This document shows positions 1 through 64,000 of a stretch of 64,000 nucleotides of DNA, one piece after another (the first letter of the stretch is position 1; every line of letters begins with the position of its first letter). The stretch covers positions 59,822-123,821 of IMG/VR virus record IMGVR_UViG_3300031857_016023; one strand, given 5' to 3'. Made by a program: the position numbers and the translations under genes. The notes below the pieces were generated by a model, which saw only the letters and a program-made list of their open reading frames with translations, searched no databases and had not been told where the DNA came from. Source of the stretch: a virus.

Positions 1-110
1 TAAACAGGATCAGAAGCACACTTAATAAACTCTTGTGCTTCTTCTTCGGTAAATGATATAGTAACTCCAACCCTTTTTAGGTTGGAATTTCCCAAATAAC
101 CATCGTTCAT
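1..110 (-). CDS. 17: Terminase large subunit gp17, N-terminal fragment (runs off window)
   Basis: The reading frame starts at an ATG at 110 and is open to the window edge. It gives about 36 residues, beginning MNDGYLGNSNLKRVGVTISF and continuing TEEEAQEFIKCASDPV. This matches what I know of the N terminus of the large terminase (packaging ATPase/nuclease) of marine T4-like phages. The ATPase and nuclease domains lie outside the window. The start codon directly abuts the Dps stop codon, and gp16 lies just upstream of Dps, so this is the terminase operon. Partial and identified from the N terminus and context only. Confidence 0.8.
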   Translation of the reverse strand, partial: MNDGYLGNSNLKRVGVTISFTEEEAQEFIKCASDPV

Positions 111-545
111 TTATTTTGTGATGCTACGAAGCATCCATTGGTGTTTACTATGAGTATCAATACGACCTGCAATAAAATCAGCAAGCCCTTGTTTGTCAAA
201 TTGATCTGCTAATTTAAAAGCAACATTTAAAGTGGCAAGAACTCTTTCGTTATCAGTCATTAAACGGCGAGCCATTTCTACACCTGCAGGTACAGAAGTT
301 TCATCTTCAATCTCTGATAGTTCCATAAAACGAGTGAAAGAACCTGGTGCATATGTGTCTAAAGAACGAATCTGTTCGGCAATTGGATCTACCGCACCAT
401 GCAGTTCTTCATAGAGATTACCAAAGAATTCATGGTATTGTGGAAAATTAGAACCTTCCACATTCCAATGGTAGTTGTGAGCTTTAAGGTATAATGCAAA
501 AGTATCTGCAAGAACCTTCTTCATTATTTCTTGTAAAGTTTCCAT
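111..545 (-). CDS. dps: Dps-like ferritin-family DNA protection protein
   Basis: A 144-residue protein with the Dps signature. NYHWNVEG near residues 24-31 supplies H26, H38 follows, and the D53-x3-E57 pair lies in VDPIAEQIRSL; together these are the usual inter-subunit ferroxidase ligands. Dps proteins form 12-subunit shells that oxidise and store iron with peroxide and often coat DNA. The length is near the family norm, but the Lys-rich N-terminal tail used by some Dps for DNA binding is absent, so iron or peroxide detoxification is the safer role. It sits between gp16 and gp17, immediately adjacent to gp17. No clear Shine-Dalgarno is seen; an AATAAATAA stretch at the end of gp16 precedes the ATG and may act as a late-type promoter. 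Confidence 0.9.
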   Translation of the reverse strand: METLQEIMKKVLADTFALYLKAHNYHWNVEGSNFPQYHEFFGNLYEELHGAVDPIAEQIRSLDTYAPGSFTRFMELSEIEDETSVPAGVEMARRLMTDNERVLATLNVAFKLADQFDKQGLADFIAGRIDTHSKHQWMLRSITK

Positions 546-549
546 GGTT

Positions 550-936
550 TTATTTATTTTCTTTCAATTGTTTAAGTAGTTCTGCCGTAGATCCAACAAA
601 TACAGCTTTATCTATGTTCAAATTTTGAGTATTGTTTGTGGTCTTTGGTTGTAAATCTTGTTTGCGTTTCTGTACCTCTAATAAATCTTTATTCATATCT
701 GCAAGGTTTTTCAACATACCTGCTACAACCTCAAATGCTCTTGGGTGATCAGATTGTTTGGCAACAGAAATGATATGGTCTGCTGCATCATTACCTTTTT
801 CAATTAAATCACGAAGGTTTTGTCTAGCAAACTCAGCATCATCTTCAACAGTATCTTTTACTTCTACAATTTCTGTTGTTATTGGTATTGGTTCTATCTC
901 TAATGCTTCAGATAATTTCTCATTTAATTTTTTCAT
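550..936 (-). CDS. 16: Terminase small subunit gp16
   Basis: A 128-residue acidic, helical protein. The central region (residues about 35-90) contains NLRDLIEKGNDAADHI, QSDHPRAFEVVAGM and MNKDLLEVQKRKQ. This pattern is characteristic of the small terminase of T4-like phages, which forms rings that stimulate the gp17 ATPase during DNA packaging. It is followed after four bases by dps and then gp17, so the usual 16-17 pair is split by one gene. N- and C-terminal tails are variable in the family. Confidence 0.85.
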   Translation of the reverse strand: MKKLNEKLSEALEIEPIPITTEIVEVKDTVEDDAEFARQNLRDLIEKGNDAADHIISVAKQSDHPRAFEVVAGMLKNLADMNKDLLEVQKRKQDLQPKTTNNTQNLNIDKAVFVGSTAELLKQLKENK

Positions 937-969
937 ATTAAAGTATTATTAACTATTATGTTTTAATTT

Positions 970-3900
970 TTAATATTCTGGAAGATCATTACCATTTTCG
1001 GGATCAACATTTGCTTTTTTGATAAACAAAACTAACGATCCACCAGGCTTTATATCAACCCATTTATCATAAGGGCTAATATATCCTACTTGTACAGGAC
1101 TACTCCTATAGGCATTAGAATTGTCAACAGTATAACCATGAATTCCGACATTCCCACCCCAGGCCCACATAGTACCATTGGTTTTCATAGCTCCAGCTGC
1201 ACCGTGAGCATCAAATGTCATATGCCAATTAGTATTGGCACCAATTTGATTAGGTGAAGATCGGCTAACGCCACCCCCTTCAGAATTACCTGTGATGCCG
1301 TATAATTGACTCCCAGTCGCCCAAAGTGTTCCATCTGTTTTAACAAAAAGAAGGTTTTGGTTTAAAAGTGTAACCGATTTCCAATTAGTTTCAGTACCTA
1401 ATTGTGTTGGAGATGACCTTCTTACAACTACTCCTTCATTTAATCCAAGTTTACCGTAAGCATTTCCACCCCATAACCAAAGTGTTCCATCATCTTTTAA
1501 AGCAGCTTTGCCACCATTTCCTATTCTGTCCGAAAATAATTTTTTCCAACCAGCATATGTTCCAACTTGAGTTGGACTTGATCTATTGGCTGTATCATTA
1601 AGACCTAATTGAGCAACAGCATTTTTTCCCCAAGTCCATAAAGTTCCAGTACCTTTTAAAGCCATTACACTATCAACACTAGCTATAACATCTGTCCAAG
1701 TATTACTTGTTCCTATTTGCACAGGTGAAGAAAATGCAGCATTAAAAGCACCATCTAAACCTAATTCTCCACTTGATTGTGTGCCCCAACCCCAAAGTGT
1801 TCCATCCATCTTTAAAGCAACAGTAAAATCTAATCCTTTACTGACAGTTCTCCAACTACCACCTCCAAGGACTTGTACAGGAGAACTTATATAATTAGTT
1901 GCATTATCACCTCTTTGACCACCAGTTCCCGTTCCCCAAGACCATAAAGTGCCATCTGTTTTGATGGCTGATCCTGTTTTTATTTGGGTATAACCTGCAC
2001 CTGTAGCCAATTTTTTCCAATTTGTAGCTGTTGTAAGTTGAACTGGTGAAGAAATATTTTGGCCTGGACGTCCTAGTAAAATACCATTACTGAAACCGTC
2101 ACTACCAATTCCCCACAATTGTCTTTCAGGACCACCACTACCACTAGAAGCCGCCGCAGCTGCAGCATTGGCCGCAGCAAAGGCACCGTTAGCATATACA
2201 CCAGCAGAAGTAGCATTGACATTTGCTGAGTTAGCAGCTGTAAATGCAGCAGTAATAGAATTGTTTTGTGTTATATTTGTAGTAGTAGCTGCATTAGCAG
2301 CAGCAAAGGCACCATTAGCATAAACTCCAGCAGAAGTAGCAATGACACTTACTGTATTGGAATTAGCAAAGGCACCGTTAGCATAAACTCCAGCAGAAGT
2401 AGCAACGGCATTTGCTGAGTTAGCAGCTGTAAAAGCAGCATTAGCATGGATAAAAGAACTGTTAGCATGAATAAAAGAACTGTTAGCATGAATGAAAGCA
2501 GCATTAGCATGATTTCTAGCAAAACTATCAGAAGCGAATAAAGCTGCATTTGCAGCTGCAAAAGCACCATTAGCGTAAATACCAGCAGAATTAGCAGCTA
2601 TGAAAGCATTGTTAGCATGAATGAAAGCAGCATTAGCAACAGCAAAAGCACCAACACTATTAGCTGCATTAGCTAATGCAGAATGACTAATAATTACAAT
2701 ATTGCCATTAGAAAAATTAGCTGAAGCTCCGTTTTCATATTTGTAAATTTTACCTTCAGCTGACGTAGGAACTTTCCAATATACAGAACCAGCAAATTTA
2801 GGGGTACTGCTATAAGATGCGCCAGTTATAGAACTTGTATTAGCAGTAGAAACATAAGCTACATTTCCTGTAAATTCAGTATTACTATCATCAAGAAGTC
2901 TAAAGTAACTAGAACTTCCACTACGATCTTGGTTAAAATTAAAATCAAAAACATATGTTTGACCTGATATAACATATATTGTTGGGTAATTTCCTGAATA
3001 TTGATCTATTTGCCAATTGGCTCCACTAGCTCCTTCAGTAATTCTAAATTTTGTAGCTGCAGGTGTTAATGATCTATAAATTGCTGTGTTTGATGCGGTA
3101 TTAGCAGCACTAAATGCAAGACCACCATCAGCTGGACTTTGTACTCTAATAGAACCAAAAATTGAATTATATGTGGTATCACCGTAGCCAAGAGTGGTAT
3201 TACCAACTAAACTGGTAGGTGCGGTCCAATATAAAATACCATTTGTATATCCAGATGTTGCATTTGAAGTAACTACTCCAGAAGATGAAACGTGTGTAAC
3301 TCCTGAGAGAGCACTACCGCTTGCAAAAGGAGAAGCGGTATATAATTTAAAACCACCAAAACCAGAACCTTCTATAGCACTAACGTCAAAAGCATATGTT
3401 TGCCCAGCAATAACATTTAATGTTGGGCTATTAGCTGTTGGACCAGCAATATCAGGAAATCTATAACGAAAAGAAATTCCGCCTTCTTGGAAAACAACAA
3501 GTCTTTGTTTTGTAGCTGAAATAAAATTTGTTCTATAAGCAATATTAGCAGTATTATTGGCAGTATTTGCTGTCAAAAACGCTGCGTTAGCAGTATTTCT
3601 TGCAACTTGATCTGCTCCACTAGCATTGTTAGCAGCTAAAAATGCAGCATCAGCAGTATTTTGTGCATTGGTAATATTGGTATTCTGTGTAGCATTAACA
3701 CCAGCTTCATTGTTAGCTGCTGCAAAAGCAGCTGTAATGCTATTATTTTGTGTAGTGTTTATACCATCAATATTATTAGCAGAAGCAAAAGATGCATTTG
3801 CTGTATTATAAGCACCATCAATATATGTTTGTAAATTTTGGTTGTTTAATGTAATTAATTGAGTTTTTAAGTTAGCATTAAGAGTTGCTTTTTTGAATGA

Positions 3901-6159
3901 AGGATCTGTAATAATAACGTCATTATTCGCACCAATTTCACCTGTATAACCTTCAAACAGTTGCCACTCTTTTGTTCCGTGATCTCGAATTAAACCAGTA
4001 TGAGCATTGACACCATCGTTATAGTGTGCTGAAATACCAATATCTAATAAATCGGAAGTATAATTGCCAGCACCAAGAAGAATAACAGTATCATTAGCAA
4101 CGATTGTTGTAGCACTTATAGTAAATGTATTTCCTAAAACACTTAGGTTACCTGTAATGCTAACATCACCAGTAATTGTTCCGCCGTTGTTTGCATTGAG
4201 GGAATTATTAGCACGAATAAATGCGGCGTTTGCTGTATTAAAAGAAGGTTGTATTTGAGGAAATACATTATTAGCTGCATTGAAGGAAGCATTAGCGTGA
4301 ATAAATGCAGCATCACCGGTATTTTGAGCATTGGTAATATTGGTATTCTGTGTAGCATTTACACCAGCTTCATTGTTGGCTTTAAGGAAAGCCGCATCAC
4401 CGGTATTTTGAGCGTTGGTAATGTTTGTATTTTGTGTAGCATTAACACCAGCTTCATTATTAGCTTTGGCAAAAGCACCATTAGCCGTAGTAAAAGCTGG
4501 TTCAATTTGTGGTGCTACATTATTAGCTGAAGCAAAAGCTGCATTAGCATGATTTCTAGCATAAGGATCAATCTCATCACCAGGCACATAGGCTGTAGTT
4601 TGAACTGTGCTATCAGGAAATGTTATTGTTCCATCTTTATTAAAATTCCATTGTGAGAAGGTTGCACCACCAGTATTTGCTTGTATTATAACCTCTGTAT
4701 TTGCATATACTGTTGATACACCTGTTGCTAGAGCAATAAAACCAGAAACATCAGTATCAACATTTGCGGTAATTGCTATTTGATTTGTTGGTAAATTTAA
4801 TATTCCACCACCGCCACCAAATTTTAAATCTCCGGTCATTGTGTCGCCGGACTTACTTACTTTGGTGTTAGCAGAAGCAAAAGCTCCATTAGCAGTATCT
4901 CTTGCAACTTGATCTGAACCTGAGATTTGTGTTGGTGGTTGCCCGCCAACAGAAACAGCCAAAGTACCATTTTGATTGCTTAATACTAACCCACCTAAAT
5001 CAATTGATCCTGGCCCAACATAAAGAGAATGCCAACGATTAGAATCTGAACCAAGGTAATAAGTGTTAGTAGTGGTTGGTAATAAATTTCCACTAATTGC
5101 ACCGCCAGTATTTGCATTAAGAGAATTGTTAGCACGAATAAATGCAGCATCACCGGTATTTTGAGCGTTGGTAATGTTTGTATTTTGTGTAGCATTAACA
5201 CCAGCTTCATTGTTGGCTTTAAGGAAAGCCGCATCACCGGTATTTTGAGCATTGGTAATATTGGTATTCTGTGTTGCATTTACACCAGCTTCATTATTGG
5301 CTGCATTGAAAGAAGCATTAGCATGAACGAAACCGGCATCTGCTGTATTTTGAGCTATTGTTATATTGGTGTTTTGAGTTGCATTAACACCAGCTTCATT
5401 ATTGGCTGAAGCAAAAGCACCATTAGCATAAAATCCTGCTGAAGTACCTTTATTATCTGCTGTTGCAGCTGCTGTTCTAGCTACGTTGTCGATTGATGCA
5501 CCACCTGATATAGTATTAGCATAATCAAATGCAGCATTAGCATAATTCCAAATATACGATATATTGGTATTTTGAGTTGCATCTACTGTATTGGAATAAG
5601 CAGCTGCACTATTAGCAACATCAAATGATGCATTAGCATGGCCAAAAGAACTGTTAGCATGGTTCCTAGCAAATTGTATACTGGTATTCTGAGAATCACT
5701 TACGGTATTGGAGTAAGCAGCTGCACTATTAGCAATATCAAATGAAGCATTAGCATGGTTCCTAGCAAATTGTATACTGGTATTCTGAGAATCACTTACG
5801 GTATTGGAGTAAGCAGCTGCACTATTAGCAATATCAAATGAAGCATTAGAATGGTTTCTAGAATAAGGATCAACCTGAGTATCACTTACAATAGTATTAG
5901 CGTAATTAAAAGCAGCTTGAGCAAGAACACTAGCTGAATTAGCAGCTGTAAAAGCTCCATTAGCGTAAATACTAGAACTATTGGCTAATGCAAATCCAGC
6001 GTTAGCTTGTAAAAATGCAGCACTAATGCTATTGTTTTGTGTGCTATTTGTATTGTATAACTCAGTAAAGTTATTGTTTGTTTTGGTAAATCCAACTCTT
6101 ATTCGATCACCAGTTCCATCGTTTGCAACTGTACCAATATTAATCGATTCTTTTGCCAT
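970..6159 (-). CDS. Giant repeat tail fibre with C-terminal seven-bladed RCC1-like propeller
   Basis: A 1729-residue protein. The N terminus (NDGTGDRIRVGFTKTNNNF) is a typical phage tail-fibre attachment segment. Residues about 40-1360 are Ala/Asn-rich heptad-like repeats (ANAAF, ANASF, YANGAF, NEAGVNATQNTNIT) probably forming a long trimeric shaft, interrupted by globular inserts. One insert at residues about 660-790 is shared with the fibre at 16653-18029. The last 360 residues contain seven units built on SSPVQ...TNWK...KTDGTLWSWG, a complete RCC1-like beta-propeller, likely the receptor-binding head. Three further propeller proteins lie at 23121-26830. Located between gp16 and gp15. Fibre role is inferred from architecture and context. 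Confidence 0.85.
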   Translation of the reverse strand: MAKESINIGTVANDGTGDRIRVGFTKTNNNFTELYNTNSTQNNSISAAFLQANAGFALANSSSIYANGAFTAANSASVLAQAAFNYANTIVSDTQVDPYSRNHSNASFDIANSAAAYSNTVSDSQNTSIQFARNHANASFDIANSAAAYSNTVSDSQNTSIQFARNHANSSFGHANASFDVANSAAAYSNTVDATQNTNISYIWNYANAAFDYANTISGGASIDNVARTAAATADNKGTSAGFYANGAFASANNEAGVNATQNTNITIAQNTADAGFVHANASFNAANNEAGVNATQNTNITNAQNTGDAAFLKANNEAGVNATQNTNITNAQNTGDAAFIRANNSLNANTGGAISGNLLPTTTNTYYLGSDSNRWHSLYVGPGSIDLGGLVLSNQNGTLAVSVGGQPPTQISGSDQVARDTANGAFASANTKVSKSGDTMTGDLKFGGGGGILNLPTNQIAITANVDTDVSGFIALATGVSTVYANTEVIIQANTGGATFSQWNFNKDGTITFPDSTVQTTAYVPGDEIDPYARNHANAAFASANNVAPQIEPAFTTANGAFAKANNEAGVNATQNTNITNAQNTGDAAFLKANNEAGVNATQNTNITNAQNTGDAAFIHANASFNAANNVFPQIQPSFNTANAAFIRANNSLNANNGGTITGDVSITGNLSVLGNTFTISATTIVANDTVILLGAGNYTSDLLDIGISAHYNDGVNAHTGLIRDHGTKEWQLFEGYTGEIGANNDVIITDPSFKKATLNANLKTQLITLNNQNLQTYIDGAYNTANASFASANNIDGINTTQNNSITAAFAAANNEAGVNATQNTNITNAQNTADAAFLAANNASGADQVARNTANAAFLTANTANNTANIAYRTNFISATKQRLVVFQEGGISFRYRFPDIAGPTANSPTLNVIAGQTYAFDVSAIEGSGFGGFKLYTASPFASGSALSGVTHVSSSGVVTSNATSGYTNGILYWTAPTSLVGNTTLGYGDTTYNSIFGSIRVQSPADGGLAFSAANTASNTAIYRSLTPAATKFRITEGASGANWQIDQYSGNYPTIYVISGQTYVFDFNFNQDRSGSSSYFRLLDDSNTEFTGNVAYVSTANTSSITGASYSSTPKFAGSVYWKVPTSAEGKIYKYENGASANFSNGNIVIISHSALANAANSVGAFAVANAAFIHANNAFIAANSAGIYANGAFAAANAALFASDSFARNHANAAFIHANSSFIHANSSFIHANAAFTAANSANAVATSAGVYANGAFANSNTVSVIATSAGVYANGAFAAANAATTTNITQNNSITAAFTAANSANVNATSAGVYANGAFAAANAAAAAASSGSGGPERQLWGIGSDGFSNGILLGRPGQNISSPVQLTTATNWKKLATGAGYTQIKTGSAIKTDGTLWSWGTGTGGQRGDNATNYISSPVQVLGGGSWRTVSKGLDFTVALKMDGTLWGWGTQSSGELGLDGAFNAAFSSPVQIGTSNTWTDVIASVDSVMALKGTGTLWTWGKNAVAQLGLNDTANRSSPTQVGTYAGWKKLFSDRIGNGGKAALKDDGTLWLWGGNAYGKLGLNEGVVVRRSSPTQLGTETNWKSVTLLNQNLLFVKTDGTLWATGSQLYGITGNSEGGGVSRSSPNQIGANTNWHMTFDAHGAAGAMKTNGTMWAWGGNVGIHGYTVDNSNAYRSSPVQVGYISPYDKWVDIKPGGSLVLFIKKANVDPENGNDLPEY
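5661..5849 (-). repeat. Exact 96-bp tandem duplication within the fibre gene
   Basis: Two back-to-back copies of a 96-base unit begin at 5661 and 5757 and stay identical to about 5849. The unit is 32 codons and encodes part of the Ala/Asn shaft (units starting ARNHANASFDIANSAAAYSN). Perfect nucleotide identity, including third codon positions, indicates a recent duplication that lengthened the fibre shaft in frame. Confidence 0.9.
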
Positions 6160-6161
6160 TT

Positions 6162-7283
6162 TTATTCCCTGTCTACGGTATAAATGATTGTATCTGCTCC
6201 AAATAATGTACTATCACCAAAAGGCACATATGTATCTTGAACATCTTGTTCTGGCCATTCCGCTATATCAGTTAAAAATCCAAAATCTCCATCATATTCA
6301 GCATTTCTTGGAACAGCCCTAGTCACAATTGATACTGCCTTAACTGGCAAAATATCAATCTCTGTTATTTTATAATTTGCTTTTGTATAATCACCAATTA
6401 CATTATCATTTACTTTTAGTAATTCTGTTAGTTCACCTAAAATTAAAATTCCTGAGCTAGTATTACTGAAATAAACTACTTTACCTGTAATTTCATTTGT
6501 ACCATTTCTATTTACACGAATTGTTTCGCCTGTGCTAAAGTAATTATTTCCTGTAGAATAATTTACATAAACTTTTTGAGCATCACGTTTTTGATTATCA
6601 ATAAAAATATTTGTGTTTGCAGTACCATATCGACCTGTTATTGGACTAAAGGCACCGATAATAGATGTATTACCTGTTATGTTAGGCCACAGATAACTTT
6701 TAACAGTAAACTCTAAATCCCAAACAATTAAACGAGTGGTTCCATCACTTAAACCACCTTCATAATCTGTAGTCATATTTACAGAATTTAATATAATTGG
6801 CATATCATATTTTTGATCCATACTTGGAATCATGTTTACAGTAACAGTAAAATCAGGTTTAAAAAATGGCAATATTTGTTCTACAATTTGTGTGCCATCT
6901 TCTGTGTTGCGAACAAAAATTGACATACTAAAATTGAAATCATACGGTACAGGAACATACTGAGATTCTAAACGACCACTTGAATTTTTAGAAAAATTCT
7001 TTAATAGTGATTGTTGTTTACGGCTATTGTCATAAGACATACCGGTAAGTTCAAATGAAATTCTTGGTACGGAAACAGCAATTGATTTTGTTAAAGTTGG
7101 ATCAGATTCGATAGCTGTTAACCAACGCTCTTTTGAACCATAAGTTAATGGTACTTTAAATATTTCAAAATTTGTTGCGCCGTCTTTAGATGTTCTTTGT
7201 ATTTGAAGATCATTGAAAATTGTTCCAAATGCTACAACAACCTTGCGAATTGAACGATTATAATATTGTGATTTGCCTAGCAT
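6162..7283 (-). CDS. 15: Tail sheath stabilisation/completion protein gp15
   Basis: A 373-residue homologue of T4 gp15, the ring that caps the sheath and tail tube and receives the neck. The N-terminal two thirds match the family: SIRKVVVAFGTIFNDLQIQR, VPLTYGSKERW, IAVSVPRISFELTGMSYDN, SIFVRNTEDGTQIVEQILPF and VWDLEFTVKSYLWPNI. The protein is longer than T4 gp15 (272 residues) through a C-terminal extension from about residue 215 containing a small beta-rich insert. It overlaps the gp14 stop by one base and lies in the neck cluster 13-14-15. Confidence 0.9.
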   Translation of the reverse strand: MLGKSQYYNRSIRKVVVAFGTIFNDLQIQRTSKDGATNFEIFKVPLTYGSKERWLTAIESDPTLTKSIAVSVPRISFELTGMSYDNSRKQQSLLKNFSKNSSGRLESQYVPVPYDFNFSMSIFVRNTEDGTQIVEQILPFFKPDFTVTVNMIPSMDQKYDMPIILNSVNMTTDYEGGLSDGTTRLIVWDLEFTVKSYLWPNITGNTSIIGAFSPITGRYGTANTNIFIDNQKRDAQKVYVNYSTGNNYFSTGETIRVNRNGTNEITGKVVYFSNTSSGILILGELTELLKVNDNVIGDYTKANYKITEIDILPVKAVSIVTRAVPRNAEYDGDFGFLTDIAEWPEQDVQDTYVPFGDSTLFGADTIIYTVDRE

Positions 7284-8173
7284 TATGGTTCACCAAATGG
7301 GTTTGTTTCAGTAAAATCAATAATGCCATCAGATTCGGATTCAATTCTTGCGTTATCTTGTATATCTTCAAAGGCAGTATTCATGTATGCGGTATCATTT
7401 ACAGATAGAACTGTCCAATCAGCTAAACTTGTATTGCCTTTTATTGCTGCACCTGAAACAAAAGTTCCTCTTGTTAAGATTATATCTATATGAGTATTTG
7501 GAACAAAGTCATAAACTTGAGCTTGTGCTGTTGCATAAGTTAAGTTTGCGCCTTGATAGATAATCTCATCATTAACAAATTTACCATTACCACCAACACT
7601 CAAAGCAATTTTTGTTCTTGGATAGTAACTGCGAATTTGATTATCAATTTCTGGAATACCAACTTCAACAACTTCATTAGAAAATACATATTGTTTAAGT
7701 TTTAATCCATAAACATAAACATTACCACCACGACCACGACCCAAAGTATAGAACATAGCTTGATCATTTTCATGTTCTACAAATGTAATCTCAAAGAAGT
7801 TTCGTAGTAAAGGAATATAAAGCAAGTCGCCTTCTAAAGGCCTTGTCATTGGTATTACTGCTTGAAATCTTCGGCGAGAAACTAAGAATTGAACCTCATC
7901 ACGAATTTCTAAACCAAATTTAGATATAAAATCTTGTTCGCCATCCATACCCGTAACATTTTCCAAATACATTTCAATTGGGTAAGCATTTACATACTGT
8001 TTAAGTGTATCTTCTCCATATAAAAAATCAACTTCATCACGACTTGAACGTGGAAGATAGTAAACATCCATACCATATATTTGTAAAGCTTCAATAACCA
8101 AATCTTCAATGAGCAATTGCTCAGAAGTTATTTGACTAGAAGGAAAGTTATTGAAGTATAGATTGGTTGCCAT
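7283..8173 (-). CDS. 14: Neck protein gp14
   Basis: A 296-residue homologue of T4 gp14, which with gp13 forms the neck joining head and tail. Recognisable segments include the N-terminal NLYFNNFPSSQITSEQLLIE, the IYGMDVYYLPR segment, MYLENVTGMDGEQDFISKFG and EVQFLVSRRRF. Length is close to the T4 protein. Translation is probably coupled to gp13 upstream (six bases apart) and gp15 downstream (overlap of one base). Confidence 0.9.
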   Translation of the reverse strand: MATNLYFNNFPSSQITSEQLLIEDLVIEALQIYGMDVYYLPRSSRDEVDFLYGEDTLKQYVNAYPIEMYLENVTGMDGEQDFISKFGLEIRDEVQFLVSRRRFQAVIPMTRPLEGDLLYIPLLRNFFEITFVEHENDQAMFYTLGRGRGGNVYVYGLKLKQYVFSNEVVEVGIPEIDNQIRSYYPRTKIALSVGGNGKFVNDEIIYQGANLTYATAQAQVYDFVPNTHIDIILTRGTFVSGAAIKGNTSLADWTVLSVNDTAYMNTAFEDIQDNARIESESDGIIDFTETNPFGEP

Positions 8174-8178
8174 TCATT

Positions 8179-9132
8179 TTAACCTGTAATTATCTCACTT
8201 GGCAAACTGTTAAATTGATATAATTCTTCTTCTACTTCTTTGATTTCTGCTCTAGCTTCTTCTGCAATACGAACACCATCCAATGTTACACCTCCTGGCA
8301 TTTGTATACCAGAAAACTTAGAAAGGTTATTACCCCATTGAAGTTTGATTAAAGCAGTAGCATACTTTTTAAGGAATCGATCATTCCAAACATCAGAAAT
8401 GCCTGTAACTGTGGCCGTTCCACTTGCTAAATTTGAAGCAAGAGGACTTTGTAATTCTAATGTTGTTGGTGAAATAATTTTTTTAACCTGTTTTGATTCA
8501 CCATTGATATTGATGAAATCATTTTCTAATAATTCTTGGTCAAAAATGGTATTTGTTCCTGTTACAGTATTTGCGGTTGTATTTCCAGACATTGTACCGG
8601 TTAAAGTTACTGTATCTGGCCGCATAGCTCTATAGCATTTAACAATTACATAATCACCAACTTCTAAATCTCTAGACCAATCTATGTCTAAAAATACTTT
8701 ATTTTGTTTACGATTGAAACGAAATTGTGGTGTGCCAGAAAACAACAATTGTAATGAGCGAATGTGTTGCATGGTAATCTCATATGACACATACGATACC
8801 GATGTAAAGTCATAAAGATCATGCAAGCGTAATTGATACCGCAAATCAAACATATTGATTGACGAATTTGAATCATCAAATGGAAATACTGCGGTAACAA
8901 AAGTCACCGAATCAGGACAATATATCCAACCACGTTGAATATCTTCTGATGATATACGGTGTTTCATATACATTTCTTCTACACCATCAAAATGATAATC
9001 TTCAAAAAATTGAAGAGCATCATCAATACGATCATCTACTTGATCATCATCAACATTTATATCAATAACGGGCCAACCTAGACGCCGCAGGCAATAATTT
9101 TTAAATGTTGCTCTTGTTGTAGGATTAGCCAT
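8179..9132 (-). CDS. 13: Neck protein gp13
   Basis: A 317-residue homologue of T4 gp13. The N-terminal stretch (RATFKNYCLRRLGWPVIDIN, VDDRIDDALQFFEDYHFDG) and IRSLQLLFSGTPQFRFNR are characteristic. Residues about 175-235 hold an inserted beta-rich unit containing GTMSGNTTANTVTGTNTIFD, similar in style to the repeated units in the 973-residue virion protein at 12134-15055, suggesting exchange of a small module. Forms the head-tail connector with gp14. Confidence 0.88.
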   Translation of the reverse strand: MANPTTRATFKNYCLRRLGWPVIDINVDDDQVDDRIDDALQFFEDYHFDGVEEMYMKHRISSEDIQRGWIYCPDSVTFVTAVFPFDDSNSSINMFDLRYQLRLHDLYDFTSVSYVSYEITMQHIRSLQLLFSGTPQFRFNRKQNKVFLDIDWSRDLEVGDYVIVKCYRAMRPDTVTLTGTMSGNTTANTVTGTNTIFDQELLENDFININGESKQVKKIISPTTLELQSPLASNLASGTATVTGISDVWNDRFLKKYATALIKLQWGNNLSKFSGIQMPGGVTLDGVRIAEEARAEIKEVEEELYQFNSLPSEIITG

Positions 9133-9159
9133 ATATTATTTGAATGTTTTTGTTTTTAA

Positions 9160-9489
9160 TTATAAAGCTGCAATTGCAGTTTTAAAATCATTATATGTTG
9201 CAGAATTAGCTACTAAAACTTTTAAATTAGCAATAGTAATTGTTGTACTATTAATACCATTAGCACGATCAAAAGAAGCATTAGCTTGATTTCTAGCATA
9301 AGTATCAACCTGTACATCACTTACTTCAAAGTTTCCAGTACTAGAATTGTATATTAATATATCACCTTCTTTAACACCACTTAAATTTACTCCACTTATA
9401 TCTGATATATCAATTTTGGCCGAATAGTTCTGTGAAACAATTGACGGCCTAGTTGCTTGCCGTATCTTTACTATGCCTACCTTGGACAC
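9160..9489 (-). CDS. Small fibre-associated protein with Ala/Asn repeat
   Basis: A 109-residue protein. The first 40 residues (VGIVKIRQATRPSIVSQNYS) resemble the start of the 100-residue protein at 18030-18332 (IRIRPGVKPKLASQNF), and both continue with EDGD/EGDILIYNSSTGNFEV-type strands. The middle carries the shaft motif YARNQANASFDRAN found in the long fibres. I infer a small fibre or fibre-connector paralogue. Not recognised as a named family. Confidence 0.6.
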   Translation of the reverse strand: MSKVGIVKIRQATRPSIVSQNYSAKIDISDISGVNLSGVKEGDILIYNSSTGNFEVSDVQVDTYARNQANASFDRANGINSTTITIANLKVLVANSATYNDFKTAIAAL

Positions 9490-9501
9490 TTTATTTCTTT
9501 T

Positions 9502-9696
9502 TTAAGGTAGAATAGGGGTCAACTCAGGCATATTAAATTCACGATTAGTAGTATAGATTACTCTACCACCATATTGCACAACATGCTCATCAGCGCTCGA
9601 AAGACGAGCACAAAGGTTCATGGCAGCCGTTATTGGCAAATTTACTTCATAGAAACGATGAAATCCAGGGTACATTGCTAAAAGTTCATTATACAT
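9502..9696 (-). CDS. Small conserved-looking phage protein, function unknown
   Basis: I place the start at the ATG at 9696 because AAGGA lies seven bases upstream (9704-9708); a longer reading frame up to 9726 lacks such a site. The 64-residue product begins MYNELLAMYPGFHRFYEVNL, is compact, with no signal peptide, membrane segment or metal motif. It lies between two fibre-type genes and is preceded by a late-type promoter candidate (9735-9743). I do not recognise the family. Confidence 0.6.
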   Translation of the reverse strand: MYNELLAMYPGFHRFYEVNLPITAAMNLCARLSSADEHVVQYGGRVIYTTNREFNMPELTPILP

Positions 9697-9734
9697 TTGA
9701 CTGTCCTTAAAAAAATAAAAAAACAATAGTTCTT

Positions 9735-9743
9735 CTATTTATG
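9735..9743 (-). promoter_or_regulatory. Late-type promoter candidate CATAAATAG
   Basis: On the minus strand the short gap between the genes at 9751 and 9696 reads CATAAATAG, close to the T4 late consensus TATAAATA. It is about 38 bases before the chosen start at 9696, leaving room for a leader with the AAGGA site. The phage encodes a gp33-type late co-activator (55519-55743), which supports use of such elements. Confidence 0.5.
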
Positions 9744-9750
9744 CTATTTG

Positions 9751-12042
9751 TTAGTTCCAAAATTGTAATGGTTCAGACTTAACTCTAAACGCTGGATCAG
9801 CGGCAGAAAATACTCTGCCAGTTTTGGACATAATGCTAGCTATTTTACCTAAATTTGGTTGTAAGTTAAATACTGTTGATTGAAATTGATTTAATTTAAA
9901 AGGTTCAATTAAGTCTACTTTAAATACCCTTTGGTCATACTCTTTAGATACAGCATTTTTTATAACAACAATAGGTTTTGTTAATGTATTTGTATCAAAT
10001 ATTTTTTCTTCTAAAAATTTAGAAAAAGCATTTCGTACAACAAAACCTTTAGAGATAAAATTAGAATTAAATTTCTTAGTATCAAAATCTTTTGGAAAAA
10101 CATCTTTTAAAGCAATATAGGCTTTGTTTAATTGGGGTAAAGTAGTATTTAAATCAAATACTTGAGTTTTTGTAAATGGTGTTTTAAAATTACCATAAGA
10201 TACATCAAATATTTTTTCATCTAAATCTTTTGGAAAAATATTTCTGGCAACAAAACCAGATTTTAATGTGCTAACTCTATACCCCTGTTCTTCCAAAGAT
10301 TTTGGAAAAGCAGGTTTTAATCGAACTATTGGTTTTGTTAATTCAGTAACATTAAATCTATTTTGAGGAGTTGGAGTTGCAGCAAAACGGCTTCGACTAG
10401 AATATAAACCTGGTGCTATTATTGCATAATATAAATTTTCTCCTGGAGTTGTAGGAGCTGTAGTTGGGTAAACATTAGATTGAGCAATAAAATTACTTAC
10501 GTTAAGTGTATCAAGATAAACACGGTTGCTAAGTGGTGTTTTAACAATGAGTTTAGGATTGTTTAATACCGTTACAACTTTAGCTTCTAATGATTTAGGA
10601 AAAGCAGGTACTGTAGGTAATAAAGCATTACTCCATGGCCTACGAGATTTATCTGCTCTTAAACCTGGTGCTCTAGTGAAATAATAAAAGTTTTCACGGG
10701 CATTGGTTGGAGCTAAAAGTGTAATAACTGTATTTTGGCTAACATTAGAAGTTATGACTCCTCTTGCATCTTTACTAATTGTTATTGTAAGAGATTTAGA
10801 CCATGGTGCTCTAGCTTTATCTGCTCTTAAACCTGGTGCTCTAGTGAAATAATAAAAGTTTTCACGGGCATTGGTTGGCGAAACAAGTGTACTTACGGTA
10901 TTTTGGCGAACATTAGAAGATATGTTTGCTTGTCTACCATTTAATGCTGCAATGTTGATGTAAGCCGGAAATGTTTTAGACCATATTGCTCTGGCTTTAT
11001 CTGCTCTTTTACCTGGAGCTATGGTAAAATAATAAAAATTTTCACGAGCATTGGTTGGCTCTAAAAGTGTGCTTACGGTATTTTGTCGAACATTGGAAGA
11101 AACATTGGCGATAGTTGTTCCTAAAGAAAATACTTGTAATCTATCTGCTCCTTTTTTCCCAGAATAATTAACATTTGCGGAGGCATCAACCTTAATTATA
11201 ACATTCGACAGTAGACTTAATGCTGGTTGAGACCAAATATCTCTAGCTCTATCCGCTCTTTTACCTGGAGCTATTGTGAAGTAATAGAAATTCTCACGAG
11301 CATTGGTTGGAGCTAATTTTGTGCTAACATTAGCTTGTGCTACATTTGAGGTTATATTTGCTTGTCTACTAAGAGAACGTATATCAATTAAACCTGGTGT
11401 TGTTCTAAAAAATATATCTCTAGCTAGATCTTGGCGTTTACCAGGAGCTATGGTAAAGTAATAGAAGTTTTCACGAGCATTAATTGGTGCAGTAGTTGTA
11501 CTGACTGTATTTTGGCGAATATTAGAAGAAACATTAGCAATTGTTGTTTTTAAAGAAAAAATAACATCAGTTTTTACTTTACCAACAGATTTTAATTTAC
11601 CAAACAATCGATTAGGTAAAGGAGTTCGCAAAACTGTAAAAGCTTTGTTTAATTGAGTAACTATTTTATTTAAAGAAAATACCTGTGTTTGAGCAATAGG
11701 TAATTTAAAATCGCCATAAGAAACATCAAATACCTTTTCATCTAAATCTTTCGAAAAAGCATTTTTTACTACAAGACCCTTAGAAACTATATTTGATTTA
11801 AATAATGTGGATTCATAAGTTTTTGGTAAAGCACTTCGAATAACATCTCTACGGTTTACATTACCTACTTTGCGGTTGTTTACTTCATTATTTTTTGGTA
11901 AAGGATTTTTTAATTGAAGGCTAGTTTTATTGGAAATAAAACTTTTGGTTACACTAAAACCAGTAAATGAATTAGCTGTATCTGTCCATTGTGCATTGTT
12001 ATTGCCTACTGGACCTGGAGCGGGAAAAATTAAAGCTGGCAT
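9751..12042 (-). CDS. Repeat-rich virion protein with NARENFYYFTIAPGKR motif repeats
   Basis: A 763-residue protein of unknown function. The centre (residues about 185-560) contains seven related units of about 50-65 residues. Most carry NARENFYYFT(I/R)APG(K/L)R(A/Q)D followed by RARxxWS, preceded by a short strand such as ANVSSNVRQNTVST; the last unit is degenerate (PGENLYYAIIAPGLYS). Flanking regions hold another family of repeats around FxKDLDEKxFDVSYG(D/N)FK. No signal peptide, cysteines or enzyme motif. Its position among fibre and neck genes suggests a structural or appendage protein. The gene is preceded by TAAATAG close to the ATG and by the terminator at 12081-12107. Confidence 0.65.
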   Translation of the reverse strand: MPALIFPAPGPVGNNNAQWTDTANSFTGFSVTKSFISNKTSLQLKNPLPKNNEVNNRKVGNVNRRDVIRSALPKTYESTLFKSNIVSKGLVVKNAFSKDLDEKVFDVSYGDFKLPIAQTQVFSLNKIVTQLNKAFTVLRTPLPNRLFGKLKSVGKVKTDVIFSLKTTIANVSSNIRQNTVSTTTAPINARENFYYFTIAPGKRQDLARDIFFRTTPGLIDIRSLSRQANITSNVAQANVSTKLAPTNARENFYYFTIAPGKRADRARDIWSQPALSLLSNVIIKVDASANVNYSGKKGADRLQVFSLGTTIANVSSNVRQNTVSTLLEPTNARENFYYFTIAPGKRADKARAIWSKTFPAYINIAALNGRQANISSNVRQNTVSTLVSPTNARENFYYFTRAPGLRADKARAPWSKSLTITISKDARGVITSNVSQNTVITLLAPTNARENFYYFTRAPGLRADKSRRPWSNALLPTVPAFPKSLEAKVVTVLNNPKLIVKTPLSNRVYLDTLNVSNFIAQSNVYPTTAPTTPGENLYYAIIAPGLYSSRSRFAATPTPQNRFNVTELTKPIVRLKPAFPKSLEEQGYRVSTLKSGFVARNIFPKDLDEKIFDVSYGNFKTPFTKTQVFDLNTTLPQLNKAYIALKDVFPKDFDTKKFNSNFISKGFVVRNAFSKFLEEKIFDTNTLTKPIVVIKNAVSKEYDQRVFKVDLIEPFKLNQFQSTVFNLQPNLGKIASIMSKTGRVFSAADPAFRVKSEPLQFWN

Positions 12043-12080
12043 ATAGGCTATTTACCAAAAATTTTGTTTATTCCTAAAAA

Positions 12081-12107
12081 GAAATAGCCGTACTAGACGG
12101 CTATTTC
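12081..12107 (-). terminator. Rho-independent terminator of the 973-residue virion protein gene
   Basis: An 11-bp perfect inverted repeat (12081-12091 with 12097-12107, 5-base loop). On the minus strand the second arm ACGGCTATTTC runs directly into TTTTT. It lies 27 bases after the stop of the gene at 12134-15055, making that gene a separately terminated unit. Confidence 0.88.
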
Positions 12108-12133
12108 CAAACACTTCTAAGTTTAATTGCTGT

Positions 12134-15055
12134 TTAAGCAGGTATAGCGAATCGGAAGTTATTAGTAAATGCTGCCTGTGTATTAATTGCTTGAGGTCCA
12201 GTACCATCTTCCAAACTACGGTATGATTGAGAAATAGTTGTACCAAAGAATTGGAATCTTGTAGTGACAACTGTAGAAGTTAATACCCAATGATCAACAG
12301 CAGATTGAGTTGAATCATAGAAGAAATCACTATCAGAAGTAATGCTTACTGTATCCATTAAAGTACCAAGAGCACTTGGAATAACTTTCAATCCGTAAAA
12401 TCTACCACGAATATCTGGATCATATGTTGGTCCAAGAACAACAACTGGACTAAACATAAAGCGCTTACTGTTGTATACATTGGTTGCAACAGGTACAAGA
12501 TGACCCAAATGAGGTTGAGGAATCGTGTTAGCTGGATTAGTTGTCAGAATACCAGCAACTGGTGCGTTAGTTCCCTGATAAGCACCAGAACCACCAATTT
12601 CATACAAATGTCCCCAGCGACCAGTTGTAATTGTACAAGCACTATAAACGTGTGCATTGTGATCAACTAGGTCACCAGCGGAGTTACGAGCTCTAGGCAC
12701 AGAAAACACGCAACCATGTACCGGACTGTTTTGGAGAACAGGGAAAGTTGGGAACAATTGAGCGCCAACCGGGAATCTGTTTCCGTTAATGTGAGCATAT
12801 GTTGGCCATGGACTTATTGCAGTTGCACCAGTAATATTGTTGTTTGCAGGCGATACTGAGAAGTTAATACCTGTAACACCAAGACCTGTCGAAGCATCTT
12901 CTGGTTGAGCTCTTTCAAACTCAACGCAACCTAGCCAGTTTGTTGCTAGGTTAGCAAAAGATTTACCTTGTATGATAAAGTAACGAGGATTTCCAAAGAG
13001 ATACAAGAAACCGCCAGATGTTTGTGTTGTCGAAACAACATCGTTAGCGTTACTTGCTGGGCCAGGACCAGTAGAACCGTTAACTGTAACTGTTGTAAGT
13101 GTTTGTGAACCAGACACCGTATATGTTCCTGTGTTACCTGTACCAGTACCAAAGGCAGTTACGTTACCAATTGATGAACCCATAAATGTACCAATTCTGA
13201 TTTGGCCAGAGGTCATCGTGTTAACTGTTAACGATGTAGTTGTTTGAGAAACTTGAGCAACAATACCACCTGATTGGTCAGCGATGTTAACACCAACACC
13301 GTTTGTAGCACCATAAGAACCTAACCAACGCTCATAAACTGGTAATGAGTAAGTTGCGTTAGCAGTTGTAATGACACCAGTATTAAACAATGGGAAGTAT
13401 CTGAATCCCATGAACTTGCGGTCATTACTTGTGTTGCGTAATGTTGTGGTTGCCTCAGCTGATTTGTTTGGACAAGAATAAACGTACTCAATAAAGTCAG
13501 CACCAGCAATTGTAGCCGTTGTTAAGTTACCTGGAGTAAAGAGTTTTGGTGGGTTAGCACCAACAGAAGTTATAGTGTTTAAAAGTGGATTACCAAGTGT
13601 AAGGTTATTACCAGCAACACCAGCAAGATAAGTAAACAATGGAACTGATCTGTATAAACTAACAGGACTAGTAACAGTAATTGGCAGGTTAACCGTCAAT
13701 GTTGTGTTGTTACTGATTGCGTTAACAACTAAATGTTGACCAGCGATAACGATTTCAGCACCAACATGAAGCTCGGTTGTAAAGAGTGTTGATTGACCGT
13801 TAACTTGTGTTGTAGCTGCCGCCGTAAGAATATTACCGGTCAATCGTGTTGCTTGACCACCACCACTTTGTACTTTAACGATGTTATTTAAAGTGAAACC
13901 AGTAGCAGAAGTAACTGTTACTAATGTTGTGCCTGCCGGAAATACTGTATTAGCAGTTGCGGTCATTGTGGACTCAATACCTAATTTACCGTTAGCGTGC
14001 TGAGCTGTGTTACCACTACCTTCACGGGTTCCTTCTAGTATCCAACCATGGAGTTTTCTTTTCTTGTAGATTGCAACACCACTAAGATTGCTTACAATTG
14101 GACGATTTAATCGTATAAGAGTATCTGATAAAATTTCATTAACTGAATATTCAGAACCATCAATCATAATTTCTTCATTCACACGAAGTTCTGTTGTAAA
14201 TGTGGTTCCTGTGCCAGTCAAATAAGTTTCTTTTACACGAACTGGCATACCTAGTACGCCTTGTGTCATTGCTGCTGCTGGTTGTCCTGGTAAAGTTGTA
14301 AGCGTAGCAGCTGTTGCAGTTGTTGGAGTAAATACTCGTAATTCATCTCCAATATATACTTCTTCTCCTGAAATAATATCAGCAGTAAAGTTAGTGCCAG
14401 TACCAGTTACAGAAGCTGAACCGCCACTCACAGCAACAGTTCCTCTTGGAGTTACTCTATAGCGTAGTCCAGCATCTGTAAAGTCCATTGCTGCACCTAG
14501 GGTCATAGAGGTATTACTTGCAATAGCACTAATAACTCTGACACGACCATTAATAACAATTGTTCTACCAGCTACTCCTGCTGTATTTGCAGCATCAAAT
14601 GTAGCTTCAGTTAAAAAGAATGTTCCGTTACCTGTAACCGTTGCGGAACCGTTTGTAACAGACACAGTACCTGAAGTATTGCCAGACACGTTTGTTACAT
14701 CTGCGGTACCTGTTAAAGTGTACTGAATAAATTTAACTGCACATGCGTCTGTTGGTGTTCTTGTCCAAGGTGCAGTAACAGTAAAAGAAGTGTCAGAAGC
14801 AACTGCCGCAACAGTACGAACTTGGCCGTAGATACTAATTACATCACCTGCTCTTAATTGAGTAGTGAAAATTGTTCCAACACCCGTTACGGTTCCGGTG
14901 CCACCTGGATTAGTAATATTGACATAACCCTGTAGAGTATCATTTCTTAACCATTGATCTACTAAGGCAAAAGTTGGCCATATATCCGCACCTGTTGTAT
15001 AAGGGCCATAGGTAATAGAGGCACTATTTCTACCTAATTCATTTAGTGTTGCCAT
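12134..15055 (-). CDS. Large virion protein with repeated GTGTxF beta modules, probably highly expressed
   Basis: A 973-residue protein. The first 500 residues contain about five variants of one beta module of 60-80 residues: TVTGVGTIFTTQLRAGDVIS, then YGQVRTVAAVASDTSFTV; ATVTGNGTFF; ASVTGTGTNFTADIISGEEV; YLTGTGTTFTTELRVNEEIM. The second half is less repetitive and more aromatic (GGFLYLFGNPRYFIIQGKSF, WGHLYEIGGSGAYQG). I know similar large virion proteins in T4-like marine phages without a firm function. The gene is monocistronic, with two late-type promoter candidates and a hairpin leader upstream, AGGAG before the ATG, a strong terminator, and visibly richer GC codon choice than its neighbours. 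All suggest an abundant virion component. Confidence 0.7.
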   Translation of the reverse strand: MATLNELGRNSASITYGPYTTGADIWPTFALVDQWLRNDTLQGYVNITNPGGTGTVTGVGTIFTTQLRAGDVISIYGQVRTVAAVASDTSFTVTAPWTRTPTDACAVKFIQYTLTGTADVTNVSGNTSGTVSVTNGSATVTGNGTFFLTEATFDAANTAGVAGRTIVINGRVRVISAIASNTSMTLGAAMDFTDAGLRYRVTPRGTVAVSGGSASVTGTGTNFTADIISGEEVYIGDELRVFTPTTATAATLTTLPGQPAAAMTQGVLGMPVRVKETYLTGTGTTFTTELRVNEEIMIDGSEYSVNEILSDTLIRLNRPIVSNLSGVAIYKKRKLHGWILEGTREGSGNTAQHANGKLGIESTMTATANTVFPAGTTLVTVTSATGFTLNNIVKVQSGGGQATRLTGNILTAAATTQVNGQSTLFTTELHVGAEIVIAGQHLVVNAISNNTTLTVNLPITVTSPVSLYRSVPLFTYLAGVAGNNLTLGNPLLNTITSVGANPPKLFTPGNLTTATIAGADFIEYVYSCPNKSAEATTTLRNTSNDRKFMGFRYFPLFNTGVITTANATYSLPVYERWLGSYGATNGVGVNIADQSGGIVAQVSQTTTSLTVNTMTSGQIRIGTFMGSSIGNVTAFGTGTGNTGTYTVSGSQTLTTVTVNGSTGPGPASNANDVVSTTQTSGGFLYLFGNPRYFIIQGKSFANLATNWLGCVEFERAQPEDASTGLGVTGINFSVSPANNNITGATAISPWPTYAHINGNRFPVGAQLFPTFPVLQNSPVHGCVFSVPRARNSAGDLVDHNAHVYSACTITTGRWGHLYEIGGSGAYQGTNAPVAGILTTNPANTIPQPHLGHLVPVATNVYNSKRFMFSPVVVLGPTYDPDIRGRFYGLKVIPSALGTLMDTVSITSDSDFFYDSTQSAVDHWVLTSTVVTTRFQFFGTTISQSYRSLEDGTGPQAINTQAAFTNNFRFAIPA

Positions 15056-15158
15056 TAATTATTCTCCTAGAACATGTACCGCAATTTTTACGGATTTAGT
15101 TTGTATATTATTTAGTTAAAGTTGTGGATTTCCGCTTATTTAGTATTTTAAACCATTA
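15056..15158 (-). promoter_or_regulatory. Leader with two late-type promoter candidates and a 5' hairpin
   Basis: This 103-base gap holds two copies of ACTAAATAA on the minus strand (15144-15136 and 15116-15108), a T4-late-like -10 element. Closer to the gene a small hairpin CCGTAA-AAA-TTGCGG is followed by AGGAG and the ATG of the 973-residue protein. The same ACTAAATA core recurs at 18686 and 57341, so it is probably this phage's late promoter form. Confidence 0.55.
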
Positions 15159-16172
15159 TCAAGTATTGAACAAGGTCATAGAAAAATTACTGCCTATTCC
15201 TTCTATGATACTAACTTTTATATAATCAGTAGTAATTATTGCATAGTCTAAATCACTATATTTGACTGTAAACTGACCCATAGGTAATGTAAAATATTGT
15301 AAAAGAATATCATTTTTATACAGGCCTGCGGTCAAATTTCTATCTACAGGACCTCCATTTGTTAAGCGAACTGAGCGAATGGTGTTTGTTGCTTCAGGTA
15401 CAAATATGGCTTTACCTGGAACTGGCGCTGAAAAATCACTTAGAACATTGAAAGTTTTAATTAAATTGCTACCTGAACCACCACCGGTATTTGCAGCATT
15501 AAATGCAGCATTAGCATGATTAAAAATTCTACCGCCATCAAAAGTAATTGACTTCGGATTGGCCAGCGTATTGCTGGTAATTGAAATACCATTAGATGCA
15601 ACAAACGCAATTGTATCTAGGCCATTCGCAATTAGATCATTTTGACCTGCAATCTTCCACGTTTTAAATGTGGAGTTCATGGCAATCTTTACATTGCCAG
15701 ATCCTAAATTCGTTACATCAAAACCTGAGTTGGCATCAAAACGAATGCCAGTTACAGCTGTTACTACATTTGTATAGTTATTTGAATCATCAGTTAGGCT
15801 TACGGTTAGTGGACTACCGCCACCTCCAGATCCAGCATTTGCAGTATATTGCCGACTACCATCACCAAACTGAATGTAATCTCTTGTAGCAACAGTATTA
15901 GCTGTTACATTACCAGTTCTAAAGAGGCCTGTTGCTTTATCAAAGGTTAATCTTGGTGAAGAACCAAGAATACCAGAATCATTGAATTGGATTTCAGTAT
16001 CTAAACCCGCCGGGCCTTCATACCTTTCAATGGTCTGGATTGTATTGGAAGGGCCACCACGATAGAAAATTTTGCCATCATATGTGTTGATGGCAATTTC
16101 ACCATTTGCTAGGCTAGTAGGAACATTCCCACTAATATAGGAATGCCGTAACTCAATGACTGTATTAGACAT
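15159..16172 (-). CDS. Tail fibre protein with SLANGEIAIN N-terminal module
   Basis: A 337-residue protein. The first 60 residues (VIELRHSYISGNVPTSLANG, then EIAINTYDGKIFYRG) match the common attachment module of phage fibre and tropism proteins. The middle has GSRQYTANAGSGGGGSPLTV and a short FNHANAAFNAAN shaft unit. The C terminus is a beta-rich domain without recognised enzyme motif, a possible small receptor-binding or capping domain. It overlaps the next gene by one base. The paralogous N-terminal module also starts the protein at 16653-18029. Confidence 0.7.
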   Translation of the reverse strand: MSNTVIELRHSYISGNVPTSLANGEIAINTYDGKIFYRGGPSNTIQTIERYEGPAGLDTEIQFNDSGILGSSPRLTFDKATGLFRTGNVTANTVATRDYIQFGDGSRQYTANAGSGGGGSPLTVSLTDDSNNYTNVVTAVTGIRFDANSGFDVTNLGSGNVKIAMNSTFKTWKIAGQNDLIANGLDTIAFVASNGISITSNTLANPKSITFDGGRIFNHANAAFNAANTGGGSGSNLIKTFNVLSDFSAPVPGKAIFVPEATNTIRSVRLTNGGPVDRNLTAGLYKNDILLQYFTLPMGQFTVKYSDLDYAIITTDYIKVSIIEGIGSNFSMTLFNT

Positions 16173-16633
16173 TAGAACGAGCTGCCGTCATTTACCTTTA
16201 TATTAAAAAGATCAGTAACTTTTTGCTCAACCTTCTTTTCTTCCATTTTTTCTGGATTTAACTTCTTTAATTTGGAAGGTGTGGCAATGTTTTCTAATTT
16301 TTCAACGTATTCTTTTAGATTAGTAATTTCTGTTTTTTTGTTTTCTAAATCTTTTTGAAGGGCTGTATTTTTCTTCATTACATCATTTAAAGCACCTTGC
16401 AACCTAGATTTTTCCTCATGAGCAGTAGCGTTTACTTCTGCTTTCATTTTGAATTCTTTTAATTCTTCATAAGTCTTAATCAGCTCATTATATTTTTGTT
16501 CTACTTCTACTTTTGCTTTACCGGTATCTTCTGCTAATTTTAACTGAGTTTGAAATACAAAATTTTGCTTAATGATTGAAACTAAGTTATCAAGCAATAT
16601 CTCCTGGTAAGCATTTGAAAATTCTACATTCAT
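16172..16633 (-). CDS. Coiled-coil protein, function unknown
   Basis: A 153-residue, highly charged protein predicted to be mostly coiled coil from about residue 30 to 120 (QKYNELIKTYEELKEFKMKA, NTALQKDLENKKTEITNLKE). The conserved-looking ends are NVEFSNAYQEILLDNLVSII and VTDLFNIKVNDGSSF. It sits between fibre genes. I recall similar short coiled-coil proteins among fibre genes of marine T4-like phages but no established role; a fibre assembly chaperone or trimerisation partner is one possibility. Confidence 0.6.
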   Translation of the reverse strand: MNVEFSNAYQEILLDNLVSIIKQNFVFQTQLKLAEDTGKAKVEVEQKYNELIKTYEELKEFKMKAEVNATAHEEKSRLQGALNDVMKKNTALQKDLENKKTEITNLKEYVEKLENIATPSKLKKLNPEKMEEKKVEQKVTDLFNIKVNDGSSF

Positions 16634-16652
16634 AACGACCCCTTATCATTGT

Positions 16653-18029
16653 TTAAAATGTTCCACCAGATAGGTGAGCAAATGTTGGAACGCCAGTATT
16701 ATTAATTGTCAAAACATGACCTTCAGTTGATGAAGATGCGGTAGTAAATGCTCCTGAACCTTGGCCAAGTAAAACACCGTTTGTTGTAAATGTTCCTGCA
16801 CCAGTACCGCCTCTTGCAACACCTAATGTACCTGAAGTAATTTGCGATGCAGAAATGCCAATAAGTGTTGAATTGGCCTGTGAGATTCGGCCATTTGCTT
16901 CTAATGTAAATGAAGCAATTGTTGCACCATTACCATAACTTCCTGCAGCCGCTGTTATTGTTGTATAATCTGTATTAGCCTGATTAAATGCCGCATTAGC
17001 ATGATTGAAAGCGGCTTGTACATATGCAGAAGAACCTGCGGCGTTTGCAGCTGCAAAAGCGGCATTAGCCTGATCAAATGCAGCAGTAATATTGGTGTTC
17101 TGTGAAAGATTTACACCATTGATATTGTTTGCAGAAATGAAAGCTGCATTAGCGGTATTATAAGAATTATAAACTAATGTCTGTAAATCTTGTCCGTTTA
17201 ATGTAATTGACTGTGATTTTAGATTAGCCCTAAGAGTTGCAATCTTAAATGAAGGATTATTAATATCGATGTTATTGTTAGCACCAATTTCTGCTGTATA
17301 ACCTTCAAAAAGTTGAAATTCTTTTGTACCTGCATCACGAATAAGACCGGTATGAGCATTGACACCATCGTTATAGTGACCTGTAAAACCAATATCAAGT
17401 ATGTCTGAAGTATAATTACCTGCAGCAAGAATAATTAAACTGTCATTAGCAACAATCTGCGAAGAACTTACAGTAAAGGTATTACCTAAAACACTTAAAT
17501 TGCCTGTAATACTTAAATCACCAGAGATTGTGCCGCCAGTATTTGCATTAATCGAATTATTAGCACGAATGAAAGCAGCAGTAGCAGTATTTTGTGCATT
17601 AGTAATATTGGTGTTCTGTGTATTATTAACACCAGCTTCATTGTTGGCCTTAGCAAAGGCGCCGTTAGCATAAATGCTTGCTGAGTTAGCTGCAGCAAAA
17701 GCGCCGTTTGCATAGATTCCAGCCGAAGTAGCAGTTACGAGAGCAGTATTTGCTTGAATGAAAGCTGCATTAGCGTGATTTCTTGCATATACATCAGCAC
17801 CAGCATTAGCAACAGTATTTGCAAGGTCATAGGCAGCATTAGCATGATTATAAGCTCTTTCAAACTTATCAATGTAAAACTTACCGCCAATTGCAATCGA
17901 ACCTGTGCCATCAGGTGAACCAATAAACAGAGTATTACTTGCATATGAATAAGCTGGTTCACCGGCAAGTAGAGAGGTTGGCGTTGCCGTTCCTGTAGAA
18001 AACTTTAATTGTATTACGGTATTAGCCAT
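16653..18029 (-). CDS. Tail fibre protein with Ala/Asn repeats
   Basis: A 458-residue fibre. It starts with the TPTSLLAGEPAYSYASNTLF attachment module. Shaft repeats of the AxAAF type follow (RNHANAAFIQAN, YANGAFAAAN). A globular insert, residues about 170-300, has IVANDSLIILAAGNYTSDIL and HYNDGVNAHTGLIRD and is a clear paralogue of the insert in the giant fibre at 970-6159. The C terminus (VARGGTGAGTFTTNGVLLGQ and GSGAFTTASSS) resembles the GTGATT module common at the end of phage fibre shafts. No receptor-binding propeller is present. Confidence 0.75.
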   Translation of the reverse strand: MANTVIQLKFSTGTATPTSLLAGEPAYSYASNTLFIGSPDGTGSIAIGGKFYIDKFERAYNHANAAYDLANTVANAGADVYARNHANAAFIQANTALVTATSAGIYANGAFAAANSASIYANGAFAKANNEAGVNNTQNTNITNAQNTATAAFIRANNSINANTGGTISGDLSITGNLSVLGNTFTVSSSQIVANDSLIILAAGNYTSDILDIGFTGHYNDGVNAHTGLIRDAGTKEFQLFEGYTAEIGANNNIDINNPSFKIATLRANLKSQSITLNGQDLQTLVYNSYNTANAAFISANNINGVNLSQNTNITAAFDQANAAFAAANAAGSSAYVQAAFNHANAAFNQANTDYTTITAAAGSYGNGATIASFTLEANGRISQANSTLIGISASQITSGTLGVARGGTGAGTFTTNGVLLGQGSGAFTTASSSTEGHVLTINNTGVPTFAHLSGGTF

Positions 18030-18332
18030 TTAAAATGAGCCTCCGACTATTATTGTAACTGGTGGTTTTATTTCGTATTTTCCTGTGTCCGCATTAAACA
18101 CAACACTATCTCCATCTTCAGCTGAGCCAGTAACATCAACAAGTTCTGCTAAAGCAACATTTGGTTTTGGTCGGAAATTTTGCGAAATCATTACTGATTT
18201 GTTTGTTTGAGTAATTCGTACTTTGCCTAAAAGATTTATTTGAGGCTCAGCAACATTTGCACTTGGTGTAAAATTTTGTGATGCTAATTTAGGTTTAACA
18301 CCTGGCCGTATTCTAATTGCGCCTATATCCAT
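18030..18332 (-). CDS. Small fibre-associated protein
   Basis: A 100-residue protein with two related units: IRIRPGVKPKLASQNFTPSA near the N terminus and VRITQTNKSVMISQNFRPKP in the middle, followed by GDSVVFNADTGKYEI. The product at 9160-9489 shares this plan, so they are paralogues. It overlaps the preceding gene's stop and is adjacent to a fibre gene, so it may be a connector or short fibre. Family not named. Confidence 0.6.
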   Translation of the reverse strand: MDIGAIRIRPGVKPKLASQNFTPSANVAEPQINLLGKVRITQTNKSVMISQNFRPKPNVALAELVDVTGSAEDGDSVVFNADTGKYEIKPPVTIIVGGSF

Positions 18333-18664
18333 TATCGTGTTATTCCAGGTAGAACATTTACTATGCCTTCAACAACTCTTGTTCTTGTGGTATCTGGAGC
18401 TGTAATAACCAAATCATACAAATATCTTCCGGGAGTTATATTTGCAGTATTGGCTGCTGTCATCGTGAGAGTGATTTCACCATTTGAGATGCCCGTAACT
18501 GTTGCGGTAAAGTTATTGGCTACTGAAGAATAATATGATTTTCTTATTTGAGATGCAGCGGTATAACCTGCCAAGTTAATTGAATCACCGCCAATATCAT
18601 CAACATTAATTATGACAGAAAAAGACGCATTTTGTTCGATATTAAGTTCTGAATAAGCAGCCAC
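18332..18664 (-). CDS. Small beta-sandwich virion protein (Ig-like/BppU-N-like)
   Basis: A 110-residue protein: NIEQNASFSVIINVDDIGGD, then YTAASQIRKSYYSSVANNFT, then NITPGRYLYDLVITAPD. This order of strands is that of the small Ig-like domain found at the N terminus of phage baseplate upper proteins and related virion proteins. A structural role at the fibre-baseplate interface is inferred. It opens the minus-strand fibre operon downstream of the promoter/inverted repeat at 18673-18703. Confidence 0.6.
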   Translation of the reverse strand: MAAYSELNIEQNASFSVIINVDDIGGDSINLAGYTAASQIRKSYYSSVANNFTATVTGISNGEITLTMTAANTANITPGRYLYDLVITAPDTTRTRVVEGIVNVLPGITR

Positions 18665-18672
18665 AAATTACT

Positions 18673-18703
18673 CCCGTTTTATCGTCTATTTAGTTAAAAC
18701 GGG
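18673..18703 (-). promoter_or_regulatory. Late-type promoter inside a 9-bp inverted repeat
   Basis: CCCGTTTTA (18673-18681) and TAAAACGGG (18695-18703) form a perfect inverted repeat. The 13-base loop contains CTAAATAG on the minus strand (18693-18686), matching the late-type element seen at 15108-15144. It lies nine bases before the ATG of the gene at 18332-18664. It could be a promoter with a hairpin leader, an operator, or a weak terminator for the upstream cassette; an AAAACGGGAG Shine-Dalgarno overlaps the downstream arm. Confidence 0.5.
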
Positions 18704-18718
18704 TACTTACCAAAAAAT

Positions 18719-19546
18719 CTAATTTAAACCCATTTCTTGACGAATTTTAGTGGCTGATATTGAATGAATTGTATCATCAAAGGTTTCTTGTTCGATTTTA
18801 TAACCAACATCTCGTCCATAGGTTATATTGACAATATTTGGCACAAGAAGAATTTCATATTGACCTTGATAAAGGGGGTCGAGGTCTTTCTTAATGAGTT
18901 CTTTAACTTGGTTTGACGCAAAAGGATTTGATCCATTCCAACCTTGGCAATCACGAATCATAATTACAACTTGTCCTGTCTTAGAGATTGCTCTATCAAA
19001 TAAAGCCCTATGCCCTTTATGCCAAGGTTGCCATCTACCTAACATTTGAACAGTTTCTTTCTTCCAATCAAAAGTTGGCCGGCGCCGGTCAGAAAGTATA
19101 TGGTCACCAACAAATTCTACCCACTTCTCCGCATTTTGTTCTGTTATACGAAAATCATAAACCTCTGGAGGAACAAAAACTTTATTTGTATCTTCAAATC
19201 TACCTTTTTCGATTGTGTCGATCCATATGGTCCAATCTGCTTTAAAATTATGCCTCATTTCTGGTAATGGAGCTATAAAATCTGCAATAACAAAATCTTT
19301 TAAAAAAGAATCTGCTAACTCTCTCATTCTGATTGATTGACGTATTCTGCCTTCATTAGAGAAATCCCAATCATTATATTTTTTTCTTACATCGTCTGCA
19401 TTTATCCACTTAACTTTAGCTCTAGTTTCACCAACATTATCAGCCATATTAAAAAATTCTGAATGATCCTCTAGATATTTTTTTAATTTTTCTGCAAAAT
19501 ATGTTTTACCAGATCCTGGTAATCCCATTATCAATATTCTTTTCAT
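18719..19546 (-). CDS. APS-kinase-like / cytidylyltransferase-like fusion protein
   Basis: A 275-residue two-domain protein. Residues 1-150 are a P-loop kinase: Walker A GLPGSGKT, INADDVRKKYNDWDFSNEGR and RQSIRMRELAD, VIADFIAPLPEMR, WIDTIEKGRFEDTN. This order matches adenylylsulfate (APS) kinases. Residues about 168-275 are a nucleotidyltransferase of the HxGH class: GRWQPWHKGHRALF, and ISATKIR near the end. The next gene is a sulfotransferase, so supply of PAPS (activated sulfate) is an attractive role if the second domain replaces ATP sulfurylase. The alternative is an NMN/nicotinamide riboside-type kinase-adenylyltransferase for NAD salvage, although the domain order is opposite to NadR. 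It overlaps the sulfotransferase stop by four bases. Confidence 0.75.
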   Translation of the reverse strand: MKRILIMGLPGSGKTYFAEKLKKYLEDHSEFFNMADNVGETRAKVKWINADDVRKKYNDWDFSNEGRIRQSIRMRELADSFLKDFVIADFIAPLPEMRHNFKADWTIWIDTIEKGRFEDTNKVFVPPEVYDFRITEQNAEKWVEFVGDHILSDRRRPTFDWKKETVQMLGRWQPWHKGHRALFDRAISKTGQVVIMIRDCQGWNGSNPFASNQVKELIKKDLDPLYQGQYEILLVPNIVNITYGRDVGYKIEQETFDDTIHSISATKIRQEMGLN

Positions 19547-20334
19547 ATTTTATAATCTTTCTCCATTTCAACAAAACGATTGTAAAGTTCTTCTCCTAAA
19601 ATTTCTTTTGGATCTTTAGCTGTCTTTTGTAGTTTTGGCCTAATTGTATGTAATCCTTCAATACCCCAAGCAAGTAAATCAGCATCCTGCGTATCATTTT
19701 CTATATCATCAAAATTATAATTCCATTTTGGTAGTTCTAAAAATTCTTCAATTTTTTGTATTTGTTTTATTGGTTGATTAATAAGATCATCATAATTCAC
19801 AATTACAATTTTGTTTGGCGCCTCTATTTTAATTTGTTTTAAAACTTCCATATCTTCTTTAACTATTTCATACCAGATAAATCCCATTCGAGTATCATCA
19901 TTTATTAAACAGTTATTTTCGTGTAGTATCTTATCTACATTTGAAGTTATATCTTTTTTAATTAATGAAAGCCAACTTGCCATTACACTTGGTAAATCTC
20001 TTTCTGTTACTATAGCTTTCATTTCTCTACCAAATAATTCCGAAGCATATAACATATTTTTTCCCCAAGCTCTGTCTTTATCGATTATTATTGGTTCTGA
20101 ACGATGTTTCCAAAAAGCAGGAAGTATTGCTTTTGTTATATTATTAATTTGTTCAACAAAACGATTTGCATTAACTGCTGGTTCTTTATCCCATATTTCT
20201 TGAAGTTTTGAAGTTACTTGAAGCATAGGAGAAGTTGGAGTAACATAAACATTTGGATTCTGATTTAAAATTGAAGCTAAAACAGTTGATCCTGATCTTG
20301 ATAGTCCTGCCATAAAGTGATAAGTTTTATCCAT
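19543..20334 (-). CDS. Sulfotransferase family protein
   Basis: A 263-residue protein. The N-terminal MAGLSRSGSTVLASILNQNP is the PAPS 5'-phosphosulfate binding loop (RSGST), and VTERDLPSVMASWLSLI provides the Arg and Ser of the 3'-phosphate binding motif. LLAWGIEGLHTIRPKLQ lies near the C terminus. These fit the cytosolic-type Sulfotransfer_3 group, which moves sulfate from PAPS to a hydroxyl or amine. The acceptor is unknown; neighbouring glycosyl- and methyltransferases suggest a glycan or small molecule. Starts within the TAATG-type junction with the YkgJ-like gene. Confidence 0.82.
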   Translation of the reverse strand: MDKTYHFMAGLSRSGSTVLASILNQNPNVYVTPTSPMLQVTSKLQEIWDKEPAVNANRFVEQINNITKAILPAFWKHRSEPIIIDKDRAWGKNMLYASELFGREMKAIVTERDLPSVMASWLSLIKKDITSNVDKILHENNCLINDDTRMGFIWYEIVKEDMEVLKQIKIEAPNKIVIVNYDDLINQPIKQIQKIEEFLELPKWNYNFDDIENDTQDADLLAWGIEGLHTIRPKLQKTAKDPKEILGEELYNRFVEMEKDYKI

Positions 20335-20693
20335 TATTTTAAAGTCATATTTGGTATATTTGGGTGATGATTTTTACGACAGTCAAATTGACGACAAGCT
20401 ATTGGCCTATCTTCATATATTGAACATTTACCATTAATGAACATACCACATCCACCTTCTTTTTTTCTATAGAGAACAATTGTTGGACCAACATTTGGGT
20501 TTATTTCTAAATGACCTTCATTTGGATTTAATAAGCTGATTGGATATTTACCAGAAGCAACTTCTTCAATTGTAAGATATGGAGATAATTTTTCACAACA
20601 AAAAGTGCAAGTACCGCAAGGCACTTCGGATATTTCTTCATCGGATCTAATTGAAGTTATATTAATATTTTTTATATCAAAGTTAATTTTCAT
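20334..20693 (-). CDS. YkgJ-family cysteine-cluster protein
   Basis: A 119-residue protein with two cysteine groups: PCGTCTFCCEKL (CxxCxxCC) near residues 25-37, and GGCGMFINGKCSIY followed by RPIACRQFDC near residues 78-103. This arrangement defines the YkgJ/CxxCxxCC metal-binding family, thought to bind zinc or an iron-sulfur cluster; biochemical role is poorly known. The protein is about the usual length of the domain. It lies between the sulfotransferase and a TPR glycosyltransferase, overlapping the latter by 11 bases, so it is likely part of the modification cassette. Confidence 0.82.
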   Translation of the reverse strand: MKINFDIKNINITSIRSDEEISEVPCGTCTFCCEKLSPYLTIEEVASGKYPISLLNPNEGHLEINPNVGPTIVLYRKKEGGCGMFINGKCSIYEDRPIACRQFDCRKNHHPNIPNMTLK

Positions 20694-21990
20694 GTAGGTA
20701 TTCTTTAAGCTCTGCTAAAGGTAGATCCCAATTATCATATCGTTTTTGTCTAAAAATAGTAAGATTATCATTATACCATTTTGTTTTATGACCAGGTATT
20801 GCCCAAGTATAATAGTTTAAAAGTGGTGTTAAAACCACAGAAAGTTTTCCCATAGCTCCTGCTGCATGAATCAAAGAGGTGCAACTAGAAACAACTATGT
20901 CCATTTGATCGATATAGTCGAAGGTATCATCCCAATTTTTAATTTTGTCTTTTAAATTAATCACTCTTGGATGATTAAAATCTTCATCCATGTGAAAGGA
21001 ATAAATTGTATAATCTTCTGGAATACAATCTATCATTTGCTCAAAAGGAACAGTTCGATGAAGGTCTTGGTCATAGTGTGGATTTCCCATCGATTTAATA
21101 CCAATTTTTTTCTTACCTTCTAATTTTGGCGCTTTTCTGATGGGTGACAAATATGGCCCATACCATAATTCATTTTGTTCTAGTTCTAAGTAACTAGGTA
21201 CAGGCATCGAATATGTCCATAACCAATCGTCTGGTAATTGTTTGACATTTGACATGCAAGGAAAACCACATCTTTCAAATATATTAATAACGGCTTTACT
21301 GTTTGAAAACCATATAGGATTTAAACCTCTTTCTTTAAGGTGCTTCATAAACCTTACAGAGATAATCTCATCACCAATACCGCCTTCAGCGCAAACAAGT
21401 ATGGTTTTTCCTTTTGCTGGTTCTCCTTGCCAAAGATTAGTTTTTGGAAAAGGAAATTCATGCCAAGAATTAAACGCTCGACCTCCTAACAAGACTTCTC
21501 TCAAACCTTTTTTAAATAATCCATTTCTCAGATCATATGTGCCAAGATTAAATTTTACTTTTCTACCAAGTTCTTCATCGTGAGGTTTAGTTAGAATATC
21601 CCTTAAAACTTTTTCACCTAAATCTTTTCGATCTAATAAAAAATAAGTAAAAGCTTCTTCCATTCTAAGTTCTGGATCATCAGGATTATCTTTTAGAGAT
21701 AATTGTATAAATTTTAAAGCATCTTCAGGTTTGTTTAGTTGAAGGTAACCTCTTATAATATTTGTTCTTACTTTATATTTTTCTTCTGTTGGTAAAGAAA
21801 AATCATTATACATCTTTAATGCTATTTTTAATGATCCATCAAAACTTTTACATCTCACATATAATTGTCCTAATTCATCAAAATGCTCTATATTTTGAGC
21901 ATAAGGAAACATTAGATCTAAAACAATTTTAGCTTTTTCTTTTTGATTAATGTCAATAAGAAATTTAGCTGTTGATAGAGGATCATTCAT
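20683..21990 (-). CDS. TPR-domain glycosyltransferase (GT9/GT41-like)
   Basis: A 435-residue protein. Residues about 1-150 are helical TPR-like repeats (GQLYVRCKSFDGSLKIALKM, YLQLNKPEDALKFIQLSL). The rest is a GT-B glycosyltransferase fold: ILVCAEGGIGDEIISVRFMK (acceptor-side GxGDE loop), KKIGIKSMGNPHYDQDLHR, and DIVVSSCTSLIHAAGAMGK with LTPLLNYYTWAIPG in the donor half. TPR-plus-glycosyltransferase proteins modify proteins or lipopolysaccharide-type glycans. In this cassette it would add a sugar to a surface or virion component; substrate unknown. Confidence 0.75.
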   Translation of the reverse strand: MNDPLSTAKFLIDINQKEKAKIVLDLMFPYAQNIEHFDELGQLYVRCKSFDGSLKIALKMYNDFSLPTEEKYKVRTNIIRGYLQLNKPEDALKFIQLSLKDNPDDPELRMEEAFTYFLLDRKDLGEKVLRDILTKPHDEELGRKVKFNLGTYDLRNGLFKKGLREVLLGGRAFNSWHEFPFPKTNLWQGEPAKGKTILVCAEGGIGDEIISVRFMKHLKERGLNPIWFSNSKAVINIFERCGFPCMSNVKQLPDDWLWTYSMPVPSYLELEQNELWYGPYLSPIRKAPKLEGKKKIGIKSMGNPHYDQDLHRTVPFEQMIDCIPEDYTIYSFHMDEDFNHPRVINLKDKIKNWDDTFDYIDQMDIVVSSCTSLIHAAGAMGKLSVVLTPLLNYYTWAIPGHKTKWYNDNLTIFRQKRYDNWDLPLAELKEYLHEN

Positions 21991-22486
21991 TTTTTTCTTC
22001 TAATCTAAAAATTTGTACTAAGCCGCCTGAAAAAGAATGAAACAACCATGGTCTAAACAAAACGCCTTGGCCTGGTTTAAAATCATAAGATACAATTAAA
22101 TCCCAATCATGTAAATTTCTATAATTCAATTTATATTCTTCTAAAGCAGTTTTAGGACCGTTTAAATTTTCATAGATGTTTAACAAAGTCCTGTCTAATG
22201 CTACAACAAAAATCCATTCGTTTAATTTTTCAAAACTTTCAAAATGAATAAAAGGAAAAGGATGCCTAAAAATTCCTGATTTTTCTTTATTGACAATAAC
22301 ATTAGTGCCTAAAACAATTTTAAATCTTTCTTCAATATCTTTAGGTATCATATTGAAATCTGGTATTTCTTTTCCAAATTCTTTATCTACAAAGCTCAAA
22401 TTGCTAGTAATATTGCCAATATTTGTAGAATCTTCTCTTGTAATAAAATCGTCTACACTAATTATTTTAACTAATCGATGTAACAT
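21983..22486 (-). CDS. Cupin/2-oxoglutarate-oxygenase-like protein, tentative
   Basis: A 167-residue protein. The pattern RHPFPFIHFESFEKLNEWIF and, near the C terminus, PGQGVLFRPWLFHSFSGGLV followed by FRLEE suggests a double-stranded beta-helix with a late His and a Gly-rich turn, as in cupins and some non-haem iron oxygenases. A convincing HxD...H triad is not seen, so activity is uncertain. It overlaps the glycosyltransferase start by eight bases and follows the methyltransferase by two bases, so it is cassette-encoded. Confidence 0.45.
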   Translation of the reverse strand: MLHRLVKIISVDDFITREDSTNIGNITSNLSFVDKEFGKEIPDFNMIPKDIEERFKIVLGTNVIVNKEKSGIFRHPFPFIHFESFEKLNEWIFVVALDRTLLNIYENLNGPKTALEEYKLNYRNLHDWDLIVSYDFKPGQGVLFRPWLFHSFSGGLVQIFRLEEKNE

Positions 22487-22488
22487 CT

Positions 22489-23073
22489 TTAAGTATTAGC
22501 AACTTGATACATTATATTTTGTGGTTCATCTATTTTATGAACCGACCATGTTATTAATATTTCAGCAATAACATTATTATGTGTTCTGGAAGCATGAATA
22601 CATTGTTCATCATTATAATTTTTGAATATTTTGTCCCAATAAGGATCAAGAACAAACTTATAATCTATAACACGCATATCAACATCGTGAATTAATCCAA
22701 GAGGAGTTTCACTTCCGCCGCTTTTAATGTCTTCCTTATTTCTTTTTTTGGAAAACATATCAAGAGTGTGGCTATAGATTGCTCTTTTATGTGTGGGATC
22801 TATGAGGAAAATATCATGTCGAGGATGAGGAACTCTAATATCAATTTGAGTGCCGTGTTTACAAACACGAAAAAGTTCTTTAATGCAATGAAAAAAACCA
22901 TCACCTAAGTGTTCAAGTATGTGGTGTGCAATCACATGGTCTACACTATCATTATCAAAAGGCAAATTATCCCGTTCTAAATCTAGAACATGATCTGGTT
23001 CAGAACCAGCATAACTGTCTATATTAATATAATCGGGAATTCTTTTGTTGCCTGAACCAATATTTATTTTCAT
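22489..23073 (-). CDS. Class I SAM-dependent methyltransferase
   Basis: I choose the ATG at 23073, eight bases after AAAGG; a GTG at 23082 is possible. The 194-residue product begins KINIGSGNKRIPDYINIDSY. It has the SAM-binding glycine loop (INIGSGN), an acidic residue after strand 2 (NIDSY), and the post-motif DHVIAHHILEHLG typical of Methyltransf_11-like enzymes. IRVPHPRHDIFLIDPTHKR is probably substrate-facing. It is the first gene of the modification cassette, directly downstream of the sigma70 promoter at 23096-23124. Confidence 0.82.
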   Translation of the reverse strand: MKINIGSGNKRIPDYINIDSYAGSEPDHVLDLERDNLPFDNDSVDHVIAHHILEHLGDGFFHCIKELFRVCKHGTQIDIRVPHPRHDIFLIDPTHKRAIYSHTLDMFSKKRNKEDIKSGGSETPLGLIHDVDMRVIDYKFVLDPYWDKIFKNYNDEQCIHASRTHNNVIAEILITWSVHKIDEPQNIMYQVANT

Positions 23074-23095
23074 AATTATCACCTTTAAACATGAA

Positions 23096-23124
23096 ATTAT
23101 AACACATCTTTATTTATTTGTCAA
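23096..23124 (-). promoter_or_regulatory. Perfect sigma70 promoter for the modification cassette
   Basis: On the minus strand TTGACA (23124-23119) is followed by a 17-base spacer and TATAAT (23101-23096), an exact host-type consensus. It overlaps the stop codon of the propeller gene at 23121 and lies 23 bases before the methyltransferase ATG at 23073. This predicts expression by unmodified host RNA polymerase, hence early, unlike the surrounding late structural genes. Confidence 0.88.
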
Positions 23125-24374
23125 TAATACAAATTAGAAATAGCGGCAATTGTATTGTTTCCACTTAAATATGGTGTAAAAAGTTTTGAGCTGGAGATTG
23201 TACTCCATTTTCTGTCTGTGACTATTTGAACAGGAGAAGATACTCCTATTGCACCTCTTGTACCTTGTGGAGATTCTTGATTATTTCCAAATACTCCGGC
23301 TTCATTTCTTCCCCAAGCCCATAATGTTCCATCTTCTTTAAGAGCAAAAGAAGTATCTTGTGAAACGGAAATTTCTGTCCAATCACTTCTACTGGATATT
23401 TGTGTTGGAGAAGATCGTTGTGCTAAACCTAAGCCAGCTTCTGATCCAATTAAAGGCAAACCTAATTGTCCATAACCATTAGATCCCCAACCCCAAAGAG
23501 TTCCATCGGTTTTAATAGCTAAAAAATGTATGTCTGCTGCTAGCGAATTTGGCCCAGCAATTTTTTTCCAATTAGTTGAAGAATCGAATTGAACCGGAGA
23601 AGATCGGTCTACTTTTATTCCTAAACGCTCTTGAGTTTGGCCCCAAACCCAAAGAGTTCCGTCAACTTTAATAGCTGTCACTACATTTTGGCGTGAAGAA
23701 GGATTAACAAATTTCCAAGTCCTGTCTAATCCAATTTGAACTGGAGAAGATCGATGTAAAAGAACACCACTATTAATACCTAAAGTACCATAATCATTAG
23801 AACCCCAAGAGTATAATCTACCTTCATCTTTATCGCCTCTAATAGCAAATGTTGTATCTAATCCACAAACAACATATTTCCACCAAGTGTTTGATCCAAT
23901 TTGAACAGGAGAAGATACACTAATACTTATGCTAGTATTAGTTCCTAGTTGACCGTATTCATTTCTTCCCCAACTCCATAATGTTCCATCCGTTTTTACA
24001 GCGCTACTATGTGCATTACCAGCAGATATATGAGCCCAATTTGTATCAACTCCAATTTGAACAGGAGAAGATAAATTGATTGTTGTGCTATTTCCTAATT
24101 GGCCATATTCGTTTTTTCCCCAACTCCATAATGTTCCATCCGTTTTTAACGCTAAGGCATGACCAGATATATCAATTTCTTTCCAAAATTGGGAAGATTG
24201 TAATTGTACAGGTGATGATCTGGAAATTGTTGTTCCGTCACCAATAATACCAGATCTTCCGTCAGGTGAATTATCTCCCCAAATGAATATATGACCAAAT
24301 TTTGTTACCCTTTTTAAAATATTAGGTTTTAAAAATCTAGAAGTAACGTCTTTATTCCTCGATCTATATGTCAT
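23121..24374 (-). CDS. RCC1-like seven-bladed propeller protein A
   Basis: A 417-residue protein made almost wholly of seven RCC1-type repeats of about 50-60 residues; each has (R/V/L)SSP(V/T)Q(I/L), a TNWK-like strand, and KTDGTLWSWGxNxYGQLG. Seven repeats close a beta-propeller. Loop regions between repeats are the most variable, as expected for a binding surface. There is no signal peptide. It is 30-40 percent similar by eye to the two following proteins and to the C-terminal 360 residues of the giant fibre at 970-6159. I infer a receptor-binding head or attached adhesin. Confidence 0.8.
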   Translation of the reverse strand: MTYRSRNKDVTSRFLKPNILKRVTKFGHIFIWGDNSPDGRSGIIGDGTTISRSSPVQLQSSQFWKEIDISGHALALKTDGTLWSWGKNEYGQLGNSTTINLSSPVQIGVDTNWAHISAGNAHSSAVKTDGTLWSWGRNEYGQLGTNTSISISVSSPVQIGSNTWWKYVVCGLDTTFAIRGDKDEGRLYSWGSNDYGTLGINSGVLLHRSSPVQIGLDRTWKFVNPSSRQNVVTAIKVDGTLWVWGQTQERLGIKVDRSSPVQFDSSTNWKKIAGPNSLAADIHFLAIKTDGTLWGWGSNGYGQLGLPLIGSEAGLGLAQRSSPTQISSRSDWTEISVSQDTSFALKEDGTLWAWGRNEAGVFGNNQESPQGTRGAIGVSSPVQIVTDRKWSTISSSKLFTPYLSGNNTIAAISNLYY

Positions 24375-24380
24375 TTTGTT

Positions 24381-25607
24381 TTAACCAAAAAAAGTTTCAT
24401 CTTTTATACCAACAAATCCAGAAGCGACAGATGATACACTTACCCAATTATTGGCCCAATCAGTCCTGCTAGGATTCCACGAACCAAATAAAACAGGTGA
24501 ACTTTCTGGTCCTGTTACGCCGAGCCTATATCCGTTAAAAGGTACGTTACTGCCCCACCCCCAAAGAGTTCCATCCGCTTTGATAGCCATATTATAACGA
24601 AAAACTTCTACCCAATCGTTTGATGTTCCAATCTGTACCGGAGATGATTTTGCCGATCCAGTACCAGGCGGTTCATTTAAGAAACTTCCTCCCCAAGCCC
24701 ATAATGTTCCATCGGTTTTAACTGCTGTAGCGCTGATCTCTGATCTTATTACTGATTTCCAATTATTTTCTGTACCAAGTTGTACAGGTTCTCCCCGCGT
24801 ATCAGAATAACCGCTAGTAGAATTTCCAAACCCTCCGTAAAAATTTTGACCCCAAATCCAAAGAGTCCCATATCTATCAATTACAGCATAGGTGTCTACT
24901 AATTTACTCCAATCTCTGGATGATCCAATTTGGGTTGGAGAGGAAAATATTGTAATATTATTAATATCAATGCCCCATTTCCAAAGAGTTCCATCTGATT
25001 TGAGAGCAAACGCTCTGTGATTACCCTGATCAGATTTTACAGATACCCATTTATTATCTGTACCTATTTGTGTTGGAGAAGATACGTTGTTGGATAAAGA
25101 TCCAAAAGTAAAAGATGGTGGACCATAACCTAATTGGGCTCTATAATTATGCCCCCAAGACCAAAGAGTTCCATCGGTTTTAATAGCAAAGGTTGAATAT
25201 ATACTTCGTTCTACCATTAACCAGTTAGTATCTGCTCCAATTTGAGTAGGAGAAGATTTTCCTTGCAAGAAGTTTGATGTATTATCTCCAATTTGACCAT
25301 AATCGTTTGCACCCCAACCCCAAAGAGTTCCATCCGACTTAATAGCGTGAACACCTAAAGCATCACAAGAAATTGAAGCCCAACCAACTCCACTTCCAAG
25401 TAAAACGGCAGATGATCGATAAGTTTGATCATTAAGACCTAATTGGGCTCGATCATTTGCGCCTAAACCATAAAGATAACTTTGTAAAGGAAAATCTCTA
25501 ATATATCCATAGTTGTCAAATAATCTAGTCGTAGACACATATGATCCAAGTGAAGTATTGGATATATCTGTTGTGGTGCTATTTTGAGTAATGAGATAAT
25601 TAGTCAT
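24381..25607 (-). CDS. RCC1-like seven-bladed propeller protein B
   Basis: A 408-residue paralogue with a 50-residue N-terminal segment (QNSTTTDISNTSLGSYVSTT) before seven propeller repeats. The fifth repeat is degenerate (GEPVQLGTENNWK) and the seventh ends SSPVLFGSWNPSRTDW. The conserved repeat core KTDGTLWSWG is preserved in most blades. It is separated from propeller A by six bases, and from propeller C by five, so the three are one transcription unit. Adhesin role is inferred. Confidence 0.8.
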   Translation of the reverse strand: MTNYLITQNSTTTDISNTSLGSYVSTTRLFDNYGYIRDFPLQSYLYGLGANDRAQLGLNDQTYRSSAVLLGSGVGWASISCDALGVHAIKSDGTLWGWGANDYGQIGDNTSNFLQGKSSPTQIGADTNWLMVERSIYSTFAIKTDGTLWSWGHNYRAQLGYGPPSFTFGSLSNNVSSPTQIGTDNKWVSVKSDQGNHRAFALKSDGTLWKWGIDINNITIFSSPTQIGSSRDWSKLVDTYAVIDRYGTLWIWGQNFYGGFGNSTSGYSDTRGEPVQLGTENNWKSVIRSEISATAVKTDGTLWAWGGSFLNEPPGTGSAKSSPVQIGTSNDWVEVFRYNMAIKADGTLWGWGSNVPFNGYRLGVTGPESSPVLFGSWNPSRTDWANNWVSVSSVASGFVGIKDETFFG

Positions 25608-25612
25608 TTGTA

Positions 25613-26830
25613 TTATTTAAAACCTGGATCTTTTAAAGCCAAAAAATTTACACTACCCGTCACGCCTGAGGCCGACTGGATTGTAGAAATCTTTCTAAAT
25701 CCAACATTTGATGTAACGGGTATTGGGGCAGTCGCATGAAGTGTCAAGAGTTGAACTGGAGATGATCGATAAGGAATCCATGTTCCGTCAGCTGTATTTG
25801 AAGGATTATAACTCCATGTGCCCCAAACCCAAAGAGTTCCATCTGATTTTATGCCCATACCGTGATTGCTACCAGAAAAAAACTTGTTTCCGCCAATTTC
25901 CACATATCTCCATGGAAGTTGACCATTACCTTGTCCAAGCACCTGAACAGGAGAGCTTCTAGAAATATTTGTACCATCACCAAGTTGTCCTACTGTATTA
26001 CTTCCCCAAGCCCATAATGTTCCATCGGTTTTAAATGCTGTAATTCCTCCAGAATTAACTGATCTCCAATTCGTGTTTGCTCCAATTTGAACGGGTGACG
26101 AATACTCTTTACCAAATGGAGAAGTTTCAGCCGGATTTAAACGAGCAGCGTTGCCCCATAACCAGAGAGTTCCATTTGATTTAATAGCTGCTCTAACAGA
26201 ACTAGAACTACTAATATATTTCCAATTTGTGTTTGTTCCAATTTGAACAGGAGAGCTTCTGGGAATTATCGTATTATCACCAACTTCACCATTAGAATTA
26301 AAGCCCCAAGACCAAAGAGTTCCATTATTTTTAAGGGCTAATCCATATTCTATTGCAAACCAATCATTTGAACTACCAATTTGAGTAGGAGAAGAACGAT
26401 CAATTAGGTCACCAAGACCTAGGCCACCAACATTATTAAGCCCCCAAGACCAAATAGTTCCATCAGTTTTAACAGCGTTAGCCACATAACTGAAAGCTGA
26501 AATTTTTTTCCAATTTCTGTTTGTTCCAATTTGAACTGGTGATGTAATATTTGTTCCTGGAGCACTTCCAGTATACCATTGTGGGTCATATCCGTAAGCC
26601 CATAATGTTCTATCCGATCTGATAAGAAAAGCATAATTTGAGCCTGGATCTCCCTCTATTTCTCTCCAAGAAGCTGAGTTTGCTGTTACATCATAAAATT
26701 TTTCTCCATTGCTATTTCTATTGTAATAATGCCATACTGTTCCACCAATGGTTATACTATCTAAAAATTCAAGATCGGTATCAATTGCATCGCTTAAAAG
26801 ATCTTGATCAGTATTAACTTTAAATACCAT
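25613..26830 (-). CDS. RCC1-like seven-bladed propeller protein C
   Basis: A 405-residue paralogue. Six clear repeats (TSPVQIGTNRNWK, RSSPTQIGSSNDW, RSSPVQIGTNTNWK, YSSPVQIGANTNW and two more) plus one degenerate first repeat (FYDVTANSASWREIEG) make seven blades. The N-terminal 30 residues (VNTDQDLLSDAIDTDLEFLD) differ from those of A and B. Its start overlaps the end of the S74-domain gene by 11 bases, suggesting coupled translation of fibre chaperone and propeller. Confidence 0.8.
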   Translation of the reverse strand: MVFKVNTDQDLLSDAIDTDLEFLDSITIGGTVWHYYNRNSNGEKFYDVTANSASWREIEGDPGSNYAFLIRSDRTLWAYGYDPQWYTGSAPGTNITSPVQIGTNRNWKKISAFSYVANAVKTDGTIWSWGLNNVGGLGLGDLIDRSSPTQIGSSNDWFAIEYGLALKNNGTLWSWGFNSNGEVGDNTIIPRSSPVQIGTNTNWKYISSSSSVRAAIKSNGTLWLWGNAARLNPAETSPFGKEYSSPVQIGANTNWRSVNSGGITAFKTDGTLWAWGSNTVGQLGDGTNISRSSPVQVLGQGNGQLPWRYVEIGGNKFFSGSNHGMGIKSDGTLWVWGTWSYNPSNTADGTWIPYRSSPVQLLTLHATAPIPVTSNVGFRKISTIQSASGVTGSVNFLALKDPGFK

Positions 26831-27371
26831 TTTTATTTTCTAATTCTTGTACTCTATGATTTAATTCTTTAACTGTTTCTACCAAATAAGCAATAAGACC
26901 TTGATAGTTTATTGTTTTGAAACCTTGTGTTGTTTCATTTACTAAATGAGGTAAAGTTTTTTCAACATCTTGAGCAATAAAACCAGAAGCTTTTCTACCG
27001 TTATCTTTCCAATTAAATTCAACTCCAGATAATTTTGAAATCATTGAAATTGGATTTTCAATTTCTAAAATATTGTTTTTTAATGTTATATCGGATACCG
27101 TATTAAAATTAATTGAAGTAAGAGTTGCTGTATTTGGATTAAAATACAATTGAGTATTTGATATGAAAACATTTGGAGAAAGTAAACCAGTATTAGAAGA
27201 AGCCAAACAAACTGGATAATCTAAATTTGTAGAGGTGTTTACGGTAGCAATAGCCGGTACAGCTATTGAAACATTAGAAATTTGATAAACTTTACCTTGT
27301 GTGTCTACACTAACAATTGCAGTTATTAAATTACTTCCATATGTTCCTGCAGGTACGCCAAGAATAGCCAT
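26820..27371 (-). CDS. Fibre protein with C-terminal S74 intramolecular chaperone domain
   Basis: A 183-residue protein. Residues about 92-183 match the Peptidase_S74 (endosialidase-type) intramolecular chaperone: SDITLKNNILEIENPISMIS, VEFNWKDNGRKASGFIAQDV, HLVNE, INYQGLIAYLVETVKELN and a final coiled coil. In known cases this domain trimerises a fibre and then cleaves itself off at the Ser of the SD motif. The N-terminal part (LITAIVSVDTQGKVYQISNV) is a short fibre module. It lies just upstream of the three propeller genes. Confidence 0.85.
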   Translation of the reverse strand: MAILGVPAGTYGSNLITAIVSVDTQGKVYQISNVSIAVPAIATVNTSTNLDYPVCLASSNTGLLSPNVFISNTQLYFNPNTATLTSINFNTVSDITLKNNILEIENPISMISKLSGVEFNWKDNGRKASGFIAQDVEKTLPHLVNETTQGFKTINYQGLIAYLVETVKELNHRVQELENKNGI

Positions 27372-27372
27372 T

Positions 27373-27699
27373 TTATGTTATCTCCAAAGCTGAAACAACC
27401 ACATCAGCTGAACTTGCCAAAGAAGTTTGAACATTTATAAAATCTCCAGCTTCTAAAACTAATTTTTGATCTCCTCCAATTGGCACTAAAGTTTGACCTG
27501 TAGCTATGGGTGCCATGTGAGTTAAAAAGCATAATGTGCCGCCGGAATTTATCATCACATTTGCTGTAATTGCTGTTCCAGTTTTATTAGCAACAGACAT
27601 ACCAATTATTGTTGTTTGAGTTGCAGCTTGACAAATGTAAACATTTGAAGCTGAAGTACCAACCGAATTAGTTAAATTATTTTTAAAACTATTTGCCAT
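27373..27699 (-). CDS. Small virion protein, beta-rich
   Basis: A 108-residue protein: NVYICQAATQTTIIGMSVAN, then SGGTLCFLTHMAPIATGQTL, then KLVLEAGDFINVQTSLAS. I recall similar small beta-sandwich proteins adjacent to fibre genes of T4-like phages, sometimes annotated as virion structural protein. No signal peptide or enzyme motif. Cotranscribed with fibre genes on both sides (12 and 2 bases away). Confidence 0.6.
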   Translation of the reverse strand: MANSFKNNLTNSVGTSASNVYICQAATQTTIIGMSVANKTGTAITANVMINSGGTLCFLTHMAPIATGQTLVPIGGDQKLVLEAGDFINVQTSLASSADVVVSALEIT

Positions 27700-27710
27700 T
27701 TTAGTACCTT

Positions 27711-28259
27711 TTATCCTAAAGCAATTGAAAATGCAAGAGCATCCGCACTAGCAACATTTGCCGCAGTGAAAGCTCCGTTAGCGTATACAGCAGCTGAATT
27801 CGATTTAGCTGAAGTTGTGTTTAAGAGATTACCAGCAGATCCAACCAATAAAGTCACATTTGCTATTTCGTGATTACCATATGAAACAAATGTTGTGCCA
27901 GCAAATGTTGCAGTATTTTGTATAATGGATGTTGTATTGCCAACATACAAATCTCTAGTTATATCTAAAGTTTTAAGTATGTTAACATTACCAGAAACAT
28001 TTAAATCTTCTAAAATATATCCAGAACCGTTTACATTGAGATTATCAAAACCAATAACATCTAAAGTGATATTACCACTTACTGTAAGATCTCCTCCAAT
28101 TGTAACGTCATTTTCAATATGCATGTTGGTGTTAGCAACATAAGTTTTGGTTACACCACCTTCTCTCAATAAATTTATATCATCAACTATATTTTGAGTT
28201 GTTGATAACCATTGATAAAATGTGTTAGTGGTAACTACTGCGCTTATTATATTAGCCAT
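27711..28259 (-). CDS. Short tail fibre protein
   Basis: A 182-residue protein. The middle is a run of short beta-strand units (NDVTIGGDLTVSGNITLDVI, LNVNGSGYILEDLNVSGNVN) typical of triple beta-helix fibre stalks, followed by an Ala/Asn shaft unit (SAAVYANGAFTAAN). The N terminus (FYQWLSTTQNIVDDINLLRE) may attach it to the baseplate. Overlaps the coiled-coil gene by one base. Confidence 0.65.
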   Translation of the reverse strand: MANIISAVVTTNTFYQWLSTTQNIVDDINLLREGGVTKTYVANTNMHIENDVTIGGDLTVSGNITLDVIGFDNLNVNGSGYILEDLNVSGNVNILKTLDITRDLYVGNTTSIIQNTATFAGTTFVSYGNHEIANVTLLVGSAGNLLNTTSAKSNSAAVYANGAFTAANVASADALAFSIALG

Positions 28260-28504
28260 TATTGTTTCCGGAGTGAGGCAATTTCAATGAGTAAATTTTT
28301 AATATCTTGCATATCAGATTCTAATTTTGCCAATCGTTGTTTAGTTTCACTTTCATCTTTTTTAAGTGCTTGAACGAGATTTTTTTTATTTCTATATTCT
28401 CTTAAAGCCGCTAAATTATTATTTAGAAGAGCTTTGGAATTTACATCTCTAACTAAATTTTCATCTTCAGTTTGTATTAAAATATTAGAATCTATCATTG
28501 TCAT
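28259..28504 (-). CDS. Short coiled-coil protein
   Basis: An 81-residue charged protein with a predicted coiled coil from about residue 28 to the end (LAALREYRNKKNLVQALKKD, LAKLESDMQDIKNLLIEIAS). It starts in an ATGA overlap with the upstream baseplate gene and overlaps the next fibre gene. Function unknown; a fibre or baseplate assembly factor is plausible by context only. Confidence 0.55.
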   Translation of the reverse strand: MTMIDSNILIQTEDENLVRDVNSKALLNNNLAALREYRNKKNLVQALKKDESETKQRLAKLESDMQDIKNLLIEIASLRKQ

Positions 28505-30087
28505 GGTGCTAATGCTATTGCTCTAAAATCTTTAATTATAGGAACATAATTTGTATCTGAAGATCTCATCACTATTTTAATTGAGAATGTTTTAAAGTTA
28601 TTGTATGTCACACCATCTGTTCCAAGGTAAGAACAGTCTAATGTTGATGGTTTAAACAAATATTCTATAAAATCTGTTTCAACTTGTGATTTAAGAGTAT
28701 TTAAAATTGATTCATTACCTTGTTGAACATTTATCATTCTAACATAAGGTCTATCTTCAAATAAAGTTTCATCTTCATCTGCTAAAACTCTGTAGTAAAC
28801 TTCAATAGTTGTTGCTGATGGTTGATAAGCAGTAAGGTAAACACGAATCATATTTGCATCAAAACCATCTGCTAAATTAACTCTACGTGTAATGTAACGA
28901 GCTGCAGCTGGTCCACCTGTTGGACTAATTTCCGATTCGCAAGATATAACAGCTCTATTTTCTGAAGTAGATTGTGGACCTCCTGCATCATAAGATAGAA
29001 ATATATTCGTATTACCTACGTAACCAGAACCTTCAGTCGTTATTTCAATTCTTTCTATTTTACCTGATGTTGTATTAGCTACTGCTTTTCCTACAAAACC
29101 TGAACCTGGATAAACATCTGAATAAGATGCTGTGCTATTAGAAACATAGAGAGTAGCATTACCTGTTTGATTTCTACCAGCATCAACAATAGTAAATTTA
29201 TTCAAAGCTAACCCACAATCATTAATTACATTTTTAACTCCAATCAAATTAACTCTAGTAGAATCAATCATGGGCGAAACTGTATTATCTGATGTTACTA
29301 AACCAGCTTTAATAAAAACTGAATTTCCACTGGTATAAACTACTTTTCTAGTATCTAAAACTAAATTTTCATCTTGTAAAAAAGAAGTATATTCAGTATC
29401 TAAAACGCCGCTAGAATTATCTCTTAATCTATACGAATAATTTGTTGAGGCTCCGTCAAATAATAACTCTTGTGTTCCAACTTTCATTAAATCAAATTCA
29501 ATATTTGAAGTTGGACTTATATTTTCAAAAACAACTTCTGTAGTTGAATTTGGTGTAAAATCACATGCGTTTAAACGAAACATTAAATCAATATCTTGAT
29601 ATGCGGTATAAGTTGATCCGTTTTGTGATTTAAAAAATGAACCCGTATAAACTTGTTTATCTACTCGGCGATCTGAACCATCAAGTCTTGTACCGCCAAC
29701 CTCTGCTATAAAAACTTCATAATTATCAGAATTGGTAAACATAACAATAGCATGCTCGCCAGGTAAAAGAAAAATTGGCGCAGGAAATTTAAATCTTGTA
29801 TAATGATTTGGATTTGAAAGATTTGGAATATTAGTACCAGAACCAGTAACAACATTAATTTTATCTGGCCTTAATGATACTTGGCCAAGAGCTGCACTAC
29901 TATGAATTAATGATGAGTGTGGGTAACCATTTATAACAGGTCTAAGTTGAACTGTAAATGGTTGATATGTTACTTGGTCTTTTTTCTTAAAAACTAAATC
30001 AACACTATGTACAAACATACCTTTTGGATATGTTGCTGCGTCAACAAAAAAAGTTTGTGCTACTGGATCAATAAACGATGTTGCCAT
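28501..30087 (-). CDS. Baseplate wedge/fibre-connector protein (gp9/gp10 region)
   Basis: A 528-residue protein: FIDPVAQTFFVDAATYPKGM at the N terminus, YQPFTVQLRPVINGYPHSSL, HYTRFKFPAPIFLLPGEHAI and YVRMINVQQGNESIL. I associate this sequence pattern with a large baseplate protein of marine T4-like phages encoded after gp8, in the place of T4 gp9-gp10. Which T4 protein it equals cannot be decided here. It lies two bases after the 1762-residue baseplate protein and before the fibre genes, consistent with attachment of fibres to the baseplate. Confidence 0.65.
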   Translation of the reverse strand: MATSFIDPVAQTFFVDAATYPKGMFVHSVDLVFKKKDQVTYQPFTVQLRPVINGYPHSSLIHSSAALGQVSLRPDKINVVTGSGTNIPNLSNPNHYTRFKFPAPIFLLPGEHAIVMFTNSDNYEVFIAEVGGTRLDGSDRRVDKQVYTGSFFKSQNGSTYTAYQDIDLMFRLNACDFTPNSTTEVVFENISPTSNIEFDLMKVGTQELLFDGASTNYSYRLRDNSSGVLDTEYTSFLQDENLVLDTRKVVYTSGNSVFIKAGLVTSDNTVSPMIDSTRVNLIGVKNVINDCGLALNKFTIVDAGRNQTGNATLYVSNSTASYSDVYPGSGFVGKAVANTTSGKIERIEITTEGSGYVGNTNIFLSYDAGGPQSTSENRAVISCESEISPTGGPAAARYITRRVNLADGFDANMIRVYLTAYQPSATTIEVYYRVLADEDETLFEDRPYVRMINVQQGNESILNTLKSQVETDFIEYLFKPSTLDCSYLGTDGVTYNNFKTFSIKIVMRSSDTNYVPIIKDFRAIALAP

Positions 30088-30088
30088 A

Positions 30089-33000
30089 TTAATTCCTAAT
30101 TAATTTACTTTTGAAGTATTCTTTAATTACTTTAAACGGTGAAGTTACAATATTAATTGAAGAAACTAATATGTAAAATGCTACCATGAAAGTAAAGATA
30201 GTGTAACCTTTTAATCTAGAATCTGGTTTACTTAGGTTTGGATTTGTTAAACCAACTATTGAACAAATAATTAAACCTAACCAAAACACAAGTTTACCAA
30301 CTAAAGAACCTTCGTCACGAACTCTTTCAACATATGCCATTTCATCTGACCAAGGTCTTGCAATTACTTCTGTCATATGTAGTGCTATATTTCTTTGCAT
30401 TTCGTTATTGTCTTTCATATCCCAAAGATATAAACTTGGCCCACGACCCTTTAACCATTCGACAATTGTTTTTGCCCAATACACATAACCACGATAAATG
30501 ATTGGATGATTACGTTGCAGGCGGCGACCAAATCTTTGATCGGCTTCATTTATATCTGGCGCAAAGAAACCTTGTTGTGCCATTTCAGAGCAGATAATTT
30601 TACAACCAGAACCTCCGCCACTTGGAGGTGGAGTTCTATCTCGAATTAGAGTTGATCCAAGAACTTCTCTTTGAACAACCGAACTTTTTGCAATATTATC
30701 TTGTCTTTCATAAATTGCTTGAACTTGAATAGTAGGAACACGAACAGAAACCGAAACATTTTCAACAGTATTTAAAACACCTTGAGCATACCATTGTTCT
30801 TCTGCAAAAGAACTTGTTAGTTGAGGATCATTTGTTGAAGAATTCGTTAATCTGATTAAACGAGCTCCTGTCCTGCTTCTCCATCCATTGTCATAAGCGG
30901 TTGGGCCATAATTTGGCAAATACCATCGGCCCGCCATATCGCCATGATCATCAGACTGTGGTTTACCTACAGACCAACGAGAGGTGCTATCAGGATTTAC
31001 ATCCCAATTGGAAGAAAGTGTTGCAACTTTAGTGCTTCCATTATAATTTATAATTGTTCTTTCTTGGCCAATTCCTGTACCAGCAATAATTCTTATTTTA
31101 TAAAATTGTGTTGCATCAATTGGATCTTCTAAAACTTTAGTTCCAGTAAATGGCCAAGTGACATTTGCATAGGTTGTTACAACATCAACATATGTGTTAT
31201 TATAAGGAGCTCCAGAACCAAGAGTTACTGTGTTGGCAGTAGCAGATGTTACATTACCGTTATTCCAAAACATAATATCAATTTTAGCTGTAGCTCCACT
31301 TAATGTACCTGTAATTGTATCATTTGCTGCAAAAGTTCCTCTTACATCACTTAAATAAATGACAGGTTGATCTAATGACCAAGATCTACCAGATTGTTTT
31401 ACAACAATAGCTGAACCACCACTAGAAGAAGTTACTCTTTCATAAACTCCATAACTATCATTAAAATCACTACTTACATTAGCTAACCAAGCTATAGAAG
31501 GAAATTCAATATATTTTGTTCCGTCAAGATCTCCTTGTTCTGCATACAAATAGTGATATTCATTTGGCCTTAAATTTTTTGCTACTGTAATAATCCATTG
31601 AGCTCGAATATAAGGTATAATAGAGAGATCAACTTGCCTAGCTCCAATACTTTTAGTTATTCTTTCAGGAACAAGAACCTTTTTAGTTCCTGTTCTATCT
31701 TTTGAATAATATGTTGTTGTAGTAGTTGATTTTACAGTATCATTATAATCGAGATATCCTGATGATCTTCCTTCAACCCGTGTTTGCACATCAACAGTTT
31801 GTCCAGAAACAAAAGTATTCCAAGAATTCCATTGATTACCCCAACCAGCCGCTCTAGTGTCGTGAAGTGCTTCTCCAATTTGAGCCCATGCGTCATTTTC
31901 GCCTTCTAGGTTTACAAGAACATCTGGCCGTGTTTCTTTATCGATCCAAAAATCTCCTGGCGGAGTAAAATCAAGTGTGCCAGAATAATTTGAAAGAACA
32001 AAAGGATTTACAGCAATTCCATTTGTTGCTACATTTTGACTAATTATTGATTTGATTGTATATGGACTAACTACAATTTGACCAGCTTCCACATTAGCAG
32101 TTGTAAAACTTGTATTTACAACAAAAGAAATGCTTTCATCTTCAAAATAAGGTCTAAGTTCTCCAGCTTCAAAATCCATCGCACACTTATAATCAACATT
32201 TTTAACATCGCCAACTTGATGACCTCTAAATGTATCAGTTAAAATACCATTTTTAAATCTTTCTAAACCATTATCATCAAGAACAGTTAAATCTTGAGCT
32301 GATCTTTCTAATAGATTTAGTGTAGTATAATATTCTAGATTATCAATACGTTTTTCTAATTTACCAATATCTCGCATTGTATATCGTTTGTTTTCAATAT
32401 ACTTAACCTTTGTATCAGAAGGAAAAAAAGTATACGGATTAACAAAAATAGTATACAAACTCATTGTACCATCTGGTTCAGCTGGCGTATTTGGATTTAA
32501 AGAAGAAATTCCTTTAACAACTCTAAATTTTTTATCTTCACCTAAAACAATTCTATCTATTCTTGGAATATAATAACTATAATCAGATTCTAAAGCTTCA
32601 TCTGCTCTAGGGATTGAAATACCAGAAAGAGTAAAATTTCCTGAAACAGCACTAGCATTGGTACGAATTGGCCTAAAATCAACACAATCTCTAAGTTTAT
32701 ACACTTCACCAGTTGCCGGACTTGTATAATTTGGTATTTTAGCATATCGAATATCTTCAGTTGCTCCAAGTGAAGCATTATTATATGAATCAACAGTAAA
32801 ATAACCATCTCCAGTATGAGTAAAATAATTAACTAATACTAAAAGTTGTCCTGTTGGAGGCAAAGCACCAGCTTTTAATGTAATAGAACCATGATCGTAA
32901 TAAGCATCCGTTTGACCATCATTTAAGATATACCTATCAGTAATGTCTTTTGATGTGTCGGACAAATCTGCAGCAACAACAGCAGTAGAAATATCTTTTG

Positions 33001-35377
33001 AATCAATGACTTTAAAAGAAGATTTATAACTGCGGCCTCCTGAAGTTATAGCAAAATACCCATAAGTTTCTTCAAATTTGCCTTCTAGTTTATAAATGTC
33101 AGAGATGTAAAGGCTATCTGATCTTCCAGGAATTTTATTTGGAACTGCAAGAGCAACTTGACTATCATTTAAATAAACTGTTGTATTTCCTACTGGAGAA
33201 ACTCCTCCGGTTCCTATAGAATTTGTTACAGCCGATACAAGTGTTTTTACTTTTGGAGATGTTGTATTAAAATCAACAGTTGCTATAACATCAACTGTTA
33301 TCGAATCACCAACATTATTAAAATTAAGTGTTGCAGTAGAACCGCCACCAGATATTTGAACGTATCTTCCATCAAATGGAAATGAAGGACCAAAACTACC
33401 AGAAGATCCAAAAGGAATAATTTGACCTTTTAAAAACTTTGTTGATGAAGTAACATTATTTGCAACAACTAAAAAATGTTGTGAAACTTGAGCTTCACTT
33501 AAAGTACCTGAGCCAACAAACAAATTTGTAGCAGAACCAGTAGAAAGAGAAAGTGCTCCAGTGCCTCCATTTACCGTTTGATTTCTAAATAAAACTTTAC
33601 CTCTAAAATCTTGGTCAGTCATTCCAAAACTAACGAAAGATTGAGGCACACGATATACTAGAGATTTAAAATTCGTATCAGAAATAAATGTGTTTCCAAA
33701 AGCAGCCGAAGGAGAAGAAAGTGTTTTATTAACAGAATCTACGTTTGCTGAAGAAAGAATATGTGCGCTAGAATTTGATTTAATAAAAGATTGTACATCT
33801 TTAATATTAAAATCTATTGTATAAGAAGAATTGCTTCTTGGTTGAGTTACAAACGTATCAGCAATTTTAGCTGTTTTGTTTAGGTGATCGTAAGAAACAA
33901 TTCTATGTTTTACATTATCAGCACCATAACCAGAAGAAATGCGAACAATAGCATTGTAATAAGCATTAGCAACATTTGATACTTGACCTGCGGTAGTTGA
34001 AAGGATTATGTGTGTTGAATTGCCTGATCCTCCACAATTTCCTGTTACTGTAGAAAGTCTTGTATCAAAGATATAAAAATTATATTTGTGTGTATCTGAA
34101 ATTGCAGTATTGGAAGCTGAGACAAATTCAATTTCACGAATTCTTGCTGTACCAATTTTAGTAGAACCGTAAGATGTGGTATTTGATGTACTTACATTTC
34201 CATTAGCTACACAATGTAAATCAAACCCTTCCATTGTTCCAGTATCAAACAATCCTTTAGCATTAGTTACAGTAATATAATTTCCATAGTTAGCTGCAAT
34301 ATCATAATTTTGAACAGCATATTTTTCTCTTGCTCGTTCTAATGTTATATTTGTTGGCGATATAGTTTCAATTTCAAAACCACGTACATATGCTTTTCCT
34401 GCACTCAGTTTAGCAGTAAATAAAGCTGAATTTGAAGTATTGGATGCACTATCAGGAACATGATCTTTTAAATAAATTGTAAAAGGTTGTACTGTATAGT
34501 TACCTGATTCATCATAAGTTCTTCTAGCAAAAGTTTTTTCTAATTCAGCATAAAGAGGGTAATTATTTCTTAATGTAATTGTTCCGTTTTCAATTCGAAC
34601 AATTTCAATAAATTTCGTGTCATCAGTAGAATTTAAACTCCTTGCAGTTAATACTAAATCTACTTTATAACGAGTAGCTCCTGGTGCTTGATAGTTTGAA
34701 GCATTTAAAGCAGGATCTAGTAGAGTAGTATCAGTTCTCTCATCAATAATACTCTCTTGATAAGCTAAACCAATTCGATATGATGGAGAATTATCATATT
34801 TGTTCAATACAATTGTTTGAGATGAAACTTTAACAAAAAAATCATCTATAAAATAAACACCTTCATTTACACTTGCAGTTGATCCTTTGCCCGTAGATTC
34901 TATTGGCAATAAACGAGCTTCAAATTGATCATCATCTATTGTAAAAAAAGTTTCATTGTCTACAAGAGTTAAACCTGTTTTATATTCAACAAATATTGTT
35001 GGAGGATCTGTTAATGTTCCTTCTTTTATCGCAACAACTTTTCCTAATGAACCATTTGAAGCTAAAGCGTGAGCATTACCAATATTTTTTCCAAGAAAAT
35101 TATTTACATCAATATCTTGGCCACCAACAGTTGTTGTTCTTAGTTTATGATATATTACTGAGGTAGAAACAGAAACTTCTCCTCCAGTAACAACCGATCC
35201 ATTTTTAAAAATATGTTTACCAAAACGAGAAATTTGTTTTTGAAGAATGGTTTGAAGTTGAGTTAATTCTCGAGCTTGAACAGCATAACCTGGCCGAAAA
35301 AGAACTCGAAGAAATTTTTTATCTTCATCGTAATCATCATAGTATGGATTTACATTAAAATTTTGAACTAATGCCAT
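30089..35377 (-). CDS. Giant baseplate protein (DUF4815-type) with C-terminal membrane-like helices
   Basis: A 1762-residue protein. The N terminus (NVNPYYDDYDEDKKFLRVLF, RPGYAVQARELTQLQTILQK) is the DUF4815-type start of a large baseplate protein of marine T4-like phages. The centre is beta-rich with many short repeats. The final 180 residues contain CKIICSEMAQQGFF, a Trp-rich helical stretch, and two hydrophobic helices (FWLGLIICSIVGL and FTFMVAFYILVSSINIV) ending in a basic tail. Such helices are unexpected in a soluble baseplate protein and could insert in a host membrane. Position after gp8 supports a wedge or peripheral baseplate role. Confidence 0.7.
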   Translation of the reverse strand: MALVQNFNVNPYYDDYDEDKKFLRVLFRPGYAVQARELTQLQTILQKQISRFGKHIFKNGSVVTGGEVSVSTSVIYHKLRTTTVGGQDIDVNNFLGKNIGNAHALASNGSLGKVVAIKEGTLTDPPTIFVEYKTGLTLVDNETFFTIDDDQFEARLLPIESTGKGSTASVNEGVYFIDDFFVKVSSQTIVLNKYDNSPSYRIGLAYQESIIDERTDTTLLDPALNASNYQAPGATRYKVDLVLTARSLNSTDDTKFIEIVRIENGTITLRNNYPLYAELEKTFARRTYDESGNYTVQPFTIYLKDHVPDSASNTSNSALFTAKLSAGKAYVRGFEIETISPTNITLERAREKYAVQNYDIAANYGNYITVTNAKGLFDTGTMEGFDLHCVANGNVSTSNTTSYGSTKIGTARIREIEFVSASNTAISDTHKYNFYIFDTRLSTVTGNCGGSGNSTHIILSTTAGQVSNVANAYYNAIVRISSGYGADNVKHRIVSYDHLNKTAKIADTFVTQPRSNSSYTIDFNIKDVQSFIKSNSSAHILSSANVDSVNKTLSSPSAAFGNTFISDTNFKSLVYRVPQSFVSFGMTDQDFRGKVLFRNQTVNGGTGALSLSTGSATNLFVGSGTLSEAQVSQHFLVVANNVTSSTKFLKGQIIPFGSSGSFGPSFPFDGRYVQISGGGSTATLNFNNVGDSITVDVIATVDFNTTSPKVKTLVSAVTNSIGTGGVSPVGNTTVYLNDSQVALAVPNKIPGRSDSLYISDIYKLEGKFEETYGYFAITSGGRSYKSSFKVIDSKDISTAVVAADLSDTSKDITDRYILNDGQTDAYYDHGSITLKAGALPPTGQLLVLVNYFTHTGDGYFTVDSYNNASLGATEDIRYAKIPNYTSPATGEVYKLRDCVDFRPIRTNASAVSGNFTLSGISIPRADEALESDYSYYIPRIDRIVLGEDKKFRVVKGISSLNPNTPAEPDGTMSLYTIFVNPYTFFPSDTKVKYIENKRYTMRDIGKLEKRIDNLEYYTTLNLLERSAQDLTVLDDNGLERFKNGILTDTFRGHQVGDVKNVDYKCAMDFEAGELRPYFEDESISFVVNTSFTTANVEAGQIVVSPYTIKSIISQNVATNGIAVNPFVLSNYSGTLDFTPPGDFWIDKETRPDVLVNLEGENDAWAQIGEALHDTRAAGWGNQWNSWNTFVSGQTVDVQTRVEGRSSGYLDYNDTVKSTTTTTYYSKDRTGTKKVLVPERITKSIGARQVDLSIIPYIRAQWIITVAKNLRPNEYHYLYAEQGDLDGTKYIEFPSIAWLANVSSDFNDSYGVYERVTSSSGGSAIVVKQSGRSWSLDQPVIYLSDVRGTFAANDTITGTLSGATAKIDIMFWNNGNVTSATANTVTLGSGAPYNNTYVDVVTTYANVTWPFTGTKVLEDPIDATQFYKIRIIAGTGIGQERTIINYNGSTKVATLSSNWDVNPDSTSRWSVGKPQSDDHGDMAGRWYLPNYGPTAYDNGWRSRTGARLIRLTNSSTNDPQLTSSFAEEQWYAQGVLNTVENVSVSVRVPTIQVQAIYERQDNIAKSSVVQREVLGSTLIRDRTPPPSGGGSGCKIICSEMAQQGFFAPDINEADQRFGRRLQRNHPIIYRGYVYWAKTIVEWLKGRGPSLYLWDMKDNNEMQRNIALHMTEVIARPWSDEMAYVERVRDEGSLVGKLVFWLGLIICSIVGLTNPNLSKPDSRLKGYTIFTFMVAFYILVSSINIVTSPFKVIKEYFKSKLIRN

Positions 35378-35386
35378 TTTTAACCT

Positions 35387-36988
35387 TTAAAAATTAATAA
35401 TAATTTTAATATTTTCAGCTTGACCAAGTATTCTGTCTGTTTTTTGTTCATTCGTTACATATAAAAATTCACCAGAATATGGTTCAAATTCAGGATTATC
35501 AATTGTAACTATTGTTCTAGTAGCTCCAGAGGTAAAGCCAGTTATGATACCTCCAGAAGTAAATGTGCCTTTTACTTTTGTTAATTTTACAGAACTAAGT
35601 GTTTGGTCATTAACAAATCCGTAAGCAATAGGACTACTTGTATTGCCTTGGTAAACATATTCGTTTAAATTAAAACTTGCTCCAGCAATCAAAGATAAAT
35701 CTGTTGTTTGTGAAAATACTGAATTTGATGTGCTATTATTTGAAGCTAAAAGTTCTTCATATTTATGAGGATTTCTTAAAAGACTAACTTGCCTAAAACT
35801 TGTATTTGGAGAAATTAAACCACTTTCTGTGGTATCATTTTCTCCGATAGTAACAGCTATCATTACGTTATTTGCATTTAGTTCTCTTGCTGGGTTAAAA
35901 CCATGGCCGTATTTTGAAGGTAAAATTACACGGCAATTTGCTCCTGTTCCTGAACCATATATTGTTGCATTAGCATATGTGTAACCTGTACCAATACTCG
36001 TTACTGTTACTTTAGAAACATTTGCATTTGCAGCAGAAACACCTGAAGAAGTATCAGATAACAAAACATTTGCTGCTGCACCTGTGCCTGAACCATCAAT
36101 AAAAAGTCTTGTGGATATTGAAAGGTCATTTGTGTTCCCTCCAGTTCCAGTTGTTGTTGAAGAAAGATTTATAACACCAGTTGAAATTGATATATCTTCA
36201 ATATGTGTTGTTGGCGGTATTCCTGTTCCAGAAATTAACATGTTTTGTAAATTTGATAAAGTAGGAATACTAAAAACTTCTAAAACTAAAGCAGTATTTG
36301 ATAATTTTAATGTTGTTTGACCAGATGTAAAACCATTAACTTTAATATTTGAAGCTTGACGATAGTTTGTTCCTTTATCTGTTACTATAATACTTGTTAA
36401 TTCTCCATCTACAACATTTAATGAACTAACATTAAAATCTAAGGCCGATGTATTTGTTGGTGCAGGAATCCATTGATTTGTAAAAAATTTGTTAAAAGGA
36501 GTAATATTATACATGTATTTCCAAATATAACCATCAGCAGTAGCAATATTACCATTTGAAGTTACATAATCTCCAGTAGGTTCAACTGTTGATAAGGAAG
36601 AATTATTATTTGAAACACACTTGTAAACATTTCGTGCCGAAGTCATAACATACATTGGGTTTAAACTCTGAGAACTATTTGATTTAAATAATTCAGAAAA
36701 TTCTATTGTATCATCAAAAGCTCTGTATTTTACGTTTGCTGTCCAATTGTATCTAGGGATTACTAACTGCACATCATTACCTGTTATTCTTTTTCCAGCA
36801 AACATATTATCCCAAACCAATTTGTCCGCTGAAACGGTTTCAACTATTGAATCTGGAGAAGATTCGTTAGCATATACTATGTGATTTCCAATAGTGATAT
36901 AAGCAATCGTTGGAGTTTCTTCTGAAAAAGACTCCTTGAACTGCTCAGCAGCATTAAAAGACAGTTTTTTGGTTATAATTGATGGCAT
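35387..36988 (-). CDS. 8: Baseplate wedge protein gp8
   Basis: A 533-residue protein. The order AYITIGNHIVYANESSPDSI, VWDNMFAGKRITGNDVQLVI, PRYNW, NVYKCVSNNNS, DGYIWKYMYNITPFNKFFTN and, after a long insert, FRQVSLLRNPHKYEELLASN follows T4 gp8. The region about residues 190-360 is an expansion relative to T4 gp8 (334 residues) made of GTGAAAN-type beta repeats. gp8 dimers bind gp7 and gp10 in the wedge. CATAAATAG lies six bases before the ATG. Confidence 0.85.
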   Translation of the reverse strand: MPSIITKKLSFNAAEQFKESFSEETPTIAYITIGNHIVYANESSPDSIVETVSADKLVWDNMFAGKRITGNDVQLVIPRYNWTANVKYRAFDDTIEFSELFKSNSSQSLNPMYVMTSARNVYKCVSNNNSSLSTVEPTGDYVTSNGNIATADGYIWKYMYNITPFNKFFTNQWIPAPTNTSALDFNVSSLNVVDGELTSIIVTDKGTNYRQASNIKVNGFTSGQTTLKLSNTALVLEVFSIPTLSNLQNMLISGTGIPPTTHIEDISISTGVINLSSTTTGTGGNTNDLSISTRLFIDGSGTGAAANVLLSDTSSGVSAANANVSKVTVTSIGTGYTYANATIYGSGTGANCRVILPSKYGHGFNPARELNANNVMIAVTIGENDTTESGLISPNTSFRQVSLLRNPHKYEELLASNNSTSNSVFSQTTDLSLIAGASFNLNEYVYQGNTSSPIAYGFVNDQTLSSVKLTKVKGTFTSGGIITGFTSGATRTIVTIDNPEFEPYSGEFLYVTNEQKTDRILGQAENIKIIINF

Positions 36989-36997
36989 GGATTCTAT

Positions 36998-39736
36998 TTA
37001 TGTCAATATAATTAAAGATTGATTGCTTGTATTCTTTGTAAAGGCAAGAGATACTGATAAGTTTGTGTTACTAATTATGCTGTTTATTGTTCTAATTTCA
37101 CCGTTGACTGAAACATTAGAACCAAGAGTTAAAATACCTCTATTATTTGCAACACTAAAATAAGTGTTGTTTCCAATTATGTAAATTGAATTATTTTGAG
37201 TTGTTACTAAACCAGAAATTGTATTTGTTGATTGATAAAATACTTGAGATTTTGGCGCATTTGCTTCTTTCTCCATATTAAACCAAGCAAAATTAATAAA
37301 CCCTGTTGGATGCAATAGTTGTTTTAATATATCTTTATATTTTGCAAATGAAATTGTTGATGAGGTTATGTACGCATAATCATAGTAATAATTACCTCCT
37401 TGTATGCGTCTTTCGTAACTAGAAATAATAGAATCTGTTGTTGTCCATCTTCCAGGAAAAGTTGAAAAAGAAGGTCCAATATTTGCTGTTGCGGAAGCTG
37501 AACCACTTCCTTTTTGTGTCAAATCTATTGTTGGCGCAAATCTATAATTATTTCCTGGATAAGTAATCTTAATTGTTTTAATAGCACCTTCTCTGAAGGT
37601 TACATCCGTAGATATATTATCTCCATCTCCCATCAAAGAAGTAATTGCTATTTGAGCTCCATTGCCTGTTGTTGAATAAATCGCAACATTTGGAAAATTA
37701 TTTTGTGTATAATTTGATCCTCCAACAACACCCCTCGCATAAGATCCTAACTTAGTATTAGAAAAAGAAGTTGTTCCATCAGTAAACCGGAAAGCAACAT
37801 TAACAGTAGCATGTGTGGTATTAATTACCGAATTTACATATCTTTCTTGACACCGAATAACAATTTTATCATTTACTCGTAAATCATTTGTGAAATTTGT
37901 ATTAGTTCCAATTATTAATATTGAATTATTTGTAATGGCAACATTACCATCAATTCTAGGAGGTTGAATTTGTACTGCTTGAACAAAGCCGTTTGATGCA
38001 ACATTACTTACGGCAGCTGCAGCTCCATATCCTTTAGTTCCTATAGGATTTGAATAAAAATAAACTTCATCTCCAACTTTATAATTTAAACCTCCTACAG
38101 TAGTTAAACCACTAATGCCTTTACTAACATCTATCCTGCCAATTGACCTCAAATCTTTAAGATCTTTTTCAATATAATTATCTAATTCACCAGCAGTGTA
38201 AATAGCTGCCTGATATACATCCATTTCTGCTTCTTCAACACCGGTTAAAACCCATTCTGTTTCACCTTTTTGGATTGGTCCAAGATTAATAATAATATTA
38301 GAATTAAAAGCATCCACAATTCTAGTATTTGCATTTTGTGTTCGAGTATTTACTATATTATAACTAGCGGCATTAATTGTTGTAGCAGCATATGGGCCTA
38401 TGTAACCTGAAGCTAAGACACTATAAGTATTATTAGTAAAAATAGTATTAGCTGTTTCTGTAATAACTCCTATTGTCACTACGTTAGAATTATAATAACC
38501 TCTAAAAAGACTATCTTGAGCTTTAAATCCTGCACCACCATATGATACATTTATAGAAGCAACATTTGTTCCTTGTACTTCTTCAACTTCTGCTGTTGCA
38601 ATTTCTTCAGCACCACCACCTAATACTAATATAGGGTCTCCAACATTATAAGAAAAACCTACATTATTAATTTGTATGCTATTTACAATAGAAAAAGTAT
38701 CAGCATTAAAAGTTATTAAAGAACCATCACTAGCAATAACATCAAATTTTACTATTTCTCCATTTATAAAATTACCTGCTAATGATTTACCATCAATAAA
38801 CAATTCAAAAGGTAAAGGAAAATTTGCGTTTTCAGAAATAATTGTTTCTACAGCTTTTTCAATAAGAGCTGTAGCACCAGATGTTAAACCAGTAACTTTT
38901 CTATTTTTTAAAATAGTATAGTCAAATTTATTGTAAACAATTTTTATATTATCACTAGAAGTAGGAGTTGTTGTAAAATATATTTTTTTTGATTCTCTAC
39001 GAATTTCGTAATCTACATTTTCTTGTTTTAAAGTATTATTAATGTAAACACTTATTTCGCCAGAATTAACAAATTGAGCAAGCAAAATTTCTTTATTGCT
39101 ACCATTACCAACATGAATACTTCTAACATCTTTTTCTATTTTAAGACTTTTTTCAATTATCCATTTTCCATCAGAAGCTCTCAGTATTCTACTTTTTGGA
39201 AGAATAATGTCAACATCTTCATTAAATAAAAGCTTAAACAATAATTTAAAAGATTCGTCTATACCTTTTGATAGGTAAAGTGGTAAAATATTTTTAATTA
39301 AAAAATCTTTATCTACTTGAACATCTTTAGGTATTAATGATACAAAACTATTCACAAAATTATCTTCAAATTGATCTACTGATCTATCAACATCATTAAT
39401 ATTTCGTATATCTTTGATCGAAGATGTTAAACTATTGCTTGTTGGATTAGTAAGTGTAGCTGTTCCTGTGCCTGTTCCAACACCAGTAGCGATAAAAGAA
39501 GTTCCAACTGTTGCTCCGGCTGGAGCTCCAATTGCTTGCCAATTTGTTGTTCCTAAAGTATTGATAGTATAACGAGTTCCAATAACAAAAGAACCAGCTA
39601 AAACAGGAAGTGTTGATTGATCTTGTTCTAAAAACTGATAATAAGCTTTTAAAAATTGAATGAATAATGGATATTCTTCCCGAATAAATTCAGGGACTTG
39701 TTCACTAACAAAAAGTGAAGTATTGGAAAATGACAT
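36998..39736 (-). CDS. Baseplate wedge protein, probably gp7 equivalent
   Basis: A 912-residue protein starting FVSEQVPEFIREEYPLFIQF and LKAYYQFLEQ, followed by DQFEDNFVNSFVSLIPKDVQ and LYLSKGIDESFKLLFKLLFN. I know this N terminus from the wedge protein between gp6 and gp8 in marine T4-like phages; gene order supports gp7. The first 100 residues contain an inserted unit (FVIGTRYTINTLGTTNWQAI, then GVGTGTGTATL) that I recognise as a mobile module found in many unrelated phage virion proteins. The rest is beta-rich. It ends one base before gp8's leader and overlaps gp6 by one base. Confidence 0.68.
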   Translation of the reverse strand: MSFSNTSLFVSEQVPEFIREEYPLFIQFLKAYYQFLEQDQSTLPVLAGSFVIGTRYTINTLGTTNWQAIGAPAGATVGTSFIATGVGTGTGTATLTNPTSNSLTSSIKDIRNINDVDRSVDQFEDNFVNSFVSLIPKDVQVDKDFLIKNILPLYLSKGIDESFKLLFKLLFNEDVDIILPKSRILRASDGKWIIEKSLKIEKDVRSIHVGNGSNKEILLAQFVNSGEISVYINNTLKQENVDYEIRRESKKIYFTTTPTSSDNIKIVYNKFDYTILKNRKVTGLTSGATALIEKAVETIISENANFPLPFELFIDGKSLAGNFINGEIVKFDVIASDGSLITFNADTFSIVNSIQINNVGFSYNVGDPILVLGGGAEEIATAEVEEVQGTNVASINVSYGGAGFKAQDSLFRGYYNSNVVTIGVITETANTIFTNNTYSVLASGYIGPYAATTINAASYNIVNTRTQNANTRIVDAFNSNIIINLGPIQKGETEWVLTGVEEAEMDVYQAAIYTAGELDNYIEKDLKDLRSIGRIDVSKGISGLTTVGGLNYKVGDEVYFYSNPIGTKGYGAAAAVSNVASNGFVQAVQIQPPRIDGNVAITNNSILIIGTNTNFTNDLRVNDKIVIRCQERYVNSVINTTHATVNVAFRFTDGTTSFSNTKLGSYARGVVGGSNYTQNNFPNVAIYSTTGNGAQIAITSLMGDGDNISTDVTFREGAIKTIKITYPGNNYRFAPTIDLTQKGSGSASATANIGPSFSTFPGRWTTTDSIISSYERRIQGGNYYYDYAYITSSTISFAKYKDILKQLLHPTGFINFAWFNMEKEANAPKSQVFYQSTNTISGLVTTQNNSIYIIGNNTYFSVANNRGILTLGSNVSVNGEIRTINSIISNTNLSVSLAFTKNTSNQSLIILT

Positions 39737-41799
39737 TAGTTAGTAAGTGCAGTTAAAGTTGTTACCACAGAAGATGGATCTGTGCTATCAATTGTTAAAA
39801 TAGTATTTCTTACTGGTTCAATAATACCTTTTTCCGATTCTACGGTCAAACGCATTTGGCCGTCAGTAGAAGAAACGGTAACGATATTAATATCATTCAA
39901 TGTAATTTTACCTGTTTCGTAATTTATTTCACCAACATTTTCATCAACAACTTGCCTTTGAGCTGTAGAATCATAATAAATTGTTCTAAGAGTTCCTATC
40001 TTTGCATCAATTTGTGCGGTTGCTGTAGCTGAAATACCTCCACCACCAGATAACGTAATTATAGCCCTAGTATAATCAATACCTCTATTTGTAATCACAA
40101 TTTCTTTAACTGTTCCATTCACAAGTTTTGCTTCAGCTGAAGCGCCAGTTCCGTCACCGGTAATAACAACGGTTGGAGCAGTTATGTAATTTAAACCAGG
40201 GTTAGTAATTAATATTGAAGAAATTCCGGTAAAAGATGATGGCACTTCTTCAATCACAACCGTCCTTAACACAGAAGATGAATCTCTAGTTTGAAATTCT
40301 GTTGAAGAAAGTCTGTTCGTTGTAGTTCCTCTTTTTAAAGGAATATTAAAATTTATTTCATATGAAAAATTTTGATTTAATCTTGGCGTAAATCTTTTTT
40401 GAGCTTTTATAACTAATTGATTACCTATAATTGCATTTAAATCAACTGCATCAATTGAAGCTTCTAATTTTGAATCAACCAATCTAGAATTAAATTTATT
40501 CAAATAAGTATTTCTATATTCTAATATAGCGTTTTTAATATTATCTTTTAATCTTTGTTCAGTTACCGTTGTTTTTTTAGGATCATATCTAGCATCTACA
40601 TCAATTAAAATGTACAAATATGTTGGATCTATTATTTCTGTACTAACCGATATTACAGATTTTGGATCAATAATTTCAGAAACAATTCTTTGTTTTTCTG
40701 CTTCAGAAATATAATAATTTTCTTTTGGTTTTAAAGAAACAAATATTTTTCCGTATACAGGAGGATCATTATCTTCTCCACCCCAAACAGAAATTGATTC
40801 GATGTTTGGATAACTATTTAAAATATATGTAGCATAATCTTTATTTGTTACTAAACGATTTTGTGTAGAAAATCTGGCTGAAGCTGAAAATTTTATACTG
40901 TCAACAGATTCTCTAAGAGATCCACCTGAAGCTGAACTTTTTGGATTTATTAAAAAATTTGTTAGTGCAGCACCAGTTGAATCAACTACGGTAGAAGTAG
41001 CAATAAAAGTATTTGCTTTATTTGCTTCAGTTGCACTTGTTACAAGATATGTAGCAGTAACAATTGATCCATCTGGCAAAGATTTTCCAATAACATCGTT
41101 ACCAAAATAAATTTGATATAACCCGCCTCTTCCTTCCTGTAAAAAAAACACTTCAGAATCAGAAGTTATATCTAAAACATCAGTTACTTTTTGATAAATT
41201 TTTGCTGCACTATTAGCTGAATTTGGCGTTACACTAACCCTTAATGTTGTTGTATCGATGTTTGGATCTGGTAATTGAAAGATTGATTTTGGATTTGAAG
41301 ATTTTTCAAAAGAGAATGAATAAGAAATGAACTGACCTTCATAAATTTGTAGATCTTCAAAAATATATTTTGTATTTGATTTTGTAACAGTTGTATCTTG
41401 AACAACAACAAAGTTATAAGCTTTACTATCAATTTGGCTAGAAAGAAAAGAAAATCCTTGTGGTAATGTACATGTTCCTGATGTTGTATTGTTTGATTCA
41501 ACGGTAAAATCAATAATTGCTACCGGAGCTTTTGACGAATAAGGAATATACCCTAAAGATTTTGCGTGTGAAACAACAGAATCTCTGAGTAAGGCGGTAT
41601 CTAAAAAAGATTCATTTGCTACCATATTTAAATAGTAGGCATTATAATGAGTATTGTAAGCAAGAATGTCTAACAGAATAGAAAGTCCAGCACCATCAAA
41701 ATCATAATCTTGAAATTCTGCTTGTTGTTTTAAAAATGCTTTTAAATTTGCTTTGATAGTATCAAAGTCGAGTTCTGTTACTCTTAAACGATCTACCAT
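39736..41799 (-). CDS. 6: Baseplate wedge protein gp6
   Basis: A 687-residue homologue of T4 gp6. The N terminus (FDTIKANLKAFLKQQAEFQD, ILAYNTHYNAYYLNMVANES, FLDTALLRDSVVSHAKSLGY) is the conserved J-like wedge domain present in contractile-tail baseplates. ESISVWGGEDNDPPVYGKIF and YDPKKTTVTEQRLKDNIKNA mark the middle domain. The C-terminal 180 residues contain GLNYITAPTVVITGDGTGAS-type beta repeats. gp6 dimerises to form the continuous baseplate ring. Confidence 0.9.
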   Translation of the reverse strand: MVDRLRVTELDFDTIKANLKAFLKQQAEFQDYDFDGAGLSILLDILAYNTHYNAYYLNMVANESFLDTALLRDSVVSHAKSLGYIPYSSKAPVAIIDFTVESNNTTSGTCTLPQGFSFLSSQIDSKAYNFVVVQDTTVTKSNTKYIFEDLQIYEGQFISYSFSFEKSSNPKSIFQLPDPNIDTTTLRVSVTPNSANSAAKIYQKVTDVLDITSDSEVFFLQEGRGGLYQIYFGNDVIGKSLPDGSIVTATYLVTSATEANKANTFIATSTVVDSTGAALTNFLINPKSSASGGSLRESVDSIKFSASARFSTQNRLVTNKDYATYILNSYPNIESISVWGGEDNDPPVYGKIFVSLKPKENYYISEAEKQRIVSEIIDPKSVISVSTEIIDPTYLYILIDVDARYDPKKTTVTEQRLKDNIKNAILEYRNTYLNKFNSRLVDSKLEASIDAVDLNAIIGNQLVIKAQKRFTPRLNQNFSYEINFNIPLKRGTTTNRLSSTEFQTRDSSSVLRTVVIEEVPSSFTGISSILITNPGLNYITAPTVVITGDGTGASAEAKLVNGTVKEIVITNRGIDYTRAIITLSGGGGISATATAQIDAKIGTLRTIYYDSTAQRQVVDENVGEINYETGKITLNDINIVTVSSTDGQMRLTVESEKGIIEPVRNTILTIDSTDPSSVVTTLTALTN

Positions 41800-41800
41800 T

Positions 41801-42205
41801 TTATCTAATTCGCTCTAGAAAAAAATTAATTGTGATTGGGTTTGGACTATTAATAATATAAAATTCTAAAGTTATTTTATATGTATTGTCATCTGGAGAA
41901 GCTGTAGCAATAACTTTAGAAACTTGAGCTCTAGGCTCAAAATTGCCAATTACTTCGGTTATTTCTCTTTCAATTCTTGCCGCAATTATTGAATCAACAT
42001 TTTCAAATAATAAACGCCTAACATTGCTACCTATTTCTGGTTGAAAAGGTCTTTCATAGTGATTCGTTAAAATTAAATTTTTAATTGAATTAATAATAGC
42101 ATATTCATTTACATGCGTATTTACATCTTTTTTGATTGGATGTTTTGTAAATTTTAAATCCAAATCTTTAAAGGTGCGTTGAGATTTTATGTCTATGGTG
42201 GCCAT
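41801..42205 (-). CDS. 25: Baseplate wedge protein gp25
   Basis: A 134-residue homologue of T4 gp25. FTKHPIKKDVNTHVNEYAII, NHYERPFQPEIGSNVRRLLF and IGNFEPRAQVSKV give the family's signature, including the EPR triplet that contacts gp6 in the core bundle. Size equals T4 gp25 (132). One base before gp6. AATAAATAG lies four bases before the ATG, too close for a normal leader. Confidence 0.93.
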   Translation of the reverse strand: MATIDIKSQRTFKDLDLKFTKHPIKKDVNTHVNEYAIINSIKNLILTNHYERPFQPEIGSNVRRLLFENVDSIIAARIEREITEVIGNFEPRAQVSKVIATASPDDNTYKITLEFYIINSPNPITINFFLERIR

Positions 42206-42216
42206 TTTCTATTTAT

Positions 42217-42507
42217 TCAACCTCCAGCAAAGACGTTACCTGATCCCGCAGCCACAGATGTACATCCAGAAATTGCATCTCCAACTCTACCTGCACCCTT
42301 TGAATTAACATAAACTGTTGTTGATCCAACAGCAATTGGAGCTGCATGAGCTGGACATGGAGCTCCAGGCAATAAATGAACCGTGTTCACATCGCCTTGT
42401 CTAGACCAGGCTATACCGTTAACAAATACATCTCCTGAACCTTGAGCTCTAGTTGGTCCAGAACAATGTGTAACATCTGCATCACCAATTCTTGTTGCTG
42501 CGGGCAC
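42217..42507 (-). CDS. 5.4: PAAR-motif spike tip protein (gp5.4-like)
   Basis: A 96-residue protein. Three Pro-Ala-type repeats (RIGDADVTHCSGPTRAQGS, GAPCPAHAAPIAVGSTTVYV, GRVGDAISGCTSVAAGSGNV) with His and Cys residues fit PAAR proteins, which cap the baseplate spike and bind a metal at the tip. Translation starts at GTG 42507, eight bases after GGAG, inside the end of the preceding gene. It directly follows the spike gene region and precedes gp25, as in T4. Confidence 0.9.
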   Translation of the reverse strand: MPAATRIGDADVTHCSGPTRAQGSGDVFVNGIAWSRQGDVNTVHLLPGAPCPAHAAPIAVGSTTVYVNSKGAGRVGDAISGCTSVAAGSGNVFAGG

Positions 42508-42697
42508 GCTCTTTCTCCATCAGTTTTTGAAGTTTATTATTCCAACTTTCAATTTCTTCATGTTGTTCTTCAGTATGTGGTGCATCCGGCACCTCAGGTA
42601 AAAACTTAATCACATTGTCAAATTCTTCAGGTATATCTTCATACCTTGTATATGTTTCTAATTTTCCATTTACTAAAATAACAAATTCGTGTGGCAT
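42482..42697 (-). CDS. Small protein between spike and PAAR genes
   Basis: A 71-residue acidic protein: MPHEFVILVNGKLETYTRYE, IPEEFDNVIKFLPEVPDAPH and a charged helix at the C terminus. Overlaps gp5 by one base and the PAAR gene by 26 bases, so all three are translationally coupled. I recall small proteins of this type in marine T4-like phages, but no function is known; a spike assembly factor is possible. Confidence 0.65.
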   Translation of the reverse strand: MPHEFVILVNGKLETYTRYEDIPEEFDNVIKFLPEVPDAPHTEEQHEEIESWNNKLQKLMEKERARSNKNW

Positions 42698-43590
42698 TAT
42701 GGGTTTAAATCTATTCTTGGTGCAGTTAATGTCATATTGCCACCAGAGGTTATTTTACAAGTTCCTCCAATGTCTGCTTGAAAATTGCCTCCAATATCAG
42801 CTGTAAAATTACCGCCAACTTCCATTGTTACGTTTCCATCAACATAAACCGTCACATCACCCTTAACATAAACCTTTTCGTTTCCAACAACCACAGTAAA
42901 CTTATCTTTTTCAATTCTCTCTGATCTATCTCCATTAGCTGCCCATTCAACATAAGAACCTGAACGATGATATAGATGTATTCGTTCTGCGTCTTTTGTA
43001 TCATCAAATTCTAATGCATGTCCTGATTCAGATTCATAAACATTATTATAAGGATATTTTGCATTGTAGTAGGAAGACGGTTCTACTTTTGAAGCTTTTT
43101 TAGAAGCTTTACTTTGATTAATTGGAGAAGGATAATCAGAATCGTTTCTTGCTAAGCGTGAAGTAGAAGGTTCATCTAATCTTCTAGGATATAAAGTTGC
43201 TGATTCAGATGGTTTTACTGGAGCAGAAGATAATTGTCCACTATCTCGGTTATCATTAAAAGCTTCTTGTGCATTTCCTGCTTTTAATGGTATACTTGGA
43301 AAAACTCCAACAATAACAGGAGATTGAGCTGATTCTCCATCAGCAAAAAATCCAAAAACCATATCACTCTCTTTTGGAGCATATGGATTCGTATTGTTCA
43401 ACGGAAAAGTTGGTATTGCCCAAGGTAACATATCTGTCGGAAGATTAATTTTATTTTCAGCATGCCATCCAACACATCGAACACGAACTCGACCCATCTT
43501 TAATGGATCTTGTCTATCTTCAACAATTCCAACAAACCAAGTAAAACCATTCTTACCTGCAAAATTTTTATTATCTTGATTATCTTCCAT
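42697..43590 (-). CDS. 5: Baseplate central spike gp5-like, without lysozyme domain
   Basis: A 297-residue protein. The N-terminal half is the OB-fold of spike proteins (FTWFVGIVEDRQDPLKMGRV, RCVGWHAENK, MVFGFFADGESAQSPVIVGV). The C terminus (RSERIEKDKFTVVVGNEKVY followed by VTVYVDGNVTMEVGGNFTAD) is a triple beta-helix needle with octapeptide-like repeats. Between them lies a low-complexity Ser/Lys/Tyr linker, not the lysozyme domain found in T4 gp5. Cell-wall digestion during infection is therefore probably done by another tail protein, such as the one at 51525-53441. Confidence 0.88.
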   Translation of the reverse strand: MEDNQDNKNFAGKNGFTWFVGIVEDRQDPLKMGRVRVRCVGWHAENKINLPTDMLPWAIPTFPLNNTNPYAPKESDMVFGFFADGESAQSPVIVGVFPSIPLKAGNAQEAFNDNRDSGQLSSAPVKPSESATLYPRRLDEPSTSRLARNDSDYPSPINQSKASKKASKVEPSSYYNAKYPYNNVYESESGHALEFDDTKDAERIHLYHRSGSYVEWAANGDRSERIEKDKFTVVVGNEKVYVKGDVTVYVDGNVTMEVGGNFTADIGGNFQADIGGTCKITSGGNMTLTAPRIDLNP

Positions 43591-43591
43591 T

Positions 43592-44926
43592 TCAATAATT
43601 TTCTATAGCTTTAGTCTGTATTGGATTACTTGCAGGTATAAATTCATTAGCTGAAGATGATGTAGCAACTTCTATAATTGTTTCGTGTTTTTCGTAACCG
43701 ATGATGTGTCTAGAAGCAACAATTAAATATTTACCACTTAAACTTGCGTCATTATTGTCATCACCTTTATCTTTTCTTCCAGAATTTGGAACAATTAAAT
43801 TAACATTAAATCCTGAAGTTAACTGAAAATTTCCAGGCATTACAATTTTAATTCTTTTTGTCATTAAATTTTTAATAATTGATTTTCTTTGTGACAACCA
43901 AGCTTCAACATTTTCTTCTTTTGAGATAGAAAAAGGATCTTTCTTTTTAATATATTCACTAAATTGTCTAGCTGCTCCAAAAATATTTACTGTTTTACTG
44001 GCATTGTATGTTTCTGTATTGTTTACACCATCACGATTTTGTATTTGCGAAAAATTTGGACTTTCATTACCGTGTTTCATATTTGAATAGTGATCGCCAT
44101 AACTTATATTCTTTGTTGCGATAGTTCTTGTTAATGGATCAAAACCAATAAACTTAGAAGCATTAACTCCCGATCTTGTTTTTTCTATTTCATTAGATTG
44201 AGAAACAACTTCAATTGATCTAGCTGTATTAATTTCACTACCTGGATTTCCTCCAGGCTGATTTTTTGGTTCGAATTTTATATCTAATATTTCAGGTAAT
44301 GTTAATAATTTTGATAAAGATGCAAAATTGTAACCTATGGAATTTTGATAAAAAACAAAATTTGGCGATTGATTAATATCAACAGAGCGTTTAGCACACC
44401 ATTCAATTGCTTCTAATGGTCTTAAATTAGGTATTACAATTTTTTTAAGACCAGAAGTTAAATCATAAATGCCTTTTAAATTATTTTTTGGAACTTTTAA
44501 ATAATTTAAAAGTATTTTTTCTACAATTTGAGCGTATGTTAATTCATAACTTTGATTAATTCTTTGTTGATCTGAATACATTAATTCATCAGAACAAAAG
44601 TGTAACGTAAACAATTCATTATTCATTCCATCATTTTGCCTATCAGATTGTTTGTATATTCTGAATGCTTTCTTATATTCAGCTATATCTGACTCATCAC
44701 TCTTTTTTATATCAATTAATAATGATTCTGAACCATCAAATAACAATTTTCCAGATAAACCAATAGAATCACGAACTACTATATTGCCATTAACTACAGG
44801 TAAAAATAAAGAATCAAAAATGTTTATTTCTTCATACAATTTAGAAATATCTAAAGGCCCAGCTTTAGTAACAACAACAAGTTCACTAAGTTTAAACTGT
44901 GTGGATTTTTTTAATTCAAAACTCAT
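43592..44926 (-). CDS. 27: Baseplate hub protein gp27-like
   Basis: A 444-residue protein placed directly before the gp5 spike. FKLSELVVVTKAGPLDISKL, IFDSLFLPVVNGNIVVRDSI, AFRIYKQSDRQ and LRPLEAIEWCAKRSVDINQS follow the tail-hub fold typical of gp27/gpD-type proteins that clamp the spike and continue the tube. The C terminus has KRIKIVMPGNFQLTSGFNVN and GKYLIVASRHIIGYEKHETI, a common hub ending. Assignment rests on pattern and gene order. Confidence 0.75.
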   Translation of the reverse strand: MSFELKKSTQFKLSELVVVTKAGPLDISKLYEEINIFDSLFLPVVNGNIVVRDSIGLSGKLLFDGSESLLIDIKKSDESDIAEYKKAFRIYKQSDRQNDGMNNELFTLHFCSDELMYSDQQRINQSYELTYAQIVEKILLNYLKVPKNNLKGIYDLTSGLKKIVIPNLRPLEAIEWCAKRSVDINQSPNFVFYQNSIGYNFASLSKLLTLPEILDIKFEPKNQPGGNPGSEINTARSIEVVSQSNEIEKTRSGVNASKFIGFDPLTRTIATKNISYGDHYSNMKHGNESPNFSQIQNRDGVNNTETYNASKTVNIFGAARQFSEYIKKKDPFSISKEENVEAWLSQRKSIIKNLMTKRIKIVMPGNFQLTSGFNVNLIVPNSGRKDKGDDNNDASLSGKYLIVASRHIIGYEKHETIIEVATSSSANEFIPASNPIQTKAIENY

Positions 44927-45573
44927 ATTTTAATAATTCTCTTAAATTCTTTTTCAATATCAGGTATAAATTCTTTTTTTATAAGTTTAATTTCTCTTTT
45001 CTTTTCATTTTCTTCAACTTCATGCTCATAAAAAGAACGTGTTTCTTTTGAAACTTTTACTGTTACAATTTCATTATTTGCTGTTGTATAGGTGTTTGTT
45101 GTTGCTGCAGTATTTGCATATGTATTAGAATCAATTTGATATTTGTTTATGGTTACTATATTATCACTTGATGTTGTGGTAATAACTTTAAAATGTGCTT
45201 GAATATTATTTGTGCTCATAGCCCAAGCAAGACCAGTTTGAACAGTTGTATTTGATGATCCGTTTGCTTTATATTTTGTATCAATATAATCAACCAATAC
45301 TCTAGAATTTAAAGGCCAATCAAATTGTGGATCAATTATATCATTAAACAATAAAACTACCCAATGACGTTCTGGGCTATCATAATATTTGTCTGCAATA
45401 ATTTCTGGAGTATCAGAATCTTGTATTTGATAAGGATAAAAAGAAGTAGAATTTTCTTTTAATTCTCTTTCAAAAGCAAACCTAGAAATAATATTTGTTA
45501 CAGTATCAACACCTGTAGAACTCGTATCACTTGTATAAAAAGTTTTTGGAAAGTATTTAAAATATTTTGCCAT
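44923..45573 (-). CDS. 53: Baseplate wedge protein gp53
   Basis: A 216-residue homologue of T4 gp53: N-terminal KYFKYFPKTFYTSDTSSTGV, ISRFAFERELKENSTSFYPY, DTPEIIADKYYDSPERHWVV (LysM-like) and LFNDIIDPQFDWPLNSRVLV. It clamps wedges to the hub. C terminus is charged (EVEENEKKREIKLIKKEFIP). Overlaps the hub gene start by four bases. Confidence 0.9.
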   Translation of the reverse strand: MAKYFKYFPKTFYTSDTSSTGVDTVTNIISRFAFERELKENSTSFYPYQIQDSDTPEIIADKYYDSPERHWVVLLFNDIIDPQFDWPLNSRVLVDYIDTKYKANGSSNTTVQTGLAWAMSTNNIQAHFKVITTTSSDNIVTINKYQIDSNTYANTAATTNTYTTANNEIVTVKVSKETRSFYEHEVEENEKKREIKLIKKEFIPDIEKEFKRIIKI

Positions 45574-45575
45574 TT

Positions 45576-46871
45576 TTATGCTGCCGGATTATCAAATGTT
45601 TGTCCTAAACCCTTAACTTCTTTTCTATTTTCGTTACTATTTGATTTAAAATTAGTTTTAGTGAGATAAGTTGTTTCTTTAAATTGCATTGTCATTTGAA
45701 TTGCTACTGGCATACCAGTTCTACCAAGAGAAGGTAAATTTTCACCAGGAACTTCATACGCAGAAAAACCATTTGGTGTATAGTTTACATCAATGTTCTC
45801 CAACACACAAGTTGAAAGAGGCGGTATATTTGGATTTTCGGCACCACCGTAATAAAATTTAATATCGAACTCTGAAGGAGGTATTAAAAAATTTGCTGCA
45901 CTAGCAATTTCTGGTGCCTGATGAAAACGAAACTTTTCAATAATTTGTTGTACTTCTAAAGCTTCACGTTCATCTCTTGGATAAAAAGTAAAATCAAATT
46001 GAAATGTTCTAAAATTTGGTGATTTATAAATCATCTCCAATAATGGGTTTGATACGGCACCAGTAATTGCGGTAAATGCAACCTGACCTGTAGCACCACC
46101 AAATTTATCAACCATACTTTTTACAACTCCACCTGCTGCAGCTTTTGCTAAACCACCAGCTGCACCAGAAAGATCACCTTCTTTAATTTTTTCCAATAAA
46201 GCACCACCTGCAGCAACAGCTTGACCTGTGGCTTCGCTGCCTAAACTTGGAGTATCATATGATTGTGAATATTGATATGATAATGTGTCTGGCATATATA
46301 ATGCAATCGAATCAGAAGTCAATTGCGTTGTTTTAGGAAATATACTATTACTGACAATATTTTTTATTGAAGTATCAATTATCGCTTGCGTGGCAACAGA
46401 ATTGCCTCCAATCAAATTTGTTTTTTGACCAAATAAATTTTGAACACTACTTGAAATTCCTCCAACAGCTTTACCTATTGCTGAAGTTATTCCACTTAAA
46501 GCTCCGCCAGTTGCATTGTTTATTTCGCTTAAATTATTGTTTACTTTGTTTAGTAATTCTCCACCAAGTTGAGTATTTAAACTATTCTGATTTATAGAAT
46601 TTAATTGTGATAGTGTTGATGAATTTTTTGACTGAGCTCTTTCAGCAGCTGATGCTAATTCATTTTCGCTAACTGTTGTTGTAGCAAAAGCTGTGTTTTT
46701 TTGTTGACGAATATAAAAAACCATATAATGCCCTTTGTCGGCTGAGCCAACATCTAAAGGGTATTTTAAAAGAGTGGTTTTAAATTTATTGTCAACTAAG
46801 TCTGCTAGAGGGCCTTTTCTAGCAGTTTCACCTTTGTTGAATTGTATATCGCCGAAACCAAAAAGTGGCAT
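45576..46871 (-). CDS. 48: Baseplate tail-tube cap gp48
   Basis: A 431-residue protein. The C-terminal half has the tube-like fold motifs of gp48: LEMIYKSPNFRTFQFDFTFY, PRDEREALEVQQIIEKFRFH, FLIPPSEFDIKFYYGG and VLENIDVNYTPNGFSAYEVP, then PVAIQMTMQFKETTYLTK. The N-terminal 200 residues are Ala/Gly/Ser-rich and low in complexity. gp48 with gp54 starts tube polymerisation on the baseplate; a gp54-like gene lies at 47924-48673 on the opposite strand. Confidence 0.88.
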   Translation of the reverse strand: MPLFGFGDIQFNKGETARKGPLADLVDNKFKTTLLKYPLDVGSADKGHYMVFYIRQQKNTAFATTTVSENELASAAERAQSKNSSTLSQLNSINQNSLNTQLGGELLNKVNNNLSEINNATGGALSGITSAIGKAVGGISSSVQNLFGQKTNLIGGNSVATQAIIDTSIKNIVSNSIFPKTTQLTSDSIALYMPDTLSYQYSQSYDTPSLGSEATGQAVAAGGALLEKIKEGDLSGAAGGLAKAAAGGVVKSMVDKFGGATGQVAFTAITGAVSNPLLEMIYKSPNFRTFQFDFTFYPRDEREALEVQQIIEKFRFHQAPEIASAANFLIPPSEFDIKFYYGGAENPNIPPLSTCVLENIDVNYTPNGFSAYEVPGENLPSLGRTGMPVAIQMTMQFKETTYLTKTNFKSNSNENRKEVKGLGQTFDNPAA

Positions 46872-46902
46872 ATGAACTTCCTATGATAGATAGATAGTAT
46901 TT
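46872..46902. promoter_or_regulatory. Divergent intergenic region with GATA repeats
   Basis: Thirty-one bases separate the divergent gp48 and gp4 starts, where the gene order flips strand. The segment contains GATAGATAGATAG, and on the minus strand CATAAATAC (46905-46897), a late-type element 26 bases before gp48, followed by AGGAAG as ribosome site. No clear plus-strand Shine-Dalgarno precedes gp4. Confidence 0.5.
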
Positions 46903-47331
46903 ATGTCATATAAAGGATGGTTTACTCCTCGAAACCCACAAAAATATAAAGGCGATGCCACAAACATCGTTTACCGCTCGTCATGGGAACTTCGTGTAAT
47001 GAAGTATTTGGATGAGAATTCTGCGGTTGTGTGGTGGGCTTCTGAAGAACTCTTTATACCCTACAAGTCACCAATTGACCAAAAAGTACACCGTTACTTT
47101 CCAGACTTTATTGCAAGAATTCGTCAAGCAAATAAAGAAATAACCATGGTCATAGAAGTTAAACCATTCAAACAAACCCAAAAACCAATTCAAAAAAGAC
47201 GCACCCAAAAGTTTCTTCAGGAAGTAGCTACATATGCTATCAATCAGGAGAAGTGGCGTGCAGCCGATCTATTCTGTAAGGAACATGGTTGGCAATTCAA
47301 AATTATAACAGAAAAAGAGTTAGGACTTTGA
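46903..47331 (+). CDS. 4: Head completion protein gp4
   Basis: A 142-residue homologue of T4 gp4 (50/65 locus), which completes filled heads before tail joining. FTPRNPQKYKGDATNIVYRS, SWELRVMKYLDENSAVVWWA, YFPDFIARIRQANKEITMVI and EVKPFKQTQ follow the family. The E...PDF...EVK arrangement is that of a PD-(D/E)XK nuclease fold. First gene of the plus-strand block. Confidence 0.9.
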   Translation: MSYKGWFTPRNPQKYKGDATNIVYRSSWELRVMKYLDENSAVVWWASEELFIPYKSPIDQKVHRYFPDFIARIRQANKEITMVIEVKPFKQTQKPIQKRRTQKFLQEVATYAINQEKWRAADLFCKEHGWQFKIITEKELGL

Positions 47332-47344
47332 GATAAATAGCGTA

Positions 47345-47923
47345 ATGGCTTATCTCATAGACCGAATCAAACAATCGCTTGCAAAAGAAGGTTTAGAACC
47401 AAGAACTCGTTATGCAAGGGAATGGTTAAATTCAAAATTAAAAAATTTAAATCCAAGTCCTGCGGCATTGATTATTGATAGGCAAAGATTAAGAGATAAG
47501 ACATTTATTGGAAAGATGTACTTTTACTACTATGATCCAAAGACTAAAGATTCAATGCCATATTACGACAGGTTCCCATTGGTGATTCCAATAGAACAAT
47601 ACTCAGACGGTTTCTTAGGGTTGAATTTACATTACATTCACCCAAGGCAACGAATCATATTATTGGACAAATTAAGTAAAACAGCGACCAATAAAAACTT
47701 TGATGACAAAACAAAGCTTAGGCTTAGTTATGAATATTTAAAAGCTGCTAGTTCTACATTTGAAGCAATGCCATGCATCAAGAGGTATCTTTTTACACAA
47801 ATCAATTCTCGTTTTTTAGAGATAGCTGCTGATGAGTGGGATATTGCTGCATTAATACCAACAAGTAGTTTTGTTGGTGCTACAGAAAATAAAGTTTACG
47901 CAGATTCACGAAAGAAATTTTAA
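47345..47923 (+). CDS. Conserved T4-like morphogenesis protein, function not recognised
   Basis: A 192-residue basic protein: LIDRIKQSLAKEGLEPRTRY, AREWLNSKLKNLNPSPAALI, MYFYYYDPKTKDSMPYYDRF, PLVIPIEQYSDGFLGLNLHY. I recall close relatives next to gp4 in marine T4-like phages but no experimentally established role. The soluble, ordered sequence and location between gp4 and gp54 point to head or tail assembly. GATAAATAG precedes the ATG. Confidence 0.7.
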   Translation: MAYLIDRIKQSLAKEGLEPRTRYAREWLNSKLKNLNPSPAALIIDRQRLRDKTFIGKMYFYYYDPKTKDSMPYYDRFPLVIPIEQYSDGFLGLNLHYIHPRQRIILLDKLSKTATNKNFDDKTKLRLSYEYLKAASSTFEAMPCIKRYLFTQINSRFLEIAADEWDIAALIPTSSFVGATENKVYADSRKKF

Positions 47924-48673
47924 ATGTCATTTTCACCAAATCTTTTTTTATCCAATATTCGTGGCAAAGATGGTTTAGCAAAACCATGCCGATTTGAAGT
48001 TATTCTTCCAATACCACCATATGTAAATCAGTTTATTGGAAATTCTGTTATTGAAAAAATATTAAATTTACCTAACTCGGTTTTCAATGATGTGTCTGAC
48101 GCAATTGGTTCTGCTTTTGGAGCAGGTGGTGCAGCTGATGAGTATTCTAAAACATCAAATTCGTCTATGTCAAGATACTTAGCACTTCAATGTGAGAACG
48201 CAGAATTGCCAGGCAGAACTACAGCAACAGCTGATGTTAAAATATATGGACCAACATTTAAAGTTCCATATCAAACGCAATACGGTGATACAACATTAAC
48301 ATTTTTGTGTACCAATGATTTTTTTGAGAGGAAACTTTTTGAGAGATGGATGGAGTGTATTCATCCTTCAGATACAAATAATGTGAGATATGCTAAAGGC
48401 GAAAAATCTAGATACCTTACAAATATTAAAATTATTCAATATGATGAATTCATTAAACAAATTTTTGCAGTTGAATTGATGGATGCTTTTCCAATAGGAA
48501 TAGCTGGACAACCTTTAAATTGGAGTGAAGAAGGTTTTCATCGTCTTTCAATTCAATTTGCATATCAAAAATATAGGCCAATTTATACTGGCACATATGA
48601 TTTGGCCGCAGCAGCCACAGCTTTATTTGGAACTGCTGCAGCGAGAGCACTACCACTTGGTCGTGCATTTTAA
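47924..48673 (+). CDS. 54: Baseplate tail-tube initiator gp54-like
   Basis: A 249-residue protein. Tube-type fold motifs: KPCRFEVILPIPPYVNQFIG, ALQCENAELPGRTTATADVK, IYGPTFKVPYQTQYGDTTLT, FERKLFERWMECIHPSDTNN and AVELMDAFPIGIAGQPLNWS, ending RLSIQFAYQKYRPI. T4 gp54 shares this order (MPENR...YDPLVISFRMD...W...GGCIPVAVSSPELSY). It begins directly after the previous stop codon. gp54 sits on gp48 and nucleates the tail tube. Confidence 0.8.
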   Translation: MSFSPNLFLSNIRGKDGLAKPCRFEVILPIPPYVNQFIGNSVIEKILNLPNSVFNDVSDAIGSAFGAGGAADEYSKTSNSSMSRYLALQCENAELPGRTTATADVKIYGPTFKVPYQTQYGDTTLTFLCTNDFFERKLFERWMECIHPSDTNNVRYAKGEKSRYLTNIKIIQYDEFIKQIFAVELMDAFPIGIAGQPLNWSEEGFHRLSIQFAYQKYRPIYTGTYDLAAAATALFGTAAARALPLGRAF

Positions 48674-48692
48674 TTAACTAAGCGAGGTCATT

Positions 48693-49409
48693 ATGTTACC
48701 AAAGTTAGATGTTCCAATTTATTCTGTTAATCTTATATCAACAGGAAAGCCAGTTCGTTTTAGACCATTTTTGGTGAAAGAACAAAAGATGTTTTTAATG
48801 GCATCTGAGTCCGAAGATTCAAACGAAATGGTAAACATTATTCGTCAAGTATTAAAGAATTGTGTAATTGACGAAATTGATATTGATAGTTTGCCTACTT
48901 TTGATTTAGAATATTTGTTTTTAAATCTCAGAGCTAGGTCAGTTGAAGAAGTTGTGGATCTTCGTTACAAATGTAACAATGTAATAGATGAAAAAAAATG
49001 TTCAGGCGTGGTTGAATTTAAATTAAATCTTTTGCAGATTGAACCAACAAAAAACGAAAAACACAAAGACAAAATTCAAATTACAGAGAACTTAGGTATT
49101 TGTTTTAAATACCCAACTTTTGATATGCTTCAAAAGTATGAAAAGCTAAGTGAGAATGAAATTATGATTCGTATCTTGGTTGATTGTATCGATTATATTT
49201 ACGACAAAGATCAAATATATTATTCTAAAGATTCAAGTAGAGAAGAACTAGAAGAATTCATTGATAATCTACAACAAAAAGATTTAGAGAAGTTTAAAGA
49301 ATTCTTTGATACAATGCCTGAAATTAAAAAAGATGTTCAGTTTAAATGTCCAAAATGTTCTTATGAAGAAGATATTACTATAAAGGGCATTCAAAATTTT
49401 TTCGTCTAA
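48693..49409 (+). CDS. 26: Baseplate hub assembly protein gp26-like, zero-frame product
   Basis: A 238-residue protein of the T4-type gp26 baseplate family. IYSVNLISTGKPVRFRPFLV, FLMASESEDSNEMVNIIRQV, FDLEYLFLNLRARSVEEVVD and ISENLG-like strands fit. Two cysteine pairs (KCNNVIDEKKC and CPKC) suggest a zinc site. The last codons CAA AAT TTT TTC GTC TAA contain two slippery heptamers, and a longer -1 product is predicted (49400-49600). The gene precedes two tape-measure-like genes, as tail assembly chaperones do in other phages. Confidence 0.85.
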   Translation: MLPKLDVPIYSVNLISTGKPVRFRPFLVKEQKMFLMASESEDSNEMVNIIRQVLKNCVIDEIDIDSLPTFDLEYLFLNLRARSVEEVVDLRYKCNNVIDEKKCSGVVEFKLNLLQIEPTKNEKHKDKIQITENLGICFKYPTFDMLQKYEKLSENEIMIRILVDCIDYIYDKDQIYYSKDSSREELEEFIDNLQQKDLEKFKEFFDTMPEIKKDVQFKCPKCSYEEDITIKGIQNFFV

Positions 49410-49600
49410 TATTTCGTTATGATACTCTGAAGAATTACTATGAAACAAACTTTGCTATGATGCAACATCACAAGTATAGTTTGTCTGAATTGGAAAATAT
49501 GCTACCTTGGGAAAGAAACATTTATGTGTCTTTGTTGGTGAAGTATTTGCAAGAAGAAAAAGAACGTATAGAACTACAGAAAGCAAGTAAGAAACGATAA
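49394..49600 (+). CDS. -1 frame extension of gp26 (programmed frameshift, gp51-like tail assembly chaperone segment)
   Basis: In the -1 frame relative to gp26, an open frame without an upstream start codon runs to a TAA at 49598-49600 and overlaps the next ATG. It translates as FFRLIFRYDTLKNYYETNFA, then MMQHHKYSLSELENMLPWER, then NIYVSLLVKYLQEEKERIEL. This looks like the conserved second part of tail assembly chaperones (YSxxELxxMPxxER...). The heptamers A-AAT-TTT (49394-49400) and T-TTT-TTC (49397-49403) in the gp26 frame are classic -1 slippery sites. Fusion would be about 302 residues. An internal ATG-ATG start lacks a Shine-Dalgarno and would omit conserved-looking sequence. Independent translation remains possible. 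Confidence 0.72.
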   Translation, partial: KFFRLIFRYDTLKNYYETNFAMMQHHKYSLSELENMLPWERNIYVSLLVKYLQEEKERIELQKASKKR

Positions 49601-51525
49601 TGGCATCAATAAGAAATTTAAATAGATCAGGATTCCTTGGCGGCCAAGAGGTTGGTTCCGGATTTGGTTCGGGATTAAAATCTAGGCTTGCAAAAGGACA
49701 AACAATTGGTAGTTCTTTTGGTGGCGGTATTTCTGATATGATGCAAACACTCGCACCACAAAATATTAAAAAACGAGCACTCGAAAAAGCATTTGGTGGT
49801 CCAGGTCTTGTTTCTGCATACGCTCGTGGAAAATTAAAACAAAAATATGGAACATCTCCAACAAAAGCTTCAACGACAGATCCTTCAGGTGAAACTTCTC
49901 AGGTTAGTGATTCTTCTTATTTAAAAGTTATTGCTAAAGCATCTATGTCTTTACCTGGTATGGCTAGAGATATGAATGTATTGCGGCAAAATGTTCAAAA
50001 ACTTGTAAAACTCAAAGCTGGTCCTCAAAAGAAAGGAAGTAAAGCGTATGCATCTAGCGCAGATGCTTATTTCCTTAAAGAAGATGAAAGAGAACGAGCT
50101 CTAGAAGCACAAAGACAAAAAACACCAGGCAGTAAATCAATCACGCCTACGCCAGAAAAGAAAGAAGAAGGCGGAAACATTTTAGATTCAATATCGCAAA
50201 TGTTTAGTAGAGGGTTTTTAAATGGTATAAAATCTTTGTTTAGTCCAAAAATGCTTGTCGGAATATTGAAAAAAGTATTTTTACCAATTGCAATTATTGG
50301 TACTTTGTTTAGTGGTATCACAGATGGTTTTAAGCGATATAAAGAAACCGGAAGCTTTACTGATGCAATTGTAGCTGGTCTTGGTGGAATGTTAGAATTT
50401 GTTTCTTTTGGCCTCTTTGGTGAAGATACTTTAAAATCTCTATTTTCATCCATCAGTAACTTCTTTCAACCAATTACAGATACAATATCGAGCATTTTTA
50501 CAGGCATTAAAAACTTCGTAATAGGTTTATTTGGCGGCAAAGTTGATGTAAAAGATGATGCGCCGGCAAAAGCAGATAGTGTAAAACCTACAATGCCTGA
50601 TCCAAAACAATTCGCTTTAACTTCTGCAAAAGCTTCAGGTGCGTCAGATCAAAAAGCATCAGATCTTGGTGATATGTTTGGTGCTGTTGGTAAAGGTGAT
50701 GCTCAAGGTCTATTCGACAAAGCACAAGCTTTCGCTAAAAAATATCCTGAACCGGCGCCAGCTGCAACAGCGCCTACTCCTATGGCAAGCGAAGGTGTGC
50801 CTATGGATCAGGCTCAAAGAAATTATGAATTGAATAAAAAATTAACCGGCGAAGCTTCAAAAGCCCTTGGTGTTCCTTTACAAGCACCAGCACCACCAAC
50901 ACCTGCAACACCACCAGCTCCAGTTGCTACTGCACCAACACCTGCACCTGAAATGTCTGATTCTGATAAGGTTAAACAATTAGAAGGCTACATTGAAGGC
51001 AATAAAAAACGATTTGCTAAAAGAGAAGCTGATGCAGCAAGACATATTGCTTCATTTAAAAAGCGTTATGAGAATGATCCTAGTCGTGTAAAAGAATTAG
51101 AAGATGAGTACAAACAAACACTTGACGTTGAACGAAAAGAAATGGAAGAAGCAAATGCTGGTTTCCAAAGACAAATTGATGCTCTTAAAAAATCTTCTGG
51201 TGGTAAAGTAACAGCTGGTGCTTCTTCAGCACCTGCCGTTGAAGCTGGAGGTTCTAGTGCTCCAGCATTATCTGCAAGTGGTGGTGGAGGTGGCGGCGGA
51301 GGCGGTGCTTCTGTTGCTTCTGGTTCTACCGCACCATCAGGTTCTGATATTTCTCAAACTTCGTCTACTGTAGCTGAAGCACAAAGAATGGAATCAGCCG
51401 CTGATCAAGGTTCAGTTGTAAATGCTCCAACGACAAATAATCAATCTGCTTCAGCAGGCAAAACAAAACCGCCAGCAGCAGATGTGTATAATTCAGATTT
51501 CGCTAAGATGTTAGCAACAACCTAA
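49600..51525 (+). CDS. Tape-measure/hub-type protein 1
   Basis: A 641-residue protein. Gly-rich N terminus, then the segment SLPGMARDMNVLRQNVQKLV shared with the next protein. A hydrophobic stretch (LKKVFLPIAIIGTLFSGITD, residues about 222-245) and amphipathic helices follow. The second half is Ala/Pro-rich with a charged coiled coil (KRYENDPSRVKELEDEYKQT) and a poly-Gly run. It ends with VVNAPTTNNQSASAG, also shared with the next protein. These features fit a tape measure or hub-associated protein (T4 gp29 role). Begins on the TAATG junction of the frameshift ORF. Confidence 0.65.
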   Translation: MASIRNLNRSGFLGGQEVGSGFGSGLKSRLAKGQTIGSSFGGGISDMMQTLAPQNIKKRALEKAFGGPGLVSAYARGKLKQKYGTSPTKASTTDPSGETSQVSDSSYLKVIAKASMSLPGMARDMNVLRQNVQKLVKLKAGPQKKGSKAYASSADAYFLKEDERERALEAQRQKTPGSKSITPTPEKKEEGGNILDSISQMFSRGFLNGIKSLFSPKMLVGILKKVFLPIAIIGTLFSGITDGFKRYKETGSFTDAIVAGLGGMLEFVSFGLFGEDTLKSLFSSISNFFQPITDTISSIFTGIKNFVIGLFGGKVDVKDDAPAKADSVKPTMPDPKQFALTSAKASGASDQKASDLGDMFGAVGKGDAQGLFDKAQAFAKKYPEPAPAATAPTPMASEGVPMDQAQRNYELNKKLTGEASKALGVPLQAPAPPTPATPPAPVATAPTPAPEMSDSDKVKQLEGYIEGNKKRFAKREADAARHIASFKKRYENDPSRVKELEDEYKQTLDVERKEMEEANAGFQRQIDALKKSSGGKVTAGASSAPAVEAGGSSAPALSASGGGGGGGGGASVASGSTAPSGSDISQTSSTVAEAQRMESAADQGSVVNAPTTNNQSASAGKTKPPAADVYNSDFAKMLATT

Positions 51526-53441
51526 TGGCCTCAATTTCAGACATTTTAGGATCAGTTATCAAGACTAAAGTTCTTGGTTCTAAAAATCCATCCAAAGTAA
51601 GTTCAGAAAAAAATACATCAGCTCTTACAAAGGTAATTGGCAAAAACTTTATGTCTTTGCCTGGTTTTGCTCGTGATTTAAATGTTGCTAGACAAAACAT
51701 CCAAAAATTAGTAAAACTAGAAGGCGGTACGCCCGCTCGTGGCGCTGATGCCAAATTCTTAAAGGCTTCAAGTGCTGAAACGAAGTTGGATATTGAAGTT
51801 GGAAAAATAGAAAGAAGGCCTGCTCCAGAAAAATCTAAAAAAGGAATGAATGTTTTAGGAAATTTGAAGAAAACTTTTAGTGCAGGTAATATTCTAAAAT
51901 CACTTACAAAATATTTAGCTGTTGGTGCTATAGTTACTGCTATATTTGTTGCCTTCAAAGATAGTTTTGCTGAATGGGCATCTGGTCTTTGGGAAACAAT
52001 AAAAGAAGCACTTGATGAGTTTGTTGGAGGGATTAAAGATTGGTTCATAGAAAGTGTTCAACCAATCATCGATAAAGTTCAAGTAATGATTCAACCACTC
52101 ATAGATGCTATCTCTGGCCTTATAACAAAACTTGGAGATTGGTTTAAAGAGAAAATAGAATGGTTTGCAGCTGAGTTTCCACAAACATTCGCTTTCATTA
52201 AAAAAGTAATTGATAAAATTATGGAACTTATTGATAGTTTAGTTGAAAAACTTAAAGGTTGGGCAGAAAAATTATTAAGTAATAAAGCAACAGCTTGGAT
52301 GGTTCCTGATTTTGTAAAAGATATGCTGAAGATTGGCCAGAAACCAGCTCAATTACAGGCCGGTGAAACAGATGCTGAAACTAAAAAGTTTTTAAGGCAG
52401 CAGAAAGAAGCAATAGACACCGAAGAAATAAAGAAACAGGAAAAAGAAAAGCAATACACAGGCGATGATGAGATTGTCCGCCAGCGTTTAGGTTTGCCGC
52501 CAAAGACAGATAGGATGCGGCAAGAAGAAGAATATAAAAGAAAAACAATTGAAACTGCTCCGCCTCCTGAATCAATTGTTGTGCCTAGTCCTGTACCTTC
52601 AGCACCAAAAGAGGCAGCTAAACCAACACCAACTCCTGCACCAGCAGCTCCCGGTAAAGCACCGGCGGCGCCTGCCGCTCCAGGAAAAATACCAAGTGGT
52701 ACTCCTGGTTTAATCGTTCAATCTTTAAATGAAGCAGGTGTCACATCACCAAAAGCTCATGCAAATGTTTTAGCTACAGTCAAAGCAGAATCAAATTTTA
52801 AAGTACAGAGCGAGAATTTATTCTATAGCACCGCTGCAAGAATTAAACAAATCTTTGGACCTAAAAGAATTCCTTCTGAAGAATTTGCACAACAATTCGT
52901 AAACAATCCTGAAGCACTTGCTAATTATGTTTATAAAACTACTGATGGAAATTCTGCACCAGGTGATGGTTGGAAATATCGTGGCCGGGGTTTTATTCAA
53001 CATACAGGAAAAAATCAATATGCAGCTATCTCAAAAGCAACAGGTGCAGATTTACTTAGCAATCCTGATGGTTTAAATTCTCCAGAAGTTGCAGCTAAAG
53101 CGATACCTTGGTTTTTCTTAGGTTATAAGAAAATGAAACCTGAAGATATGGAAAATATGAGTAAGGTGAATAAAGCGGTTGGCTTTGCTGGTGGTGCTGA
53201 GTATGCTGCTAAAAGAGAAGCTTCAGCAGAACAAATCTATTCTGAAATGACCAGCGGTTCTGGATCACAAATGTCATCATCTTCTTCTGAAGTGGCTTCT
53301 GGCCAAAGAGCACAAGCAAAGCCACAAACACCAATGGTCGTAAATGCGCCTACAACTAATACAACAATCGTAAAGAAATCTCAAGTTGCATCAGCACCAA
53401 AACAAGATACTGGTTCAATGTTAGTTGGAATGGCCACATAA
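51525..53441 (+). CDS. Tape-measure/hub-type protein 2 with GH19-like muralytic domain
   Basis: A 638-residue paralogue of the preceding protein (shared MSLPGFARDLNVARQNIQKL near residue 45 and MVVNAPTTN near the end). Residues about 130-260 are amphipathic helices with a hydrophobic segment (LTKYLAVGAIVTAIFVAF). After a Pro/Ala linker, residues about 395-585 resemble a GH19 chitinase-type lysozyme: LATVKAESNFKVQSENL, GDGWKYRGRGFIQHTGKNQY, AAKAIPWFFLGYKK and VNKAVGFAGG. It probably cuts peptidoglycan during DNA entry, a role the lysozyme-free gp5 here lacks. The start overlaps the previous stop. Confidence 0.75.
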   Translation: MASISDILGSVIKTKVLGSKNPSKVSSEKNTSALTKVIGKNFMSLPGFARDLNVARQNIQKLVKLEGGTPARGADAKFLKASSAETKLDIEVGKIERRPAPEKSKKGMNVLGNLKKTFSAGNILKSLTKYLAVGAIVTAIFVAFKDSFAEWASGLWETIKEALDEFVGGIKDWFIESVQPIIDKVQVMIQPLIDAISGLITKLGDWFKEKIEWFAAEFPQTFAFIKKVIDKIMELIDSLVEKLKGWAEKLLSNKATAWMVPDFVKDMLKIGQKPAQLQAGETDAETKKFLRQQKEAIDTEEIKKQEKEKQYTGDDEIVRQRLGLPPKTDRMRQEEEYKRKTIETAPPPESIVVPSPVPSAPKEAAKPTPTPAPAAPGKAPAAPAAPGKIPSGTPGLIVQSLNEAGVTSPKAHANVLATVKAESNFKVQSENLFYSTAARIKQIFGPKRIPSEEFAQQFVNNPEALANYVYKTTDGNSAPGDGWKYRGRGFIQHTGKNQYAAISKATGADLLSNPDGLNSPEVAAKAIPWFFLGYKKMKPEDMENMSKVNKAVGFAGGAEYAAKREASAEQIYSEMTSGSGSQMSSSSSEVASGQRAQAKPQTPMVVNAPTTNTTIVKKSQVASAPKQDTGSMLVGMAT

Positions 53442-53444
53442 AAA

Positions 53445-53462
53445 CCCCGGCCGAAGCCGGGG
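53445..53462 (-). terminator. gp32 terminator between convergent genes
   Basis: A 7-bp GC-only stem (53445-53451 with 53456-53462). Read on the minus strand it is CCCCGGC-TTCG-GCCGGGG followed by TTTTTATG, a canonical intrinsic terminator with UUCG tetraloop 28 bases after the gp32 stop. Plus-strand transcripts from the tape-measure genes also fold it but have no U-run after it. Confidence 0.92.
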
Positions 53463-53489
53463 TAGCACTTGCATGGCATGGGTTAAGAA

Positions 53490-54374
53490 TCAGTTAGATT
53501 CCGCAAGGGATTTGAAATAATCTAAATCTTCATCATCTTCACCAACAGATTTGTCAATGATAGATGTGTCGGTTTCAGCAACAGTATCAGCTGCTTTAGA
53601 TTTAATTGCAGGTGCAGCGCCATCAAAACCTAATGCTTTATCCAATCTTTGTTTCAACTGGTCATAGGATTTGAAGTTCTTACGCTCGAGGAACTCTTTC
53701 AAACCAAACTCTGATTTCCAAAGTGCCTCAAGTTTTTCATCATCACCGTCATAGAGTGCCGATTTCTCAGCAAACTCTGATTTATCATAATTACGATAAC
53801 CCTCAACATTACGAATTTTCAATTTGAAGTTAGCGCCTTCCCACAAATCGAATGGGTTAATTGGTGTTTCATCAGCAAATTCAGGATTCATAGCCTCTGT
53901 AATCTTATCAAAGATTTTCTTGCCAAACTTAAACAGTTTAATTTGGCCTTCATTTGATTTATTTGCTGGGTCAGAAATCACAAGAATATTGGCAACATAA
54001 GATAGTTTACGCTTTTGCTTTCGTGCAATATCTTTATTGGCTTCAATGCCAGAATTCCATAATGTATTGTTATGCTCACAAACTGGACATTTCTCATTAA
54101 GTGTTGTCAAGCAATTATCAATCAACCAACCGCCAGGTCCTTGGAATCCATGTGAGAATACACGAACCCATGGCAGAGCATCATCGCCATCAGCCTGAGG
54201 TGCAGGTAGAAAACGAACAATAGCCATACCGTTACCAGCTTTATCTACTTCAGGTTGCCAAAAACGATTATCATCTTTAGAACCGGCTTCGCCAGATTGG
54301 TTTGTTGCTTCGATTGCTTTAGTGAGTTTAGAGAGGTCAGAACGACCACGCTTTAGATTTGCAAAACTACTCAT
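53490..54374 (-). CDS. 32: Single-stranded DNA-binding protein gp32
   Basis: A 294-residue homologue of T4 gp32, which coats ssDNA in replication and recombination. The N-terminal LAST-like basic region (NLKRGRSDLSKLTKAIEATN) mediates cooperativity. The core has MAIVRFLPAPQADGDDALPW, FSHGFQGPGGWLIDNCLTTL and KCPVCEHN, giving a H-C-C-C zinc site as in T4. The C terminus is acidic (SVGEDDEDLDYFKSLAES), for protein partners such as gp59, encoded upstream. It has its own sigma70-type promoter and a strong terminator. Confidence 0.94.
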   Translation of the reverse strand: MSSFANLKRGRSDLSKLTKAIEATNQSGEAGSKDDNRFWQPEVDKAGNGMAIVRFLPAPQADGDDALPWVRVFSHGFQGPGGWLIDNCLTTLNEKCPVCEHNNTLWNSGIEANKDIARKQKRKLSYVANILVISDPANKSNEGQIKLFKFGKKIFDKITEAMNPEFADETPINPFDLWEGANFKLKIRNVEGYRNYDKSEFAEKSALYDGDDEKLEALWKSEFGLKEFLERKNFKSYDQLKQRLDKALGFDGAAPAIKSKAADTVAETDTSIIDKSVGEDDEDLDYFKSLAESN

Positions 54375-54434
54375 AGTATTTCCTTTCGTATAACGGAGTA
54401 TAAATTAGTATAAACGGCTTATCCACAAAATCAT
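54375..54434 (-). promoter_or_regulatory. gp32 5' leader with repeated TTATAC elements
   Basis: The leader contains TTTATACT twice and GTTATACG once within 31 bases before GAAAGGAAATACTATG. T4 gp32 represses its own translation by binding unstructured A/U repeats next to a pseudoknot. The three related A/T elements here are a candidate autoregulatory operator; this is inference. Confidence 0.35.
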
Positions 54435-54463
54435 ATTATATCATTTATTTAGTAGCGAGTCAA
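54435..54463 (-). promoter_or_regulatory. Sigma70-type promoter of gp32
   Basis: Minus strand TTGACT (54463-54458), 17-base spacer, TATAAT (54440-54435). It lies within the last codons of the HAD hydrolase gene. ACTAAATAA, a late-type element, occurs in the spacer, so the site could serve both early and late transcription. Confidence 0.8.
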
Positions 54464-54929
54464 GCTTTTTCAAGGTATCTTTTATGTCCTTATGAAGTAT
54501 GCCTTGGCCTTCTGCTTGTGTGAAATACCTTATCACATCTTCGGTATCATCAATCAATACTGTTTCAGGTGTGGCATATTCTGCTTTTTCTTTACGACCT
54601 GTTACAATGTTTGCTTTATAATTAATGCCATGCTTACGCAGCCATTTAATTTTTTGTGCTGTAACTTCACCATGAAATTTCTTACCGCCAGCAGATGAAA
54701 GAATCTCAACTGGTAATTTGGTATTTCTAACGGCATTTAGCAACTCTTTACCGCCAGGAAACCAATCCAATTTCTCAAATCCTTTTTTATGGAGAATGAA
54801 ATCTTCCCAATCTTTAGACCATTCTTTACGATCCCTTTTGGTAAGCGACAAGAAACCATAGTATTCTGTAAACTTCTTTTCAAAGTCGCAGAGAACACCA
54901 TCCATATCTAAGTATATTTTCTTTATCAT
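54441..54929 (-). CDS. HAD-superfamily 5'-nucleotidase-like hydrolase
   Basis: A 162-residue protein. Motif I YLDMDGVLCDF supplies both catalytic Asp residues, motif II is LSSAGG, and the late acidic motif is LIDDTEDVI. FPGGKELLNAVRNTKLPVEI is the usual cap/core junction of short HAD 5'-nucleotidases. Common in T4-like phages near replication genes; probable role is dephosphorylating nucleotides or a polynucleotide end, not proven. Overlaps gp59 by four bases. Confidence 0.85.
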   Translation of the reverse strand: MIKKIYLDMDGVLCDFEKKFTEYYGFLSLTKRDRKEWSKDWEDFILHKKGFEKLDWFPGGKELLNAVRNTKLPVEILSSAGGKKFHGEVTAQKIKWLRKHGINYKANIVTGRKEKAEYATPETVLIDDTEDVIRYFTQAEGQGILHKDIKDTLKKLDSLLNK

Positions 54930-55522
54930 TTCTGTGTAATTTTTTTTAAAATCAATTTGTATTTTGTATCATCTTGTGGTAAAAACGGCATTAGTTTTTG
55001 TACCTTCATCTGAAATGTGGGCCAACGAATTGTATCGGTGATTTGTTTTGACCAACTACCCATAAACGGCAGTATTCTAGCCATCATCGCAAAACTTTCG
55101 ATATGAATTTCCTTGCGAAATGTTTTGGTGAGAAGAACGGGATAATCACCATCAATCACTTTTAACACCACATTTGGATCATCACTCCCATCAAATATCT
55201 CCTTACAATCATTCTCAAAGATATACGAAAACGATTGAAGTACCTTCTGATGACTGCGAAAATTCACTTCAGCATCTTCTGTTAACAAATCACCTACCCA
55301 CAAATTGTCTTTCACCATTAGATTAGCAACAATGAATGTAATTAATTCATCACGGTTACTAAGCTTGCGTGATAGTTTATAAAAATGATATTTGTCTTTG
55401 CGATTCTCAAAAGCCGTGATACTTATGTTTGTCTTGCCATTATATTTGAAGAAATCATAACTATCTTTAGCGAAATGAAGTTTGAGAGATTCGTAAAGAC
55501 CGAACGCCTCATAACCTGTCAT
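54926..55522 (-). CDS. 59: Helicase loader gp59
   Basis: A 198-residue homologue of T4 gp59, which loads gp41 helicase onto gp32-coated DNA. GYEAFGLYESLKLHFAKDSY, DFFKYNGKTNIS, FYKLSRKLSNRDELITFIVA and NFRSHQKVLQSFSYIFENDC match the family order. All-helical, length close to T4 (217). It lies between gp33 and the HAD gene and shares a transcript toward gp32. Confidence 0.92.
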   Translation of the reverse strand: MTGYEAFGLYESLKLHFAKDSYDFFKYNGKTNISITAFENRKDKYHFYKLSRKLSNRDELITFIVANLMVKDNLWVGDLLTEDAEVNFRSHQKVLQSFSYIFENDCKEIFDGSDDPNVVLKVIDGDYPVLLTKTFRKEIHIESFAMMARILPFMGSWSKQITDTIRWPTFQMKVQKLMPFLPQDDTKYKLILKKITQK

Positions 55523-55743
55523 ATTGGTAATCTATTGCCTTTTTCTTTCAGTAAATTCAGATCAAGTGCGTCATTGGCTAATTTTGATTTAAGGTTAGAA
55601 TTAACCAATGATGCAGCCACTTCAATTTCTAATCCAGTATTTTTACAATACTCAACTATGGCCTCTATGTAATTCAAATCAGTATTTGCTACCATACCAT
55701 CAATAGCTCTGGCGAATTTAACCATTTCATCTTTTGTAGGCAT
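55519..55743 (-). CDS. 33: Late transcription co-activator gp33-like
   Basis: A 74-residue helical protein: DLNYIEAIVEYCKNTGLEIE, VAASLVNSNLKSKLANDALD, LNLLKEKGNRLPI. This pattern is typical of T4-like gp33, which links RNA polymerase and late sigma (gp55) to the sliding clamp. Its presence explains the TATAAATA-like elements before many structural genes. Overlaps the gp59 start by four bases. Confidence 0.82.
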   Translation of the reverse strand: MPTKDEMVKFARAIDGMVANTDLNYIEAIVEYCKNTGLEIEVAASLVNSNLKSKLANDALDLNLLKEKGNRLPI

Positions 55744-56135
55744 TACTTCTCACTCGCAAAAGTAACTTTAGCACCACCTAATGTTCCAGGCATTTCAAAA
55801 TTAGACTTATTCAATTTTTCCAAATCAGCGACGGTCAATGGTTTAATTTGCTCGTTTTGAAACGGCCAGTTGTTTTGTGGAATATTTGTGAAATCAAAAT
55901 TTGGTAATTGAATATTATCCAATTCATCTTTTATTTTTTGATATTCGATTGGTTCATCATCGTCAACAATTTCTAATTGACCTTCAAAACAATATCCACA
56001 ACCACGAAGAAAATTTTGAAATTCACTTATAATATCATACAAATCATAGGTTGAAAATTCAACAGTTTTCTTTGAAGAAATACAATCATCAAATGGTATT
56101 GCTTCTTTTTGGCATACAAATGTAAATTTAGACAT
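55743..56135 (-). CDS. Hypothetical protein
   Basis: I choose the ATG at 56135, eight to nine bases after AAGGA; an upstream TTG at 56153 would run through that site. The 130-residue protein (KFTFVCQKEAIPFDDCISSK, STYDLYDIISEFQNFLRGCG, YCFEGQLEIVDDD) has four or five cysteines in the first half and a flexible C-terminal half with Pro/Asn. No family recognised. Ends in a one-base overlap with gp33, suggesting a role in replication/transcription or simple cotranscription. Confidence 0.7.
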   Translation of the reverse strand: MSKFTFVCQKEAIPFDDCISSKKTVEFSTYDLYDIISEFQNFLRGCGYCFEGQLEIVDDDEPIEYQKIKDELDNIQLPNFDFTNIPQNNWPFQNEQIKPLTVADLEKLNKSNFEMPGTLGGAKVTFASEK

Positions 56136-56153
56136 AATATAATTCCTTTTCAA

Positions 56154-56432
56154 TTATTCTTTACTGCGTTTTGACGATGACTGCGGTGCTACTGGATGAG
56201 ATTGTGCCGATGCTGCAAATGCTACACAAATAATATCATCACTCTTTACATATGAGCAACGAACGGCCAACGGATCAATACCTTTAGCAATTGCATTATT
56301 CATGTTTTGTGCCATTAAACTGCGGTCATGTATGTGATACCAACTAAGACATACTACAGCTGTAAAGAATAAAATTGTCACGCAAATCGCAACAACATTA
56401 TCACCTTTTAAAGCTTGTGTTAACTTATCCAC
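56154..56432 (-). CDS. Small single-pass membrane protein, possible lysis accessory
   Basis: The start is chosen as GTG at 56432 because AAAGGA is six bases upstream. The 92-residue product has one transmembrane helix (NVVAICVTILFFTAVVCLSW, residues about 13-33) and a polar tail with GIDPLAVRCSYVKSDDIICV and a Ser/Lys-rich end. The gene overlaps the end of the SleB-type hydrolase by 13 bases. Neighbourhood with an endolysin suggests holin-like or signal-anchor accessory function; I recall similar small proteins in marine phages with unknown role. Confidence 0.6.
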   Translation of the reverse strand: MDKLTQALKGDNVVAICVTILFFTAVVCLSWYHIHDRSLMAQNMNNAIAKGIDPLAVRCSYVKSDDIICVAFAASAQSHPVAPQSSSKRSKE

Positions 56433-56959
56433 ATTAAATCCTTTCGATTGTAAAAAATGTGTCTTCCTATTGTTGTCAAATGAACCATATTTTTCCATCT
56501 TGGATTAACATAGTCCGCATGATAGAACAAAGCGCCCTTTGATGGGTCTTCCAGTTTATCATAATTGGCATATACATAAACTGCTAAGTTTCTAACATCA
56601 TTATACACCATTTCAGCTTGACCTGTCAAGCGTCTTGTTGTATTTTCGCAATACCAAGTAAATTGGCAAACGCCTTTAAATTTTTGTTTTACCACGCCAC
56701 AAATATCATCTTCAAAGTGGCCAGATTTTACCCGATTAAGAGTAACAAAGGCAACGGCAACTTGCCCTTTTTCTGGCTCATATCCTGCCTCATAGTAAAT
56801 GTTTTGGGCAAGACATTCTACTTGTGTTTTAGCATCAGCAGACATAAAGCTGTAATATGCTTTGTACGGTAAAATTACGATGTTTGTAACTGTTAATGCG
56901 GTAAATCCTATAGTTAATGCAATCAAACTAATTGTGAAAAGCACAATTGCTCTTTTCAT
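56420..56959 (-). CDS. SleB/CwlJ-type cell wall hydrolase (endolysin candidate)
   Basis: A 179-residue protein. An N-terminal hydrophobic helix (IVLFTISLIALTIGFTALTV) acts as signal anchor. The domain begins VECLAQNIYYEAGYEPEKGQ, with the catalytic-type Glu in YYEAG, then VAVAFVTLNRVKSGHFEDDI, CQFTWYCE and GALFYHADYVNPRW: the Hydrolase_2 (SleB) pattern of lytic transglycosylase/amidase-like wall enzymes. It is the best endolysin candidate in the window; the anchor indicates SAR-like export. Confidence 0.88.
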   Translation of the reverse strand: MKRAIVLFTISLIALTIGFTALTVTNIVILPYKAYYSFMSADAKTQVECLAQNIYYEAGYEPEKGQVAVAFVTLNRVKSGHFEDDICGVVKQKFKGVCQFTWYCENTTRRLTGQAEMVYNDVRNLAVYVYANYDKLEDPSKGALFYHADYVNPRWKNMVHLTTIGRHIFYNRKDLMWIS

Positions 56960-56979
56960 TACTTCTCCTTAAAAGTTGG

Positions 56980-56999
56980 AGGATGGTCGAAACCATCCT
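56980..56999 (-). terminator. Hairpin terminator between lysis gene and upstream gene
   Basis: Minus strand AGGATGGT-TTCG-ACCATCCT, 8 bp with UUCG loop, followed by CCAACTTTT. It lies eight bases after the stop of the gene at 57007. The U-run is displaced, so read-through is likely partial. Confidence 0.6.
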
Positions 57000-57006
57000 T
57001 TTCCCA

Positions 57007-57282
57007 TCAGGTAGATTTTTTAGTTGTTATTGGTTTATCTACGGTTATGTTGGAAACGAAATTATTCAAAGTTGCTGCTTTAGCAATAACTTCTGATTCG
57101 CTTGGGAATGGTGGAAATCCTGGGTGCTTCGGCGGATCTTCACCTTTGATTTTGGCAGTATCTATTTCTACTTGCCATTGATTGGATATTTGCTCACGTT
57201 TTCCATAATAATCATCATTAAGCATATCTCTCGCCATTTTAAGTAGCTCGAGTCGTATTTCAAAGGGTGTCATATTTGACAT
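57007..57282 (-). CDS. Conserved phage protein, function unknown
   Basis: A 91-residue protein: TPFEIRLELLKMARDMLNDD, YYGKREQISNQWQ and PPKHPGFPPFPSESEVIAKA, then a short Lys/Thr tail. I recognise this as a frequently conserved small protein in marine T4-like phages without known role. It has AGGAG before the ATG and a late-type promoter (57341-57349), and ends before the hairpin at 56980-56999. Confidence 0.75.
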   Translation of the reverse strand: MSNMTPFEIRLELLKMARDMLNDDYYGKREQISNQWQVEIDTAKIKGEDPPKHPGFPPFPSESEVIAKAATLNNFVSNITVDKPITTKKST

Positions 57283-57353
57283 AGTAATTCTCCTGTGTGT
57301 TTGTTTGTGTGTTACCAGCGGTTGTGTGTATGCTGGTTACTTATTTAGTAAAT
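57283..57353 (-). promoter_or_regulatory. Leader with late-type promoter ACTAAATAA and hairpin
   Basis: ACTAAATAA on the minus strand (57349-57341) is followed by ACCAGC...GCTGGT, able to form a 6-bp hairpin, then a purine-rich run to AGGAG and the ATG at 57282. The element repeats the form seen at 15108-15144. Confidence 0.55.
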
Positions 57354-57932
57354 TTAATCCCACAATCCTCTATAATACTTACCAAATAAGCGAAAACCAT
57401 TGGCCATTCTAGTTTCGTGTCTTTTTAGGCCTTCTTCATCGTATCCATTGATGAAAAACTGTTCATCTGTATCATTAACCAATTGTTCAAAGGTCCAAAT
57501 CATTTCATTCATTACCCAATCCCAGCGAGCAGAACCTAAATCTTCAAATTGTTTATCCTGGTACCAATCGAAATACAATTGATTGTCATATTCTTCATGT
57601 GTAATGCTACGGAGTTCAACAGGAACATCCTCTAAATCGACAAGATGATACCCATGATTTGTTTCTTTGAGTTGCTTAAGCATTGGCAGAATAATATATG
57701 ACAATGTATGATCCATTGACCAAGTATCCCATTTATCAATCTTTACATAATTAATTCTTGGGTGAACAATTTCTAAAAACTTAAAAAGGGCCTGGCAAAA
57801 TGGTTCTAGTATATTTGCTAGTCTATCAATCTTTGGTTCATCATAATCAATTTCACGCCAAAAGAAAACCTTCTCCAAGATTGTGTAAGGAGAAAGCCAA
57901 TGATTACGGTAATTACTAAGATAAACTTTCAT
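57354..57932 (-). CDS. Conserved phage protein, function unknown
   Basis: A 192-residue protein rich in Trp and acidic residues: VYLSNYRNHWLSPYTILEKV, DKWDTWSMDHTLSYIILPML, YDNQLYFDWYQDKQFEDLGS and ARWDWVMNEMIWTFEQLV. I recall homologues in T4-like marine phages and other large phages, with no established role. It overlaps the end of the ketosynthase gene by 17 bases and so is cotranscribed with the acyl module, though its wide distribution suggests an independent function. Confidence 0.7.
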   Translation of the reverse strand: MKVYLSNYRNHWLSPYTILEKVFFWREIDYDEPKIDRLANILEPFCQALFKFLEIVHPRINYVKIDKWDTWSMDHTLSYIILPMLKQLKETNHGYHLVDLEDVPVELRSITHEEYDNQLYFDWYQDKQFEDLGSARWDWVMNEMIWTFEQLVNDTDEQFFINGYDEEGLKRHETRMANGFRLFGKYYRGLWD

Positions 57933-59115
57933 TATATTTTCCCATAATTAAAACAACATTACTTCCACCAAAAGCAAAAGAGTTATTTAAACACACATCT
58001 TGCTTCTTGTCAACCACTTCTCTAGGCAAATATGTGCCTTCAGGTACTTTATCATCTTGTTCACCTAAATGCCAATTCGGTATGACTTTATCTTCTTGTA
58101 AAACAGCAATACAACCCATCGATTCAATAATACCTGAAGCACCGAGTGTGTGACCATGTAATGCTTTTGTTGATGTGATTGGTATATCTTTCAGTTCATC
58201 ACCAAAAACATTTTTAATAGCTTGCAATTCAACCATATCGCCGGTTGGTGTTGCAGTTCCATGAGCAGAGATAAATGTCACTTTGCGGCCGTTAAGTTTA
58301 TCATAAGCTTTTTGTATCGCTCTCATTTCACCTTCAATACTTGGCTTAGTCATTGATTCTGTACCCCAAGAAGTACCATAACCAAGTATCTCACAATATA
58401 TCTTGGCGCCTCGAGCCTTGGCGTGTTCCAGTTCTTCTAAAAAGAATACAGCACAACCTTCTGCGACAACAACACCAGTTCTATCTTTTGAAAATGGCCT
58501 GCAAGCTTTTGGTCCTTCATCTTTAGAAGAAATAGCTCGCATTCCGTGCCATGTGGTAATACCATAATCATTTACTGACGATTCTGTTCCGCCCACAATC
58601 ATTCCATCACAATCACCACGAACAATCTTTTCATATGCTTCACCAAGAGCAAGTGTTGAAGATGAACAAGCTGTGTTGTAAGTAAAATTTGGTCCATGTA
58701 TATCTTCTTTCAATGCAATAAAGCATGCAGGAGAATTAGGACAAATATTAACCAAGGTATTTGGCCTTGATCGACCATTGTTCAAATATTCTGGAAAAGA
58801 ATTCTCAATTGTATAGCTGCCACAAAAACCAACACCAAAGAAAATGCCATCAACATCTTCTTTTGTTATACCAGCATCTTCTTTACATTTAAGATAAGAA
58901 TACCAAGCAAAGCGTGATATTCTATCGGTGATTGTTTGATCGAGCGGTGCAATCTGTGAATCAATATCAAATTCTACACGACCAAGATTTGCTTTGATGT
59001 TTTCATAATAACGAATGCCTGAGCGGCCAGAAAACATAGCATCTTTTACTTCATCATATGATATACCGATTGGTGTAACACAACCAATCCCGGTCACAAC
59101 TACTCGTCTTTTCAT
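57916..59115 (-). CDS. fabF: Beta-ketoacyl-ACP synthase (FabF/KAS II type)
   Basis: A 399-residue complete ketosynthase. It starts RRVVVTGIGCVTPIG; the nucleophile is C150 in NTACSSS; H285 lies in SAHGTATPTGD; K317 and H322 lie in KALHGHTLGASG; the C terminus has NNSFAFGGSNVVLIM. All catalytic residues of elongating condensing enzymes (Cys-His-His and Lys) are present. It extends acyl-ACP with malonyl-ACP. It overlaps the desaturase by four bases; ACP and holo-ACP synthase lie just upstream. Slightly shorter than bacterial FabF (about 412). A polyketide-type ketosynthase is less likely, as no partner domains are seen. Confidence 0.93.
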   Translation of the reverse strand: MKRRVVVTGIGCVTPIGISYDEVKDAMFSGRSGIRYYENIKANLGRVEFDIDSQIAPLDQTITDRISRFAWYSYLKCKEDAGITKEDVDGIFFGVGFCGSYTIENSFPEYLNNGRSRPNTLVNICPNSPACFIALKEDIHGPNFTYNTACSSSTLALGEAYEKIVRGDCDGMIVGGTESSVNDYGITTWHGMRAISSKDEGPKACRPFSKDRTGVVVAEGCAVFFLEELEHAKARGAKIYCEILGYGTSWGTESMTKPSIEGEMRAIQKAYDKLNGRKVTFISAHGTATPTGDMVELQAIKNVFGDELKDIPITSTKALHGHTLGASGIIESMGCIAVLQEDKVIPNWHLGEQDDKVPEGTYLPREVVDKKQDVCLNNSFAFGGSNVVLIMGKYNESLS

Positions 59116-59879
59116 TTATCAGTTTTAATTAATCTAATCATTTGAGCAGGAATATCAAACTCCCACCATTTCTCTCTTTGATTCCAGAGATAACCTTTAT
59201 TGTGATGATTGTTATGCCAATCGCCAAAAAATACGCCAGTAATAAAATCATTCCGTGATGAATCTTGCGTTTCGTGATTGCGATATGAAAATGGCAACTT
59301 AGTATGATTGATAATGTTAATCACACAATATTCACAGAACATAAACAAACTAGCAACATTATACATCAATGCTAAACGAATGTCAATCAAAGCTAATACT
59401 ACCCAAAATGCAATAACAATTAAAACATAGTAATTATGTGATCTCATAATCCATGGATCATTATTTAAATTACGCATTACACTTACAGGAACGTGTTTTA
59501 AGTTCCAACGAAAAAATGCCACATTCCAACGACCAACTAAATCTAAATTCGTTGGATCTTTATCCGTATCAGAATACATATGATGCGTTCTGTGTGCCAT
59601 AGCATAACCATACGGAGAACCAGCAGATGCTAGTGGCGAAAACATGGCCATAAAAATATGCCAAAATTTATTTGTTTGAAATGACTTATGTGAAAAATAA
59701 CGGTGTAAAGCTACGTTATGAAAGAAATGGTTAAAGAAGAAAAACATAATAAACGCATACAGAATATAACTATATTGCGCTGTCACCACAAAATAAATTG
59801 AACACAAGATACCAAGAACAACTTGTGTTAAAATAACCTTCTGTGAATTTTCTGAAGTTCCTCTAAACGGATGTGCCAT
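59112..59879 (-). CDS. Membrane fatty-acid desaturase
   Basis: The ATG at 59879 is chosen since it follows AAGG and lies one base beyond the ACP stop; a start at 59963 would overlap ACP by 83 bases. The 255-residue protein has four or so hydrophobic segments and the three histidine boxes of di-iron desaturases: HRYFSHKSF, HRTHHMYSD and WHNNHHNKG. This is the acyl-CoA/acyl-lipid Delta9 group. It would introduce a double bond into a fatty acyl chain using O2 and host electron carriers. Part of the AcpS-ACP-desaturase-KAS operon. Confidence 0.93.
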   Translation of the reverse strand: MAHPFRGTSENSQKVILTQVVLGILCSIYFVVTAQYSYILYAFIMFFFFNHFFHNVALHRYFSHKSFQTNKFWHIFMAMFSPLASAGSPYGYAMAHRTHHMYSDTDKDPTNLDLVGRWNVAFFRWNLKHVPVSVMRNLNNDPWIMRSHNYYVLIVIAFWVVLALIDIRLALMYNVASLFMFCEYCVINIINHTKLPFSYRNHETQDSSRNDFITGVFFGDWHNNHHNKGYLWNQREKWWEFDIPAQMIRLIKTDK

Positions 59880-59880
59880 A

Positions 59881-60144
59881 TTAAGTGCCTTGTTTTTTGT
59901 TAATTGCTTCCTCAAACATATTAAACAAATCACCAAGTTTTGTTGGAACATTTCCGCCAACATCTTTCACATCAAACATATCTTCAACATCAAAAATGAA
60001 GTTCATAAATTCGATTGAATCTAACTTTTCATTTATTTCAGCAAATTTGTGAACATCAGTATCTTCTGGATAATCAGTCAATTTGATTCCATATTTTGCA
60101 TAGAACAGTTCTTCAATTTTGCTCACTACTTCTTCTCTGGTCAT
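59881..60144 (-). CDS. acpP: Acyl carrier protein
   Basis: An 87-residue acidic helical protein. The phosphopantetheine attachment site is S43 in KLDSIEF (DS-L/I motif), followed by the acidic helix II MNFIFDVEDMFDV. N-terminal helix (EEVVSKIEELFYAKYGIKL) and loop match ACP length. It starts in a four-base ATGA overlap with the holo-ACP synthase gene, so the phage makes a carrier together with its activating enzyme. Confidence 0.92.
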   Translation of the reverse strand: MTREEVVSKIEELFYAKYGIKLTDYPEDTDVHKFAEINEKLDSIEFMNFIFDVEDMFDVKDVGGNVPTKLGDLFNMFEEAINKKQGT

Positions 60145-60473
60145 TTTCTTTCCTTTTTTAAAGCAACAACTGCTACATAATCGCCTTCATGTGTTAGAGA
60201 AATAACATAATCTCCACTCAACTCATTATGTGTATTTACTGCAATTGGATCTTCAGCAATACATTCTACAGTAGGCGCACAAGCTACTTTAAATACTATC
60301 TTTATTTTTCTAGGATTTATTTGTCGACCTTCAGCTTTAGTTAAAGCTTCATAAATTGCCCATATTTTAGCTGCGGTCTTTGGACTATCTAGTTCATGGC
60401 CTAGTTTTTCACCAAGCCTTTTTAAATCAATATTTTCAAATCTGGATATTCGTGTTAGATCAATACCAAGCAT
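60141..60473 (-). CDS. acpS: Holo-ACP synthase (4'-phosphopantetheinyl transferase), compact
   Basis: A 110-residue protein: N-terminal GIDLTRISRFE supplies the metal-binding Asp; IWAIYEALTKAEG contains the second metal ligand Glu, but the first Lys of the usual KEAxxKA is Tyr; the C terminus ISLTHEGDYVAVVAL matches the AcpS ending. It is 10-15 residues shorter than typical AcpS, with the middle helix region reduced. It transfers phosphopantetheine from CoA to the ACP Ser, here very likely S43 of the adjacent ACP. First gene of the acyl operon, seven bases after hairpin 60481-60500. Confidence 0.87.
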   Translation of the reverse strand: MLGIDLTRISRFENIDLKRLGEKLGHELDSPKTAAKIWAIYEALTKAEGRQINPRKIKIVFKVACAPTVECIAEDPIAVNTHNELSGDYVISLTHEGDYVAVVALKKERK

Positions 60474-60480
60474 AATTAAG

Positions 60481-60500
60481 AAGCGGGATTTCTCCCGCTT
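60481..60500 (-). terminator. GNRA hairpin between microprotein and acyl operon
   Basis: An 8-bp stem AAGCGGGA/TCCCGCTT. On the minus strand the loop is GAAA and it is followed by CTTAATT, a weak U-run, seven bases before acpS. On the plus strand it is followed by TCCTTTTT. It may be an attenuator that lowers transcription from tmRNA/microprotein into the acyl genes. Confidence 0.55.
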
Positions 60501-60506
60501 TCCTTT

Positions 60507-60665
60507 TTACTTCTTTTTTTCGTCTTTCTTCGCTTCAGCTTTTGGTGCATCTTTTTTAGCTTCAGCTTTTGGTGCGTCTTTCTTAGGCTCTTCTTTCTTA
60601 GCAGGTGCCTGTGCGAAAGCGGTTACTGCAAACAGCGATGCTGCGATAAGTGCTACTGACTTCAT
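60507..60665 (-). CDS. Exported Ala/Lys/Pro-rich microprotein
   Basis: A 52-residue protein preceded by AAGGAG, eight bases before the ATG. Residues 1-19 (MKSVALIAASLFAVTAFAQ) are a classic cleavable signal peptide with AFA-Q site. The mature part is a cationic repeat, KKDAPKAEA occurring twice, ending KKDEKKK. It resembles short PAK-rich exported proteins of betaproteobacteria, so it may be host-derived. Function unknown: periplasmic buffering, membrane or wall interaction during lysis are possibilities. It lies between the tmRNA gene and acpS. Confidence 0.75.
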   Translation of the reverse strand: MKSVALIAASLFAVTAFAQAPAKKEEPKKDAPKAEAKKDAPKAEAKKDEKKK

Positions 60666-60686
60666 AATATCTCCTTAATTAAGAAT

Positions 60687-60987
60687 GGTGATTGATTCTG
60701 TTGCCAAGTTCAATCACCGAAAACTCCGGTCAGCGTTTAGGCTGCCAGTGCAAATCTTTCATCGTTTGCATTTACTTATTTGATTATTACGCCTTATCTG
60801 GCGATTCTCCAATTGTCTATTTGCTACGCTGTCGAATCTATTTCAGGCCCATCAGAAGCATACTGCCTACACCCACTTACGATTGGCGTAACCAGCGGTA
60901 GTGCAAAACCTGCTCATGCGTTCTTACAGTATGCTTTTGGTGGACCTGACCGGTACTGCCCCGGTGTCCAACGCATCGTTCAACAAT
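60687..60987 (-). ncRNA. ssrA: Circularly permuted (two-piece) tmRNA
   Basis: Read on the minus strand. Acceptor piece (about 60987-60938): T arm ACCGG-GGCAGTA-CCGGT (60965-60949), acceptor strand CAGGTCC (60948-60942), then encoded ACCA. Intervening segment closed by the inverted repeat AAGCATACTG (60936-60927) / CAGTATGCTT (60865-60856). Coding piece from 60850: GGGCCTG pairs with CAGGTCC and gives the G3-U70 alanine identity pair; AGATTCGACAG is the conserved tmRNA D-loop region. P2 strands AGCGTA (60830-60825) with TGCGTT (60975-60970), and GACAAT (60817-60812) with ATTGTT (60987-60982). Hairpin CGCC/GGCG precedes the tag. Tag at 60769-60740 reads ANDERFALAA, stop TAA at 60739-60737. A 9-bp hairpin (60718-60687) closes the coding piece. 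Ends are approximate. Confidence 0.93.
60740..60769 (-). other. tmRNA proteolysis-tag reading frame
   Basis: Ten codons GCA-AAC-GAT-GAA-AGA-TTT-GCA-CTG-GCA-GCC then TAA (60739-60737). The product is ANDERFALAA. E. coli tmRNA encodes ANDENYALAA; the C-terminal LAA is the ClpXP recognition element. From memory the exact ANDERFALAA form occurs in betaproteobacterial tmRNAs, supporting such a host or gene donor. Confidence 0.93.
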
Positions 60988-61001
60988 CTTCAACGAATTC
61001 T

Positions 61002-61316
61002 TTACTTCTTTGCCTTATACGGTTCCATTTTTGTGCCGGCCGCAATAACGCAATAGTTATCTTCATCAACTTTTTCAACCATAGTCCAACTTTTACTCTG
61101 AGGATTCAGAAATAGAAAAGTAGGATTATACTTCTTTCTATTGCCATCAACTCTGTGGCCTGTGGAGGTAAGAAAAGGCAATTCACCATATTCTTTTACT
61201 GTTCCGCTTATCGTTTTTAAATCAACACATAGTGCCTCAAATAAAACAATTTCACTATCACTAGCCATAGCCAACGCAGGAATAAACAATAGGGTTGACA
61301 GAAATTTGGCAAACAT
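61002..61316 (-). CDS. Exported protein, function unknown
   Basis: A 104-residue protein with an N-terminal signal peptide (FAKFLSTLLFIPALAMAS, probable cleavage after AMA). The mature part is short, with two cysteines (LFEALCVDLKTISGT and VDEDNYCVIAAGTKM) that could form a disulfide, and KKYNPTFLFLNPQSKSWTMV. Ends 15 bases before the tmRNA acceptor piece, so tmRNA may be cotranscribed with it. CCGTATAAGGC near the 3' end could be a -10 element for tmRNA, but no good -35 is seen. Confidence 0.65.
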   Translation of the reverse strand: MFAKFLSTLLFIPALAMASDSEIVLFEALCVDLKTISGTVKEYGELPFLTSTGHRVDGNRKKYNPTFLFLNPQSKSWTMVEKVDEDNYCVIAAGTKMEPYKAKK

Positions 61317-61319
61317 CTA

Positions 61320-61574
61320 TTATTTATTCAGATTGTCTTGTAAAATTTTTGTCAATTTATTGTACAGACCACTCACAACACCGTATTCATCAATTTTAAA
61401 AGTGCCTCTCGAAGCAGCTGCATCTAATAGTGCTATTATAAGTTGTAGGTCATTCAAATTCAGTTCATCTGATTCGGCAGGCGGCTCAGGTTTTTCTTCA
61501 GGAACATCTTCTCGTCCTGGTATTCTTTTTGATTTCACTTCGCCTATACTCCCTGCTTTATTAGCTTCATTCAT
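61320..61574 (-). CDS. Conserved small phage protein, function unknown
   Basis: An 84-residue protein. The first 40 residues are charged and Pro-rich (SKRIPGREDVPEEKPEPPAE), followed by a helical domain (LNLNDLQLIIALLDAAASRG, FKIDEYGVVSGLYNKLTKIL). I recall a family with this helical end (DLQ...ID.A..RG.F...E...VG..Y) in T4-like phages, without function. It has a perfect TATAAATA late element 18-25 bases before the ATG. Confidence 0.7.
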   Translation of the reverse strand: MNEANKAGSIGEVKSKRIPGREDVPEEKPEPPAESDELNLNDLQLIIALLDAAASRGTFKIDEYGVVSGLYNKLTKILQDNLNK

Positions 61575-61591
61575 TTTATGTACCCTTAAAT

Positions 61592-61599
61592 TATTTATA
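61592..61599 (-). promoter_or_regulatory. Exact T4-type late promoter TATAAATA
   Basis: Minus strand TATAAATA at 61599-61592 overlaps the stop codon of the nuclease gene at 61595 and precedes the gene at 61320-61574, with AAGGG in the leader. It is the only exact match to the T4 late consensus that I found before a gene in this half of the window. Confidence 0.6.
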
Positions 61600-62272
61600 T
61601 TGCACCATTATACTTCAAAATATATTGTTGAAGAGGCAAAATATGATCTGCTTTGTTCTCAATGAAAATCAAAGGTATATTTGTATCTTCTACCGCAATG
61701 GCAACCACGATTTGTTTAATTGGCTTGCCTGTTCTTTCCTCAAACATTTCAGCGTATGCCGAGCATTGCATGAAATAGTTTTGTATATATTCTTTTTCTT
61801 TTACTCTTGTTGAAGTTTTCCAATCAACTATTGATAATTCGCCTTCCCATTCGGCGATACAATCACAACGGCCGGCGATCCCTAGTTTATCACTATACAA
61901 CGGTTGTTCAATACCATATATGTCGCCAATATGACTATCGAGAAATGGTTTCACTTTGAGAAATAGCTCTTTAGTGTCAGGCATCATCGTCTGCATTTTC
62001 ATATCAGACATTTCGTTTAAAAGATATTTCTCAACAGCGTTATGCAGTTTGGTACCACGACCAGATGCTGCACGGGAAATACGATTAGCTTCTTGTTCGC
62101 CAACTCTTTGGTGCCATTCATAGATTGCTTTTTTGTTATAATTGGATAGAACGGTTGTGATGGAGGGGTAGGACTTTCCTCCCGGTGTTTTATAAGTCCT
62201 ACCCGATTCTGTTGTTTCGGATTCTAATTCAAAGTCCAATTCACTTAATTTTACATGATTAAAAAATTTCAT
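61595..62272 (-). CDS. PD-(D/E)XK nuclease, Cas4/RecB-like
   Basis: A 225-residue protein. SYPSITTVLSNYNKKAIYEW and GRGTKLHNAVEKYLLNE form the N-terminal helices with the early His/Glu; GIAGRCDCIAEWEGELSIVD and WKTS give the D...(D/E)xK active site (D in GRCDCIA, D and K in VDWKTS). YFMQCSAYAEMFEERTGKPI is motif with Gln-x3-Tyr typical of RecB-family nucleases. No Fe-S cysteines of true Cas4 are seen. Likely an exonuclease in phage recombination or host DNA degradation. Starts on a TAATG-type overlap with the next gene. Confidence 0.88.
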   Translation of the reverse strand: MKFFNHVKLSELDFELESETTESGRTYKTPGGKSYPSITTVLSNYNKKAIYEWHQRVGEQEANRISRAASGRGTKLHNAVEKYLLNEMSDMKMQTMMPDTKELFLKVKPFLDSHIGDIYGIEQPLYSDKLGIAGRCDCIAEWEGELSIVDWKTSTRVKEKEYIQNYFMQCSAYAEMFEERTGKPIKQIVVAIAVEDTNIPLIFIENKADHILPLQQYILKYNGAI

Positions 62273-62457
62273 TATGTTTGTTGTTTATATCCTTCGTAGA
62301 TCCATGGGAAATGCTGACGAATATACCTTTCTCTATTTTTTTGTATATTTTCTTTTGACCAATCACCTAATTCATTTTCATCAGTTTCCTTCAATTCTCC
62401 CTTAAAGTGTTGTTGCAAAAGTGCTGCTTTTGTTTCAATACCTTTTCGTTTTGCCAT
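62272..62457 (-). CDS. Small hypothetical protein
   Basis: A 61-residue basic protein (AKRKGIETKAALLQQHFKGE, NIQKNRERYIRQHFPWIYEG). Good Shine-Dalgarno (AAGGAGATAGT before ATG). Overlaps the nuclease start by one base. No known family; helix-rich and possibly nucleic-acid associated, by charge only. Confidence 0.6.
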   Translation of the reverse strand: MAKRKGIETKAALLQQHFKGELKETDENELGDWSKENIQKNRERYIRQHFPWIYEGYKQQT

Positions 62458-62490
62458 ACTATCTCCTTGGAGGATGTTGACATAACAAAG

Positions 62491-62796
62491 CTACTTCCCA
62501 TATTTTTTCTTATGTAGTGAATCGACTACTCTTTTTGTTTGTACTTCTTTTATGGATCGTTTGCCGTGTTTTTCGGCGACAGCAGAGTTCTTGTGATTCT
62601 CTGCTACTTTGGAGAGAACTTCTTTGAAACCAGCGGGGACTTTATCTTTGATTGAAACACCGCCGACAATTGCTGCGGCGGTTAGCAAGGGTTGGATGGT
62701 CGGGTTATTTTTAAGATATTCTTCACGCTCAGAAATCTTCATAAGCGCATCAAATTCTTCACCCGAATCAGTATCAATAAAACTATATGTGGGCAT
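62491..62796 (-). CDS. Conserved phage protein with FmdB-like N terminus, no cysteines
   Basis: A 101-residue protein: MPTYSFIDTDSGEEFDALMK is the start of FmdB-type zinc ribbons, but the cysteines are absent. EYLKNNPTIQPLLTAAAIVG, GVSIKDKVPAGFKEVLSKVA and a basic C terminus follow. I recall this family in marine T4-like phages with no function. Overlaps the gene at 62783 by 14 bases. Confidence 0.75.
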   Translation of the reverse strand: MPTYSFIDTDSGEEFDALMKISEREEYLKNNPTIQPLLTAAAIVGGVSIKDKVPAGFKEVLSKVAENHKNSAVAEKHGKRSIKEVQTKRVVDSLHKKKYGK

Positions 62797-63346
62797 TATT
62801 TTTATTTATCACAGGAGAGAACCAGATAGGCACTTGTCTTTTAGTCCACTTGGCAAAATGTGCCTTCCGTTCATTATAGTATTTATGATAGGAAGCAAGA
62901 GAATCACCGGCGATTTTACATTCATCAGGCATTGCTGGTGTTGGTGGATAAAAGTCGCCGCCAGGCATTTTATTTGGCGGTATATCAAGGCAGTTTAGTA
63001 AACGGCTACAGGCGTGTTGTTTACCATAACGAAAAGTGTATTCTTTACACAAAAATTCCCACATTGTAAACAACCACCCGTAGTTCGCAACATTGGCTCG
63101 TACCCAAATACCAGATGGGTGATTCATGTGTGAGGCTTTCATTAATCTAGCTTCACGCTCATCAGGCAGACGCCAACGCTTAATTTTTCGACCATTTGCG
63201 GTCTTATCATAGTATTCGGTACCGTCAAGCACTCGGTGTGCGGTTGACATAAGTTGGGCATACTCAATAATCATTTTTACACAATGCTTATCAAGGTGCA
63301 TTTCAGCGCACTTACGAGGATCACGGTCAAGATAAAAAATATTCAT
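62783..63346 (-). CDS. Conserved phage protein, function unknown
   Basis: I choose ATG at 63346 (GGAG seven bases upstream, TAATG coupling with the preceding gene) rather than a TTG at 63352. The 187-residue product starts NIFYLDRDPRKCAEMHLDKH and CVKMIIEYAQLMSTAHRVLD. Then SHMNHPSGIWVRANVANYGW and a Pro-rich segment. Many His, Cys and Asp residues in the first 30 positions suggest metal or nucleic acid binding. I recall this as widely distributed in tailed phages, with unproven function. Confidence 0.75.
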   Translation of the reverse strand: MNIFYLDRDPRKCAEMHLDKHCVKMIIEYAQLMSTAHRVLDGTEYYDKTANGRKIKRWRLPDEREARLMKASHMNHPSGIWVRANVANYGWLFTMWEFLCKEYTFRYGKQHACSRLLNCLDIPPNKMPGGDFYPPTPAMPDECKIAGDSLASYHKYYNERKAHFAKWTKRQVPIWFSPVINKNNAHI

Positions 63347-63531
63347 TACCAACTCCCATCATCAATCCAAATTCTTACAGTCAAAAACAAAAGTCTAATA
63401 TCTATTGAATTAGCTGGTTCGAAAGCTATCTCGGCACCAAAATGAATAACGGGAATCCAAGCCCAATGGCATGGATTCACCGTCATTGTAACACAAGCAC
63501 CGCTATATTTGAGGTATTTAATAAAAGACAT
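63346..63531 (-). CDS. Small hypothetical protein
   Basis: A 61-residue protein, Trp- and Ile-rich (CHWAWIPVIHFGAEIAFEPA, LLFLTVRIWIDDGSW). It ends in the TAATG junction with the next gene and overlaps the preceding gene by 14 bases. No family recognised; coding potential is supported mainly by tight coupling on both sides. Confidence 0.55.
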   Translation of the reverse strand: MSFIKYLKYSGACVTMTVNPCHWAWIPVIHFGAEIAFEPANSIDIRLLFLTVRIWIDDGSW

Positions 63532-63733
63532 ACTTATTCACAACGATATTCGATTTACTCATCTTATCCGATGGTCTATATTCACGGCACGTTAAATTCA
63601 TTTTAGAGTCGGCTTGTTTTAATGCTTTAAAAATTGTTTCTTGTTTTGCTGCACATTCTTCTACGGTTTTAAAAGTATCATATACAGCGTAATTGTTTGT
63701 TGAACCTAACCAAATTATAAGAACCCACTTCAT
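63518..63733 (-). CDS. Small protein with N-terminal hydrophobic segment
   Basis: A 71-residue protein beginning KWVLIIWLGSTNNYAVYDTF, a short hydrophobic start that might be a signal or simply a beta strand. ECAAKQETIFKALKQADSKM and LTCREYRPSDK follow, with two cysteines. Adjacent to and directly following the MazG-like gene stop. Function unknown. Confidence 0.55.
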   Translation of the reverse strand: MKWVLIIWLGSTNNYAVYDTFKTVEECAAKQETIFKALKQADSKMNLTCREYRPSDKMSKSNIVVNKYVFY

Positions 63734-64000
63734 TTAATTTACCACCTCAGAATGTTCATCGAAAATGTTAGACCACTTTTTTAATTTGATTTTCTTTTGA
63801 AGAGCTGCCATATTTGCTGACGATTCATCGATAATACCTGCTTCAAACATCAGGTCAATCATAGCAATTAAATCTCCAACTTCTTCGGTTAATCGCTGAC
63901 GGTTAGTTCTGTCATTGTATTCAGAATCATAACCAAAGCGAAAAACCTTACTAATCGCCTGTGTCACTTCAGCACATTCTTCTTGGCAGATTAGTAAGAT
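63734..64000 (-). CDS. MazG-like nucleotide pyrophosphohydrolase (partial, runs off window)
   Basis: The reading frame is open to the window edge, so the start lies outside; an apparent GTG at 63967 is internal. Visible residues: ILLICQEECAEVTQAISK, then RLTEEVGDLIAMIDLMFEAG. The two acidic motifs ExxE and EExxD are those of MazG/all-alpha NTP pyrophosphatases, which hydrolyse nucleoside triphosphates, sometimes (p)ppGpp or dUTP. Phage MazG proteins are common in marine T4-like genomes. Confidence 0.78.
   Translation of the reverse strand: MLLICQEECAEVTQAISKVFRFGYDSEYNDRTNRQRLTEEVGDLIAMIDLMFEAGIIDESSANMAALQKKIKLKKWSNIFDEHSEVVN

What the first reader, a model, noticed from the sequence alone, without database searches (positions are those of the whole stretch)
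60687..60987. Phage-encoded circularly permuted (two-piece) tmRNA
The 335-base gap between an exported-protein gene and a microprotein holds a complete permuted ssrA gene on the minus strand: acceptor piece first, intervening segment, then coding piece. Seen directly: pairing GGGCCTG/CAGGTCC with G3-U70, encoded ACCA, GATTCGAC, P2 pairings, and tag ANDERFALAA followed by TAA. Two-piece tmRNAs are known in alphaproteobacteria, some cyanobacteria and one betaproteobacterial lineage; a few phages carry standard tmRNAs. A two-piece form in a T4-like phage would supply ribosome rescue during infection or redirect tagging.
Basis: partly seen in the sequence, partly recalled or inferred. Interest (0 to 1): 0.93.

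Follow-up and report, generated by a model that had tools for sequence, protein, structure and literature searches.

The report
Phage-borne two-piece ribosome-rescue RNA
This virus of bacteria carries a complete gene for a ribosome-rescue RNA (tmRNA) whose two halves are encoded in swapped order; it is real and conserved in related viruses, but such genes were already known in aquatic phages, so it is a good new example rather than a new kind of thing.

Summary
The minus strand of 61000-60687 holds a full circularly permuted tmRNA gene: Rfam tmRNA_permuted (RF04321) matches end to end at 114 bits (cut-off 47), and beta_tmRNA at 87.7 (cut-off 84). Acceptor piece, 87-nt intervening segment, coding piece, G3·U70, encoded CCA and tag ANDERFALAA are all present. 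Of 50 viral records sharing the neighbouring exonuclease gene, 48 carry the RNA. Across 40 distinct relatives the acceptor and T stems pair in 100% of cells despite changed bases, so the RNA is under selection. SmpB was not found, so the host must supply it. It most likely does ordinary trans-translation during infection.

It is not new in kind. Buchholz et al. 2022 (PMC9004378) described a two-piece tmRNA in the T4-like phage Melnitz, at the same exonuclease/gp33 locus, and counted 53 unique two-piece phage tmRNAs, 50 of them aquatic.

One by-product deserves notice. The T-loop/D-loop "elbow" exists in two linked states (U55 with G18, G55 with A18) without exception in 227 distinct genes, and it switched at least 7 times in this phage clade. 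An intermediate T-loop (UGC) appeared only in phages among the sequences sampled. Function was not tested.

The parts
60687..61000 (-). permuted tmRNA (ssrA) gene, whole precursor from the P2 5' strand to the 3' hairpin
   Evidence: RF04321 60998-60737 114.2 bits; RF01850 61036-60657 87.7 bits; sequence; fold z -5.1
60938..61000 (-). acceptor piece (about 63 nt): P2 5' strand, GGAC, T arm, acceptor 3' strand, A73, CCA
   Evidence: alignment; P2a/P2b 98-100% paired in 40 distinct relatives
60949..60965 (-). T stem-loop ACCGG-GGCAGUA-CCGGU; the loop is of the alphaproteobacterial type (GGCRGUA), not UUCRANY
   Evidence: T stem 100% paired, 8 extra pair types
60942..60948 (-). acceptor stem 3' strand CAGGUCC, U70 of the G3-U70 alanine identity pair at 60944
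   Evidence: 7 of 7 paired in all 40 distinct relatives, third pair invariant
60938..60940 (-). encoded 3' CCA end of the acceptor piece
60851..60937 (-). intervening segment, 87 nt; its ends form a helix (60936-60927 with 60865-60856) continuous with the acceptor stem; expected to be removed by tRNA-processing enzymes
   Evidence: end helix of at least 8 bp in 36 of 40 relatives against 4.75% of shuffles
60687..60850 (-). coding piece (about 164 nt) beginning GGGCCUG, with D-loop AAAUAGAUUCGAC, P2 3' strand, tag frame and 3' hairpin
60737..60769 (-). tag reading frame ANDERFALAA followed by UAA
   Evidence: tags ending in LAA/MAA/IAA in relatives
60687..60718 (-). 3' hairpin GGUGAUUGA-ACUUGGCAACAGAA-UCAAUCACC, matching the 3' stem of the beta_tmRNA model
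   Evidence: (75% paired against 53% shuffled)
61595..62272 (-). PD-(D/E)XK exonuclease gene (phrog_298), marker of the locus
61320..61574 (-). 84-aa protein of unknown family between the exonuclease and the tmRNA (in Melnitz and HTVC008M the tmRNA lies between the exonuclease and the late-transcription coactivator)
61002..61316 (-). 104-aa protein with a signal-peptide-like start; its stop codon lies at the 5' edge of the tmRNA gene
60507..60665 (-). 52-aa exported, Lys/Ala-rich microprotein just downstream

Best explanation
It is a functional, circularly permuted ssrA gene of a T4-like (Kyanoviridae-like) phage. Shown: gene architecture, conserved pairing, alanine identity pair, tag with ALAA, conservation in the phage clade at one locus, no SmpB match in the phage record. 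Inferred: one transcript is folded so that the acceptor stem and the intervening-segment helix stack; RNase P and the tRNA 3' processing machinery of the host cut out the intervening segment; the acceptor piece and coding piece stay base-paired; host AlaRS charges it, host SmpB and EF-Tu bring it to ribosomes stalled on broken mRNAs, which are probably plentiful in infected cells; the nascent chain gets ANDERFALAA and goes to host ClpXP or related proteases. The benefit is probably sustained ribosome recycling and protein quality control when host transcription is shut down. By sequence it belongs with phage and betaproteobacterial-type permuted tmRNAs, but in this branch it has acquired the alpha-type T-loop/D-loop elbow.
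For: RF04321 and RF01850 full-length hits. 48 of 50 virus records with the neighbouring exonuclease carry RF04321 above cut-off. In 40 distinct relatives the acceptor stem and T stem pair in 100% of cells against 80% and 74% in column shuffles, with 7 and 8 extra pair types; P2a/P2b 98-100%; intervening-segment end helix of 8 bp or more in 36 of 40. G3-U70 invariant, A73 and CCA encoded. Tags mostly keep A-N-D at the start and LAA/MAA/IAA at the end while the middle varies. Strong sigma-70 sites (11-12 of 12) directly upstream in 23% of relatives against 0.3% of shuffles, some overlapping T4-late TATAAATA. Melnitz has its annotated SsrA between the PDDEXK nuclease and the late-transcription coactivator, i.e. 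the same locus. With the elbow masked, the window's RNA falls with phage and beta-type genes and away from 40 alpha-type genes, with ultrafast bootstraps of 90-100 on several separating branches. Two-piece tmRNA works in Caulobacter (Keiler et al. 2000, as cited in PMC3985003).
Against: No RNA data: transcription, cleavage into two pieces, aminoacylation and tagging are not shown. No dedicated promoter stands out in the window itself (one search finds hardly more promoter-like sites than shuffles), so it would need operon read-through. P2c and the P3-like helix pair in only 58-65% of cells, partly an alignment limit. Default ARAGORN misses it. A phage tmRNA could be redundant with the host's.
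Confidence: 0.9

Rival explanations
1. A decayed or captured host fragment: a remnant of a bacterial ssrA gene picked up by recombination, without function in the phage.
For: Temperate phages often integrate in ssrA and carry fragments (literature quoted in PMC9004378); default ARAGORN fails on it.
Against: Complete gene, full-length model match; 48 of 50 related records keep it near the exonuclease; 100% preserved acceptor and T stems with compensating changes over divergence down to about 56% exonuclease identity. It is a T4-like phage, not an ssrA-integrating temperate phage.
Confidence: 0.03
2. A decoy or competitor: the phage RNA binds SmpB or ribosomes to inhibit or retune the host's trans-translation rather than to carry it out, as proposed for the tag-less tmRNA of mycobacteriophage DS6A.
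For: A tRNA-like-domain-only tmRNA like that of phage DS6A strongly inhibits endogenous tmRNA (PMC4131195; PMC11915505). The elbow of this branch differs from canonical.
Against: Tag frame, stop codon and ALAA are intact here and varied but intact in relatives; a decoy would not need a tag.
Confidence: 0.04
3. A redirected tagger: the phage tmRNA tags particular host or phage proteins for recycling of amino acids or for a different protease.
For: Suggested for Melnitz by its authors (PMC9004378).
Against: ANDERFALAA is a bacterial tag: codon-degenerate matches occur in 2 of 321 genomes of one proteobacterial class, and two bacterial permuted genes, L508 and L510, encode it too (sequences printed); the degron end is unchanged, so the same proteases would read it.
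Confidence: 0.1

Closest known systems
Two-piece tmRNA of Methylophilales phage Melnitz (MZ577098, Kyanoviridae; Buchholz et al. 2022, PMC9004378)
   Same: Permuted ssrA in a T4-like aquatic phage, between the PDDEXK exonuclease and late-transcription genes; GGCAGUA T-loop with A18 in the D-loop; tag ending ALAA.
   Different: The Melnitz RNA is alpha-type by Rfam (RF01849 106.7 bits) with a glutamine riboswitch downstream; the window's is best matched by beta_tmRNA, has tag ANDERFALAA instead of ANDNYVPVDYALAA, an 87-nt against a 142-nt intervening segment, and no Rfam riboswitch hit.
Betaproteobacterial-type permuted tmRNA (Rfam RF01850)
   Same: Full-length match above the gathering score; same tag ANDERFALAA in some bacterial members (L508, L510); relatives in the phage clade reach 185 bits.
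   Different: T-loop GGCAGUA and D-loop AG instead of UUCGAUU and GG; only just over cut-off (87.7 against 84).
Alphaproteobacterial permuted tmRNA (Rfam RF01849)
   Same: The elbow: 39 of 39 genes read in the alpha/gamma genome sample have GGCAGUA, GGCGGUA or (once) GGCAGUG, all with A18.
   Different: With the elbow masked, the window's RNA groups away from all 40 alpha-type sequences.
Permuted tmRNA hits in Pelagibacter phage HTVC008M and Synechococcus phage BUCT-ZZ01
   Same: RF04321 hits over cut-off (90.6 and 111.9 bits); in HTVC008M at the same exonuclease/late-promoter-factor locus.
   Different: UGC-type and UUC-type elbows respectively; no tmRNA feature appears in the annotated stretch of either record.

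Membership tests
permuted (two-piece) tmRNA | acceptor piece encoded 5' of the coding piece, with an intervening segment | tested here: met
   RF04321 full-length, 114.2 bits
permuted (two-piece) tmRNA | tRNA-like domain: 7-bp acceptor stem joining the two pieces, T arm, D-loop without D stem, encoded CCA | tested here: met
permuted (two-piece) tmRNA | G3-U70 alanine identity pair | tested here: met
   (invariant in 40 distinct relatives)
permuted (two-piece) tmRNA | tag frame opening at an Ala resume codon and ending in a degradation signal | tested here: met
   ANDERFALAA*
canonical tRNA-like T-loop (not defining for the permuted kind) | UUCRANY T-loop | tested here: not met
   GGCAGUA; the alpha lineage of permuted tmRNA itself has GGCRGUA, so this does not exclude membership
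permuted (two-piece) tmRNA | pseudoknots PK1/PK2 of the coding piece | tested here: inconclusive
   P3-like helix only 58% paired on a MAFFT alignment; pseudoknots not modelled
permuted (two-piece) tmRNA | processing into two RNAs, alanylation, SmpB binding, tagging | not testable with these tools
   needs RNA and biochemistry
beta lineage (RF01850) | score over the curated cut-off | tested here: met
   87.7 against 84; marginal. The close relatives L300 and L302 do not reach it and are listed as alpha_tmRNA at 73.5 and 77.4 bits
complete phage-encoded trans-translation system | smpB gene in the phage | tested here: not met
   PF01668: 0 of 12 virus records including G000, control rings in 10 of 14 genomes

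The most novel reading that the evidence does not exclude
Phage permuted tmRNAs record, and perhaps exploit, a stepwise rewiring of the tRNA-like elbow: first the 18-55 contact is exchanged (G18/U55 to A18/G55, T-loop UGC), then the 54-58 contact (U54/A58 to G54/G58, T-loop GGC), turning a beta-type tmRNA into one with an alpha-type elbow. The intermediate was seen only in phages here, and the switches may go with changes of host ribosome, SmpB or modification enzymes.
Probability: 0.35. Interest if true: 0.55.

Novelty: new member of a known kind. Interest (0 to 1): 0.36.

Why it matters
It confirms that a large T4-like phage clade keeps its own two-piece tmRNA as a near-universal gene beside the exonuclease (48 of 50 records), where the earlier study called it common but not defining in the Melnitz group. 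That makes ribosome rescue during infection a testable need of these phages. The clade also offers natural replicates of a co-ordinated change in the tRNA elbow, useful for asking what SmpB and the ribosome require of the T-loop.

Tried and rejected
Idea that ARAGORN misses the gene because of the GGCAGUA T-loop: rejected as a full explanation, since ARAGORN finds 29 of 32 alpha/gamma-sample genes and 95 of 102 pattern-selected bacterial genes with that loop, but only 5 of 10 in this phage clade. Idea that GGCAGUA is degenerate or phage-specific: rejected, it is standard in alphaproteobacteria. Host assignment by the ketoacyl synthase: best bit score 280 (41% identity) in the order of G284 against 212 in the order of a SAR11 genome; too distant from either to name a host. 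Host by tag motif: 2 of 321 against 0 of 240 genomes; too rare to decide. No tRNA genes in the record to help. The phages-collection blastn gave one hit only, BUCT-ZZ01. A literature search for the alpha T-loop found nothing relevant.

Full report
WHAT WAS CLAIMED AND WHAT IS THERE. It is there. cmscan of the window against Rfam 15 reports only two hits above cut-off, both at this place and strand: tmRNA_permuted RF04321 60998-60737 (114.2 bits, cut-off 47, model 1-213/213) and beta_tmRNA RF01850 61036-60657 (87.7 bits, cut-off 84, model 1-331/331). ARAGORN at its default threshold is silent; at 50% it lists the permuted gene with tag ANDERFALAA among weaker alternatives.

ANATOMY (minus strand, read). 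P2 5' strand about 61000-60970; GGAC 60969-60966; T arm 60965-60949 with loop GGCAGUA; acceptor 3' strand CAGGUCC 60948-60942; A73 60941; CCA 60940-60938; intervening segment 60937-60851 (87 nt) whose ends AAGCAUACUG/CAGUAUGCUU form a 10-bp helix that continues the acceptor stem; acceptor 5' strand GGGCCUG 60850-60844; D-loop AAAUAGAUUCGAC ending at 60831; tag frame 60769-60737, A-N-D-E-R-F-A-L-A-A-stop; 3' hairpin 60718-60687. The 322-nt precursor folds with z = -5.1.

CONTEXT. The record is a virus contig of 123,821 bp, of which the window is 59822-123821. The baseplate wedge protein matches T4-like phages, with Kyanoviridae such as BUCT-ZZ01, HTVC008M and Melnitz among the best, at about 40% identity (taxonomy). 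Upstream on the same strand lie a PD-(D/E)XK exonuclease (61595-62272, phrog_298), an 84-aa and a 104-aa protein; downstream a 52-aa exported microprotein, then an AcpS-like gene, a fatty acid desaturase and a ketoacyl synthase. In Melnitz the annotated SsrA lies between the PDDEXK nuclease and the late-transcription coactivator; HTVC008M has an RF04321 hit without annotation between its exonuclease and late promoter factor. So the tmRNA sits in the same neighbourhood in all three. No SmpB was detected in the phage or 11 related records; no tRNA genes in the rest of the record.

CONSERVATION. Fifty virus records that share the exonuclease were searched whole: 48 carry RF04321 above cut-off, although many are short fragments. 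From 40 distinct relatives I aligned the two pieces and counted pairs: acceptor stem 100% paired (shuffled mean 80%), T stem 100% (74%), P2a 98%, P2b 100%, P2d 89% (70%), 3' hairpin 75% (53%), with 7 and 8 extra pair types in the acceptor and T stems; the third acceptor pair, G3-U70, never changes. The intervening segment varies from 25 to 196 nt, but its ends form a helix of 8 bp or more in 36 of 40 relatives against 4.75% of shuffles. This is purifying selection on a folded RNA. Shuffles ignore relatedness, so the numbers are not probabilities, but fully paired stems with up to 5 pair types at one position are hard to get otherwise. About a quarter of relatives have a near-perfect sigma-70 promoter just upstream, several overlapping a T4-late TATAAATA; the window itself has neither.

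THE ELBOW. The T-loop here is GGCAGUA. In 227 distinct permuted genes read here, T-loop position 55 and the D-loop base before the conserved G (18-like) take only two joint states, G55 with A18 (204) and U55 with G18 (23), and positions 54/58 only G/G (183) and U/A (44). The totals are weighted by two sets chosen for GGCAGUA, but the unselected sets agree: clade 21 distinct G-A and 15 U-G, alpha/gamma genomes 27 G-A, the order of G284 4 U-G and 1 G-A. On the exonuclease protein tree of 49 phages both positions change at least 7 times and always agree at the tips. An intermediate T-loop, UGC with A18 and canonical U54/A58, is common in phages (24 clade members, plus HTVC008M) and absent from the bacterial genes read here; the bacterial sample with U55 is small (5 genes). 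Building the tmRNA tree with the elbow masked puts the window's RNA, with a UGC-type neighbour (support 98), among phage and beta-type genes and apart from all 40 alpha-type genes (several separating branches at 90-100). The simplest reading is convergent, stepwise change within phage tmRNAs; replacement of whole tmRNA genes by recombination would also give linked states and is not excluded for every switch. Close relatives L300 and L302 are listed by Rfam under alpha_tmRNA because no beta match reaches the beta cut-off, so the lineage label of this branch is weak.

MECHANISM. Established for this family (my knowledge, and PMC3985003): the permuted precursor is probably cut by RNase P and tRNase Z into acceptor and coding pieces that stay paired; AlaRS charges it; SmpB-tmRNA enters stalled ribosomes; the tag leads to proteolysis, with C-terminal ALAA read by ClpXP/ClpAP. 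The sequence requirements tested for this are met here; none of the steps was observed. Since no SmpB was found in the phage, it must depend on the host for it and presumably for processing enzymes.

KNOWN OR NEW. Buchholz et al. 2022 (PMC9004378) found a two-piece tmRNA in Melnitz, counted 133 unique tmRNA structures in 402 phages, 53 of them two-piece and 50 of these aquatic, and found permuted tmRNA in 17 of 47 related contigs. The 2025 tmRNA database lists 79 phage sequences (PMC11915505). The present gene is therefore a new member of a known kind. What I add: near-universal presence in this clade, a conserved intervening-segment helix, hits without annotation in HTVC008M and BUCT-ZZ01, and the linked elbow states. 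I found no paper on the elbow pattern in the library held, but the GGCAGUA form is found by ARAGORN in most genes, so the alpha loop itself is not news.

Noticed in passing
window 57916-60473 (-): Lipid-type gene cluster in a T4-like phage: ketoacyl synthase (57916-59115), fatty acid desaturase (59112-59963) and an AcpS-like 4'-phosphopantetheinyl transferase (60141-60473, just under the Pfam cut-off), next to the tmRNA; possibly phage-directed fatty acid synthesis.
   Followed up: partly
L434 (Pelagibacter phage HTVC008M, 145161-145370) and L433 (BUCT-ZZ01, 116952-117248): Permuted tmRNA hits over cut-off; no tmRNA feature is listed in the annotated stretches examined around them.
   Followed up: partly
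L227, L228, L233, L234, L260, L262-L265, about 40 nt upstream of GGAC: Sigma-70 promoters of 10-12 of 12 overlapping a T4-late TATAAATA box directly before the tmRNA, suggesting expression both by unmodified host RNA polymerase and by the late phage machinery.
   Followed up: partly
L444, L446, L512: Alpha-type permuted tmRNA in genomes sampled from a class or order where strong permuted hits are rare; transfer or contig misbinning.
   Followed up: no
L148, L118, L126, L170, L201 and L132 (viral contigs): Phage permuted tmRNAs with unusually long tags of about 20-27 residues (for example ANAFKPEVTVPMSVFADQELVAA).
   Followed up: no
L255 (G041): A virus record with a second, weak match to the tRNA-like part of the permuted model besides the full gene.
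   Followed up: no
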